A model generated the notes under the pieces. The model did no database searches and was not told where the DNA came from. It worked only from the letters and a program-made list of their open reading frames with translations. Shown here piece by piece: positions 1 to 44,256 of a stretch of DNA of 44,256 nucleotides (position 1 is the stretch's first letter; each line of letters starts with the position of its first letter). The DNA lies in assembly GCF_000934845.1 (NCBI RefSeq), contig NZ_JXIQ01000192.1, positions 1 through 44,256 on the forward strand, written 5' to 3'. The translations under genes were made by a program, and so were the position numbers. The stretch comes from Mesobacillus subterraneus (GTDB lineage Bacteria; Bacillota; Bacilli; Bacillales; Cytobacillaceae).

Positions 1-51
1 TACATTTCAGTGGCCGTAATCACTCTAATGACGATTGGTAGAGAACACAAG

Positions 52-78
52 AAGCGCAGAGTATTTCCCTGCGCTTTT
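52..78. terminator. Hairpin terminator at the left edge
   Basis: AAGCGCAG at 52-59 pairs perfectly with CTGCGCTT at 69-76, with a 9-base loop, and TTTT follows on the + strand. It can end a rightward gene lying outside the window. It may also end the leftward nuclease operon, whose last stop codon is at 103, but the T-run on that strand is poor. Confidence 0.6.
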
Positions 79-102
79 GTACATTGCTGCTAATAAAGGT
101 TT

Positions 103-1932
103 TTACATAGATTTAATTATTTCTAAGAGTTCCTGGTTTTTATCTTCTCCAAACAATCTTACCATCTCTCGATACAACTCTTCCTCATCGTTCCAATCCT
201 CTATAAACACAGGTTTTGAAAACAATCGAGTATATCTAGATGTTGGCAATTTTGATTGAGCAGCAAAAGCAATTCCCATTTCTTCCAACTGGTTAATCAA
301 CTTAATTCTTTGATCAGCTTGCAATGGCCCTAATTCCAAAGTCAATTTTAATCGATCATCTCTTAATCGCTCAAACCAGTAAGTGAAAGTACTGTCATGC
401 CACCACCATTTTTCTCGAGTAACCCCAAATTTTTTCTCTAATTCTCGGAACTCACTCATCAAAAAAGAGGCATTCTTGTTGCTGATTCGATAAAGTGACG
501 GATCAATTCCCTGAATTTCAGCAAATTTCGCGAAAGGATTTGGAGGGAATTGTTCAGATGTTCTCTCGCTAATCTTCCGCTCTTCTAGTACCTCTTGTTC
601 CAGCTTGTTTTCAATCTTCTCAACGGCTTTGGCAATTTTCCTAAGAGTACCCTTAAGATCCTCATCATGATATAAAGTTTCCATGCCAGTAACAACTTCT
701 TGCTTGTTTGCCCAATCAATTATACTCAAAGTCTCAGTATATATTTTTGTGTATTTTTTGCCCTCTAATTTGGCTGTAGGACGAATAGAAATACCTTGAA
801 ATTCCAGTGCATGAAGCAACTTTAAACGGTTCTCATACGGGACAGGTCCTACCTCGATGGAAATTTTCAATCTTTCATTCCATGTCCTTTCGAACCATAT
901 GATCAACCCATGCCCTCTCCAGTAACCCTGTTCCGGTTCTCCTATGGTCTCGGTATAATCTAGCCATTCAGGCAAAATAAAATTTGGAACCTGAGCATGT
1001 GCTTTATAAACTTCTATAGGGAGGTCCTCGAGCTGAACAAATGATAAAAATGCTTCATGAAGGACACTACTTCCAATTTTAAAGATGTAGTCTATCGTTT
1101 GCTTTTTTTTAGCATAGATTCTCTTTAAGGCATTTTGTTGTACTATTAACAACCCGTCAATCCAATTATAAATATCACGATATCTTGGTTGTTTACGGAA
1201 CTCATCATGTTGACTTAGATATAGAAAATCCACAGCAGCCTTATTTGTTTGATATACATCTTGGGCAAGTTGAATCGCTTCCTCATCTTGTACAAGTTCT
1301 TCTTTCAGTATTGCAGTATAATGCATTAAGAAATCGAAAATACTTTCTGACATAATTTCACGATTTAACTCAATATGTAAAAGAATGATATCCATTAGGT
1401 CATTATAGTCGAGCACCCAGTATTCAGGGTGAGTCGGTGCATCGCTCCTAAGGGTTAGGAAAATCGGAATAACCTTAAAATCCTTATAAACCCTTTTTGC
1501 ATATTCTAAATAATCATTAAGCTGTCCCATAGATTCTGAAGCATGAAATTTATTTTCAATAACCAGAACCATCTTTTGAGAGGGAACTACAACAACAATA
1601 TCAATATATCGATTGGCATGTGTCTTTACCTCGCGATAAACTTCAATATCTGAGAAAGAAGCATGCATATATGTCAGAAAGTCGATTTCAGCTAATTTAT
1701 CTTCATTTTCCTGCCTAGTCACCAAACGAGAGACTACTTTCTTAATAAAAAAGTTTCCTAACTGATGATTCTCGCTCGGGTCTAATAACCAAGCAAGAAC
1801 ATTTGAGTGCCTAATTTCAAATTGATCGACACGTAAAACTTTTAATGGATTAAACTGATGAAACTTTTGGTGGAGCTGTGCAAACTCCTTTGAGTGATCC
1901 AATTGTGCAATGCTTTCTATCGAAAAAGACAT
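103..1932 (-). CDS. PD-(D/E)XK nuclease family protein (PDDEXK_4-like) with a duplicated C-terminal domain
   Basis: This 609-residue protein starts with a region typical of the PF14281-type PD-(D/E)XK family: the conserved RHSNVLAWLLDP stretch at residues 41-52 and a catalytic set D111, E126, K128 (IDIVVV then LVIENK), followed by Q137. The nuclease core therefore looks intact. The C-terminal half holds two similar segments, about residues 337-425 and 507-595, each with a W..RL.....E.GP..... KL...L pattern, linked by a charged helical stretch. ATG at 1932 has AAGGAAGG upstream. The gene lies 16 bases after the McrC-like gene and is the last gene of that operon, which suggests an effector or accessory nuclease of a McrBC-like restriction system. 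The role is inferred; the fold assignment is fairly secure. Confidence 0.8.
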   Translation of the reverse strand: MSFSIESIAQLDHSKEFAQLHQKFHQFNPLKVLRVDQFEIRHSNVLAWLLDPSENHQLGNFFIKKVVSRLVTRQENEDKLAEIDFLTYMHASFSDIEVYREVKTHANRYIDIVVVVPSQKMVLVIENKFHASESMGQLNDYLEYAKRVYKDFKVIPIFLTLRSDAPTHPEYWVLDYNDLMDIILLHIELNREIMSESIFDFLMHYTAILKEELVQDEEAIQLAQDVYQTNKAAVDFLYLSQHDEFRKQPRYRDIYNWIDGLLIVQQNALKRIYAKKKQTIDYIFKIGSSVLHEAFLSFVQLEDLPIEVYKAHAQVPNFILPEWLDYTETIGEPEQGYWRGHGLIIWFERTWNERLKISIEVGPVPYENRLKLLHALEFQGISIRPTAKLEGKKYTKIYTETLSIIDWANKQEVVTGMETLYHDEDLKGTLRKIAKAVEKIENKLEQEVLEERKISERTSEQFPPNPFAKFAEIQGIDPSLYRISNKNASFLMSEFRELEKKFGVTREKWWWHDSTFTYWFERLRDDRLKLTLELGPLQADQRIKLINQLEEMGIAFAAQSKLPTSRYTRLFSKPVFIEDWNDEEELYREMVRLFGEDKNQELLEIIKSM

Positions 1933-1948
1933 ATAAAATCCTTCCTTC

Positions 1949-3421
1949 CTAACTCGTAAGGTAGTCCATGCTTGTTAATACTATTTGTTTTAATTCACTA
2001 TTAAGACTACCTGGCACTATCTGTATAGCACCCATTCCAAAATTCTCTCGAAACTCCACATCAAAATACCTCAGCGAATCCACTTGATCATCTGATGTAG
2101 GAGTTAAAATGTAAACTTCCTTTACTGCCTTTTCGCCAGATTCCCGATGTATGATTCCATCTCGATATTTGTGCATTTCCCCTAGTGCGGTTCCAATGTT
2201 TCCAGGTATCCTGTACTTCGGATCAAACACAATAATGCCGTCATTTCCTTCTAATACAATATCCGGAATCATTCTCTGCGTATATGTATGGAAGGTCTTA
2301 GAGTTATATTGATAGGATCGCTGAAAGTATAGAGTCATGCCGTTTAGCAATTGTAAAGAACTCTGTTTGTTTTCAGCTAAGTTCAAGAACAATCCATCTT
2401 TTGTTGTCTTAAAAAGATTGCTGGTGTCTTTAATTAAATTGGACTCTCTTAATATTTTAACCACATACATGTAACACCACATTTCATACAAGAAAAAGGT
2501 GTCCTTCAAAGCGATTGGGTAAGAAAATCCAATTCCTTCCCTTCTATGCTTGTAGAGCTTACCAAACCATTCATACCATAATCGATAAACAGGATGCTTC
2601 CTAAATGTTTGTGTTATGTTGTATGGACCTTTATTCTCGACAATTCCTGTTAAAAACGGGCTATTCATCCAGTATCGAAGAATCGATATATATCTTTTGG
2701 CTTTCATTGATACAGATTCAATTTCTGCCTCTTCATAGTTCCTTAGCAGCCTGAATAAATCTATTACTTGCTGCTTTAAAACCTGATTCTCATAAAGGTT
2801 TATCGTTTCGTATGTTTTAGACGTTTCAACATGCGTGGGAATATCTCGACCGTGCCCTTTTCTGTCCAACCAAGATAAAGTCGTCTGTTCAGCTCTCTGA
2901 ACTTTTTCTCTTTTTATGATGGTAGTCTGTTTCTTTAATTTTCTGATTGGCTTGCTTTCTATCTTCGAAAATATTTGTCGAAGCTGCTGAAAATTTCGCT
3001 CAATATAACTCCATTGCGTCCAAGATAGCTCTCGACTCTTCCCGTAAGTGTTAACCTGTATTTCCAAACCAGATAACTGAAAACAAATATTGGCCTCCGC
3101 CAATATGTCTTCAATCATTAAAGTATATTGCTCTTCAGTTAGCTTACGTTGATCAGGATAAACATAAGACTCAAACTCCTGTCCATTAATTGAGATTCTT
3201 AAGCTACCACTTTGAAACGGAGTAAACATAGTTGCATTGAGAACATGCTCTTGTCTGTAAAATGGCAAAGGTACATCTTGGATAGTGACATCGATGCTAT
3301 CTCCTCTATAACGGAGTTTATACTCAGCGGCTTCTGTTAAATACACATCGGTAATATGGATCCATCCTTGGTTAACATCCAATATTTCAAGGTAGTTATC
3401 TCCAGAATTGAGTGGCTCCAT
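1949..3421 (-). CDS. McrC-like restriction nuclease subunit (DUF2357 / PF04411 type)
   Basis: The product of about 490 residues resembles the DUF2357 proteins that pair with McrB-type motor proteins. The C-terminal part carries a PD-(D/E)XK site: IPDIVLE with D387, then VFDPKYR with D400 and K402 (numbered from the start chosen here), preceded by the family's YEMW motif near residue 312. The N-terminal part is beta-rich and probably contacts McrB. An in-frame ATG exists at 3454, but only the ATG at 3421 has a ribosome site (GGAG about 5 bases upstream, GAGGAG further up), so I chose it. The start overlaps the McrB stop by 26 bases, a sign of translational coupling. In McrBC systems this subunit cuts DNA once McrB has hydrolysed GTP; whether this pair prefers modified DNA cannot be read from the sequence. 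Confidence 0.82.
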   Translation of the reverse strand: MEPLNSGDNYLEILDVNQGWIHITDVYLTEAAEYKLRYRGDSIDVTIQDVPLPFYRQEHVLNATMFTPFQSGSLRISINGQEFESYVYPDQRKLTEEQYTLMIEDILAEANICFQLSGLEIQVNTYGKSRELSWTQWSYIERNFQQLRQIFSKIESKPIRKLKKQTTIIKREKVQRAEQTTLSWLDRKGHGRDIPTHVETSKTYETINLYENQVLKQQVIDLFRLLRNYEEAEIESVSMKAKRYISILRYWMNSPFLTGIVENKGPYNITQTFRKHPVYRLWYEWFGKLYKHRREGIGFSYPIALKDTFFLYEMWCYMYVVKILRESNLIKDTSNLFKTTKDGLFLNLAENKQSSLQLLNGMTLYFQRSYQYNSKTFHTYTQRMIPDIVLEGNDGIIVFDPKYRIPGNIGTALGEMHKYRDGIIHRESGEKAVKEVYILTPTSDDQVDSLRYFDVEFRENFGMGAIQIVPGSLNSELKQIVLTSMDYLTS

Positions 3422-5624
3422 AATACTCCAACTCCTCTTGCATCCTTTTGACATGTTTTAGCGAGATGGAATCAGCCTCAAGGTTTTCCTTAAGCCAAAC
3501 TTCCATCTTTCTTAACATTTCAGCAATCCTTTCATCACCACGAACCTTCGTTAACACCTTTTCAGAAATAACCCGATCCAAAGCTTTTAAAGACTCCATT
3601 TGATGTTCCTCAGGCAACTGATTATTAACAAACAGCTTGCGCAACATTTCCCCCATCGTCCGGTAACCAAAATGAAGTTCGTACGTTAATAACATCTGAT
3701 GCAATTCCTTTAGCATGGCAAACTCTCTGCCAAGTATTTCCTTGATATCCTTGTCTGCACGATCCCAGTATGAATTAAAGTCAACATCAGACAAAGTCAT
3801 GACAAATGCACGATCAAGTACTTTATCAGAAATTGAATGAGTGGTTTCATCGACATTAATCGTGCCTAGTAGATAGACATTTGGCGGAATTAATAGCTTT
3901 TTAGGGATTTCATCTATATGGTCATCTTGATGCAATGGTATTTCTTTTCTTGATTCAACCGCGCTAAGATAATCACTTAAATAGTATTCAACTCGAGCAA
4001 GATTCATTTCATCAAGTAAAATAAAATGAGGTTTCTCCCGTTCCTTCAAAGCATTTAGGATCACACTAAGAAACTCTGTTCTTACATAGCGCTTCTCAAA
4101 TGAACTATAGTATCCAAATAGAGCACTGGCATCAGTCCAATCAGGTCTTACCGGAATAATCGTGAAGTACGGATTTTCATCCTCATACTCTAGACCATAG
4201 ACAGCATTAGTATACAATCGGCATAATTGTGTTTTTCCGGTTCCTGAAATGCCGCTTAAAAGAACAAAATGCTTATCATCAAGGGCAGTTAAATTTAGAT
4301 GCAGGTCCCGGATAATTTCTTTTGAAAAAGTGAAACTACTATTTGTTATAGTCTGATAGATTTCCTCAAACTGAAAATTCGGTTCAAGTAAATCAGTATT
4401 CTCAGTAGGTGCATCCACTAAATCCACTTCTTCGTCCTGTTCATCAGTAGGCAATTCAAGTTTTTGGCTTGCATGCGCAAATAATAAAGCAGCGTCTATG
4501 AAGTTTTTCTTAACTTGTTCATTACCTTCAACAAAAGTTTGAGTCTCATTATTAAAACTACCAACTTTATAAACATTGCTTCCTGCTTCAATTCCATGTT
4601 CGTTCAATAATTTCATTGCCTCTGCCATTACCTGATGGTTATCCAAGCTTTGTGTGGTAAATGATTTTGAAATCCGCCATTCCTTAATACCGTTACCTAA
4701 AATTTCACGAGCATTTGTAAATATATGATTATGCCCTTCTATCTGTACCATGATGGTTTGAAAAGGAGAGAACTTCTCATGAAACTCAAAATAATATAGA
4801 AAACCCTTTGTAACCATCTGATCGCTTTCATAGATATGAAACGATTGTCGCTTAGCATTTGTTTTGTATCCTTCCACAGAAGAGATATCAACTGAATATG
4901 TACTCCCTAGCAGTTCAGTTTCCTTTATATTTCTAGTTGAAGCCAGTGCCGTTAATGCATTATAAGTTTTATGCGAAATATCAATTTCTTGATGAAAATA
5001 AGTTCTATATTGCTCCAACTGATCCCACGTTTTCAGTAAGTTATCAATTAAGAACTGTTCCTCTAGGTTCCCTTCTAAAGGGAGACTCATTCCAATTTGA
5101 AACCACGGTCGTCTTCTTGGTTTAATACAATCTTTAATATACTTTACAAAGTCCTCTCTGGGGATCTTCTCTTTTTCTTTCCAACCAGTCAAAATATCGA
5201 ATTCCAAGGGAATCGAGTTTAGTACACTATCTATCTTCTCATTTTTATACCAGACCCAAAACGGAATAAAGTTAATCTCATGGTGGATAAGGAGTACTTG
5301 GCTGAATCCCTTAAGTTCCAAAGTGATTAAGTTATATTCCTTATCGTTCACTTTGGTATACAACCCGACAAAGTATTTGCGGCCAATATCTGATACTTTT
5401 TTCTTCTCAGCATAAGTGGGATTTCTGGCATCGTGATAAGTTGTGGACAATGTAGTATCGTATCTACGTATATAAACATCTTCATTTAATTGAATATCTA
5501 ACTTTTCTACAAAACGTTCAAACAATGGTTTAATAACCGGAGAAATTTCATCTAATGCCTTTCTGCATCGGAATTCTGTATTATCCATGGTTAAAACAGA
5601 TCGAAAATGATTGAGATCAAGCAT
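3396..5624 (-). CDS. McrB-type AAA+ motor protein of a McrBC-like restriction system
   Basis: This 742-residue protein has an N-terminal recognition-type region (about 1-180, resembling the MrcB_N/DUF3578 class), a middle region, and a C-terminal AAA+ module. Walker A is GISGTGKT at 458-465, Walker B is ILLDE at 535-539, and the McrB-style sensor stretch GTINVDETTHSISDKVLDRA is at 587-606 with R605 as the likely arginine finger. The ATG at 5624 has AAGGTG six bases upstream. It is the first gene of a leftward three-gene operon, followed by the McrC-like subunit and a PDDEXK_4 nuclease. By family knowledge the protein forms a nucleotide-driven ring that recognises target DNA and activates the nuclease partner. 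The target of the N-terminal domain is unknown. Confidence 0.85.
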   Translation of the reverse strand: MLDLNHFRSVLTMDNTEFRCRKALDEISPVIKPLFERFVEKLDIQLNEDVYIRRYDTTLSTTYHDARNPTYAEKKKVSDIGRKYFVGLYTKVNDKEYNLITLELKGFSQVLLIHHEINFIPFWVWYKNEKIDSVLNSIPLEFDILTGWKEKEKIPREDFVKYIKDCIKPRRRPWFQIGMSLPLEGNLEEQFLIDNLLKTWDQLEQYRTYFHQEIDISHKTYNALTALASTRNIKETELLGSTYSVDISSVEGYKTNAKRQSFHIYESDQMVTKGFLYYFEFHEKFSPFQTIMVQIEGHNHIFTNAREILGNGIKEWRISKSFTTQSLDNHQVMAEAMKLLNEHGIEAGSNVYKVGSFNNETQTFVEGNEQVKKNFIDAALLFAHASQKLELPTDEQDEEVDLVDAPTENTDLLEPNFQFEEIYQTITNSSFTFSKEIIRDLHLNLTALDDKHFVLLSGISGTGKTQLCRLYTNAVYGLEYEDENPYFTIIPVRPDWTDASALFGYYSSFEKRYVRTEFLSVILNALKEREKPHFILLDEMNLARVEYYLSDYLSAVESRKEIPLHQDDHIDEIPKKLLIPPNVYLLGTINVDETTHSISDKVLDRAFVMTLSDVDFNSYWDRADKDIKEILGREFAMLKELHQMLLTYELHFGYRTMGEMLRKLFVNNQLPEEHQMESLKALDRVISEKVLTKVRGDERIAEMLRKMEVWLKENLEADSISLKHVKRMQEELEYYGATQFWR

Positions 5625-5789
5625 AGAAGCACCTTCTTTGTTTATTAATAACTATTAATTTAATACTACTAAAGATAGTATGGAAATAAAAGTCTGTGAA
5701 TAATTATCATAAGTCAATGAATACTAATTAAATCTCAATAAGTGGTAGACTAAATATAATAGAGTTAATATTTAAAGCGAAGGTTGCTA

Positions 5790-6515
5790 ATGTATAAAAT
5801 CTCGAAATATAAAGCGGAGAGTATTGAGCCAGTGACATTCTCAGATTTAGGGATGCAAGAAAGTGATATAGAGGAATTGTTAAGGAACAATATTGAAATG
5901 ATTGCTGATGAGGAAAAATCAATGCTCATTGTGGGTCAACAGGTACGAAATGTACATTATGGACGCAGTGATTTGATAGCATTTGATAACAACGGAGACA
6001 TCGTTCTGATTGAAATCAAGAGAGATCGCAAAGATATAGAAAACCGAAAAGAATCTTTTGAATTCCAGGCTATACGATACGCTGCAAGCTATGCAACTAT
6101 TAAAGATCCAGAAGACTTGGTAACAAAAATCTACGCTCCCTATATTGATAAACACCGTCGTGATTTCGATATCGAATCTCTAACTAGCTTCGAATTAGGC
6201 AGCAGAAAATTATCAGCGTTCCTTCAAGAACACAATGCCATAAACAGTTTTAATCAAAAACAACGGATAATCCTGGTAGCTTCAGACTTTGACGAACAAA
6301 CTCTTTCAGCTGTTGCCTGGTTAAACAGTAATAATGTAGATATGAGTTGCATTAAACTAACACCATATATAATTGCCGAGGAAGTATATTTAAATGTTGA
6401 AAAAGTACTGCCACTGAACGAATACGATGATTATTTTGTGAATTTCTTAGAAAAGTCATCTCCGTTATCCAATCTAAAATTAAAAATATCTCAAGGCGAG
6501 CCTTACCTAAGATAG
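5790..6515 (+). CDS. DUF91/NucS-like PD-(D/E)XK endonuclease, apparently cut short by a frameshift
   Basis: The 241-residue frame has a PD-(D/E)XK core: GRSDLIAFD with D61, then VLIEIKR with E75 and K77. This matches the endonuclease NucS/DUF91 class. I chose the ATG at 5790, which has AAGG six bases upstream; a TATAAT lies at 5755-5760. The frame stops at 6515, but from about 6488 the -1 frame continues smoothly (ALPKIDSM) into the conserved-looking 83-residue segment at 6521-6772, so the natural product is probably one protein of about 325 residues. The gene diverges from the McrBC-like operon across a 165-base promoter region and may be part of the defence island. The loss of one base in the A-run at 6482-6486 would explain the break. 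Confidence 0.72.
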   Translation: MYKISKYKAESIEPVTFSDLGMQESDIEELLRNNIEMIADEEKSMLIVGQQVRNVHYGRSDLIAFDNNGDIVLIEIKRDRKDIENRKESFEFQAIRYAASYATIKDPEDLVTKIYAPYIDKHRRDFDIESLTSFELGSRKLSAFLQEHNAINSFNQKQRIILVASDFDEQTLSAVAWLNSNNVDMSCIKLTPYIIAEEVYLNVEKVLPLNEYDDYFVNFLEKSSPLSNLKLKISQGEPYLR

Positions 6516-6520
6516 ACTCA

Positions 6521-6772
6521 ATGCTGGAATGGGGCGTTGTAAAAGCTGGAGAAGTAATAAAAGCCAAAGACTTTCCTGATGAAGGGGTTCTTTTAGCAAA
6601 CGGTAATATCCTTGTGAATGACACAGAACAATCCATGCAAAAGTGGTTAAAAGGATTATATGGATGGTCTAGTATCCAAACGTATGTATTTGCGATTCAT
6701 AAAGAATCTGGGAAAAGCCTCTCGCAGATACGCCATGAGTATATGGAGAGTATGGATGCAGGTAACATTTAA
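6521..6772 (+). pseudogene. Frameshifted C-terminal part of the NucS-like nuclease (RAMA/DUF4357-like domain)
   Basis: The 83-residue frame has the pattern of small DNA-binding RAMA/DUF4357-type domains: a short beta region (GVLLANGNILVND), then GLYGWSSIQTYVF and a helical end. Its reading frame is open upstream of the ATG and lies in the -1 frame of the preceding nuclease, with only 5 bases between stop and ATG. No ribosome site precedes the ATG. The simplest reading is that it is the severed C-terminal domain of the nuclease at 5790. It could instead be a separately translated small protein by stop-restart coupling. Confidence 0.55.
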
Positions 6773-6864
6773 CCTTCGGCTTGACCCTATCGTATTAGTA
6801 ATTAGAAAAACATCCTTCTAGATGTTATTATTAGCACATTAGTATAATTTTCTTGGAGGCTCAA

Positions 6865-7278
6865 ATGAAAAAGCTAGTTAAAGTAGTTGCAGCAATAATC
6901 GAAAACGACAAAAACGAAATTTTATGCGCGCTAAGATCACCCGAAATGGCAATTCCAAACATGTGGGAATTCCCAGGTGGAAAAGTTGAAACGGGTGAGG
7001 ATTTATATTCGGCCCTTCAAAGAGAGATAGACGAAGAATTGAAATGCATGATTGAAACTAGTGATGATATCTTTAACGATACAACCCATGAATACGATAC
7101 ATTTATCATCAACTTGCTATCAATCAAATGTAAAATAATTTCTGGAACACCAATTCCAAGTGAGCACTCTAAGCTAATCTGGCTAAAAAGAGAGAACTTA
7201 GCCTCTCTCAAATGGGCTCCAGCTGACATTCCAGCTGTAGAACAATTAATCCACGAAAAAATAGTCTTCTCAAATTGA
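6865..7278 (+). CDS. NUDIX hydrolase, MutT-like
   Basis: The 137-residue product contains a full NUDIX box, GGKVETGEDLYSALQREIDEEL in pattern (G-x5-E-x7-REUxEExGU), near residues 40-60, with the preceding MWEFPGGK typical of MutT. Enzymes of this class hydrolyse nucleoside diphosphates linked to another moiety, often dNTPs or modified nucleotides. I chose ATG 6865, with GGAGG five bases upstream. A TTG at 6853 gives four more residues but lies on the ribosome site itself. The gene converges on the PLD-helicase operon and shares a terminator with it. A second nucleotide-cleaving enzyme (the MazG-like protein) starts that operon, so nucleotide metabolism may be part of the island's job; this is inference. 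Confidence 0.85.
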   Translation: MKKLVKVVAAIIENDKNEILCALRSPEMAIPNMWEFPGGKVETGEDLYSALQREIDEELKCMIETSDDIFNDTTHEYDTFIINLLSIKCKIISGTPIPSEHSKLIWLKRENLASLKWAPADIPAVEQLIHEKIVFSN

Positions 7279-7295
7279 GAAGACTATACTTTTTT
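7256..7295. terminator. Bidirectional terminator shared by two convergent genes
   Basis: ATAGTCTTCTC at 7261-7271 pairs perfectly with GAGAAGACTAT at 7277-7287 around a five-base loop. T-runs flank it on both strands. The stop codon of the NUDIX gene (7276-7278) is at the loop edge and the helicase stop (7284) is in the stem, so both genes end inside the hairpin. Confidence 0.85.
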
Positions 7296-10097
7296 AGTGA
7301 ACTCTGTATATAAAGATGAAGGAACTTCATTCTCTAATTCCATTCTTACTGTAATTGGCTTGTCCCCTTCAAACTGAACAGAATTTCCCTTGCCAATATA
7401 AATATAAGGCTCTGTCTTACCGTCGATTTCTCTATACTTTCTTATAAACAAGTGAAGGTTAACCCCTCGTTGTTTGTTATAAATAATATTCTTACCTCTT
7501 TCAGATTGTTGAGTTGTGCTATTGACAGATTGCCATTGGAATTCACTTCTACTAATGAATTTGTCTTGATAATTAATGCTCTCTTTAACATCTGCTTCTT
7601 TATGTAAATCCACAAACAAAAAGAATTCGTTGCCATTTACCAAGAGACCAGATCCTCGAAATGAGCTGTGGATTTTGCGATAGTTAGAAAGTAATGCAGC
7701 ATCGATCATTTGATATTGTTCATACAGTTTGAAATGCGGCATTCCATAGTAATCGCTTCTGAATTCCTTTTCATACCTGAAAATACCGTATGAGATCACA
7801 TCAACAATATATTTACGATAGTCTGCATGCTCCAATAACACTGAGAATGTTTTTGTCTTCACTAGTTTCCCATCGCTAAAATTGAACAACTTCGGTTTAG
7901 TCTTCAATTGGCCAGAATCATAATAGTTCTGATTAAGACATTCAAATGCATGGAGTATGGTATCAGGATCAACATTCTTAACCAATTTCAAAATCTGTTG
8001 CTTCGCAATCTCTACATCGATCGAGTCATGGTCTAACAAATATCGAATGATAACAAACTCATGAATTCGTTTAAGTGGCAGCTTACAAGATAACTCTTTT
8101 AATGCTCCTTCGAATGCATCGTTAAGAAGAAGCTTTTTAAGGGAATCATCTTTTTCTACTTTTGCAACAAACTGCAAATATGTTTTCTCTTTATCTATAA
8201 ACTTAACCGCGTCCGGAGCACCGTCATATTTCAAAAAATCCACTAATAAATATGGAATTCGCCCTGAATTAAGCTTTTTAAATTCATTGTACTCTTCTTT
8301 TAAATACCTCATTGAATTAAAGTTTTCCCGATCAATTTGCTCTAAAATTCTCTCTTGAGATATTTTATCCATCTGAATATGTGTAGCACCAGGTATATTA
8401 GCAAAACCAGTGGTGATCGCAACCTTCAAGCTCTCTTTATCATAATATCGACTCCCATTCAGAGCTAAAGCTATAAGAAAAGTCTTGTTGTGATTTCCGA
8501 TAAAATCTAGCACAGTCAAAAAAATTTTATTTCGAAACTTCCTTAGTCCTCTACCAAGTTGCTGAATAAACACAATTGGCGAGTTAGTAGGCCTTAACAT
8601 TAACACTGTATTAACAGATGGAATGTCCACACCTTCATTAAAAATATCCACGCTGAAAATAAATTCTAATTCATCATGGTCATCTTCTAATTTGTTTATA
8701 TAGAGCTGCCGCTTTTCAGAAGAATCGCCGCCATGTAAAATAACACTTTTATAACCTCGTTGGTTAAATTCACTAGCCATATATTGAGCATGGTCGATAC
8801 TTGCACAAAACCCAAGACCTTTTCTCTTATCACCATCATGACCATAGAAGTCCATCTTCTCCACAATAAAATCGACTCGTTCATTCACTTTCAACCTTTT
8901 TGTGATTTCAGCAATATCATCGATATCAACATCACTCAAATCAACACTCTCAATATCGGTGATCCCAAAATAATGAAATGGGATGACCAGTTCATCCTCA
9001 AGAGCGTCATGTAACCTGACTTCTAAAGCTACATTATTATCAAAAATATCAAAGATATTCCGGCTATCGCTTCGTTCAGGTGTGGCCGTCATACCTAAAG
9101 TAAACTTCGGCTCAAAATAATTTAAAATGGTTTGATAAGTTGGACTAGCAGCATGATGTGCTTCATCAATTATCATATAATCAAATTCATCTTTCTCGAA
9201 CTCATGAAAATACTTAGAAATCGTTTGGATAGTCGTAAAAACATAGTCTACATGTTTTTGTTTATGGTTGCCTGTTAATAGACCAAATGAATAGCCTTCA
9301 TTAGGTAGAAGTAACTCAAAAGTCTCCTTGGCTTTTTTCAAAATTTCTTCTCGATGCACAACAAATAAAAGTTTACGAGGATTGAAACTTTTCACATCAA
9401 ATGCAGACATATAGGTTTTCCCAGTACCTGTTGCTGCAATGACTAGTGCTTTATTTTCTCCATAACTTCGTAACCGTTCCAGATTCTCAGTTGCTCGTCT
9501 CTGCATCCGGTTTGGAACAACATATTTTCTGTCTTCATATATAATATTTTGAGCATGATTTGATTTCTTAAATCGCTCAAGAAATTCTTCATAGCGTTTA
9601 ATAAAATCATGATCAGCTTCGACACTCATCTCCCATAGATTATTGTACTCTTTTATGACATCCTTGATAAAATGGGCTTCCTCTTTAGATATTATTTTGA
9701 CATTCCACTCAATATTGCTTTTTAAAGCGCTCTGCGTAATATTGGAGGACCCGATTATAACCTTAAAATGATCTTTATAGTCAAAAATGTATGCTTTTGT
9801 ATGAAAACCAATTTCCTTATCAGTCACAAAAACTTTTAATTCAACATTAGAAAACTCTTTTAATTTTTCTAATGCTTTGGCATCCGTAAAATTAAGATAG
9901 GTTGACGTAATAATCTTTCCTTTTGTACCCTTCTTCTCTGCTTCTTTAATAGGATCCAACAAAAGCTGCAGTCCACTGAAATTAATAAATGCAACACTAA
10001 AATAAAACCGTTCACATTCCTGTATGGATTCTACTAACTCCGTTAATAGATTACCAGCTTCGGAGTTTACGATTAATTCCTTCTCTCCTAGATCCAC
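7284..10097 (-). CDS. PLD-like nuclease / SF2 DEAH-box helicase fusion with DUF3427-type C-terminus
   Basis: The 937-residue protein has a phospholipase D-like domain at about 1-160 with one HKD motif (FHTKAYIFD: H99, K101, D106; then GSSN 116-119). An SF2 helicase follows: Walker A ATGTGKT at 222-228, DEAHH at 311-315, TATPERSD at 337-344, and motif VI QQLGRGLR at 512-519. The long C-terminal part ends in a region resembling DUF3427. One HKD motif per chain means that an active PLD-type site would need a dimer. The ATG at 10097 has a weak ribosome site. It lies 114 bases after the other PLD-helicase on the same strand and is probably the last gene of that operon. A DNA- or RNA-translocating nuclease in defence is a reasonable inference; the substrate is unknown. 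Confidence 0.82.
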   Translation of the reverse strand: MDLGEKELIVNSEAGNLLTELVESIQECERFYFSVAFINFSGLQLLLDPIKEAEKKGTKGKIITSTYLNFTDAKALEKLKEFSNVELKVFVTDKEIGFHTKAYIFDYKDHFKVIIGSSNITQSALKSNIEWNVKIISKEEAHFIKDVIKEYNNLWEMSVEADHDFIKRYEEFLERFKKSNHAQNIIYEDRKYVVPNRMQRRATENLERLRSYGENKALVIAATGTGKTYMSAFDVKSFNPRKLLFVVHREEILKKAKETFELLLPNEGYSFGLLTGNHKQKHVDYVFTTIQTISKYFHEFEKDEFDYMIIDEAHHAASPTYQTILNYFEPKFTLGMTATPERSDSRNIFDIFDNNVALEVRLHDALEDELVIPFHYFGITDIESVDLSDVDIDDIAEITKRLKVNERVDFIVEKMDFYGHDGDKRKGLGFCASIDHAQYMASEFNQRGYKSVILHGGDSSEKRQLYINKLEDDHDELEFIFSVDIFNEGVDIPSVNTVLMLRPTNSPIVFIQQLGRGLRKFRNKIFLTVLDFIGNHNKTFLIALALNGSRYYDKESLKVAITTGFANIPGATHIQMDKISQERILEQIDRENFNSMRYLKEEYNEFKKLNSGRIPYLLVDFLKYDGAPDAVKFIDKEKTYLQFVAKVEKDDSLKKLLLNDAFEGALKELSCKLPLKRIHEFVIIRYLLDHDSIDVEIAKQQILKLVKNVDPDTILHAFECLNQNYYDSGQLKTKPKLFNFSDGKLVKTKTFSVLLEHADYRKYIVDVISYGIFRYEKEFRSDYYGMPHFKLYEQYQMIDAALLSNYRKIHSSFRGSGLLVNGNEFFLFVDLHKEADVKESINYQDKFISRSEFQWQSVNSTTQQSERGKNIIYNKQRGVNLHLFIRKYREIDGKTEPYIYIGKGNSVQFEGDKPITVRMELENEVPSSLYTEFTKKV

Positions 10098-10211
10098 GCT
10101 ATCACCTTAATCTTTTTCATAATTACTTATATGTAAAATCATACTATAAATGGATAAATTTAATAAGGAATTTTTGGTATTAACTTGGTCAATATAAAAC
10201 AGCACTACTAA

Positions 10212-12644
10212 TTAATGAGTGCTATTCATTGCTCTTCTTTCAAAATGTACATGCAAACGGTATTCAGTAATTTCTCTTGTCCAGTGATAAAGAATTTCTT
10301 GGTCTTCTTCTAAAACATCAAAGTTTATACTGAATTCTCCCTCTGAAAAACTGGTTAATCCAACTGCTCCACGATTCCACATTGTCATTGGCATCGTTTC
10401 AATGAGCTTACTGACAGCTTTTTCATCGTATTCCCATATTTTTTTCGATGACTTATCCGAGAAGTCGATCCTTTTTCTATATTCTGTTTCAGTCAAGTAA
10501 TGATGGAAAAATGGTGCTACTTCTTTTGAAGTAATTGGTTTAAACCATTTAGTGCTACCTCGATTGAGCATAGCCAGCAGCAAAACCATTTTATAGCTTT
10601 TCGACATGCTGGTCTTTTCAACTTCTACTAGCCAATTCTCGTACCGCTCAAATACTTCTTGTTCTTGTTCACTTAACTCCTTTGCCCAATTTAAGAAACC
10701 TAAATAAGAGTTAAACTCTTGCCTATATTGAGAGGAATCAGAGTGCCCCTTTAGATGCAATTCAAGGTATGTAGGCCGTCTGCCAAGAAGATATTTAAGG
10801 TCAAAGTAGTCATCAAGCAGCTTTTCTTTACGTGGAGATCTTTTCTTAGCCATTTCTTTGAGTAGGTTGACCACCTGAACATCGAGATTCAGCTCACAAT
10901 TTGAAGGAATTCTAGGTTCAATCTGCTTAGACTTGCTTTCACTACTTTTGGTATCAAATAAACTTAACTTTACATCCGCATTTCGATAATTTCCAATTAA
11001 GTCGATGATCACACAATAGTCTTTATCTGGAGCTAATCGGAGACCACGACCGATTTGTTGGGTAAATACAGTTAATGATTCTGTAGGCCTTACAAATAGA
11101 AGGGTATCTACTGCTGGAATATCAACACCCTCATTGAATAGATCGACAGTAAATATGATATCCAGTTCTCCTGCTTCAAGCATTTTTATCGCATGCGCAC
11201 GACCTACTTCTTTTTGTTGTGAATGAAGGCTGACTGTTTTATACCCCTGGTTGTTAAAAAAGCTAGAAAGAAAGTTTGCCTGTCTAATGGAAGAACAAAA
11301 ACCAATAGTTCTTGTCTGTTTTTTATCTTTCCAGGCTTCCAATATTTTCGAAGCCATCACTTCTTTTAACTGTATGTGAAGAAGTTCCTCCTCATCATAT
11401 CGTGTTCCCAACCAGGTAATTTGGCTATAATCTGTTTCGTCGTATACTCCATAGTACTTAAATGGAGCTAGCCAATTACGATTAATCGCATCAAGGAAAT
11501 CAAGACGGTATGCTACGTTCCCTTCACAAATAGCGTAAACATCTTTATTATCATTACGATCTGGAGTAGCCGTGATTCCAAGTAAGAATTCAGGTTTAAA
11601 ATAGTCCAATACCCTCTGATAAGATCCAGCTGCAGCATGATGAAATTCATCCACTATAATCAAGTCAAACTCATCTGGACTAAATTTCTCAATATGAGCC
11701 TTCATACTTAAAGTATAAATGGAAGCAAAAATAGCATCTGCATCGCTATCCTTGTTCTTTCCATTATATATTCCATACTTTTTGTCGGGCATAATATTTT
11801 CGAAAGATTGCCTTGCCTGGAAAAGAATTTCTTCTCTATGGGCAATAAATAATACATTTTTATAATCCTTCGCAAAAAAACCAGCAAGATAAGTTTTTCC
11901 TAACCCTGTAGCCATTACTACCAAGGCCTTCTGATATTCTTCTTCCCTGGTCTTTTCAAGTTCCTCAAGCGCCTCCAGTTGAGCAAACCGGGGCTTTATA
12001 TCTCCATATGTTGTACTTATTGGTGGATCATGGATAATTAATGGTTGGACAGGCAAATCTTTTGGAGTAGGTAACATCAAATTCAGTTCTTCTGTATTTG
12101 ACCAAACCTTCGCTAAATTTGGGTTATCTTTATGGTATTGGTGATAAACTGCAGTATAGTCTTTTAATGTTTCATCATTTAATTTAACAGTTTGGTCAGC
12201 ATAAAATATCTTTAGAAATTCATCTAGCGCATCGGTGAAGACTGTCTTCTCATTGCTTACTGATAGGTTCCATTCAATTCCATTGTTTAGAGCTGATTTT
12301 GATAGATTCGAAGATCCTATAAATAAGCAATCCTCAGAATCTGACTTAAACAAATAAGCCTTCGGATGAAAAGAAATTCCATTACTTTTCCAAAGACGAA
12401 TTTCAATGTTCTCATCAGTCGCAAATAATTCTGCAAGACCATCAGGCTGAGTAATATATAGATAATCCCCCGTACATAATTTAATATCCGCACCGGCTTT
12501 AGCAGCATTTATCAAAGTGTCTTTTAAAAAAACAACACCAGATTTCATAACAAAAGAAGTCAGAATACATATTGTCGACGCATTCTCAATCTGACTCAAT
12601 AAATGACTACCCAAGTCATTTGTAATTAATTCAATCCTACTCAT
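10212..12644 (-). CDS. Second PLD-like nuclease / SF2 helicase fusion (divergent paralogue)
   Basis: The protein has about 810 residues from the ATG at 12644 (GAGG upstream; a TTG at 12656 would add four). The layout is the same as in its neighbour: a PLD-like domain at about 1-150 with FHPKAYLF (H93, K95) and GSSN at 110-113, then an SF2 helicase with ATGLGKT at 245-251, DEFHH at 332-336, TATPDRND, and QQIGRGLR at 529-536. In the HKD motif the usual acidic residue after HxKxxxx is K, so PLD catalysis may be altered. The C-terminal 250 residues look different from the neighbour's DUF3427 region and I do not recognise them. The start overlaps the MazG-like gene's stop by 8 bases, so translation is coupled. 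Two unlike PLD-helicases in tandem suggest they work as a pair. Confidence 0.8.
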   Translation of the reverse strand: MSRIELITNDLGSHLLSQIENASTICILTSFVMKSGVVFLKDTLINAAKAGADIKLCTGDYLYITQPDGLAELFATDENIEIRLWKSNGISFHPKAYLFKSDSEDCLFIGSSNLSKSALNNGIEWNLSVSNEKTVFTDALDEFLKIFYADQTVKLNDETLKDYTAVYHQYHKDNPNLAKVWSNTEELNLMLPTPKDLPVQPLIIHDPPISTTYGDIKPRFAQLEALEELEKTREEEYQKALVVMATGLGKTYLAGFFAKDYKNVLFIAHREEILFQARQSFENIMPDKKYGIYNGKNKDSDADAIFASIYTLSMKAHIEKFSPDEFDLIIVDEFHHAAAGSYQRVLDYFKPEFLLGITATPDRNDNKDVYAICEGNVAYRLDFLDAINRNWLAPFKYYGVYDETDYSQITWLGTRYDEEELLHIQLKEVMASKILEAWKDKKQTRTIGFCSSIRQANFLSSFFNNQGYKTVSLHSQQKEVGRAHAIKMLEAGELDIIFTVDLFNEGVDIPAVDTLLFVRPTESLTVFTQQIGRGLRLAPDKDYCVIIDLIGNYRNADVKLSLFDTKSSESKSKQIEPRIPSNCELNLDVQVVNLLKEMAKKRSPRKEKLLDDYFDLKYLLGRRPTYLELHLKGHSDSSQYRQEFNSYLGFLNWAKELSEQEQEVFERYENWLVEVEKTSMSKSYKMVLLLAMLNRGSTKWFKPITSKEVAPFFHHYLTETEYRKRIDFSDKSSKKIWEYDEKAVSKLIETMPMTMWNRGAVGLTSFSEGEFSINFDVLEEDQEILYHWTREITEYRLHVHFERRAMNSTH

Positions 12645-12963
12645 CTTCAACCTCAATTAAAAAAACCTTCTCCTTAAATCCACCGCGCTTTTCAGCCTTC
12701 TGCTTTCTAACTTCTTCCACTTCTACAATAGAAGAACCATGGTATTCAGAAAGAGCGTGTATAATCTCTAACAAATCTGCAAGTTCTTCAACAGCATCTT
12801 TCTTGTTAACAGTATTAACATATTCATCTAGTTCTTCATAAGCTTTTTTCTGAAGTTGTTCTATGTATTCAGATTCCTTTAAAATCCTTGTTGAGAATTT
12901 CTTTCCTGCAAGTTCAATTATGTCTGGTATACGATCACGTACTAGTTTATTATATGTCGGCAT
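12637..12963 (-). CDS. MazG-like nucleoside triphosphate pyrophosphohydrolase
   Basis: The 108-residue protein begins MPTYNKLVRDRIPDII, a common opening of the small MazG/phosphoribosyl-ATP pyrophosphohydrolase-like family. Its two metal-binding helices show EELDE and VEELADLLE, fitting the EExxE...ExxD pattern. Such enzymes cleave NTPs or dNTPs to the monophosphate and pyrophosphate. I chose ATG 12963 because GGAGG lies eight bases upstream; the open frame extends further but without support. It is the first gene of the operon, overlapping the PLD-helicase by 8 bases. A TATAAT is present about 40 bases upstream on this strand. Tight coupling to a nuclease-helicase suggests nucleotide depletion or sensing in defence rather than histidine synthesis. 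Confidence 0.83.
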   Translation of the reverse strand: MPTYNKLVRDRIPDIIELAGKKFSTRILKESEYIEQLQKKAYEELDEYVNTVNKKDAVEELADLLEIIHALSEYHGSSIVEVEEVRKQKAEKRGGFKEKVFLIEVEDE

Positions 12964-13198
12964 TTTATCTCCTCCAATGTACTTTAAAAGTAACATAATC
13001 ATTCCCTTATAATTATAACTTTACAGAGAAGATTTTAATAGCAAACTATGTTTTAAATCAACTAAAAACAGGGATTTGGTGAAAAGGATGTGGAGTCAAC
13101 CTAATTTAGATTGCACTTGATTTCTTTACAGTTCACTTACTCGGTAACCTATCAACTTATTTCTTCATTTAATCTGATACAAAGCTGAATCATTAATT

Positions 13199-13230
13199 AA
13201 GGCCAGCCCCTTGACCCAAGGGCTGACCTT
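13199..13230 (-). terminator. Terminator of the secreted phosphatase gene
   Basis: On the minus strand AAGGTCAGCCCTTG is followed by GGT and CAAGGGGCTGGCCTT, which pair with one wobble and one bulge. It lies 11 bases after the stop codon at 13242. The T-run is weak, so it may also serve as a 3' end stabiliser. Confidence 0.6.
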
Positions 13231-13241
13231 ATCCATGGCAT

Positions 13242-16200
13242 TTATTCTTCCAGAAAATAATCTTCATTCACAACCGTAAATTCATCAATGACTTCTCCGT
13301 CTGATGTAACTGTCGTAAAGGTGATTTTGTCTTTATCAACCTTTGCCTGCATGGATACAGCTATGTTCTCCATGTTTACATACTCAAATTTCTCATCAGC
13401 AACAGCGTCGTAGTGTTTCTTGCCGGTTGTTCCGGCTACTACATAAACCGTACCATTTGAATCCTCCTTGTCGGCCTTTAATTTTTTCGTCCTGCCGTAT
13501 GAATGGTCGTGGCCAGAAAAGACGATGTCGATTCCCAGCTCATCAACGACTGGAGGCAGTTGTTCCTTCATGATGTCATTTCCGCCAAAAGGATTCGTAA
13601 AGTATGGTGGCTTGTGAGTCACAAGGATTTTCCATGGCTTGTCTGAATTTTTCACATCCTGTTTCAGCCACTCAAGCTGCTGTTCCAGCAATTCTCTTTC
13701 GCTCGTGTACCCTAACACGCTGATGTGCATGTTATTGTAATCAACTGAGTAGGTGCCGCCTCGATCGATTTCAGGTCCGTTTTCTGGTGAGTTGAAAATC
13801 TCTTTGGCAAGACTTCCATCTGCATCACCCATGTATTCATGGTTGCCTAAGGTCCCGACAAAATCGGTTGTACGGATTTTATCGTATTGGTTCAGTGAGT
13901 TCAATGCGCTATCCCACTGCCCGAACTTGCTTGATTCATCGATCAGGTCTCCAACATGAATCATGAATGATAAGTCTTTTTCATTCAGATCTCCAAGGAT
14001 TTTATTAAAATCAGTCAGGTCGGAAGGAGACTGAGTATCTCCTAGGACAGCAAACTCGAAGCTTTGCTTTCTTTTCAATGTCGTGAAATCATCAAAATCT
14101 GACCAATTCTTCCCATCACCAACTCGGTAGATGTAGGCAGTTTCCTGCTGCAGTTTTTCCAGTTTTACTTCATTCACTCTGACTATTCCGTTATTCTTGA
14201 TATCCTGCTCGCCTGAGAAAACCTGGGTGCTGGACGATCCATTTACCGTTTCAAGAGCCGTTACACCCTTTCTGTCATAGTCTTGTTTTCTGGCAAATTG
14301 GATCAAACTTTTCCCTTCTGTCAATGGGCTGGACATCCAGGTGAACGCCTTTTCTTTATAGGGATCGCCTGTTGGAGTGGATAGAATGTTCTTCATTTCG
14401 TCGATTGCTGCAAGTGCAGGAAAGGTTTGAGTATTCCACTTGAACGAATACTTGCCATCCTTGACGGCATAAAGGGCTACTTTCTTTATTTCGTTTGTCA
14501 GCGATTCAACTACAAGCTTTCCTTCGTGGTCTGTCTTTCCTAACAGTTCAGGCTCCTTTGCACCATCGACAAGAGCATATATTTCGATGTCTTTTTCAAC
14601 TTGGTTTTGCTCATTTTTCACAGTCACGCTGAATGGCTTTCCAATTAGGATTGGTTCTCCTTCAATGGTATAAGCCCCTTCCACATTTACGCTTACAGGT
14701 TCCATTGAGTAGGTAGAAACAAAGCTTTCACCCTTTGGAGTCTGGTAGTTAAAGTCAGCTTCCAAAATTTCATAAGCTAATTTGCTGCCTTCCTTCACTG
14801 AAGCAGGAACCCTGATTTTAATGGATGCTGCTTCTGCATCGGCAGCTGCTTCACCGCTCTTGATGATGTTCATCGTCAGTAATCCTGTCTCTTCTTCATA
14901 ACTGAATGTACTCGTCTTGAATGCTTCAATAAATTGTACGTCCTCTACCGGAAAATGCTTGTCTACTTGAAGCTTAATTGCAGACCCGGTTATCTCATTC
15001 GGATTTGTCACCTTGACCGCAAGCTCAAACACATCTCCGAGAAGCGCTTTTTCTTGCTTCTTCATCAAATCGATTTTTGCTGAACCAGTATTAACGATAA
15101 AATAGACCGTCTTGATTGCCTGGTTGCCAAACTGGTCAGGTACCATCAGCGTTACTTTATGCGTTCCGTCTGCCCAGTTCAGTCCGCTTAAAGATATGCT
15201 TCCGTCCATATCAAAGGAGAAATGGCCTTCGGCGCCGGCATAATTTTTGCCGTCTACAAAAACATTGATTTTTTCCCAGTCAATTCCCGTTTTAAATGGA
15301 TCATCTTCATACTCATTGACTTCTGCTTTCAGGTTCACTTCACTGGTCGTAAAATTCTTGCCTTCCACGTTAATGGACTGAATCTCCGGTGGATACAGAT
15401 CATCCATTTTTTCACCGTAAACGGCACGGATGTTATCAACATAGATGGAACCCTTCGTCATCGGGCCCGTAATCCCTGATTTTGTCGACATCAAGCGGAT
15501 TGTCTGTGTGCCTGAAAGTTTGAATGGACCAGTAAAAGAATCAGGGATTTCAGCCTCAACATATTTCCAGCCCGTCCAGTCGATGCCTGGCTTCTCACCA
15601 GTAAAATTGAGGGCCTGGCTTTTGTTATTTCCGTCAACGATAAGCATGCGAAGCCAGTAGCCTTGAGCTTCAGGCGTCCCATAAACCCACATTCCGATTC
15701 CTGTAGGATTATCACTAATCGTTGTATTCGCACCGGGACCAGCATAAACTCCAAGTGTCGTCCCAATCGGTGAATTGGTAAAATCAAAATCCAGCTTCAA
15801 TGACTGATTGCCGAACCTTACTGGGGAAGGATACTTCGAAAGGCTTACTACCCCTTTTTCACCGCGGTTTGCGGTGGCCGTCCTCCAGCTTCCAAGGTCT
15901 TTTTCGAAATCGAACACCACTTCAGGAAGCTTCCCAACTGAAACCTTCATTTCAGCAGAGAGATTCGTACCCTTGAGATGGGCTTTGATCGTCCCGATTA
16001 CATTCTGCTCTCCCGTATGCAGTACGCCCGCTTCATCAATGGTTCCCATCCCTTCTGGTATTTCAAATTCAATATCATTTAAGTTCCAGTCAATTTCGCG
16101 TTTTTGAAATTTAGTGATGAGCCCCAAATTCACTTCGCTGTTTCTAGCTGCCGTCAGTTCAGCAGCTGAAAAAGACATTTCATCAGGCTGGGCAATTTCG

Positions 16201-17351
16201 ATAATACTTGTGCCCACTTCTTTTCCATCATGCTTTAAAACAATATGAAACTGACCTGATTTTCCATTAGAAACAAACGTTCCATTCTCAAGGATCGTAC
16301 CGAATGAGGGATCGGACAGCTCCCATGTTAGTCCTTCTTCAGGTAGCGGAGCTGAAGCCATTGACTGGTCCCTGCCTTTTGCGGAGAAGGCTATGGTTGA
16401 TCCAGGCGTGAACGACTGGTCATATGGCTGGACATAAGCTGTTTCAATAACATGATCAGAAGGAGTATTGGAAACAATCAGCCACGAGTTGGCGACGCTT
16501 CTTTCTGCCCGATCTGATGGTTTATTGTCAACTTCAAGCCGATCTCCCCCCAACTCACGGGTTGTGAAAGTTGATGACCCGCCGCCATCCAGGTTCAGTG
16601 CACTCACCGCTCCAAGGTCAATCATCATTTGAGCCAGGTCCGGCATGGAAATCCCCGCTGAATAAGGTTCCTGCCTTCCGTCTACAACTACAAAAAACAC
16701 ATCTCCATCCTGTTTGATTCCGACGGCTGTCCGTGGCTCTTTATCCGCACCCGTTTGCGGAGTCTGATATACTTGTCCGTTTTTTACTAGGATTGCATTC
16801 CCGCCTAAAGCCTCTTTGATTTGGTCCTTCATTCCTTCAAATTCGCCTGGAGTTCCAATCACAGCCTCGCCTGATTTTTTAATCGCAAAGAATTCCTGTG
16901 ATGACAGTGACTTGTCCTTAACGGGTTGTCCATCCTTATAGACATAGCCTGATGGTTCTCCAGTTGCCATATTGTAAAAGTCAGCATTCACTGCAGCGAC
17001 CACAGTATGATTTTCCCCGGTTGCCGCTTCCGCCTGCTTTCTGACCGGCTGTAAACCGAAAGCCGTGCCATTATTAGGTGTCCCTGCCTCAATTGCAATA
17101 GTTGGATCCTGCTTGTCCACCTCAACAACAAAACTCTCAAGCTTTTGTCCTTCCTTGTTTTCAAAGCTATAATGCTTTTCCGTGACTCCAGAGGCCAGGT
17201 TGGCGTTGTACTGATTGATCGGCGTCTGAATAACCTGCGAGTTCAAATCGAAATTTCCAAGTGCAAACGTTGATGCTGGAGAAATCAACGTGCTAGCCAT
17301 AAGTGCATAAACTACAGTGGCTTTGAATCCCTTTCCCCATTTTTTCTTCAT
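13242..17351 (-). CDS. Large secreted phosphodiester glycosidase / metallophosphatase fusion protein
   Basis: This 1369-residue exported protein starts with a signal peptide (KKKWGKG, a hydrophobic stretch, likely cut after STFA near residue 30). Next comes a phosphodiester glycosidase (NAGPA, PF09992) domain at about 90-295, with TAVGIKQDG and LNLDGGGSS. A beta-sandwich region at about 475-650 resembles a carbohydrate-binding module, and a segment near 760-890 resembles a cohesin-type or Ig-like fold. A purple-acid-phosphatase-like FN3 region precedes a calcineurin-type metallophosphatase (GDTQ, GDLID, GNHE, GHDHSYG) at about 1115-1310. No sortase motif is visible at the C-terminus. ATG 17351 has GAGGAGGAG upstream. 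The promoter carries PhoP-box-like repeats, so phosphate scavenging from sugar-phosphate polymers is a good inference. Confidence 0.88.
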   Translation of the reverse strand: MKKKWGKGFKATVVYALMASTLISPASTFALGNFDLNSQVIQTPINQYNANLASGVTEKHYSFENKEGQKLESFVVEVDKQDPTIAIEAGTPNNGTAFGLQPVRKQAEAATGENHTVVAAVNADFYNMATGEPSGYVYKDGQPVKDKSLSSQEFFAIKKSGEAVIGTPGEFEGMKDQIKEALGGNAILVKNGQVYQTPQTGADKEPRTAVGIKQDGDVFFVVVDGRQEPYSAGISMPDLAQMMIDLGAVSALNLDGGGSSTFTTRELGGDRLEVDNKPSDRAERSVANSWLIVSNTPSDHVIETAYVQPYDQSFTPGSTIAFSAKGRDQSMASAPLPEEGLTWELSDPSFGTILENGTFVSNGKSGQFHIVLKHDGKEVGTSIIEIAQPDEMSFSAAELTAARNSEVNLGLITKFQKREIDWNLNDIEFEIPEGMGTIDEAGVLHTGEQNVIGTIKAHLKGTNLSAEMKVSVGKLPEVVFDFEKDLGSWRTATANRGEKGVVSLSKYPSPVRFGNQSLKLDFDFTNSPIGTTLGVYAGPGANTTISDNPTGIGMWVYGTPEAQGYWLRMLIVDGNNKSQALNFTGEKPGIDWTGWKYVEAEIPDSFTGPFKLSGTQTIRLMSTKSGITGPMTKGSIYVDNIRAVYGEKMDDLYPPEIQSINVEGKNFTTSEVNLKAEVNEYEDDPFKTGIDWEKINVFVDGKNYAGAEGHFSFDMDGSISLSGLNWADGTHKVTLMVPDQFGNQAIKTVYFIVNTGSAKIDLMKKQEKALLGDVFELAVKVTNPNEITGSAIKLQVDKHFPVEDVQFIEAFKTSTFSYEEETGLLTMNIIKSGEAAADAEAASIKIRVPASVKEGSKLAYEILEADFNYQTPKGESFVSTYSMEPVSVNVEGAYTIEGEPILIGKPFSVTVKNEQNQVEKDIEIYALVDGAKEPELLGKTDHEGKLVVESLTNEIKKVALYAVKDGKYSFKWNTQTFPALAAIDEMKNILSTPTGDPYKEKAFTWMSSPLTEGKSLIQFARKQDYDRKGVTALETVNGSSSTQVFSGEQDIKNNGIVRVNEVKLEKLQQETAYIYRVGDGKNWSDFDDFTTLKRKQSFEFAVLGDTQSPSDLTDFNKILGDLNEKDLSFMIHVGDLIDESSKFGQWDSALNSLNQYDKIRTTDFVGTLGNHEYMGDADGSLAKEIFNSPENGPEIDRGGTYSVDYNNMHISVLGYTSERELLEQQLEWLKQDVKNSDKPWKILVTHKPPYFTNPFGGNDIMKEQLPPVVDELGIDIVFSGHDHSYGRTKKLKADKEDSNGTVYVVAGTTGKKHYDAVADEKFEYVNMENIAVSMQAKVDKDKITFTTVTSDGEVIDEFTVVNEDYFLEE

Positions 17352-17410
17352 CGTTCTCCTCCTCGTGAAAGATGATTTAACCGCTATGTAAGGCCTCTCT
17401 TTCCTTCTCC

Positions 17411-17453
17411 ATCATATTTTTCATCTATTAATCTAGTATTAATTAAATATTAA
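17411..17453 (-). promoter_or_regulatory. Putative PhoP box and -10 element
   Basis: On the minus strand TTAATA occurs three times with an exact 11-base period (17453-17448, 17442-17437, 17431-17426). The Bacillus PhoP box is a set of TT(A/C/T)A(C/T)A repeats of this period. A TATGAT at 17416-17411 is placed as a -10, so the repeats would lie over and upstream of the -35 region, as in PhoP-activated promoters. The region is AT-rich, so chance is not excluded. Confidence 0.55.
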
Positions 17454-17559
17454 GTTATTAACATAATTGGAAATGGGAGGAAAGACCTAATGAGAATTGG
17501 GAAAGAATGAATAGCCAAGTTTTTTGCTTCATTAGAGAAATTATCTATGTTTTGTCTGC

Positions 17560-17672
17560 GGGACCAAAATTTATAAATGCCAAACCATTGGCTCAGTGAT
17601 AAAAGGAACAAAAGCTTCTATTATCACAATTGCGGTAATAAAGGATCCGTGTGGAATTCATTAAATACACAT
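17560..17672 (-). pseudogene. Decayed fragment of a CBO0543-type membrane protein gene
   Basis: The minus strand reads FITAIVIIEAFVPFITEP, then after a frame change GIYKFW. This lines up with FIIANVILAAIFAFIAEP and GIYKLENW in the fragment at 23607-23834. The nucleotide alignment also holds back to an ATG at 17672. Stops and frameshifts rule out a product. The plus-strand reading frame over this stretch is a shadow. The rest of the interval 17352-17826 holds only the two promoters. Confidence 0.55.
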
Positions 17673-17745
17673 GCTCCTCGCTGGAATTTGGGAGACTATT
17701 CGTTTATTTTTCTGAACTACAAATTTAGGCTCCCGAAGCACTTTG

Positions 17746-17775
17746 TTGGAGTAAAGCGGGGATTTTAGGTATGAT
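17746..17775 (+). promoter_or_regulatory. Putative sigma-A promoter of the efflux gene
   Basis: TTGGAG at 17746-17751 and TATGAT at 17770-17775 are 18 bases apart, 51 bases upstream of the chosen TTG start. Both boxes are partial matches to TTGACA/TATAAT. Confidence 0.4.
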
Positions 17776-17826
17776 ACTTAGGAACAGTTTCCTTGTTCTA
17801 TTGATGTGCAGAAAGGTGAGAACAAC

Positions 17827-19038
17827 TTGAATAAACCGGTCGGAACTAAGCGTTTACAACTTGCATTACTTTTAGGATCTCTTGGGCTCCTTGGACCCTT
17901 CACGATTGATATGTATCTACCATCATTTCCAACGATTGTTAATGACTATGGAACTACCGCATCTTTAGTTCAAATTAGTTTAACAACATGTCTTTTAGGA
18001 CTAGGTTTGGGACAATTGATTATCGGTCCCATGAGTGACGTACAAGGTCGTCGAAAGCCCTTGCTTTTTTTCCTTACCTTCTATTTGATTGCTTCTATTG
18101 CCTGTGCCCTCGCCCCATCTATTTATCTTTTCATTGCAGCTCGATTCCTACAAGGATTTGCAGCAGCGGGAGGTCTCGTTATTTCCAGAGCGATTGTCCG
18201 GGATATTTATAATGGAAGGGAATTGACCAAGTTTTTTGCTTTATTAATGTTAGTTGGCAACCTTGGCCCTATTGTGGCACCGATTGTCGGCGGTGGAGTT
18301 CTTGCAGTTACGAATTGGAATGGAGTATTCTTTGTTTTAGCACTTGTCGGTCTTGTATTGGTTCTTACGGTTTCCCTCAAACTAGAAGAATCATTACCGG
18401 TGGAAAAGCGTGTTCCAAGTAACCTAACTCAAATAGTAAGTAATTTTGGATCCTTATTCAAAGACCGAGTATTCCTTGGCTATGCACTTACACAAGGGTT
18501 TATTATTGCTGGGATTTTTGCATACGTTTCAGGCATTCCTTTTGTGTACCAGAATATTTATGGCGTATCTCCTCAAGTATTTAGTTTGCTTTTTGGAGTA
18601 AATGGTCTGGCTTTAATTATCGGAACTCAGTTGGTTGGCCGTTTAACAGATATTATTCCTGAAAAAACGTTCTTGAAATTCGGTTTATTTCTTTCTACTA
18701 CCGCAGGCACTTTTTTATTAGTAGCACTTCTGCTAAAAGCACCACTTCTAGCAGTGGCAATCCCAATTTTCTTTTTAGTGTCTTCCATCGGGATTATCTC
18801 AACCTCCTCCTTTGCATTAGCAATTGAGACTCAGGGCCATATTGCCGGAAGCGCCTCAGCACTATTAGGCTTGATGCCATTTGTTCTTGGTTCACTTACA
18901 TCACCATTGGTTGGGTTGGCAGGTGAGTATTCAGCGATTCCGATGGCTGTTGTGATTCTATCAGCAAGCTTGCTTGCTCTCCTCTCCTATTTTATGCTAG
19001 TTCGGAGAACAACACTACATGTACAGATGGAAAAATAG
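17827..19038 (+). CDS. Bcr/CflA-type MFS multidrug efflux transporter
   Basis: About 403 residues with 12 hydrophobic segments. The first helix region reads LGPFTIDMYLPSFP, the signature of the Bcr/CflA drug:H+ antiporter group. The loop between helices 2 and 3 reads GPMSDVQGRRKPLL, the MFS motif A, and ARFLQGFAAAGG with SRAIVRDIY follows. I chose the TTG at 17827 because AAAGGTGAG lies six bases upstream; a GTG at 17806 would add seven residues but has no ribosome site. It stands alone between its own promoter and a strong terminator. The likely substrates are hydrophobic drugs such as chloramphenicol or bicyclomycin, but the sequence does not tell which. Confidence 0.87.
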   Translation: MNKPVGTKRLQLALLLGSLGLLGPFTIDMYLPSFPTIVNDYGTTASLVQISLTTCLLGLGLGQLIIGPMSDVQGRRKPLLFFLTFYLIASIACALAPSIYLFIAARFLQGFAAAGGLVISRAIVRDIYNGRELTKFFALLMLVGNLGPIVAPIVGGGVLAVTNWNGVFFVLALVGLVLVLTVSLKLEESLPVEKRVPSNLTQIVSNFGSLFKDRVFLGYALTQGFIIAGIFAYVSGIPFVYQNIYGVSPQVFSLLFGVNGLALIIGTQLVGRLTDIIPEKTFLKFGLFLSTTAGTFLLVALLLKAPLLAVAIPIFFLVSSIGIISTSSFALAIETQGHIAGSASALLGLMPFVLGSLTSPLVGLAGEYSAIPMAVVILSASLLALLSYFMLVRRTTLHVQMEK

Positions 19039-19092
19039 TATTTGATTCAGGAAGAATGAATCACAAAGAACCAAATATTAATAACTATGAAT

Positions 19093-19142
19093 AAACACCT
19101 CTATTTCGTATAGATTCCACTATAAGAAATAGAGGTGTTTTT
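19093..19142 (+). terminator. Strong terminator after the efflux gene
   Basis: AAACACCTCTATTTC at 19093-19107 pairs perfectly with GAAATAGAGGTGTTT at 19126-19140 and runs into TTTTT. The A-run on the other side makes it potentially bidirectional. The remaining bases to 19311 hold nothing I recognise. Confidence 0.85.
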
Positions 19143-19311
19143 GTCGTACTGTAGCTTCTGTATACAACAATGACAAAATTGTCTAGTTTTCGATTTCCTC
19201 CCTATTTGTATCTACCTTATGACAATATTTCTGTTGATTCTATAAAATAAGAACATTAGTAGAACGCTTGTGGCTTTAATAACTGAAAAGGTTTGAAGCA
19301 AAAAGAAGGAA

Positions 19312-19350
19312 TAAAAAAGAAAGGAGCGGAATTATTCCACTCCCTTTCTT
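19312..19350 (-). terminator. Terminator of the gamma-glutamyltransferase gene
   Basis: On the minus strand AAGAAAGGGAGTGGAA pairs with TTCCGCTCCTTTCTT around a short loop, followed by TTTTT. It begins 6 bases after the stop codon at 19356. Confidence 0.85.
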
Positions 19351-19355
19351 CCTAT

Positions 19356-21125
19356 CTATTTTCTGTTGCCTTTTAGATCTACTCCAATAGCTGCACCATT
19401 TCTGCTTGAGTCGGCGACTCCCTTAAAAGTACCGTTTTCACGGTCGATTTGGATGCTTTGGACATTTCCGATGGTCGTTGGGCTAGCACCAAATTTATGT
19501 CCCATCGTATTCAGTTCGTTTAGAGTGTGAGAACTGATGCCGTCTTCATAAAGATAGGAATTCAGATTATTGGTGTATATTCTAGGTTGCTCGACTGCTT
19601 GCTTAAGCTCCATATCGTACTCGATGGCATGGAGAATGGTTTGCACCACGGAGGTAATGATGGTCGGGCCCCCAGGAGAACCAACTGTGAGGACTGGTTC
19701 TCCATTTTCAAATACAATGGTCGGAGTCATGCTGCTCAACGGGCGTTTGTTCGGCTGAACTTCATTCGCGCCGCCAGGTACTGCATCAAAGTCAGTCAAT
19801 TCATTGTTCAGCATGAACCCGTAACCAGGCACCATGATGCCCGTTCCGAAAACCTGTTCAATTGTTGTCGTATAGGAAACAACATTTCCCCATTTGTCAG
19901 CAACAGTAAAGTGGGTTGTTTCTCCATACTTCCTGTCATTTGGCTGGCTTGTTGGTTTAAAGTTCGCCTCTGAATTTTCATATTTCCAAGGGTCACCAGC
20001 TGTTGGAGTCTGATTGACAGAATCCATGCCGATCAGCTCCTGGCGCTCCTTGATGTAATCAGGGTGGAGCAAACCATTCACAGGGACATTAACAAACTCA
20101 GGATCTCCAGCGTATGCGGCACGGTCAGCATAGGCAAGATGCATGGCTTCAGCCAAAAGATGATATTTTTCTGCCGAATTGACATCATATTGGGACAGGT
20201 TGAAACCGTCCAGTATTTTTAGCATTTGCAGCAGGAATACGCCGCCTGAGCTCGGTGGAGGCATGCTGGCAATCTCGTAGCCCTGATAGTCTCCCCAAAC
20301 CGGCTCATTAACGGTTACCTCATACTTTGCCAAATCCTCAGGAGTCATTGATCCACCGAAATCTTGGACAACATCGGCAACTGCTTCTGCAATTTTTCCT
20401 TCATAGAGTGCATCAGCACCATGTGAACGGATCAGTTTGAAGGTTTTAGCCAGGTCGTCCTGAACAAGGATATCTCCCTCTTGAAGCGGATTCCCATCTG
20501 GTAAGAAAACCTCACTTGCTGCTGATCTTGATAACTTGTCCTGATTATCGGCAATCGATTCTGCCAGGACTGAATCAATTGGGAATCCCTTGTCCGCTAG
20601 CTTAATAGATGGCCCGATCAGCTGCTGAAGTGGTCGTGTTCCCCACATTTCAAGTGCTGTCTCAAGACCTTTTAACGTTCCAGGCACACCTACTGCCGTA
20701 CCGCCGGTTGAACGTTCTGAAAAAGGAATCGGCTTTCCGTTTTCATCCAGGAACATGTCTGGCGTCGCGCCATCAGGAGCACGCTCACGGCTGTTCACGA
20801 TTGTGGTTTCCTTTGTTTTTCCGTCATAAACCATCATGAAACCACCGCCGCCGATTCCGGACATCATCGGTTCTACTACATTCAGCGCAAACTGGATGGC
20901 AACAGAAGCATCAATTGCGTTCCCACCCTTCTGAAGAACCTCAGCACCAATCTCTGATGCTAGCGGGTGTGCGGTAGCAACCATTCCATCTTCACCAACA
21001 CCCACCTGACTGTACTGGTCGTAGCTGAATTGCGGCGTTTTAGCTAGCCCAGCTACAGGCATCGTCCCAGCCAACAACAGAATACTAAGCAGTGCAATAA
21101 ACCCTGTACGTAAGATGTTTTTCAT
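19356..21125 (-). CDS. ggt: Gamma-glutamyltransferase / glutathione hydrolase, secreted
   Basis: The 589-residue precursor has an N-terminal signal peptide (KNILRTGF, then a hydrophobic stretch, likely cut near AGLAKT). It shows the family's landmarks: GGNAIDASVA, the glycine-rich GIGGGGFM, NSRERAP, and the autoprocessing site YGETTHFTVAD, whose first threonine (T403) is the expected nucleophile and N-terminus of the small subunit. PLSSMTPTIV and GSPGGPTI form the small-subunit active-site loop. The enzyme transfers or hydrolyses gamma-glutamyl groups from glutathione or polyglutamate outside the cell. I chose ATG 21125 with AGGAGGG eight bases upstream; an ATG at 21146 lacks a ribosome site. 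The length matches Bacillus homologues. Confidence 0.93.
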   Translation of the reverse strand: MKNILRTGFIALLSILLLAGTMPVAGLAKTPQFSYDQYSQVGVGEDGMVATAHPLASEIGAEVLQKGGNAIDASVAIQFALNVVEPMMSGIGGGGFMMVYDGKTKETTIVNSRERAPDGATPDMFLDENGKPIPFSERSTGGTAVGVPGTLKGLETALEMWGTRPLQQLIGPSIKLADKGFPIDSVLAESIADNQDKLSRSAASEVFLPDGNPLQEGDILVQDDLAKTFKLIRSHGADALYEGKIAEAVADVVQDFGGSMTPEDLAKYEVTVNEPVWGDYQGYEIASMPPPSSGGVFLLQMLKILDGFNLSQYDVNSAEKYHLLAEAMHLAYADRAAYAGDPEFVNVPVNGLLHPDYIKERQELIGMDSVNQTPTAGDPWKYENSEANFKPTSQPNDRKYGETTHFTVADKWGNVVSYTTTIEQVFGTGIMVPGYGFMLNNELTDFDAVPGGANEVQPNKRPLSSMTPTIVFENGEPVLTVGSPGGPTIITSVVQTILHAIEYDMELKQAVEQPRIYTNNLNSYLYEDGISSHTLNELNTMGHKFGASPTTIGNVQSIQIDRENGTFKGVADSSRNGAAIGVDLKGNRK

Positions 21126-21179
21126 ATTGATTCCCTCCTGTTCCATTTCATTTCAATATAATGGTAGAGGAAAATAAAG

Positions 21180-21188
21180 AGTATAGCA
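21180..21188 (-). promoter_or_regulatory. Extended -10 promoter of ggt
   Basis: TGCTATACT on the minus strand (21188-21180) has the TG-n-TATA(C)T form, 54 bases upstream of the start. There is no convincing -35. The rest of 21189-21406 shows only AT-rich sequence. Confidence 0.4.
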
Positions 21189-21406
21189 AATATTTAACCG
21201 AATTTTTAAAATTTTAAAACTATAATCCTAGTGGTTTTGACTAAAGTGGTAAATTAGGCATGTATAAAGATAGTACATAAGATAGTTTTCTACAGGAGGG
21301 ATTGACTCACCAAGAATTTATCGGCTTCCTTTCATACCCCACCCCTCGTAGATACTCCGAAAAAAAAAGCAAAACCTTACTTCCATTATTCCATATTATT
21401 TTTTTG

Positions 21407-21679
21407 CTACCTGCTTCTCCCTCTCCAAACACCCAACTGAAAAATAATCACTGTATAAGTAATGAAAATTGATGTGGCAATGATGACTTGCTGATGATTC
21501 GACCAAATATGCTGAATGGTTTTTTGAAGATTGCCGGTAAGATGCAGATAGTAGATATACACCAATAAGAAGGAAAGAAACAATAAGAAGGCAAAGCGTA
21601 GCATACGTAAGAGAGAACTTTCTTTGAAAAAGGTTCTAGCTGTTTTCCTTCCCTTGTTGGAAAGCACTGTCTTAGCCAT
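21407..21679 (-). CDS. Small membrane protein of unknown function
   Basis: The 90-residue product has a basic N-terminus (KTVLSNKGRKTARTFFKE) and two hydrophobic segments, near residues 28-46 and 66-84, with a charged loop between and an RGRSR end. The ATG at 21679 follows GGGGGTG; a TTG just before it gives one more residue. I do not recognise the family. The neighbours (ggt upstream on the same strand, the divergent DUF2200 gene) give no firm hint. Confidence 0.6.
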   Translation of the reverse strand: MAKTVLSNKGRKTARTFFKESSLLRMLRFAFLLFLSFLLVYIYYLHLTGNLQKTIQHIWSNHQQVIIATSIFITYTVIIFQLGVWRGRSR

Positions 21680-21761
21680 CAATCACACCCCCAAGTACAT
21701 ATTCTTTTTATATTCTTTCTTTACAAGTCAATTTCCTTTGATTTCTTTCCTAAAAACAAAT

Positions 21762-21790
21762 TTGAACATGCCATTTTCTAGGATTATAAT
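21762..21790 (+). promoter_or_regulatory. Sigma-A promoter of the DUF2200 gene
   Basis: TTGAAC at 21762-21767 and TATAAT at 21785-21790 are exactly 17 bases apart, 31 bases upstream of the start codon. Confidence 0.6.
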
Positions 21791-21820
21791 GAAGAAAACG
21801 ATTCTAAGGGAGTTTGTATC

Positions 21821-22171
21821 TTGAGCAAACATAAAATCTATACAATGAGTTTTGCAAGTGTCTATCCGAATTATGTAAATAAGGCAGAAAGAAAAGGGCG
21901 TACGAAAATAGAAGTTGATGAAATAATCACCTGGCTGACAGGATACAGCCAGGAAGAGTTAGAAGCAATACTGGAAAAACAGACAAACTTTGAGACCTTC
22001 TTTGCAGAAGCTCCCCAAATGAATCCTTCGAGGGACTTGATCAAAGGCGTAGTCTGCGGTGTTCGAGTTGAAAACATCGAAGAACCAACAATGAGGGAAA
22101 TTCGCTATTTGGACAAGTTGATCGATGAGCTGGCAAAGGGAAAAAAGATGGAGAAGATTTTACGAAAATAA
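21821..22171 (+). CDS. DUF2200 family protein
   Basis: The 116-residue protein starts [18 protein letters not shown], then KAERKGRTK and [12 protein letters not shown], the conserved pattern of the DUF2200 family. No function is established to my knowledge. The start is a TTG with AAGGGAG eight bases upstream. It is monocistronic, with its own promoter, and is followed by a degenerate repeat copy at 22198. The protein is soluble and mostly helical by appearance. Confidence 0.85.
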
Positions 22172-22197
22172 CAAGAAAAGCCGCAAGCGCTGCTAAC

Positions 22198-22226
22198 GCC
22201 ACGTCCTGTAGCTGGCGGGTATAGCA
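22198..22226 (+). repeat. Degenerate single copy of the right-edge repeat
   Basis: The stretch GCCACGTCCTGT then A then GCTGGCGGGT then A then TAGCA matches the tandem repeats at 44143-44256 with two differences. It lies 27 bases after the DUF2200 gene in GC-rich sequence unlike its surroundings. The interval to 22387 holds no gene that I can support. Confidence 0.6.
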
Positions 22227-22387
22227 AGACCTGTCCCTTGGATGGCCGACCGGTGACGTCGTTCTTTGATCTCATTGGGAAAAGTACAGCCGACTGCCAA
22301 CAAGTGCAAAAACTGGAGACTCCACCGGGAAAAGCGATTTTTTCTTCTGCCGGTGAAGTGGAAGTTTCAGAGTTTAGTTGTAAAAAA

Positions 22388-23347
22388 TCATTCCACAGTA
22401 TTCACAATAAGTTGCTGAACTTCGTGAATGTCCACATTTCCGCCCGATATAACACTTACGATATTTTTTCCTTGGATGTTCAATTTATTGAACATCGCTG
22501 CTGCTATCGTTGTTGCACTTGACGGTTCGATTAGCTGCTTCGTACGTTCCATAATGAAACGGAAGGCTTGGCGAATTTCATCTTCGCTCACGAGAACAAT
22601 GTCGTCTAGGTACCTCATAAGTACAGGGAAGGTCAGGTCACCTGGCTGGCTGGTTCTTAATCCATCGGCAATCGTTTTAGTGGCAGGAATTGCAGTAATT
22701 TTTTTATTTTGTAAGGATAGAAATGTATCATTGGCAAGCTCAGGCTCTACACCGATCACTTTTATTTTTGGATTCGTTTCTTTTACAGCAGTCAGGATTC
22801 CGGATATAAGTCCCCCACCGCCAATGGGAACAATGATTACGTCCACATTTTCCAGCTGTTCTAGGATTTCCAGTCCCAACGTTCCTTGCCCTGCCATAAC
22901 AAATGGGTCGTCATAGGGAGGAATATAAACGCCTTTTTCTTGTTCTGCGATTTCCTGCGCTCTAGGTAATCGCTCTGAAGAGGTAGTACCGCATATTTCT
23001 ACCTTTCCGTTGTAAGCTTGGATTGCGTTGACCTTACACTTACTAACATTCTCCGGAACAACAATGGTTGCTGGCACCCCGTACTTATTGGCAATATAGG
23101 AAACCGCTTGGCCATGATTACCGGATGATGCTGTTGTTACAAACTTTGCACCCTTTTCAATGGAGTGTATGACTTTATTGCTTGCTCCTCTTATTTTAAA
23201 CGAACCTGTTTTTTGTAAATGCTCCGATTTTAAGAATATCTGATTTCCGCATATATTAGTAAGTTGCGTTGATCGTAGAACCGGCGTTACATGCGCTATT
23301 TTACCAATTCGTTCTCTGGCATCCTGAACATCTTTTAAAGAAATCAT
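22388..23347 (-). CDS. Threonine/serine dehydratase, PLP-dependent
   Basis: The 319-residue protein is a fold-type II PLP enzyme. The PLP lysine is K51 in SFKIRGA, the substrate loop is SSGNHGQ, and the phosphate-binding loop is GGGGL. There is no C-terminal ACT-type regulatory domain, so it is of the short, catabolic threonine dehydratase or serine racemase group rather than biosynthetic IlvA. It would turn threonine into 2-oxobutyrate, or serine into pyruvate, and ammonia. ATG 23347 has AGGAGGG seven bases upstream. Just upstream on the same strand is a RidA fragment. RidA hydrolyses the reactive enamine made by these enzymes, so the pair was probably once a two-gene operon. Confidence 0.85.
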   Translation of the reverse strand: MISLKDVQDARERIGKIAHVTPVLRSTQLTNICGNQIFLKSEHLQKTGSFKIRGASNKVIHSIEKGAKFVTTASSGNHGQAVSYIANKYGVPATIVVPENVSKCKVNAIQAYNGKVEICGTTSSERLPRAQEIAEQEKGVYIPPYDDPFVMAGQGTLGLEILEQLENVDVIIVPIGGGGLISGILTAVKETNPKIKVIGVEPELANDTFLSLQNKKITAIPATKTIADGLRTSQPGDLTFPVLMRYLDDIVLVSEDEIRQAFRFIMERTKQLIEPSSATTIAAAMFNKLNIQGKNIVSVISGGNVDIHEVQQLIVNTVE

Positions 23348-23358
23348 GTCTTTCCCTC

Positions 23359-23502
23359 CTATCTAACTGCAAAAATAAAATCAATTTCAATCAGGGTATT
23401 GCCTGGCAGCTTTACAGCACCAATAGCTGTCCGGACATGGCGCCCTTTTTCACCGAAAATATTCTCGAATAACTCTGAAGCGGCATCAAGAACTTTGAAA
23501 GG
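23359..23502 (-). pseudogene. C-terminal fragment of a RidA-family deaminase gene
   Basis: About 45 residues, LDAASELFENIFGEKG then RTAIGAVKLPGN and IEIDFIFAV, match the C-terminal third of RidA (the R in RTA and the E in IEID are its active-site residues). The first two thirds are missing; the frame upstream (to 23607) has no RidA likeness. It ends 11 bases before the dehydratase start. It is probably not functional. Confidence 0.7.
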
Positions 23503-23606
23503 TTCAAAAAACCTGGTGCAGTTTGAATATACCCTGTCACCTTTCATAATACTGCGCTTAATATTATAAATACGCTTTCGGATCTTTGATTCCTTTTTTA
23601 TAATCA

Positions 23607-23834
23607 TTATTTATGAATAATGGAAGGTTTCTCTAAGTGGACATCGACTATCCATTTTATTAGAGCTGTTTTAAGTATATAGATTGGAAATGAATAGATA
23701 TATTGCCAATTTTCTAATTTATAAATACCTATCCGAACGGTAATTGGCTCAGCAATAAAAGCAAAAATAGCTGCTAGGATCACATTGGCGATAATAAAAG
23801 ATTTCCACTCTCTAAAATATTGATAAATGAACAT
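23607..23834 (-). pseudogene. Truncated CBO0543-type membrane protein
   Basis: The 75-residue frame holds two hydrophobic helices and the stretches AEPITVRIGIYKLENW and YIYSFPIYIL, as in the C-terminal half of the CBO0543 family of multi-helix membrane proteins (usually about 150-170 residues). The N-terminal half is absent upstream. An ATG with AGGAT before it could still allow translation, so a short product is possible. A decayed relative lies at 17560-17672. Confidence 0.55.
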
Positions 23835-23872
23835 ATATCCTAGAATGTTTATAATATAACTTTACAGACCGT

Positions 23873-23906
23873 AAAAAAAAGAGCTTCCGGGGGCAACCGG
23901 AAACTC
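23873..23906 (-). terminator. Intrinsic terminator, leftward
   Basis: On the minus strand GAGTTTCCGG, a six-base loop and CCGGAAGCTC are followed by eight T. There is no intact gene directly upstream; the nearest on this strand is the FMN reductase ending at 24438. Confidence 0.8.
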
Positions 23907-24437
23907 AATAGCCAATCTACCTTCTATTTTTTGTAAAGATTGCTGCAAAGTATTAAAGGTATTGGTCCCCTTAATACTGTGACGAGAGATTCGGAGTACG
24001 AGCTCCCCTTCTGCTTAACCCTATAAAATCAGAATTACCATATTCCTGATTTATCTCCTTAGCGTAGAAAAATCAGGGTTTTCACTTCCAAAAATGTTCA
24101 TTGCTTTGTACGTAACCATCAGCGGCACCCTGCATTTGATGTGCAAAGTTAACCATACCGGAGGAACGTATGTTCATCTTTTTTTGTGCGATTTGCTTAA
24201 ATATTACTAGATATATTACATCCATGAAGTTGCTCTAAAGAAAAACCGAGATCTAAGCAAGCTTATCTACTTAATTCGCTATACATTTAGTTCGAATAAT
24301 ATCCATTATCCTTTTTGCGCTATCCGTAAGAATCAACTGATGAGAAATGAAGTTAAGAAACTCAAACTGAAATCTAATAAATTATTTTTGCCGATAAATT
24401 GAATTGTGGCATTTTTCAATGGGGAAAAAACAAAGCT
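23907..24437. other. Gene-poor stretch with possible remnants
   Basis: This stretch holds no gene I can defend. A 47-codon minus-strand frame at 24082-24225 (starting MDVIYLVIFKQIAQKKM, ending SNEHFWK) reads like protein but has no ribosome site and no family I recognise. The position between two truncated genes and a lone terminator suggests decayed accessory DNA. Confidence 0.4.
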
Positions 24438-25004
24438 TTAAAAACCATATTCTTCGTCTTTTTTTATACGAATGATCTTCAAAGCTTCAACGGTTAAGAC
24501 TGTATCCTCGACTAGTCGTTCAAGACGGAAAAGGATATCATCATTTATAATTTCTTTCCGATGAAAGTCTTTTTCTTCCATAAAAACATATGTTGGAACG
24601 ATGTGGGCTTTCATATATGCTAGGATTGGTTTTAATTGTTGCTCTACCATTAAATAATGCTTCGCTGTGCCCGCTGTTACAACACTGCTGACGACTTTGT
24701 CACGGAAAGCGTTAACTGGCAACAAGTCAAAGATGTTTTTCAACGTTGCCGGAATGGATGCTTGGAATGTTGGTGTGCCAATAATAATGGCATCCGCTGC
24801 CATGATTGTCTCTGTAATGTATTTCGTATCCCCTTCATATTCGAGATAATTACGTCCATCGCTAAATTGCACTGTATATTCGGCTAAATCTAATAGTGTG
24901 ATTTCATTCTCAGGGTATTTTTGCGACAAAATTTCTACTGTTTTAAGGATAGCTGTTTTTGTTTTTGAGCCGACGATCGATCCGGCTAATGCCACAATTT
25001 TCAT
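24438..25004 (-). CDS. NADPH-dependent FMN reductase
   Basis: The 188-residue flavodoxin-like protein opens with KIVALAGSIVGSKTKTAIL, the phosphate-binding loop of NAD(P)H-FMN reductases, and has the GTPTFQASIPATLKN motif near residue 78 that holds the flavin. It would supply reduced FMN or reduce quinone- or azo-type substrates. ATG 25004 has AAGGGGAG seven bases upstream. It follows a luciferase-like monooxygenase gene on the same strand with a HesB-like gene between, so a two-component monooxygenase plus reductase is likely. Confidence 0.85.
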   Translation of the reverse strand: MKIVALAGSIVGSKTKTAILKTVEILSQKYPENEITLLDLAEYTVQFSDGRNYLEYEGDTKYITETIMAADAIIIGTPTFQASIPATLKNIFDLLPVNAFRDKVVSSVVTAGTAKHYLMVEQQLKPILAYMKAHIVPTYVFMEEKDFHRKEIINDDILFRLERLVEDTVLTVEALKIIRIKKDEEYGF

Positions 25005-25143
25005 GATATTCTCCCCTTTTGCTTACGCTGTATGTTTATGCAGACTGACATTGATCCTGTTGATGAAAAAATAGCTAATATAGCTATTTCATTAAGGGAT
25101 TTCGATTTCCCTAACATTTAAAGGGTATTCTCTTCCGTCCATA

Positions 25144-25440
25144 TCAATCTTCATTGTTCGTAAAAATAAACTCTAACTCTCCATTCTTCACAACAACACT
25201 CAAATCATATTCGTTAAATAACCAAGAATTGTCATCATTAAAATAAAAAGTAATTCCCTCGACCTCGTCTTTCACACCAATGTTTTCGGTTTTCCCTATG
25301 GACATACCTAACGAATAATTAGGATGTGATGTGGGAATCCCACCGTAGATTTGCAAGTAATATTGAACATAATCCCCATTGTCTAAATCCATTTCTTTTT
25401 TATACCAATTAGCTGCTTGCTTGCTTACTGCAAATTTCAT
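25144..25440 (-). CDS. HesB-like protein without cysteines (YneR family)
   Basis: The 98-residue protein matches the HesB/YneR family: FAVSKQAANWYKKEMDL, a GIPT..P.YSLGMSIG core, and GITFYFNDDNSWLF. It has no cysteine at all, so it cannot bind iron-sulfur clusters in the way of A-type scaffolds. I chose the second ATG (25440), which has a weak GAGCGGTG upstream; the first ATG (25458) has none. A paralogue with the same length lies at 27397-27690 on the other strand. Function unknown. Confidence 0.75.
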   Translation of the reverse strand: MKFAVSKQAANWYKKEMDLDNGDYVQYYLQIYGGIPTSHPNYSLGMSIGKTENIGVKDEVEGITFYFNDDNSWLFNEYDLSVVVKNGELEFIFTNNED

Positions 25441-25489
25441 CTTCACACCGCTCTTCATTTATTGTATTTTTCGTTCAATCCACTTGCTA

Positions 25490-26548
25490 TTATTTCACAG
25501 CAGTATATTTTTTGATGGCTGGAATAATATCATTCCCAATAATTTCGATGTTTTTCATAATTTTCTCAAAGGGTACACCACCAAAGTCAATTTGTGCCAT
25601 AAAGCGCTGCATGCCGTATAGTTCGTATTGGTAAAGCATCTTTTCAATAATTTGCTCTTTGCTGCCAACCATTAATGCATCTCGTGTATCAGGTGCTTGG
25701 GCAAATTGCTGTTTTGGATAACCGCCACCGCGAATGGCTTGGAAACCACCATTTAAATGTGGGTACATCTCTTGTAAAGCTTCTTTTGTTGTATCTGCAA
25801 CATAGAATAAACTTGTTGTTGCAATTGGAAGTGCTTTAGGATCAAAGCCACTGCGCTCAGCTGCTTCACGATAGGCATCGACAGAAGGCTTAAAGTTGAT
25901 GGCTGGTCCACCTAAAGTAGTAAGCATCATTGGGATCCCCATATATCCTGCCTTAATAGCACTTGTTGGTGGTCCACCAACCGCACGCCAAATAGGAAGA
26001 GAACCGTTTTTTGGCTGCGGCAGAATATGCGCATTTTCTAATGGAGTCCGGTATTCACCTTGCCACGTCACCTGATCTTCTTCATTTATCTTTTTAAGCA
26101 ATTCTAATTTCTCTTCGAAAATTTCTTCATAGTCCTGTAAATTAACCCCAAGTAAGTGATAGGCTCCTACACGGGAACCGCGTCCTGCTACAATTTCCGC
26201 ACGGCCATCCGAAATTAAGTCGATGGTTGCAAAATCTTCATATACACGCACAGGATCAGAAACACTTAGTACCGTTGCTGAGCTCGTGATTTTTATTTTA
26301 CTTGTTGCTTGCGCAATGGCACCCAAGACTACTGTATGAGCTTGGGTGGTAAAATAAGTTTGATGACTTTCTCCAACGCCAAAGACATCAATTCCTGCTT
26401 GTTCTGCTAGCTTACTGGCTTCAATTAATTCCTTAATTCTTGCTTGGGCCGAAATACGTTCGCCTGTAATTGGGTTAGACATATGATCTCCTAAAGAATA
26501 AAGCCCAAATTCTATACCTTTTAATGGATCGATACGGTATTTTTCCAT
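25490..26548 (-). CDS. LLM-class flavin-dependent monooxygenase
   Basis: The 352-residue protein is a bacterial luciferase-like TIM barrel: IEFGLYSLGD, GVGESHQTYF near residue 57, ATSKIKITSSATVLS, and a RAEIVAGRGSR stretch near 120. These are usual for FMN-dependent oxidoreductases of this class that use reduced FMN from a partner. The FMN reductase downstream on the same strand fits that role. ATG 26548 has AGGAG eight bases upstream. A MarR gene lies 48 bases upstream. The organic substrate cannot be read from the sequence. Confidence 0.85.
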   Translation of the reverse strand: MEKYRIDPLKGIEFGLYSLGDHMSNPITGERISAQARIKELIEASKLAEQAGIDVFGVGESHQTYFTTQAHTVVLGAIAQATSKIKITSSATVLSVSDPVRVYEDFATIDLISDGRAEIVAGRGSRVGAYHLLGVNLQDYEEIFEEKLELLKKINEEDQVTWQGEYRTPLENAHILPQPKNGSLPIWRAVGGPPTSAIKAGYMGIPMMLTTLGGPAINFKPSVDAYREAAERSGFDPKALPIATTSLFYVADTTKEALQEMYPHLNGGFQAIRGGGYPKQQFAQAPDTRDALMVGSKEQIIEKMLYQYELYGMQRFMAQIDFGGVPFEKIMKNIEIIGNDIIPAIKKYTAVK

Positions 26549-26596
26549 AATGAATTCTCCTAGTTCCTTTGACTAATCAAGTGATGTGGTAAAAAA

Positions 26597-27037
26597 TTAC
26601 CTTTTCACTAATCTTTTGTCACTATTTTTTTGCACACGAGACATGAGCGAATACAAAATTTTTTGCTCTTCCTTAGATAAACTTTCATCAAAAAATGAGG
26701 ATTGAAAGGCAAGTTGGGCATCAAACGCATTATTTAGTTTTTCACGACCCTTATTTGTTAATGAAATGGTTTTAGTTTTCCATTCTTGCCTTCGTTCAAT
26801 AAGTCCATCTTTCTCAAGACGGGCAAGCATACGTGAAATTCCCCCTTGTGTTACAGTGACTTTCTCAGCTAAATCACATTGTGTTAATGGCTCATAGGTT
26901 GAAATTTGCATTAATACATCAAATTGTGCGGTCGTTAAATCAAATTGCTTTAAAAATTCATTGGAAAGTAAATTACTTTGATGGGTGAAACGAGTGAGGC
27001 GAAGCCAGATTAATGATCCGCGAGTATTTTTTTGCAT
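26597..27037 (-). CDS. MarR-family transcriptional regulator
   Basis: The 146-residue protein has the winged-helix core of Mar[48 protein letters not shown] (recognition helix in TQGGISRML), and helical ends for dimerisation. It is first in a leftward set with the luciferase-like monooxygenase, so it probably represses that unit and releases DNA on binding a phenolic or electrophilic ligand. The upstream DNA is a decayed resolvase gene. Confidence 0.85.
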
Positions 27038-27072
27038 AACGATGTGTCACACCCTTTCGTTACATCACTTTA

Positions 27073-27312
27073 CTACTCAATTGATAGAAATGCAAGGATA
27101 TAACAGTAAAAGAATTTACCAGTAGGTGTTCTTGTATCAATTCCCAAGAATAGGATAATAAAATGTATGTTTCTTACACCAAGCTGCTGAACTAGCTCCA
27201 ACAACTGAACCGTGTTTCGGCCAAGATGATCCATTCGACTCACAACTAAGGTATCACCAGTTGCAATCTTAATATTGGAATTTTCCTTAACGTTGTAAAT
27301 CCACGTTTCCTC
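27073..27312 (-). pseudogene. Decayed serine resolvase/invertase fragment
   Basis: The minus strand encodes ATGDTLVVSRMDHLGRNT, then LLELVQQLGVRNIHFI, then GIDTRTPTGKFF and a tail ending in a stop at 27073. These match the catalytic-domain core of Tn3-type resolvases (RMDRLGRN, IDT.TPTGK). The N-terminal part with the active serine and the C-terminal helix-turn-helix are absent. It is a relic of a transposon or integrative element. The bases 27313-27396 hold only the upstream region of the next gene. Confidence 0.75.
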
Positions 27313-27396
27313 ATGGCACCCCTATTAATGCCTGGCAAATGCTGACGGGAATTGCTTATGTTATAATCGGAGCAATTGGTATGGAAGGAGAATGAT

Positions 27397-27690
27397 ATGA
27401 ATATTACAATCAATGAAGAAGCGGCAGCTTGGTACGAAACCGAAATGGACCTTTCCAACGGGAGCTATTTACACTTTTTTGTACGGTACGGAGGATTCAG
27501 TTCGATTCAGACAGGTTTCTCCCTTGGCGTTTCCAAAGAGGAACCCGACCATATCGGCGTGAAAACAGAAAAAAACGGTATCACATATTATATCGAAGAA
27601 AAAGACATTTGGTATTTTGACGGCCATGATCTGATTGTCAAACTTCATCCTGTCGGTCACGAACCAGAGTTTACATTCGAAAAAAAATAA
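27397..27690 (+). CDS. yneR: HesB-like protein without cysteines (YneR-like)
   Basis: The 97-residue protein starts NITINEEAAAWYETEMDL and shows GFSLGVS and GITYYIEEKDIWYF, the same pattern as its paralogue at 25144-25440. It contains no cysteine. In B. subtilis yneR lies beside yneQ and yneP; here the yneQ-like gene is next and converges on it. ATG 27397 has AAGGAG seven bases upstream; the longer TTG start is not supported. By synteny this copy, not the other, is the core YneR equivalent. Confidence 0.8.
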   Translation: MNITINEEAAAWYETEMDLSNGSYLHFFVRYGGFSSIQTGFSLGVSKEEPDHIGVKTEKNGITYYIEEKDIWYFDGHDLIVKLHPVGHEPEFTFEKK

Positions 27691-27722
27691 GGCAAGCGCT
27701 TAGGCGCTTGCCTTATTTTTTG
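27681..27722. terminator. Bidirectional terminator between yneR- and yneQ-like genes
   Basis: GGCAAGCGC at 27691-27699 pairs perfectly with GCGCTTGCC at 27704-27712 around a TTAG loop. TTATTTTTT follows on + and a long T-run follows on the minus strand. It serves both convergent genes. Confidence 0.9.
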
Positions 27723-28009
27723 CCAAGAAAATTGTTAATCCCTTCCTTCTCCAAAACCTCCTGCTGTTTCTGGCCAAAGAGGTCAAAGTGCGGGTATTCA
27801 GGTTTGCGGTTGTCCATCCATTCAGGGCTAAGTCCATAAGTATTTCCCCATTCTGCCAACTTTTCTATATCTCTGCAACCGACTTTTGTAACTGTTGTAC
27901 AGCCAGGGAAACGTTCATCTAACCAGTAGTGAGTAAGAAAAGCAATCTCTCCTTTGCGGATATTTTCTTTCCACTCTGCTAGCTCGTGTCTTTTGATCCC
28001 GAAAGCCAT
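27713..28009 (-). CDS. yneQ: YneQ-like conserved small protein
   Basis: A 98-residue soluble protein, tryptophan-rich (KRHELAEWKENI, THYWLDERFPG, EWGNTYGLSPEWMDNRKPEYPHF in part), which I recognise as like the B. subtilis YneQ neighbourhood protein. No function is known to me. It starts 6 bases after the thioesterase stop with GGGAG upstream, so the two are co-transcribed. The partner converges on it from the other strand. Confidence 0.65.
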   Translation of the reverse strand: MAFGIKRHELAEWKENIRKGEIAFLTHYWLDERFPGCTTVTKVGCRDIEKLAEWGNTYGLSPEWMDNRKPEYPHFDLFGQKQQEVLEKEGINNFLGKK

Positions 28010-28015
28010 CCAGAC

Positions 28016-28453
28016 CTACTCCCTTTCATCCTCAGGCTTTTTCATGGCCTTTAGATAAGCTTCATGCCAGTCCGGATACTTCCTTTTTAAAGAAACGGGG
28101 CGGAAACTATCCTTTTTCACACAGACATGTTTAGAGCTGCCAGTAAGTGCAAGCTCCCCTTCCCCATTAAAAATTTCATATTTATAGACAGAACGGATGC
28201 CATCATATTCTTCTACCCATGTTTTGATTATGGCAGTATCCCCATAACGCAAAGGCCTTTTATAAGAAGCCTGAATATCCAGTACTGGAGAGATAATTCC
28301 GTCCTTCTCCATTTCCGCATAATTAAAACCAAGCTCTTTGATTAATTGCGTCCTGCCAAGCTCCATCCAAACCAAATAATTAGCGTGGTAAACAACACCC
28401 ATCTGGTCCGTTTCTGCATATCTAACCTCTATTTCTCTTGATGAAATTTGCAT
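28016..28453 (-). CDS. yneP: Acyl-CoA thioesterase, YbgC/YneP-like hotdog fold
   Basis: About 145 residues with the 4-hydroxybenzoyl-CoA thioesterase pattern: VRYAETDQMGVVYHANYLVW, in which the D and the YHANY stretch form the active site, and YKRPLRYGD later. It hydrolyses short acyl-CoA or acyl-ACP thioesters. I chose the second ATG (28453), which has AAAGGGG seven bases upstream; the ATG at 28459 is too close to that site. It is co-transcribed with the yneQ-like gene and follows the double-AAA gene on the same strand. Confidence 0.83.
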   Translation of the reverse strand: MQISSREIEVRYAETDQMGVVYHANYLVWMELGRTQLIKELGFNYAEMEKDGIISPVLDIQASYKRPLRYGDTAIIKTWVEEYDGIRSVYKYEIFNGEGELALTGSSKHVCVKKDSFRPVSLKRKYPDWHEAYLKAMKKPEDERE

Positions 28454-28493
28454 CCTCATACCCCTTTTGCTACTCTCATTAATAAAACGAGGA

Positions 28494-30812
28494 TCACTGT
28501 GTTTTTTTCAACGCCGCTTCAAAATCCTGTTTGTTTAAGTATAGAACATCCTGATCCAAATTCTCTACTGATTCGCTGCTCATCAGGCGATAGGCTTGGA
28601 ACTGTATGGCCTCGTCCACCAAATTTGTCGCGAATCGTCCATTCCCTTTAATCTCTATTCCCAAAAGCTTTTTGGATAAAAATTCTAAAGTTTGATCGTT
28701 GATTTTATACTGATATTTACCTGCATAATTCCTGATAATGAGCAATAATTCATCCACACTGTAATCAGGGAAGTGATAAAATTTTTTGAATCGTGAACGA
28801 ATGCCAGGATTGCTTTCCAACAGCAAATTCATCTCGGCAGGATAGCCCGCGAGGATAACGACAAGGTTTTCATTATGCCTGGTCATCTCATCCACGAGTG
28901 TATCGATCACTTCTTTGCCAAAGTCACCTGAGCTTTGTCCAAGCAAGGAATAAGCCTCATCTATAAAGAGAACCCCACCTAGTGCCTCACGAATCTTTTT
29001 CTTTGTCTTGATGGCTGTCTGACCCACAAAACCAGCAACGAAATCCGCTCTGCTGCTGGTGATCAGGTGTCCCCGCTTTAACATTCCGCATTCCTTTAAC
29101 AGTTCAGCATAAATCTTTGCGACAGTTGTTTTTCCGGTTCCGGGGTTCCCCGTGAAGACCGAATGCAGCTGAATTGGTACAGCAGGCAGCCCTTTTTCCT
29201 TGCGAAACTGCTGCATCCTAACGAAAGAAATAAGCGTGGTGACTTCCGATTTTACGGTATCCAAACCAATTAATGCCTGGAGGCTGTCTAGCGGCTTTTC
29301 TGTTGAAGGCTTAATAGATGATTCGAAATCTGCTTTTTCCAACAATGTGTATGTTGAAAAATCATCCTCTTCCATCTTTCTTGAGCCTTTTTTAAAAATA
29401 GCTTCCAATACAAGGTTACGCACTGTGCGCGCATTGCCAAATGTTTCATCGACTCTTTCTTTTTCGATTCTTTCTCTGAGCTCTTGCTTTGCAGGTTCGG
29501 TCATAGCATAATCATTATCCCGTGCTGCCTGCTTGGCGATCTCCAACAGTTCATCTTCTGTATAATCAGGCAGATGAATGAAATTCGATTGCGGGAAACG
29601 AGACCTTAATCCAGGATTTGCATCAAGAAATAAACGCATTTCTTCTGGATATCCAGCCAAAATCACCGCGAATTTGCCACCATATTCATTTCCAGTCATT
29701 AAAGAAACAAGTGTATCAATTGCAGTTTGGCCATAGTCATTCCCTGTCTGACCTTCACGTTTAAGACTATAAGCTTCATCGATGAACAAGACGCCGCCTA
29801 GAGCTTGTTCCACAATTTTGCGGACGTTTTCCTCTGTCTGGCCCACATAAGCACCAACTAACTGTGAGCGGTCTGCTTCGATGATTTCTTCTCGTGGCAA
29901 AACACCAAGCTGGTGATAAATTTTTGCAAGCAATCTAGCCAACGACGTTTTTCCAGTGCCTGGATTCCCTGTAAGCACCATATTTAAGCTTTGATCATCC
30001 TTAGTTTGCAGTCCAAGCTCCTTGCGTTTTTGCTGATATTTGAGGAAACGATAAAAATCATTCACTCTGGCTTTGACAGACTCAAGACCCACCATCTGTT
30101 GAAGTTCCGCCAAAGGATCGATTTCCGTCTTGTTTTGAACCTCCGACTCTCCGGCAAATTCTTCTTGCCATTGAAGTTTGATTTTATCTAGGGTATCCAG
30201 TCTTTTTTTCATTTCTTCAAAATGGATTGCTGTATGAAAAACACCGCTTACTGACTCCTCGTACAGCCTTGTTGCTTTTAACAAAGCAGCTGTTTCTTCC
30301 ATTGCGCTTTCGACTAATTCTGTCAGCCTGCCAAATTTTCCGCTTAAATCAGAATCAGCTATTGGCGTCTGCCCGTTTAGCTCATCCAACACTTCTTCGG
30401 CATGTCCAAGAAATTGCTGGGAAATATCGATGTATTGTACTAATGTTTTCTTTTTCAGCGCCCGATTGTCTGTTTCCCTAATTCGTGGGTAGGCGAAATC
30501 CTCGAAAAGTTTCCCTTTACTTTTCCACTCGTTTGACGCCAACATGGATTTTGCTAGTTTGTTTGTAGCCTCCTGTTCAACCGCTGATTTCAGCCACTCA
30601 AGGACAAGCGTATCAAAGCCATTCCTTTTCGCTCTTGATTGAGCTGCCAGCGTCAAAACATGGGACAATTTTTTTTGTTCCCCCGCTTTAGTTAGTACCT
30701 TAATGGCCATAATCAAACCGGCTTCATCATCAATATATCCTTTAGACTGTATTTCCTCTTCCCAAAGTAACAGTTGTTCCTCTAAAGCTATTTGTTTTTT
30801 GTGTTGTTCCAT
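28494..30812 (-). CDS. Double AAA+ ATPase of the CbxX/CfqX-SpoVK family
   Basis: The 772-residue protein has a helical N-terminal region (about 1-235) and two AAA+ modules of the CbbX/SpoVK type. The first has TGNPGTGKTSLARLL and GVLFIDEAYSL, with NPGLRSRF; the second has TGNPGTGKTTVAKIY, GVLFIDEAYSLLGQ and NPGIRSRF. B. subtilis SpoVK has a single such module of about 320 residues, so this is a larger relative. ATG 30812 has a modest AGTGAG upstream. It lies downstream of the spore gene tlp and upstream of yneP. A role in sporulation or in remodelling a partner complex is likely by family; the client is unknown. Confidence 0.85.
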   Translation of the reverse strand: MEQHKKQIALEEQLLLWEEEIQSKGYIDDEAGLIMAIKVLTKAGEQKKLSHVLTLAAQSRAKRNGFDTLVLEWLKSAVEQEATNKLAKSMLASNEWKSKGKLFEDFAYPRIRETDNRALKKKTLVQYIDISQQFLGHAEEVLDELNGQTPIADSDLSGKFGRLTELVESAMEETAALLKATRLYEESVSGVFHTAIHFEEMKKRLDTLDKIKLQWQEEFAGESEVQNKTEIDPLAELQQMVGLESVKARVNDFYRFLKYQQKRKELGLQTKDDQSLNMVLTGNPGTGKTSLARLLAKIYHQLGVLPREEIIEADRSQLVGAYVGQTEENVRKIVEQALGGVLFIDEAYSLKREGQTGNDYGQTAIDTLVSLMTGNEYGGKFAVILAGYPEEMRLFLDANPGLRSRFPQSNFIHLPDYTEDELLEIAKQAARDNDYAMTEPAKQELRERIEKERVDETFGNARTVRNLVLEAIFKKGSRKMEEDDFSTYTLLEKADFESSIKPSTEKPLDSLQALIGLDTVKSEVTTLISFVRMQQFRKEKGLPAVPIQLHSVFTGNPGTGKTTVAKIYAELLKECGMLKRGHLITSSRADFVAGFVGQTAIKTKKKIREALGGVLFIDEAYSLLGQSSGDFGKEVIDTLVDEMTRHNENLVVILAGYPAEMNLLLESNPGIRSRFKKFYHFPDYSVDELLLIIRNYAGKYQYKINDQTLEFLSKKLLGIEIKGNGRFATNLVDEAIQFQAYRLMSSESVENLDQDVLYLNKQDFEAALKKTQ

Positions 30813-30885
30813 CCGCTCACTTCTTTATCAAAAAATTTAACAGAATATCTTTACACTTCGTATAATATCATATTTTCCTGTAAAC

Positions 30886-30919
30886 GAAAAAAAGCGCCGC
30901 CTTTACGACGGAGCTTTTT
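30886..30919 (-). terminator. Terminator of tlp
   Basis: On the minus strand AAGCTCCGTCG, a short loop and GGCGGCGCTT form an imperfect hairpin followed by TTTTTT. It starts a few bases after the tlp stop at 30922. Confidence 0.7.
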
Positions 30920-30921
30920 CA

Positions 30922-31143
30922 TTAATGTTGTTTATGCGCTTCATCCTTAATTTCTGCTCTGAAAGCATCAATACTTTCGCGGCGGCGTTCATTTTTTTCC
31001 TGGATCCTTTGCTGGTCCTCAGGACTCGAATTATTCATTGCAGCCTCCGCATCTTCCATATTGGCAATGGTATGATGGACCATGGACTGCAGCTTTTCTA
31101 CATTATCACTACGATCGTCAGGCTTTGGTGTATGGTTTGTCAT
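30922..31143 (-). CDS. tlp: Small acid-soluble spore protein Tlp
   Basis: The 73-residue product reads NHTPKPDDRSDNVEKLQ, then NMEDAEAAM and KNERRRESIDAFRAEIKDE, closely like B. subtilis Tlp, a minor spore-core protein made in the forespore. ATG 31143 has GGGAGGG about nine bases upstream. A perfect-looking sigma-G promoter precedes it. In B. subtilis tlp follows sspN in one operon; here sspN is upstream on the same strand but a terminator lies between, and tlp has its own promoter. Confidence 0.93.
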   Translation of the reverse strand: MTNHTPKPDDRSDNVEKLQSMVHHTIANMEDAEAAMNNSSPEDQQRIQEKNERRRESIDAFRAEIKDEAHKQH

Positions 31144-31168
31144 TAATATGTCCCTCCCTTACTACCAA

Positions 31169-31199
31169 TAGTATGTGAGGAAAGCAAAAGCAATATTCA
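31169..31199 (-). promoter_or_regulatory. Sigma-G (forespore) promoter of tlp
   Basis: TGAATA (31199-31194) and CATACTA (31175-31169) are 18 bases apart, matching the forespore sigma-G consensus. They lie 25 bases upstream of the tlp start, giving a short leader. Confidence 0.75.
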
Positions 31200-31266
31200 T
31201 TGCGTTCTGAATGCATTTAAGGCATTAAAAAGTGTTTAGAACCCTCCTCCAGCCCATTGGAAAATG

Positions 31267-31292
31267 AAAAGCCCACCATCGGATTGGTGGGC
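31267..31292 (-). terminator. Terminator after sspN
   Basis: GCCCACC and GGTGGGC pair around an eight-base loop, followed by TTTTC on the minus strand, 14 bases after the sspN stop. Confidence 0.75.
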
Positions 31293-31305
31293 ATGCTTCT
31301 ATCAT

Positions 31306-31449
31306 TTATTCCCCTTTTGTCTGGATTACCTGTGCATGTTTTCCTGATTTATCGTTCATCTTCTTACCATTGTTGCCGCTGAAACCGCGCGGCTGGGTTC
31401 CAAGATGGCTCGGAACATAGTGTTTGCTGTCCTTTTTTGGATTGCTCAT
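31306..31449 (-). CDS. sspN: Small acid-soluble spore protein N
   Basis: A 47-residue gene. The product begins SNPKKDSKHYVPSHLGTQP, contains MNDKSGKHAQVIQTKGE at its end, and matches the SspN family of forespore-made proteins. ATG 31449 has GGAGGG about eight bases upstream. It is followed by its own terminator and then tlp, its usual partner. Very basic and polar, as expected for a spore-core protein. Confidence 0.88.
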   Translation of the reverse strand: MSNPKKDSKHYVPSHLGTQPRGFSGNNGKKMNDKSGKHAQVIQTKGE

Positions 31450-31510
31450 GATCATCCCTCCTCTAGTTTAGTTTTACCAAATCATCGGGAAATCATGAGT
31501 GGGGAATGTA

Positions 31511-31642
31511 TTACTCTGCTTTGCCTAAGTGTTTTTGCTCCAATTTTGCCTCGATTTTTTCAATCGCTTCACGATCATTCAGAAGTTGACGTTTATTTTC
31601 CATTACAAGCTCTTGAAAGGAACGTTTTCTAGGTTTCCTCAT
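31511..31642 (-). CDS. fbpB: FbpB-family small basic protein
   Basis: A 43-residue gene. The product, RKPRKRSFQELVMENKRQ then LEQKHLGKAE, matches the FbpB group of small basic proteins. In B. subtilis FbpB is under Fur control and helps the FsrA small RNA in the iron-sparing response, which lowers aconitase and other iron enzymes. The location beside the aconitase gene fits that link. ATG 31642 is preceded by GGTGAGTAGG, a plausible ribosome site. A palindrome lies just upstream. Conclusion on regulation is by analogy. Confidence 0.8.
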   Translation of the reverse strand: MRKPRKRSFQELVMENKRQLLNDREAIEKIEAKLEQKHLGKAE

Positions 31643-31664
31643 CCTACTCACCATCCTTTATTAT

Positions 31665-31683
31665 CATTCTAACAGTTAGAATG
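31665..31683. promoter_or_regulatory. Perfect 9-1-9 palindrome upstream of fbpB
   Basis: CATTCTAACAGTTAGAATG is a perfect inverted repeat with a one-base centre, overlapped on the minus strand by TGATAAT, a Fur half-site. No T-run follows on either side, so an operator is more likely than a terminator. The protein that binds is not known. Confidence 0.45.
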
Positions 31684-31777
31684 CCCGAAAACGGTTGCAA
31701 TTATTACAACTTTTCGAAATTTTACTTTTATTTTATTCTGACATGAAATTTTTGTGTTTGTCGACAGGATGGCAGAC

Positions 31778-31821
31778 GAAAAACCCCCTATTCCACTTAT
31801 GGATCAGGGGGGTTCTGTTTT
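31778..31821 (-). terminator. Terminator of the aconitase gene
   Basis: On the minus strand CCCCCCT and AGGGGGTT pair around a loop of about 16 bases and run into TTTTCG, beginning just after the stop at 31824. Confidence 0.8.
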
Positions 31822-31823
31822 AA

Positions 31824-34532
31824 TTATGCTTTCAATTTGTCGCGAAGCACCATTTGCAGAATGCCGCCGTGACGATAGTAGTCAATTTCAACTTCAGAAT
31901 CAAAGCGTACAAGAGCTTCAAAAGTTTTCCTGTTGCCGTCTTCGTCAGTAGCTGTGACAGTTATCATATCACGCGGACGGACTTTTTCATCAATTTGGAC
32001 ATCAAATGATTCTTTTCCTGTCAAACCAAGAGTTTCAGCATTTTCACCAGCTTTGAATTGAAGTGGCAGTACGCCCATCAATACAAGGTTAGAACGGTGG
32101 ATACGCTCGAAGCTTTCTGCGATAACAGTCTTGATTCCTAATAGATTCGTACCCTTTGCAGCCCAGTCACGGGATGAACCCATGCCATAATCCTTGCCTG
32201 CAATAACCATTAGGCCAGTGCCCTGCTCTTTGTACTTCATGCAAGCATCAAAGATGGACATGACTTCGTTTGTTGGCCAGTAAGTGGTAAAGCCGCCTTC
32301 TGTGCCAGGAGCGACCTGGTTGCGGATACGGATGTTTGCGAATGTTCCGCGCATCATGACTTCGTGGTTGCCACGACGTGAACCGTACGAGTTGAAGTCG
32401 CGTGGTTCCACACCCTTTTCGCGAAGGTATTTTCCAGCTGGTGTATCTTTTCCAATTGCACCTGCAGGAGAAATATGGTCCGTAGTGACTGAATCCCCGA
32501 ACTTGCCAACAACACGAAGGCTGATCAATGGAACAACTTCTCCGGCTTCTGGAGTCAACCCTTCAAAGAAAGGAGGATTTGCAATATAAGTTGAATCCTG
32601 ATCAAAAGTATATAGCGGATCGCTATTTGTTTGAATTTCATTCCACTTTTCGTTATCGGTGAAGACAGTCTCATATTCTCTGCGGAATAGTTCTGGTGTT
32701 ATAACGCGGTGAACAACTTCGTTTACCTCTGCTGTTGATGGCCAGATATCCTTGAAGTATATATTATTGCCATCTTTATCTTTTCCAATAGGATCATTTT
32801 GAAGATCGATGTCCACTGTACCAGCAAGTGCGTAAGCGACTACTAGCGGCGGTGAAGCTAGGTAGTTTGCTTTTACCAGCGGGTGGATTCGTCCCTCGAA
32901 ATTACGGTTTCCGGAAAGAACGGAAGTCACCAGCAGATCGTTTTCAGCTACAGCTTTTTCAATCTCCGGTTTTAATGGACCAGAGTTCCCGATACAAGTT
33001 GTACAACCATACCCAACAAGGTTAAAGCCAAGCGTTTCAAGGTAAGGGAGCAATGCTGAATCACGAAGGTAACCAGTAACAACCTTAGATCCAGGAGCCA
33101 ATGAAGTTTTAACAAACTTAGGAACTTCCATTCCGAGTTCCACTGCTTTCTTGGCAACAAGCCCTGCTCCTACCATTACGTAAGGGTTCGATGTATTCGT
33201 ACAGCTAGTGATCGCTGCAATGGCGATAGCACCAGTCTTCATAGTTGTTGTGTCTCCATTAGCAAATTCAACAACTGCTTCTTTTTCGATTTCCTTCTTG
33301 CCCAACCCAAATCCCTGGTTTCCTGCAGGTGAAGTAAGAGCTTCTTTAAAGGACTTTTGCATAGCTGAAAGCGGGATCAAGTCCTGTGGACGCTTAGGAC
33401 CAGAAAGATTCGCTTCGATTTCGGATAAGTTAATTTCTACAATATCAGTATAAACTGGTTCTAAGGAAGGATCGAAGAACAATCCGTTTTCCTTGCAGTA
33501 TGCTTCCACCACTTTAATATGTTCTTCTGAACGTCCAGTTAAGCGCATGTAGCTCAAAGCTTCATTATCTACCGGAAAAAATCCGCATGTAGCACCGTAT
33601 TCTGGTGCCATGTTGGCAACCGTTGCACGGTCAGCAAGTGGCAGTGTTACAACTCCTGGTCCGAAGAACTCGACAAATTTTCCAACAACGCCTTTGTTTC
33701 GAAGTATCTGTGTTACTTTAAGCGCAAGATCGGTTGCAGTAGCGCCGTTCGGCATATCCCCTATTAATTTCACGCCTACTACTTCTGGTACTGGGAAGTA
33801 GGATGGCTGGCCAAGCATTCCTGCTTCTGCTTCGATCCCGCCGACACCCCAGCCAAGAACGCCAATTCCGTTGATCATTGTAGTATGTGAGTCGGTACCT
33901 ACCAATGAATCAGGGAATGTTTCGAATTCACCATCTTCATTTTCCACAGCATGGACAACGCTTGCAAGAAACTCCAGATTCACCTGGTGAACGATACCTG
34001 TTGCCGGCGGAACAGCGCGGTAATTGTCAAATGCCTTTTGTGCCCAGCTCAAAAATTGGTAACGTTCCGCATTACGTTCGAATTCAAGCTCCATATTGAC
34101 ATTAAGTGAGTCAGGTGTTCCATACTTATCAACCTGGACCGAGTGGTCAATGACAAGATCAACAGGCTTTTCTGGATTGATTTTCTGTGGGTCTCCCCCC
34201 ATGTCAGCCATTGCCTTCCTAAGGGAAGCAAGGTCAACCACTGCCGGTACACCAGTGAAATCCTGAAGAATGACGCGTGATGGCTTAAAAGGAACATCCA
34301 CTTCCTTCACTTCGCTGGTTCCCCATTTTGCTAAGTTTTCCACATGCTCTTTTGTGATCACAAAGCCATCATGCTGACGAAGCACGGATTCAAGCAACAC
34401 CTTAACAGAGTAAGGTAGTTTAGAAATATTGCCGATTCCATCCTTTTCCAGAGCGGCCAGGCTATAATAATGATAGCGTTTCCCGTCCACCTCAAATGAT
34501 TTTCGGGCGTTAAAAATATCTTGGTTTGACAT
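31824..34532 (-). CDS. citB: Aconitate hydratase (aconitase A)
   Basis: The 902-residue enzyme matches the AcnA/CitB type in length. The three cysteines for the 4Fe-4S cluster are C444 (AITSCTNTS) and C510 and C513 ([12 protein letters not shown]). Other landmarks are [22 protein letters not shown] and the swivel-domain motif [15 protein letters not shown]. It converts citrate to isocitrate in the TCA cycle, and its apo-form can bind iron-responsive RNA in Bacillus. ATG 34532 has a good GGAGG site. The promoter has CcpC-like dyads. It is next to fbpB, which fits joint iron control. Confidence 0.96.
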
Positions 34533-34638
34533 ATGTTTACCTCCTTCTTCTACGTAAACATCATAAACAAAATAAAAGAAATTGTCGAAAAGTTTGAATC
34601 TTGTATTCCAACATAACTTTTCTCATAATTTCATATTA

Positions 34639-34699
34639 ATATAACCTTGTATATAAGTAAATAACAAGTATGTTATTGCGATTGATAAGTTTCACTTAT
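34639..34699 (-). promoter_or_regulatory. Aconitase promoter with CcpC-type operator
   Basis: On the minus strand TTGTTA (34667-34662) and TTATAT (34644-34639) are 17 bases apart. The dyad ATAA-N7-TTAT at 34685-34699 is the CcpC box and would be centred near -62 from the predicted start, with a further ATAA half-site near -25 (34653-34656). This is close to the B. subtilis citB layout (dyad near -66, half-site near -27), as I remember it. CcpC releases on citrate. Confidence 0.6.
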
Positions 34700-34804
34700 A
34701 TTAAAAACAGTATACATGTTAAAATTAAGCGAATCGCTCCTATTCTCAAGGTAAAAAATGATCTCATTAGGAAACAAGATCAATCAAAAGCTATTTCACA
34801 AAAG

Positions 34805-34837
34805 AAAAAAGCGGAAGAATGCCCTTCCGCTTTTTTC
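34805..34837. terminator. Bidirectional terminator
   Basis: GCGGAAG at 34811-34817 pairs with CTTCCGC at 34824-34830; six T follow on + and six A precede (T-run on minus). It ends the leftward gene at 34890. Confidence 0.85.
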
Positions 34838-34889
34838 TTATAGAGTAAGAAAGCATAAAATTCACTTCGAGAATTGTCTTGCGCTTTTC

Positions 34890-35147
34890 TTATTCCATAT
34901 TTACTTCATTTACGATGCTCCTGAGATCTTGTTGGAATTTTTCTAACTGTCCTCTTTGATGCTCAGAAGCGTTTTCGAGAGCATTTTCAATTTGTTGAAA
35001 GGCTTCATTCACTTCGTTTTTAAGATGCTTTAATTGGTGTCCATAGCTTTCTGAATCGCGAATGATTTCCGTATATAGTCCTTGTGCATCTTCAAACCCC
35101 TGCTGTGCTGCCTGAAACGCTTGTTGTTTGTTTTTATTATAAGGCAT
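34890..35147 (-). CDS. Small coiled-coil protein of unknown function
   Basis: The 85-residue product is nearly all helix, rich in Q, E, N and L (QQGFEDAQGLY, NEVNEAFQQIENALENA), with heptad-like spacing that suggests a coiled coil. It has no membrane segment or signal. ATG 35147 has AGGAGG eight bases upstream. It diverges from sspP and sits among spore genes, so sporulation control is possible but not shown. I do not recognise the family. Confidence 0.65.
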   Translation of the reverse strand: MPYNKNKQQAFQAAQQGFEDAQGLYTEIIRDSESYGHQLKHLKNEVNEAFQQIENALENASEHQRGQLEKFQQDLRSIVNEVNME

Positions 35148-35261
35148 TTGTTTTCCTCCTGATGTAGTAAAATCTATACCGTTAAATTGCGCATTTAAAA
35201 GTTATTTATTCAGTATAAATTCAAGCGCAAATCAAATCCTAAAATCAGGAGGGATGAGCAA

Positions 35262-35405
35262 ATGAACAAAAACGATTCCAAGGATATGCGCAAAAATGCT
35301 CCCAAGGGTGACCAAACCAGCCAGCCTGCTCCACTAAGCGGCTCAAAAAAGGTTAAAAACCGCAACCATACTCGCCAAAAGCACAATTCTGGTCACGATA
35401 TGTAA
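35262..35405 (+). CDS. sspP: Small acid-soluble spore protein P
   Basis: A 47-residue gene. The product begins [16 protein letters not shown], has [19 protein letters not shown], and matches SspP of Bacillus. In B. subtilis sspP and sspO lie next to citB in one operon; here I found no sspO in the adjacent sequence. ATG 35262 has AGGAGG eight bases upstream. Spore-core protein, made in the forespore. Confidence 0.9.
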
Positions 35406-35440
35406 GAAAAGCAGCGGTGAAGTCGCGCTTTGACTCATTG

Positions 35441-35472
35441 AAAAAAACGGCTGCCAAATCATTTGGCAGCCA
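35441..35472 (-). terminator. Terminator of selA
   Basis: GGCTGCCAAAT and ATTTGGCAGCC pair perfectly around one base; on the minus strand the hairpin is followed by GTTTTTTTC, just after the selA stop at 35482. Confidence 0.9.
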
Positions 35473-35481
35473 AGTTATTTC

Positions 35482-36888
35482 CTATATTAATTTGAGTGCC
35501 TCTAAAAGTTGCTGTTCTTGTTCCACAGCTACTGTTCGAAGATCGATGTGCACCTCTTCTTTCTGTATTCTTACGATGATAGCAGGTGAATATTCTGTCC
35601 GAAGCTTTTTGGCAATATGTTCGGCACTCACTTCGGGGTGGCTGATAGTAGCCAGGTAAGTAGGCAGATCGACATCAGGCATTGTTCCCCCGCCAACCTT
35701 GCTAGTTCCTTCCGTGATTCTTACAGTTAATTTACCGCCAAAAGAACGGATAGATTGGACGAATTTCTCCGTTCTTTCCTTTAGTTCACTTATTGGTACT
35801 AGTAAATCCCGAAGAGTTGGAATTTGTACCAATCCCTTTTCCCCTTTAAGATAATCCATCAAGGTTGCTTCCAGTGCTGCCAAAGTCATTTTATCAACTC
35901 TAACTACTCTAGCGAGCTGATGCTTCTTCAATTGATCGATGAGCTCTTTTCTTCCAGCAATAATCCCTGCCTGAGGACCGCCAAGCAATTTATCCCCGCT
36001 AAACGATACGATATCTGTGCCCAGCTTAAGTACTTCACTTACAACAGGCTCTTCTCCAATTCCATGTTTTTGAAAGTCATATAAAACGCCACTTCCAAGA
36101 TCTTCGTAAAAGATAATCTGATCGTGCTTATTTGACAGTTGCACTAACTCTTTGGTCTCTACAGTTTTTGAAAAACCATATATTTTAAAATTACTTGTAT
36201 GTACCTTCATGATCATCGATGTTTCAGCTGAAATCGCATTTTCATAATCGAGTAAATGGGTTTTATTTGTTGTCCCTACTTCCACTAACCTTGCACCGCT
36301 TTCTTCCATTATCGAAGAAATTCGGAATGAACCACCAATTTCGACAAGTTGGCCGCGAGAAACGATGACATCTTTCCTTCTGGCAAGCGCACTAAGGATG
36401 ATATAGACAGCAGCAGCATTATTGTTGACTACCATCGCCGCTTCTGCTCCTGTCATTTCTTTGACAAGATCTTCCACATGGCTGTGACGAGAACCGCGTT
36501 TGCCTTCATCCAGCTTATATTCAAGATTCGAATAATTCATCGCTGTTTCAACTACATGCTTGATGGCATTTTCGCTCAACCTAGCCCTCCCTAAATTCGT
36601 ATGCAAAATCGTTCCGGTAGCATTGATTACTGTTGTGAGTGTATATTGCCTTTTTTTTGCTACCAATCGACCAACAGACATAAATAATTCATCCATAAAT
36701 TCTTCCGTTCCTGGTTCGTGCCCTTTCCAATTTCCAGTAAGCAGCTCTTTCCTTATCCTATCTATTTCAAATTTCAACGAATCAGTCAGAAAGCTTTCAC
36801 TCAGATCAACCTGTTCTATCAATTCCATAAACCTTATATCCTTTTGCAGTTCATGAACTGCAGGCAAGGCTCTTACTAAATCTTTCAT
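35482..36888 (-). CDS. selA: L-seryl-tRNA(Sec) selenium transferase
   Basis: The 468-residue PLP enzyme matches bacterial SelA. It has NATGTILHTNLGRA near residue 90, the family's YSNLEYKLDEGKRGSRHSH stretch, and the PLP lysine K300 in FSGDKLLGGPQAG. SelA turns seryl-tRNA(Sec) into selenocysteyl-tRNA(Sec) using selenophosphate from SelD. The gene is divergent from selD, 206 bases away. A start at ATG 36888 gives the full N-terminal domain. A terminator follows directly. selB and the tRNA(Sec) gene selC are not in this window. Confidence 0.95.
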   Translation of the reverse strand: MKDLVRALPAVHELQKDIRFMELIEQVDLSESFLTDSLKFEIDRIRKELLTGNWKGHEPGTEEFMDELFMSVGRLVAKKRQYTLTTVINATGTILHTNLGRARLSENAIKHVVETAMNYSNLEYKLDEGKRGSRHSHVEDLVKEMTGAEAAMVVNNNAAAVYIILSALARRKDVIVSRGQLVEIGGSFRISSIMEESGARLVEVGTTNKTHLLDYENAISAETSMIMKVHTSNFKIYGFSKTVETKELVQLSNKHDQIIFYEDLGSGVLYDFQKHGIGEEPVVSEVLKLGTDIVSFSGDKLLGGPQAGIIAGRKELIDQLKKHQLARVVRVDKMTLAALEATLMDYLKGEKGLVQIPTLRDLLVPISELKERTEKFVQSIRSFGGKLTVRITEGTSKVGGGTMPDVDLPTYLATISHPEVSAEHIAKKLRTEYSPAIIVRIQKEEVHIDLRTVAVEQEQQLLEALKLI

Positions 36889-37094
36889 GCTTGCATGCCC
36901 CCATAACCAAATCTCATTGTTCTATTATATATCATTAATGTCCAACCGACGATTTTTTCAAATCCTGATCAAGCAAAAAATTCAAACTAATTCTATATAT
37001 AATAAATTCCATCAGCGTGTAAAGTCTAAAAAACAGTAGCTGAAGGATGATTTTAAAAACAAGAAAGAGTATACTTGCTTTTGAGGTGATAAGG

Positions 37095-38147
37095 TTGAGT
37101 GAACATGAAAAAATCCGTTTAACTTCGTTGTCAACAAAAGCTGGTTGAGGCTGTAAAATCAGTCCTGAGGACTTGACGCAGGTTCTGCGTCTATTACCCA
37201 AACAGGAACCCGTTCCTGAATTGCTAGTCGGACATGAAACATCCGATGATGCAGGAGTATATAAACTAACAGATGATATCGCTCTGATTCAGACGATTGA
37301 TTACTTCACGCCGATTGTCGATGATCCATATATGTTCGGCCAGATTGCTGCAGCAAATGCACTTAGCGATGTGTATGCAATGGGCGGAGAGCCAAAGACA
37401 GTCCTTAATATTGTCGGCTATCCAATCAAAAAACTTGGTCCTGATATCTTGGCCGATATATTAAGAGGTTCAAGTGACAAGGTGAGGGAATCTGGTGCTA
37501 TTTTGATTGGCGGGCATTCAATTGATGACCAGGAGCCAAAATTCGGCTTATCCGTTACAGGTCTCGCACACCCTAAATCCATTTGGAAAAATGTCGGCGC
37601 AAAACCAGGTGACGTGCTCGTCATTTCGAAACCAATCGGGGTTGGGATTCTGACGACCGGAATTAAACGCGGGGTTGTAACGGCCGAACAAGAACAGGCT
37701 GTGACCGAAACTATGGCATTATTGAACAAATCCGCTGCAGAAGCGCTAAAAAAATTCACTCCTCATGCTGTAACCGATGTAACTGGATTTGGCTTGCTCG
37801 GTCACGGCAGTGAAATTGCACGGGGAAGCAATGTCAGCTTTGAAATTGAATTATCAAAGGTGCCAGTCCTTGAAGGTACATTTGATTTGGCAGCAAAAGG
37901 CGTTGTGCCTGGCGGTTCAAGATCAAACCATAAGTGGCTGGAAAACGATGTTCTATATAGGGATATTTCCCCAGATGAACAAATCGTCCTGTGCGATGCA
38001 ATCACCTCAGGCGGCCTTCTCGTCTCCCTGTCTGAGGATGAGGCGATTCCATATGTAAAAGCACTGAAGGATCAAGGATTGAATCATGCTGCGATCATCG
38101 GAAAAGTAACAGAACAACAGGATAAACTGATTTACGTAAAAAGGTGA
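37095..38147 (+). CDS. selD: Selenide, water dikinase, itself a selenoprotein (in-frame TGA)
   Basis: Reading from the TTG at 37095 gives 350 codons with one in-frame TGA at codon 18 (37146-37148). The context is STKAG-Sec-GCKISPEDL, which lines up with AGCGCKISP of E. coli SelD, where the aligned residue is the catalytic C17. The TGA is therefore selenocysteine. The rest shows GHETSDDAGVY, DYFTPIVDDP, GGHSIDD and DVTGFGLLGHG of the SelD fold. SelD makes selenophosphate from selenide and ATP. GAGGTGATAAGG precedes the TTG. Gene callers would start at the TTG at 37173 and lose the first 26 residues with the active site. A SECIS-like hairpin follows the TGA. Confidence 0.95.
37161..37191 (+). 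promoter_or_regulatory. Bacterial SECIS element in selD
   Basis: GACGCA at 37175-37180 pairs perfectly with TGCGTC at 37186-37191 around the loop GGTTC. The loop begins 33 bases after the TGA and has G in its first two positions, within the usual rules for SelB-binding hairpins. A smaller hairpin, AGTCC-TGA-GGACT (37161-37173), lies between and could compete or stack. Confidence 0.7.
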
Positions 38148-38173
38148 AATCAAATTTGATTTCACCTTTTTTT
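38142..38173 (+). terminator. Terminator of selD
   Basis: AGGTGAAATC at 38142-38151 pairs perfectly with GATTTCACCT at 38158-38167, followed by TTTTTT. The selD stop codon is in the stem. Confidence 0.9.
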
Positions 38174-38266
38174 CATTTTTCTATGATAGTCTAATTTCCG
38201 ATGGTATTAATGATGAAAGTAGCACAAAGCATGCGTAAGCCAGGCTAGGAGTAAACAGGGCAGGTA

Positions 38267-38275
38267 TGATATAAT
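38267..38275 (+). promoter_or_regulatory. Extended -10 promoter of the LCP gene
   Basis: TGATATAAT at 38267-38275 is a perfect extended -10, 36 bases upstream of the ATG at 38312. No clear -35 is present. Confidence 0.55.
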
Positions 38276-38311
38276 CAGAGCAGTAAATACACAACAACAG
38301 AAGGCGGTAAT

Positions 38312-39241
38312 ATGGGGAGAATGGCTAAAAGGGAACATAAAAGAAGTAGCAAATGGAAAAAATACGCCCTTGTTATTATGGGGGTTTTTATCATTGGAAT
38401 AGGAGCATATTTTTATTCCATATACGCAGATATCAAAAACACAATTAATGGAAATGTTCATGAGACGGTAACGTCCATCGATAACAATGTAACCAAACAG
38501 AAAATCGATAATAAAAAACCGCTAAACATTCTTCTGCTAGGTGTCGATGAGCGTGAAAATGATAATGGTCGTTCCGATACGATGATCGTCATGACACTTG
38601 ACCCCAATAATGACAGAATGCAAATGGTCAGTATCCCCCGCGATACGCGTACAGATATTGTTGGTCATGGTACAGTTGATAAAATTAACCACGCCTATGC
38701 CTTTGGTGGAAGTAATATGGCAGTTGATACGATTGAACATTTTTTAGACATCGAATTGGATTACTATGTGAAAGTTAATATGGAAGGATTCCAACAGGTT
38801 GTTGATGCAGTAGGTGGGGTGACAGTTGAGAACAACCTAGCTTTTAAAAGTGGGAATTTTGACTTCCCACAAGGAAAATTGGAGTTAGATGGAAGAGAAG
38901 CCCTGGCTTTTGTTCGAATGAGAAAAGAGGATCCACAAGGAGATCTTGGCCGTAATGAAAGGCAGCGCCAAGTCATTGAAGGGATTATCCAAAAGGGAGC
39001 CAGTTTCAGCGGAGTCAATAAAGTCAGTGAAGTGCTCGATGTCTTAGGAAAGAATGTAAGTACCAATATGGATTTTGCCCACATGGCAACATTAATGACT
39101 GATTATAGAACGGCGAGAAATAATACGAGTACGTATCAAATACAAGGAGAAGGAAGCTTTATCGGCGATATCTGGTACCTTATCGTGTCAGAAAATGAGG
39201 TTCAAAAAGTACATGAGCTAATTACCAGTTTCAAGTCCTAA
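38312..39241 (+). CDS. LytR-CpsA-Psr family cell-wall polymer transferase
   Basis: The 309-residue protein has a basic N-terminus, one membrane segment at about 17-38, and an extracellular LCP domain. The LCP landmarks are NILLLGVDERENDNGRSDTM, VSIPRDTRTDI, INHAYAFGG and GREALAFVRMRKEDPQGDLGRNERQR, where the arginines and aspartates bind the polyprenyl pyrophosphate. Such proteins attach wall teichoic acid or other anionic polymers to peptidoglycan. ATG 38312 has AAGGCGG five bases upstream. It stands alone between its own promoter and a terminator. Confidence 0.9.
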   Translation: MGRMAKREHKRSSKWKKYALVIMGVFIIGIGAYFYSIYADIKNTINGNVHETVTSIDNNVTKQKIDNKKPLNILLLGVDERENDNGRSDTMIVMTLDPNNDRMQMVSIPRDTRTDIVGHGTVDKINHAYAFGGSNMAVDTIEHFLDIELDYYVKVNMEGFQQVVDAVGGVTVENNLAFKSGNFDFPQGKLELDGREALAFVRMRKEDPQGDLGRNERQRQVIEGIIQKGASFSGVNKVSEVLDVLGKNVSTNMDFAHMATLMTDYRTARNNTSTYQIQGEGSFIGDIWYLIVSENEVQKVHELITSFKS

Positions 39242-39258
39242 ATTTCCACACGCCTCTT

Positions 39259-39292
39259 AAAAAGCACCCTAATTCATAAATTAGGGTGCTTA
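39259..39292. terminator. Bidirectional terminator between the LCP and tdh genes
   Basis: AGCACCCTAATT at 39263-39274 pairs perfectly with AATTAGGGTGCT at 39279-39290; A- and T-rich runs flank both sides. The genes converge here. Confidence 0.85.
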
Positions 39293-39296
39293 AAAA

Positions 39297-40244
39297 TTAT
39301 TTCATCTTATCCTTTACCTTTTCCAGCATATCGCAAGTCATACTGGCGAGGTCATACTTTGCCTTGAATCCCCATTCGTCAGCGGCAGCAGAAGCATCTA
39401 TTGAATTTGGCCAACTATCTGCAATTGCTTGTCTGACAGGATCCACTTCATATGATAGTTCAAAACTAGGAATGTGCTTCCTGATTTCAGCTGCCAACTG
39501 TTCTGGGTCAAAACTCATCGCTGTTACGTTGAAAGCATTTCGATGGATAAGCTTAGAGGGGTCTGCTTCCATTAAATCAATAATCGCTTCAAGCGCGTCC
39601 GGCATATACATCATATCCATGAACGTTCCCTTTTGGATATAGGAACTGTATTTGTTATTTTTGATGGCTTGATAATAAATTTCCACTGCATAATCAGTAG
39701 TTCCGCCTCCAGGAGGGGTGACATAGGAAATCAATCCCGGGAACCTTACTCCTCTTGTATCGACTCCGAAACGGTGGAAATAATAATCCGCAAGCAATTC
39801 TCCAGCCACTTTATTTACACCATACATTGTCGTAGGTCGTTGAATAGTATCCTGAGGTGTATTGACTTTAGGAGTGTTAGGGCCAAAAGCACCAATTGAG
39901 CTGGGTGTAAAAAACTTCAAATTCAATTCCCTGGCCGTTTCTAGCGCGTTCATTAAACCACCCATATTCAAGTTCCATGCAAAAACCGGCTTCGTCTCCG
40001 CTGTTGCCGAAAGCAGAGCTGCCATATGTATAATGGTATCTACCTTGTATTTCTTGGCCAATTCGAACATTCTTTGGGCATCCACGACATCAAGAATCTC
40101 GAACGGGCCGTTGACCGCAACCTCTGTATTCGTTTGTCTGATGTCCGTTGCAATGACATTGGCATTGCCATAAATGTCTCGCAATTTATTTGTCAATTCT
40201 GAACCAATCTGGCCAAGTGCACCAGTAATTAACATTTTTTTCAT
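39297..40244 (-). CDS. tdh: L-threonine 3-dehydrogenase, short-chain (GalE-like) type
   Basis: The 315-residue protein is an extended SDR enzyme. The NAD loop is [12 protein letters not shown] near residue 5, PSSIGAFGP holds the catalytic serine, and [11 protein letters not shown] contains the YxxxK pair. It has the [18 protein letters not shown] stretch typical of GalE-like threonine dehydrogenases. It oxidises L-threonine to 2-amino-3-oxobutyrate. I chose ATG 40244, with GGAGG about 10 bases upstream; the open frame extends 38 residues further without likeness to the family. It lies downstream of kbl on the same strand, so the two form a threonine-to-glycine pathway. Confidence 0.92.
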
Positions 40245-40390
40245 CCTATGTATTCCTCCTGGATATCCTATGCTCTTTTCGTAAAAATTGCCCCATTTAA
40301 ACCCATTTTGGTTTTTCATTCCATAGCATCTTAAAAACCAAATAAATAAATGATTCAAACAGCAACATTTTATGCGAAGTGAGTCTTTTC

Positions 40391-40412
40391 TAAAAAGTGA
40401 GCCGGCTCACTA
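40391..40412 (-). terminator. Palindrome/terminator between kbl and tdh
   Basis: GTGAGCCGGCTCAC is a perfect 14-base palindrome, followed by TTTTTA on the minus strand, about 20 bases after the kbl stop. It may attenuate read-through into tdh rather than stop it. Confidence 0.6.
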
Positions 40413-40430
40413 AGGAACCGGCATCCACCA

Positions 40431-41621
40431 TTAAATAATCCCTAGTTCTTTTCCGGCTTTTTCATAAATGGATAATGCCTGATCAAGCATTTCCTTCGTA
40501 TGCGCAGCAGAAGGCATATTCCTTACCCGTCCTGTTCCCTGTGGGACTGTTGGGAATACGATTGATTTTGCGTATACCCCTTCTTCATACAAACGCTTGC
40601 TGAATTCCTGAGTTTTCACTTCATCTCCAATGATGCATGGAGTAATCGGCGTCTCAGAATGGCCAATGTCAAAACCAAGCCTTTCCAGTCCAGCCTTCAG
40701 ATAATTTGCATTTTCCCACAGTCGCTCATTCAATTCGGTGCTATCCATCAGGATTTCAATCGCTTTTGTGCTGGCAGCAACGTCAGCAGGAGGGAGGGAT
40801 GTTGAGAACAGAAATGGACGGCTTCTCACTTTCAGCCAATCAATCAGGTTTTGCTTTCCAGCGACATAACCTCCGACAACCCCAATAGCCTTCGATAAAG
40901 TACCGATTTGGAAATCGATTTTATCTGAAAGTCCGAAATGCTTGACAGTGCCAGCACCTCCCCCAAGAACTCCAGAACCGTGAGCATCATCCACATAAGT
41001 AAATAAGTCAAATTCTTCGGCAATTTTAACGATTTCCGGCAATTTTGCAATATCCCCATCCATGGAGAATACACCATCCGTAATAACCATGATTTTATTG
41101 AATTGTCCGGATTCCTTCGCTTTTTTAGCTTTTGCCCGCAGATCTTCCATGTCCGAATGGTTGAAACGGATGATTTTTGCCCGAGACAGACGGCAGCCGT
41201 CAATAATCGAAGCGTGGTTCAATTCGTCAGAAAGAATAGCATCCTTGTTATCCATGACTGCTGAAATTGCTGCCATATTGCACATGAAACCCGATTGATA
41301 AGCAATTGCAGCTTCTGTCTGCTTAAACTCAGCTAACTTTTCTTCCAGTTCAACATGAAGTTTCAGTGTGCCATTAATGGTCCTGACAGCACCTGCCCCC
41401 ACTCCAAATTGAGAAATTGCTTCTTCGGCAGCCTTTTTCAATCTGTCATCTGTAGCAAGTCCTAAATAGTTATTAGAAGAAAGATTGATCAATTCTTTTC
41501 CATTGATTTTGATAACTGGTCCATTAGCGCTTTCTAACGGGTCAATTATATTGTATAGGCCCTTCCCCTTTAATTCCTCCAGATTCACATTCAAAAATTG
41601 ATCCAATGTTTTGCTAGACAT
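40431..41621 (-). CDS. kbl: Glycine C-acetyltransferase (2-amino-3-ketobutyrate CoA ligase)
   Basis: The 396-residue PLP enzyme of the alpha-oxoamine synthase family has [32 protein letters not shown], and the PLP lysine in GTLSKAIG. It splits 2-amino-3-oxobutyrate with CoA into glycine and acetyl-CoA, the step after tdh, whose gene follows. Neighbouring tdh makes this the kbl assignment rather than bioF. ATG 41621 has AAAGGAG eight bases upstream; the TTG before it adds one residue. Confidence 0.92.
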
Positions 41622-41805
41622 CAAAATCTCCTTTCTGCTGAACAGTCAGCATGTCATTATTACGAAAACAATTGTATTTTTGGAGAGGACAGTATTTCGG
41701 TCCATCATACCAGATTATATCCGTATTTATACAATATACTTTATCACATTTCTTTTAGATGTACATCTATGAAGGACAGAAAAAGCTCCCTATTTCTTTT
41801 AGCCG

Positions 41806-41844
41806 AGAAAAAGGAAGCAGTCCTTGATTTTAGGACTGCTTTTA
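41806..41844. terminator. Terminator of the AbrB-like gene
   Basis: AGCAGTCCT at 41816-41824 pairs perfectly with AGGACTGCT at 41832-41840. T's follow on both strands (CTTCCTTTTT on minus). It starts about 10 bases after the stop at 41855. Confidence 0.8.
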
Positions 41845-41854
41845 CAAGACAATT

Positions 41855-42136
41855 TTAGGAGGTAGCAAGGTAGTCTTGCAATTCTTTCACCAATTGTTCG
41901 GCTCCTTCTTTACTTAAGATAATCTTCCCGCCAGCAAGCAACATATTGTCATTGCTGATGATGCCCGTTACAACGCATGTCATGTCCGGCTGATATTGTT
42001 TTAGGATGATCTTATCTTCATCGACAAAGATCTCCAGCGGATCATTTTCTCCAATGCTCATCTTCTTTCTAATCTCCATCGGAATGACCACCCTGCCCAG
42101 CTGATCTGTCTTCCTTACAATTCCCGTAGCCTTCAT
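41855..42136 (-). CDS. AbrB-like transition-state regulator
   Basis: The 93-residue protein has the AbrB N-terminal DNA-binding domain, GIVRKTDQLGRVVIPMEIRK, and the dimer-forming EIFVDEDKIILKQY. Its C-terminal half (MTCVVTGIISNDN, LSKEGAEQLVKELQ) is like that of B. subtilis AbrB and Abh, closer to AbrB in my reading. AbrB represses many post-exponential genes and is itself lowered by Spo0A. ATG 42136 has GGGAGG upstream. A strong extended -10 lies upstream. Confidence 0.88.
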   Translation of the reverse strand: MKATGIVRKTDQLGRVVIPMEIRKKMSIGENDPLEIFVDEDKIILKQYQPDMTCVVTGIISNDNMLLAGGKIILSKEGAEQLVKELQDYLATS

Positions 42137-42202
42137 AATGCATCCTCCCTTTCTTTGTGGGATTTTGGATGACTGTACTGTGAAATAATTCTACCCAATA
42201 CA

Positions 42203-42211
42203 ATTATAGCA
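42203..42211 (-). promoter_or_regulatory. Extended -10 promoter of the AbrB-like gene
   Basis: TGCTATAAT on the minus strand (42211-42203) is a perfect TG-n-TATAAT, 67 bases upstream of the ATG. The -35 (TGTAAA) is weak. Confidence 0.6.
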
Positions 42212-42348
42212 AAACAAGGCATAATTTTACATAGTATAATAATTCTTTTAAAGAAAAAACTCTGGTGGAAACCAATAGATTTTAGTATGATTAGGGAATG
42301 TGATTGTTAATTTATTGTCTTAAAATTGCTTAAAGCGAGGATTTTAAC

Positions 42349-43905
42349 ATGAGTTTATTAAATGTAGAAAACTTGAGCCATACATTTGGGGGTCGGACAC
42401 TTTTTAAAGATGTATCATTCCGCTTGCTAGCAGAAGACCATGTCGGCCTGGTTGGCGCAAACGGTGTCGGGAAGTCTACCATCATGAACATCATTACCGG
42501 GCAGCTGATCCACGATTCTGGAAAAGTAGAATGGACTCCTGGATTGGAATACGGATATTTGGACCAACATACGGTTTTAACTCCTGGAAAAACGATTCGC
42601 GATGTATTACGCGATGCCTTCCTTCCGCTCTTTAAAAAGGAAGAAATGCTTAACGAAGTCACTAGTAAAATGGCGGAAGCTACACCGGAAGAACTTGAAA
42701 AACTGCTCGAAGAAATGGCGGAAATCCAGGATGCGCTTGATGCTGGCGGTTTTTACTCTCTAGATATAGAAGTGGAGGAGTCAGCAAGGGGGCTTGGCCT
42801 TGATGCAATTGGCATAGACCGCGATGTATCTGCCTTAAGCGGCGGACAGCGCACGAAGGTATTACTAGCAAAACTATTGCTCGAAAAACCAAAGGTGCTT
42901 CTGCTTGATGAGCCAACAAATTATCTTGATGTGGAGCATATTCAGTGGTTGACCAGATATTTGAAAGAGTATCCTTACGCTTTCATTTTAATTTCGCATG
43001 ACACTGAGTTCATGAACCAGGTTTCCAATGTCATTTTTCAGTTGGAATTTTCAAAGCTAACTCGATACACTGCTACGTATGAAAAGTTTCTGGAATTAGC
43101 TGAAATCAATAAAAATCAGCATCTAAATGCATATGAGAAACAACAAGAATTCATTAAGAAACAAGAAGATTTCATCGCAAAAAATAAAGCACGCTATTCA
43201 ACAACCGGCCGTGCGAAAAGCCGTCAAAAACAATTGGATCGCATAGAACGGATCGATAGACCTGAGACCGCTTTAAAGCCTTCATTTGAGTTCAAGGAAT
43301 CACGAGCAAGTAGCAGATATGTATTCGAAGGCATTGATTTCGAAATTGGCTACACCCACGCCCTGCTTCCAAAACTGTCTGTGACAATCGAACGTGGGGA
43401 AAAGATTGCGCTCGTCGGTATGAATGGAGTCGGGAAATCAACATTGCTTAAAACCATGCTTGGAAAAATACCGCCATTGAGCGGCAAAATCGAGCGAGGG
43501 GACTTCCTCTTCCCTTCTTATTTTGAACAGGAAGTTAAAGTGGGGAACATCACCCCCATTGATGATCTATGGAGTGAATTCCCTGGAATGGACCAGCATC
43601 AAGTAAGGGCTGCGTTGGCAAGAAGCGGGCTGAAGAACGAACATATTTCACGTCCCCTCAATCAACTAAGCGGTGGCGAACAGGCCAAGGTGCGCCTGAC
43701 CAAACTGCTTATGAATGAAAGCAACTGGCTGTTATTTGACGAGCCGACAAACCACTTGGATATCACCGCAAAAGAAGAATTAAAACGGGCGTTAAAAGCC
43801 TATAAAGGAACCATCGTTTTAGTCAGCCATGAACCTGATTTCTATGAAGATTGGGTTACGAAAGTTTGGAACGTGGAAGAATGGGCTGAAAATACAACTA
43901 ACTAA
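42349..43905 (+). CDS. ABC-F family ATPase (YfmM-like)
   Basis: The 518-residue protein has two ABC modules joined by a linker and no membrane segment, which is the ABC-F layout. Walker A: GANGVGKST in module 1 and GMNGVGKST in module 2; signatures LSGGQRTKV and LSGGEQAKV; Walker B LLLDEPTN and LFDEPTNH. The region between modules (residues 230-310) is helical and charged. ABC-F proteins act on the ribosome, some giving resistance to antibiotics, others helping stalled translation. The length and sequence resemble B. subtilis YfmM. ATG 42349 has AGCGAGGA upstream. A terminator follows. Confidence 0.9.
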   Translation: MSLLNVENLSHTFGGRTLFKDVSFRLLAEDHVGLVGANGVGKSTIMNIITGQLIHDSGKVEWTPGLEYGYLDQHTVLTPGKTIRDVLRDAFLPLFKKEEMLNEVTSKMAEATPEELEKLLEEMAEIQDALDAGGFYSLDIEVEESARGLGLDAIGIDRDVSALSGGQRTKVLLAKLLLEKPKVLLLDEPTNYLDVEHIQWLTRYLKEYPYAFILISHDTEFMNQVSNVIFQLEFSKLTRYTATYEKFLELAEINKNQHLNAYEKQQEFIKKQEDFIAKNKARYSTTGRAKSRQKQLDRIERIDRPETALKPSFEFKESRASSRYVFEGIDFEIGYTHALLPKLSVTIERGEKIALVGMNGVGKSTLLKTMLGKIPPLSGKIERGDFLFPSYFEQEVKVGNITPIDDLWSEFPGMDQHQVRAALARSGLKNEHISRPLNQLSGGEQAKVRLTKLLMNESNWLLFDEPTNHLDITAKEELKRALKAYKGTIVLVSHEPDFYEDWVTKVWNVEEWAENTTN

Positions 43906-43914
43906 GGAAGAAAA

Positions 43915-43942
43915 ACCGGGTAAACTAGCCCGGTCCTTTTTT
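43915..43942 (+). terminator. Terminator of the ABC-F gene
   Basis: ACCGGG at 43915-43920 pairs with CCCGGT at 43929-43934, followed by CCTTTTTT, 10 bases after the stop. Confidence 0.85.
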
Positions 43943-43988
43943 GGTTTGGCTGATATTCAGCGCTGTTGATTGGAACGTATGACACTCT

Positions 43989-44095
43989 CTTTCCGCTCTA
44001 TACCTCCAAACCTGTCAAAATAACGAGGGTTTCTTGACAACTTTCTGCTCTACACACTCAAACCTGTCAAAATAAATAACTCGGTTTCTTGTCCA
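43989..44095 (+). repeat. Tandem duplication with a period of 52 bases
   Basis: The stretch at 43989-44040 (CTTTCCGCTCTA, then AAACCTGTCAAAATAA, then GGTTTCTTG) is repeated with changes at 44041-44095. Both copies lie in the non-coding run after the ABC-F gene. No open frame or structure explains it. Confidence 0.6.
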
Positions 44096-44142
44096 GCACC
44101 AGTACATAGGCAAACGCAAAGGAAAGTCGATTGCCAATAACA

Positions 44143-44256
44143 TGGCGGGTCTAGCATGTCCTGGCATCGCCCACCTAGAGCGTCACGTCCTGTGGCTGGC
44201 GGGTCTAGCACGTCCTGTGCATCGCCCGCCTAGAGCGCCACGTCCTGTGGCTGGCG
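44143..44256 (+). repeat. Tandem hairpin repeats of 54-55 bases running off the window
   Basis: Unit 1 (44143-44196) and unit 2 (44197-44251) start with TGGCGGGTCTAGCA and end with CACGTCCTGTGGC; a third begins at 44252. Each unit holds two small hairpins with the loop GTCCT: GCAC-GTCCT-GTGC and GCCAC-GTCCT-GTGGC. The first is nested in GGCGGG ... CCCGCC. GC content is far above the surroundings. A lone degenerate copy is at 22198. Confidence 0.75.

Follow-up and report, generated by a model that had tools for sequence, protein, structure and literature searches.

Two PLD nuclease-helicases, each paired with a small nucleotide hydrolase, in a defence island of Mesobacillus subterraneus: a possible nucleotide-pool guard

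Introduction

SauUSI, a type IV restriction enzyme presented in the title of PMC7913695 as a major gene-transfer barrier in Staphylococcus aureus, combines a PLD nuclease, an SF2 ATPase, a coupler and an SRA-type target domain (PDB 7clg). According to PMC3874153 it is a single polypeptide that is active by itself, whether in vitro or when cloned in E. coli, and PMC7913695 places Met829, Tyr831, Phe841, Ile842, Asp858 and Trp868 in its 5-methylcytosine (m5C) pocket. A NUDIX gene beside such enzymes is already in print, without explanation: PMC12813430 describes co-localisation of the NUDIX candidate PDC-S07 and RM type IV in Streptococcus suis, and the Fig. 9 legend of PMC7641849 puts MutT next to streptococcal homologues of SauUSI. 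Both are the same gene pair as the first of the two modules described below, although the NUDIX mechanism, a MazG gene and a second helicase are absent from these accounts as far as their accessible text extends.

The small hydrolases at our locus share catalytic motifs with NudG/Orf135 and with the all-alpha NTP pyrophosphatases DCTPP1 and MazG. PMC5389931 lists NudG among the enzymes as a pyrophosphatase of 5-methyl-dCTP, the MazG-like DCTPP1 reduces both 5-methyl-dCTP and the global level of DNA methylation (PMC4491611), and mycobacterial MazG removes 5-OH-dCTP (PMC3855555). These enzymes are described as housecleaning, whereas their relatives here are coupled to nucleases and have putative substrates. 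A further comparison is McrBC, which likewise performs modification-dependent restriction but does so with an AAA protein and a PD-(D/E)XK nuclease in place of the PLD-SF2 proteins of our modules.

Results

Four genes form two adjoining modules

The window, by which we mean the whole stretch of 44,256 nucleotides analysed (Mesobacillus subterraneus, GCF_000934845.1, contig NZ_JXIQ01000192.1, positions 1-44,256, forward strand), contains at 6865-12963 all four genes claimed by an initial annotation made from the sequence alone (Table 1). Its domain calls, layout and defence setting hold, as do the 8-base overlap of the MazG stop with the PLD-SF2 helicase start, the adjacency of a McrBC-like operon, and the convergence of the NUDIX gene on a common terminator; the stop codons of the convergent pair lie 5 nt apart, and the hairpin they share (12 pairs, loop of 3, fold z-scores of -5.8 and -5.1) is terminator-like on either strand. 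The proposal of one leftward operon is borne out in gene order and strands but not as a single operon: given the 114-nt gap between the two helicase genes and the reshuffled gene order in relatives, the locus is better described as two adjoining modules, not clearly a single operon. Module 1 comprises the SauUSI-type enzyme and the convergent NudG-like NUDIX, and module 2 the MazG-like gene overlapping a PLD-SF2 helicase (Hel1) that lacks the SauUSI target domain. The 8-nt overlap suggests translational coupling, and the region is a defence island, in which the McrBC-like operon is a neighbour of the two modules with no MazG gene adjoining it.

Table 1. Features of the two modules and the neighbouring McrBC-like operon (window positions).
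Feature	Coordinates	Strand	Description
NUDIX hydrolase	6865..7278	+	137 aa; ATG at 6865, stop at 7278; NudG/CTP-pyrophosphohydrolase-like; PADLOC candidate PDC-S07
Hairpin, T runs both sides	7261..7287	both strands	terminator common to convergent genes
SauUSI-like type IV restriction enzyme	7284..10097	-	937 aa; GTG start; PLD nuclease + SF2 ATPase + DUF3427
Hel1, second PLD-SF2 nuclease-helicase	10212..12644	-	810 aa; ATG at 12644; without DUF3427
MazG-like all-alpha NTP pyrophosphohydrolase	12637..12963	-	108 aa
MazG stop / Hel1 start overlap	12637..12644	-	8 nt, from sequence
McrBC-like neighbour, AAA protein	3396-5624
McrBC-like neighbour, DUF2357-PDDEXK_7	1949-3454
McrBC-like neighbour, PDDEXK_4	103-1932

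Module 1 pairs a SauUSI-like enzyme with a NudG-like NUDIX protein

The SauUSI-like protein matches PDB 7clg across residues 7-905 (E=2.6e-173) and PADLOC mREase_IV at 578 bits; its Pfam matches are ResIII (135 bits), Helicase_C (61 bits) and a nearly full-length PF11907 (DUF3427; 224 bits, positions 7-280 of 280). The expected motifs are present (HxK at 99 with H99 and K101, GSSN at 116, GTGKT at 224, DEAH at 311, TATP, and QQLGRGLR at 512), and the catalytic H and K are invariant in 64/64 intact SauUSI-like proteins. The gene product belongs to a known kind, the SauUSI type IV restriction enzyme, its DUF3427 comprising the coupler plus SRA-type target domain. Alignment of the m5C pocket finds Phe, Asp and Trp identical and Ile replaced by Val, whereas the methyl-contacting Tyr831 becomes Leu818 and Met829 becomes Ser816; with Leu and Ser at two of the six modelled pocket residues, the exact target may differ from that of SauUSI. 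Leu occupies the Tyr831 position in 11 of 32 SauUSI-like proteins shorter than 1000 aa, the enzyme here among them. Cytosine-C5 methylases are scarcer in genomes with a SauUSI-like enzyme (11/34, counting proteins under about 1000 aa among the matches listed) than in others (195/364; OR 0.41, p 0.02, kinship ignored).

The NUDIX protein matches Pfam NUDIX_4 (53.7 bits), PADLOC PDC-S07 (166 bits) and, among solved structures, 5x1x (118 bits), 3gwy (67), NudG 2rrk (59) and MutT 1mut (41). Its NCBIfam matches all fall below curated cut-offs, with PRK08999 best (97 bits) and PRK10546 (91) ahead of MutT (70). A Nudix box (GX5EX7REUXEE) lies at position 39, its catalytic residues invariant in 43/43 distinct NUDIX neighbours of SauUSI-like genes; Asp121 is equally invariant in these 43, and the APADIP stretch is common to the NUDIX protein and NudG (2rrk). 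By these similarities the enzyme is nearer to NudG and the CTP enzymes than to MutT.

Of 41 intact SauUSI-like genes (at least 900 aa, which leaves out 11 of 52 loci), 22 have a NUDIX gene no more than 500 nt away; the count is 19/38 once three genes that came from a genus search instead of the phylum draw are removed. Density falls from 22 in 116 kb near these genes to 1 in 507 kb farther away. The 22 genes are disposed in three ways: 9 convergent, 7 downstream co-directional and 6 upstream co-directional. In one S. aureus record the neighbour of sauUSI is likewise a NUDIX gene, identical to PDB 5x1x, though it stands directly upstream where ours is convergent. Lactobacillaceae plasmids carry the pair too, as does plasmid DNA of a Hymenobacter, which belongs to another phylum. 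The association has its bounds: 8 of 12 plasmid records opened (of 19 found) have no NUDIX neighbour, and in the clade of SauUSI-like proteins of at least 1000 aa just 9/26 have one. The 145-aa N-terminal extension of that clade was considered as a hidden HIT, NUDIX or MazG domain and rejected: nine proteins were scanned with Pfam, and the profiles built here gave no match. Among 113 NUDIX relatives, 43 have no adjoining PLD-helicase; for 50 the PLD-SF2 part of some listed helicase is at most 1.6 kb away (the spans of five helicases coming from earlier locus tables), and the other 63 were fetched and judged by a 300-nt rule.

Module 2 pairs a MazG-like protein with a helicase outside the SauUSI type

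The MazG-like protein has no Pfam or NCBIfam match above cut-off, Hormone_recep (22.1 bits against a cut-off of 23.5) being set aside as a chance match. Its profile matches are weak and fall mostly in the all-alpha NTP pyrophosphohydrolase superfamily (best against the PDB: residues 138-223 of the bifunctional histidine enzyme HISN2, E 0.0058), and Foldseek places its model (pLDDT 96) closest to E. coli MazG, again weakly (E 0.28). The metal motif EExxE + ExxD is represented by EELDE at 43 and ELAD at 60, and E43, E44, E47, E60 and D63 are invariant in 34/34 sequences. No sensing domain was found in this protein by domain search or model, nor in the NUDIX protein by domain search.

Hel1 carries Pfam PLDc_2, ResIII and Helicase_C, with HxK at 93, GSSN at 110, GLGKT at 247, DEFH at 332 and QQIGRGLR at 529. 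Pfam finds no DUF3427/SRA target domain, and PADLOC mREase_IV spans just 14-595 and 17-654; in the AlphaFold model (pLDDT 82.7) the C-terminal part is largely helical with one small hairpin. The closest fold match is the restriction enzyme SauUSI itself, and, restriction enzymes aside, profile and fold comparisons place RadD and XPB among its closest relatives of solved structure. C5 methylases (PF00145) are not scarce in genomes that carry Hel1 (42/83 against 164/315 others, 206/398 overall), so that Hel1 need not read m5C; on both counts, the absent target domain and the lack of methylase avoidance, we rejected Hel1 as a second SauUSI.

In 398 genomes, a sample of the class drawn irrespective of these genes, Hel1 has MazG immediately on its 5' side at 74 of 83 loci (matches above 600 bits, the smaller fragment G685 excluded), and these 74 junctions, measured from match coordinates, range from -5 to +11 nt. 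Hel1 itself is patchily distributed: it occurs in those 83/398 genomes overall, yet in 30 of at least 37 genomes of one family (f165), and 8/83 matches have an in-frame stop, with several named copies in pieces. Its neighbours include proteins matching PADLOC models for DISARM DrmA, HEC-06/Orf5 and PDC-M33 (ten proteins scanned). The MazG family also travels separately. Of 59 genomes with MazG but without a Hel1 match, 5 have it next to MrcB_N/McrC genes (counted by coordinates, three loci opened), a coupling that recalls McrBC, and among 60 MazG loci that were fetched, 24 have no adjoining Hel1 or MrcB/McrC; both small families have uses elsewhere, since these MazG loci and 43/113 NUDIX loci lack such partners. 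A second MazG family (PF12643) was seen with a GIY-YIG/SLFN-g3 helicase in 2/5 plasmid loci opened, of 8 records, too few to use.

The modules are often joined, and a third fold recurs

Among the named Hel1 loci, for which the best 80 of 574 confirmed were kept, 16 contain all four genes together, and L050 is a locus of this kind from another family; the set is therefore not a local accident. In 15 of the 16 the two modules adjoin in five arrangements, L193 being left out of the tally with its NUDIX 1.6 kb from the SauUSI-like gene. A fixed four-gene operon was rejected, as the pairs occur apart and in these several arrangements: what co-occurs is two separately conserved pairs, often joined. 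Pairing within each module is far beyond chance. At least one of MazG, NUDIX and HIT lies within 1 kb of Hel1 in 73/80 of the same named loci. A separate analysis covered 73 of 81 Hel1 loci, with no shuffles reported. HIT is a third hydrolase fold partnering helicases of this sort; in one case the domain is fused to a PLD-SF2-DUF3427 protein. NUDIX and MazG stand side by side in 5 loci without a PLD-helicase in the stretch. L073, a candidate four-in-a-row locus, has a helicase without a PLD match and was not counted as Hel1.

The remark in the initial annotation that it did not know this combination as a named system needs dividing: the SauUSI kind is known and the NUDIX protein is listed as PDC-S07, but our search of the open-licence literature found no publication on the MazG-helicase pair, nor on the NUDIX/MazG/HIT three-fold pattern.

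Discussion

The analysis shows which genes are present, that their catalytic motifs are intact, and that the pairings are conserved and have been rebuilt many times over. We propose, tentatively and at somewhat less than an even chance, that two ATP-driven PLD nucleases are each served by a dedicated small hydrolase guarding the nucleotide pool. The SauUSI-type enzyme would read a modified base through its C-terminal domain (for SauUSI, 5-methyl- or 5-hydroxymethyl-cytosine), translocate on DNA and cut. Its NudG-like partner would hydrolyse modified (deoxy)cytidine triphosphates, and the MazG-like pyrophosphatase would be translationally coupled to the sister nuclease-helicase Hel1. The substrates of the small enzymes would be nucleotides, probably modified pyrimidine dNTPs, whose presence in DNA would mark it for cutting; such nucleotides could arise when degraded foreign DNA is salvaged, or be made by a phage that modifies its own bases. 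By blocking their entry into DNA the guard would spare the cell's own chromosome as a target, and would also cut the phage's modified dNTP supply. The NudG-like and MazG-like relationships make removal of modified pyrimidine nucleotides more economical than depletion or signalling. We count in favour the scarcity of C5 methylases in SauUSI-like genomes, the end-to-end SauUSI homology, the conserved pairings, the invariant catalytic residues of the NUDIX and MazG proteins, the HIT fusion, the MazG genes next to MrcB_N/McrC, the loci where NUDIX and MazG adjoin each other, and the activities of NudG, DCTPP1 and mycobacterial MazG. We count against it the methylase content of Hel1 genomes, the solitary members of both small families, the sparse NUDIX neighbours in the clade of at least 1000 aa and on plasmids, and the Leu and Ser in the pocket. 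HIT enzymes are not known to be dNTP pyrophosphatases, which we count against it as well.

An unlikely alternative is that the genes, at least MazG-Hel1, serve genome upkeep instead of phage defence, MazG and NUDIX removing oxidised dNTPs while the helicase-nucleases excise DNA already containing them. The action of mycobacterial MazG on 5-OH-dCTP (PMC3855555), the kinship of Hel1 with RadD and XPB and its frequency in family f165, as a housekeeping gene might show, all fit; its patchiness overall, its broken copies, its defence-type neighbours and a restriction enzyme as its closest structure speak against upkeep.

Rather less probable is regulation, the small hydrolase acting as a switch, not a cleaner, by binding or degrading a nucleotide ligand that activates or inhibits the nuclease, or by contacting the nuclease itself. 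The tight MazG-Hel1 junction is consistent with this, as are one fusion and the fact that three folds without kinship supply hydrolases to the same position, and both the HIT and NUDIX families include dinucleoside-polyphosphate hydrolases. SauUSI, however, works alone as a single polypeptide (PMC3874153), and the variable NUDIX orientation makes stoichiometric coupling unlikely for that partner.

Abortive infection, in which infection-activated MazG and NUDIX drain canonical dNTPs/NTPs while the nucleases cut DNA, seems improbable: MazG-type enzymes can be broad NTP pyrophosphatases, as for Mtb MazG in the abstract of PMC10014863, but neither small protein (108 and 137 aa) has a visible sensing part and both families also occur alone. 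Nucleotide depletion of this sort was the idea of the initial annotation. Chance company of ordinary housekeeping enzymes, for which an island setting and solitary family members might be cited, is already disfavoured and very improbable given 74/83 tight MazG-Hel1 junctions, 22 near against 1 far NUDIX genes, five arrangements of the modules, and plasmid-borne NUDIX-SauUSI pairs in two phyla.

Returning to the nucleotide-pool guard, the recurrence of these couplings in many bacteria points to restriction enzymes of this kind working together with one. A broader reading, which we hold more loosely, at roughly one chance in three, is that modification-dependent and related translocating restriction enzymes regularly carry a pool guard, with NUDIX, MazG-type and HIT folds recruited to the same role; the guard would keep the nuclease's target nucleotide out of host DNA and starve phages of the same, and SauUSI would be a two-component system whose second part has been overlooked. 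If true, a guard would explain how cells that harbour a nuclease against modified DNA escape self-poisoning by salvaged or phage-made modified nucleotides. SauUSI would gain a partner of solved structure, PDC-S07 would become testable with a defined substrate list, and the MazG-PLD helicase pair, its helicase present in 83/398 genomes of the class sample, would offer a very common pair for a defence screen.

Layout and genomic setting of the locus

The initial annotation had proposed that a MazG-like gene, two unlike PLD-SF2 helicases (here Hel1 and Hel2) and a NUDIX gene form one candidate defence operon beside McrBC-like genes. Sequence and coordinates confirm all four genes at 6865-12963 of the window, which is one 44256-base contig of a 3.9-Mb assembly. 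The finer details are borne out as well: the end of the MazG-like gene overlaps the start of Hel1 by 8 nt, the stop codons of NUDIX and Hel2 lie 5 nt apart inside one hairpin with T runs on both strands (a common terminator), and the McrBC-like operon adjoins the locus.

Features of the locus and its surroundings, in window coordinates
Feature	Coordinates	Strand	Remarks
McrBC-like operon	103-5624	minus	AAA, DUF2357-PDDEXK_7 and PDDEXK_4 genes
PDC-S11-like gene	5784-6772	plus	split into two frames, 243 + 83 aa
NUDIX gene	6865-7278	plus	converges on Hel2
Hel2	7284-10097	minus	second PLD-SF2 helicase, C-terminal DUF3427; 114 nt beyond Hel1
Hel1	10212-12644	minus	first PLD-SF2 helicase
MazG-like gene	12637-12963	minus

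The G+C content is 0.356 over positions 1-13002 of the window, compared with 0.415 over 13242-44256. Of 21 genomes in the genus, 5 have a SauUSI-like gene (the family of Hel2), and we therefore regard the locus as an accessory island. Within the McrBC-like operon, the AAA protein matches PADLOC PDC-M26A and the PDDEXK_4 protein matches PDC-S26; the AAA and DUF2357 genes also flank the locus in L034 and L036. Genus relatives of the PDC-S11-like gene have a single open frame of 326-344 aa (L034, L037). Broken copies occur elsewhere in the genus, with a stop within the SauUSI-like gene of G017 C33 (L035) and Hel1 split in two in G020 C1 (L036).

Hel2 is SauUSI-like and pairs with a NUDIX hydrolase

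Hel2 aligns with SauUSI (PDB 7clg) over residues 7-905, nearly full length (E=2.6e-173), and scores 224 bits against DUF3427 and 578 bits against PADLOC mREase_IV. SauUSI cuts DNA that contains 5-methyl- or 5-hydroxymethyl-cytosine (PMC7913695, PMC3874153), and six residues have been placed in or at its m5C pocket, with Tyr831 as the methyl contact (PMC7913695). Relative to this pocket, Hel2 retains Phe841, Asp858 and Trp868 and replaces Ile842 by Val, Tyr831 by Leu818 and Met829 by Ser816; these last two substitutions lead us to describe Hel2 as SauUSI-like with a target that is possibly shifted. Across 32 SauUSI-like proteins under 1000 aa, the Tyr831 position is Tyr in 19 and Leu in 11. The clade of at least 1000 aa (L055, L056, L057, L062 and relatives) carries a conserved extension of ~145 aa before the PLD domain (residues 1-145), with no Pfam match in the nine proteins scanned.

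A NUDIX gene of this family lies within 500 nt of 22/41 intact SauUSI-like genes (9 convergent and 7 co-directional ones at the 3′ end, 6 co-directional ones at the 5′ end), the share being 13/15 for proteins under 1000 aa and 9/26 for those at or above that length. These same loci contain 22 NUDIX genes in the 116 kb within 1.5 kb of SauUSI-like genes versus 1 in the 507 kb beyond; the corresponding MazG counts are 2 and 7. Such constant adjacency with varying side and strand argues for a functional link rather than descent of one operon. In the reverse direction, a NUDIX-only search of 319 class genomes (E up to 1e-18) returned 113 genes, 70 of them beside a PLD-helicase (50 by coordinates, 20 within 300 nt on inspection); among the other 43, four lie 0.9 to 2.8 kb from such a helicase, five sit 20-40 nt from MazG and the rest show neither. 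In L321, L323, L326, L332 and L333, NUDIX and MazG stand on one strand at this 20-40 nt spacing and the sequence retrieved around them contains no PLD-helicase; such pairs suggest a common substrate class independent of the nuclease.

The NUDIX protein resembles NudG and the CTP pyrophosphohydrolases more closely than it does MutT, and has an APADIP stretch in common with NudG; across 43 distinct NUDIX sequences from beside SauUSI-like genes, the catalytic residues and the APADIP Asp do not vary. In an S. aureus record, a gene annotated as (deoxy)nucleoside triphosphate pyrophosphohydrolase, whose product is identical to PDB 5x1x over 130 residues, ends at 2376, the earliest possible start in the SauUSI frame being 2378; neither nudix nor MutT is mentioned in the main text of the SauUSI structure paper or of the type IV review. 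Plasmid records with a SauUSI-like gene (12 of the 19 found) have NUDIX adjacent in 4 and not in 8, and a Hymenobacter plasmid places HIT, NUDIX and SauUSI-like genes within 5.1 kb. On a Lactiplantibacillus plasmid (L260, 3457-8852), NUDIX, a SauUSI-like gene, a MazG-like gene (PF12643) and a GIY-YIG/SLFN-g3 helicase stand in a row; a nucleotide pyrophosphohydrolase is annotated beside such a helicase in L268 too, and not in L267, L269 or L270. A Lactobacillus plasmid (L269, 810-3405) has NUDIX ~400 nt upstream of a DUF262 gene that we take to be GmrS-like, which may extend the partnership to a third kind of restriction system.

Hel1 pairs with a MazG-like protein

Hel1 shares the nuclease and ATPase motifs of Hel2 (31% identity over 725 alignment columns), a Pfam scan finds no DUF3427 in it, and PADLOC 2.0.0 mREase_IV covers only its nuclease-helicase part. 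In its model (pLDDT 82.7) the C-terminal part is mostly helical and includes one hairpin; the best fold match of the model is SauUSI. The MazG-like protein reaches no Pfam or NCBIfam model at or above that model's own cut-off and no PADLOC 2.0.0 match at E up to 0.001. Such database matches as it has are weak, the best being largely phosphoribosyl-ATP pyrophosphatases and MazG-type proteins. Its model is all-helical (pLDDT 96), and the EExxE/ExxD motif is invariant in 34 sequences. Since catalytic motifs are kept across relatives, all four proteins of the locus are probably active enzymes.

A MazG search and a Hel1 profile search across 398 genomes drawn from the class, with Hel1 counted above 600 bits, found Hel1 in 83 and MazG in 136. 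MazG stands directly 5′ of Hel1 on the same strand in 74/83, at match-to-match gaps of -5 to +11 nt, and six of the remaining nine have no MazG match whatever. Among the named loci (the best 80 of 574), MazG is directly upstream by a strict rule in 63 and anywhere in the locus in 70; the hosts are mostly Bacilli, together with Halonatronum, Sulfobacillus and a few metagenome bins labelled as other groups.

Cytosine-C5 methylases occur in 42/83 Hel1 genomes versus 206/398 overall, so the trigger of the MazG-Hel1 module may be other than m5C; SauUSI-like genomes, unlike Hel1 genomes, are short of them (11/34 among the matches listed). Neighbours of Hel1 loci with PADLOC matches include a DISARM DrmA-matching gene (L198, 12275-15613), a PDC-M33 set with NERD-UvrD matches (L179, 3328-12989) and an HEC-06/Orf5 match (L245, 5715-7562).

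Two modules that tend to join, and further partners

Of the best 80 of 574 Hel1 loci, 20 have a SauUSI-like gene no more than 8 kb away and 16 contain all four genes. The proposed gene set thus recurs elsewhere, while its reading as a single operon gives way: fifteen of the 16 loci (all except L193) show five different arrangements, and what we observe are two modules, Hel2-NUDIX and MazG-Hel1, that tend strongly to join. In a quick tree built from 73 Hel1 proteins, the SauUSI-like neighbour state changes at least 12 times, and Hel1 is present in 16/34 SauUSI-like genomes (among the matches listed) versus 67/364 others (odds ratio 3.9, p 3e-4, uncorrected for kinship). L073 (6279-12932) comes from a distant genome that shares only the phylum; here MazG, NUDIX and a SauUSI-like gene follow one another on a single strand, together with a different SF2 helicase. 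This helicase lacks a PLD match and so is not Hel1; it has a weak REase_MTES_1575 match, and perhaps another nuclease takes Hel1's place there.

A HIT-family gene lies within 1 kb of Hel1 in six named loci (L191, L194, L195, L197, L219, L251), as well as in several unnamed ones (e.g. L133, L134, L135, L139, L143, L157); in L195 and L219 it stands in MazG's place. HIT is thus a third enzyme fold beside NUDIX and MazG. A metagenome bin (L253) encodes a PLD-SF2-DUF3427 protein that carries an N-terminally fused HIT domain; a NUDIX gene lies 527 nt 5′ of it. In 73 of the named loci (best 80 of 574), Hel1 has one or more of MazG, NUDIX and HIT no more than 1 kb away; two of the other seven (L222, L233) start at a contig end. 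Genes of the same MazG family also stand next to MrcB_N-McrC genes, which represent a different restriction type, in 5/59 genomes with MazG and no Hel1 match; three of the five were inspected.

A candidate role in guarding the nucleotide pool

A SauUSI-type host would face a self-poisoning hazard, because 5-methyl- or 5-hydroxymethyl-dCTP inserted by polymerase makes the chromosome a target. The activity given for NudG is that of a 5-methyl-dCTP pyrophosphatase (PMC5389931). For the human MazG-like DCTPP1, the reported Km is lower with 5-methyl-dCTP than with dCTP, and knocking the enzyme down expands the pool of 5-methyl-dCTP and increases DNA methylation globally (PMC4491611); mycobacterial MazG is described as keeping 5-OH-dCTP out of DNA (PMC3855555). 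By analogy, the small hydrolases might act as a guard that would clear the nuclease's own trigger from the dNTP pool or, alternatively, would deprive an infecting phage of modified nucleotide. Such a guard, which we favour tentatively, at somewhat less than even confidence, fits with unrelated hydrolases having been recruited to a single position.

Several observations count against it: 17/26 SauUSI-like genes of at least 1000 aa have no NUDIX within 500 nt, both small families are also found alone, 24/60 MazG loci having neither Hel1 nor MrcB/McrC beside them, and cytosine-C5 methylases are not scarce in Hel1 genomes (42/83). Activity on dNTPs is not known for HIT enzymes. The leading rival, a repair module for oxidised nucleotides, seems to us rather unlikely; a regulatory role is unlikelier again, and abortive infection by nucleotide depletion improbable. 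Chance company is scarcely credible.

The SauUSI family is already known. NUDIX beside SauUSI homologues in Streptococcus is noted in a figure legend (PMC7641849), and in S. suis the NUDIX candidate PDC-S07 is given as co-localised with RM type IV in 23/23 occurrences (PMC12813430); the available text of these two sources offers no mechanism for NUDIX next to SauUSI. The open-licence literature searched yielded no report of the MazG-PLD helicase pair or of the pattern of three hydrolase folds (MazG, NUDIX, HIT). Behind restriction enzymes with nucleotide-hydrolase partners there stands a more general hypothesis, and it is directly testable.
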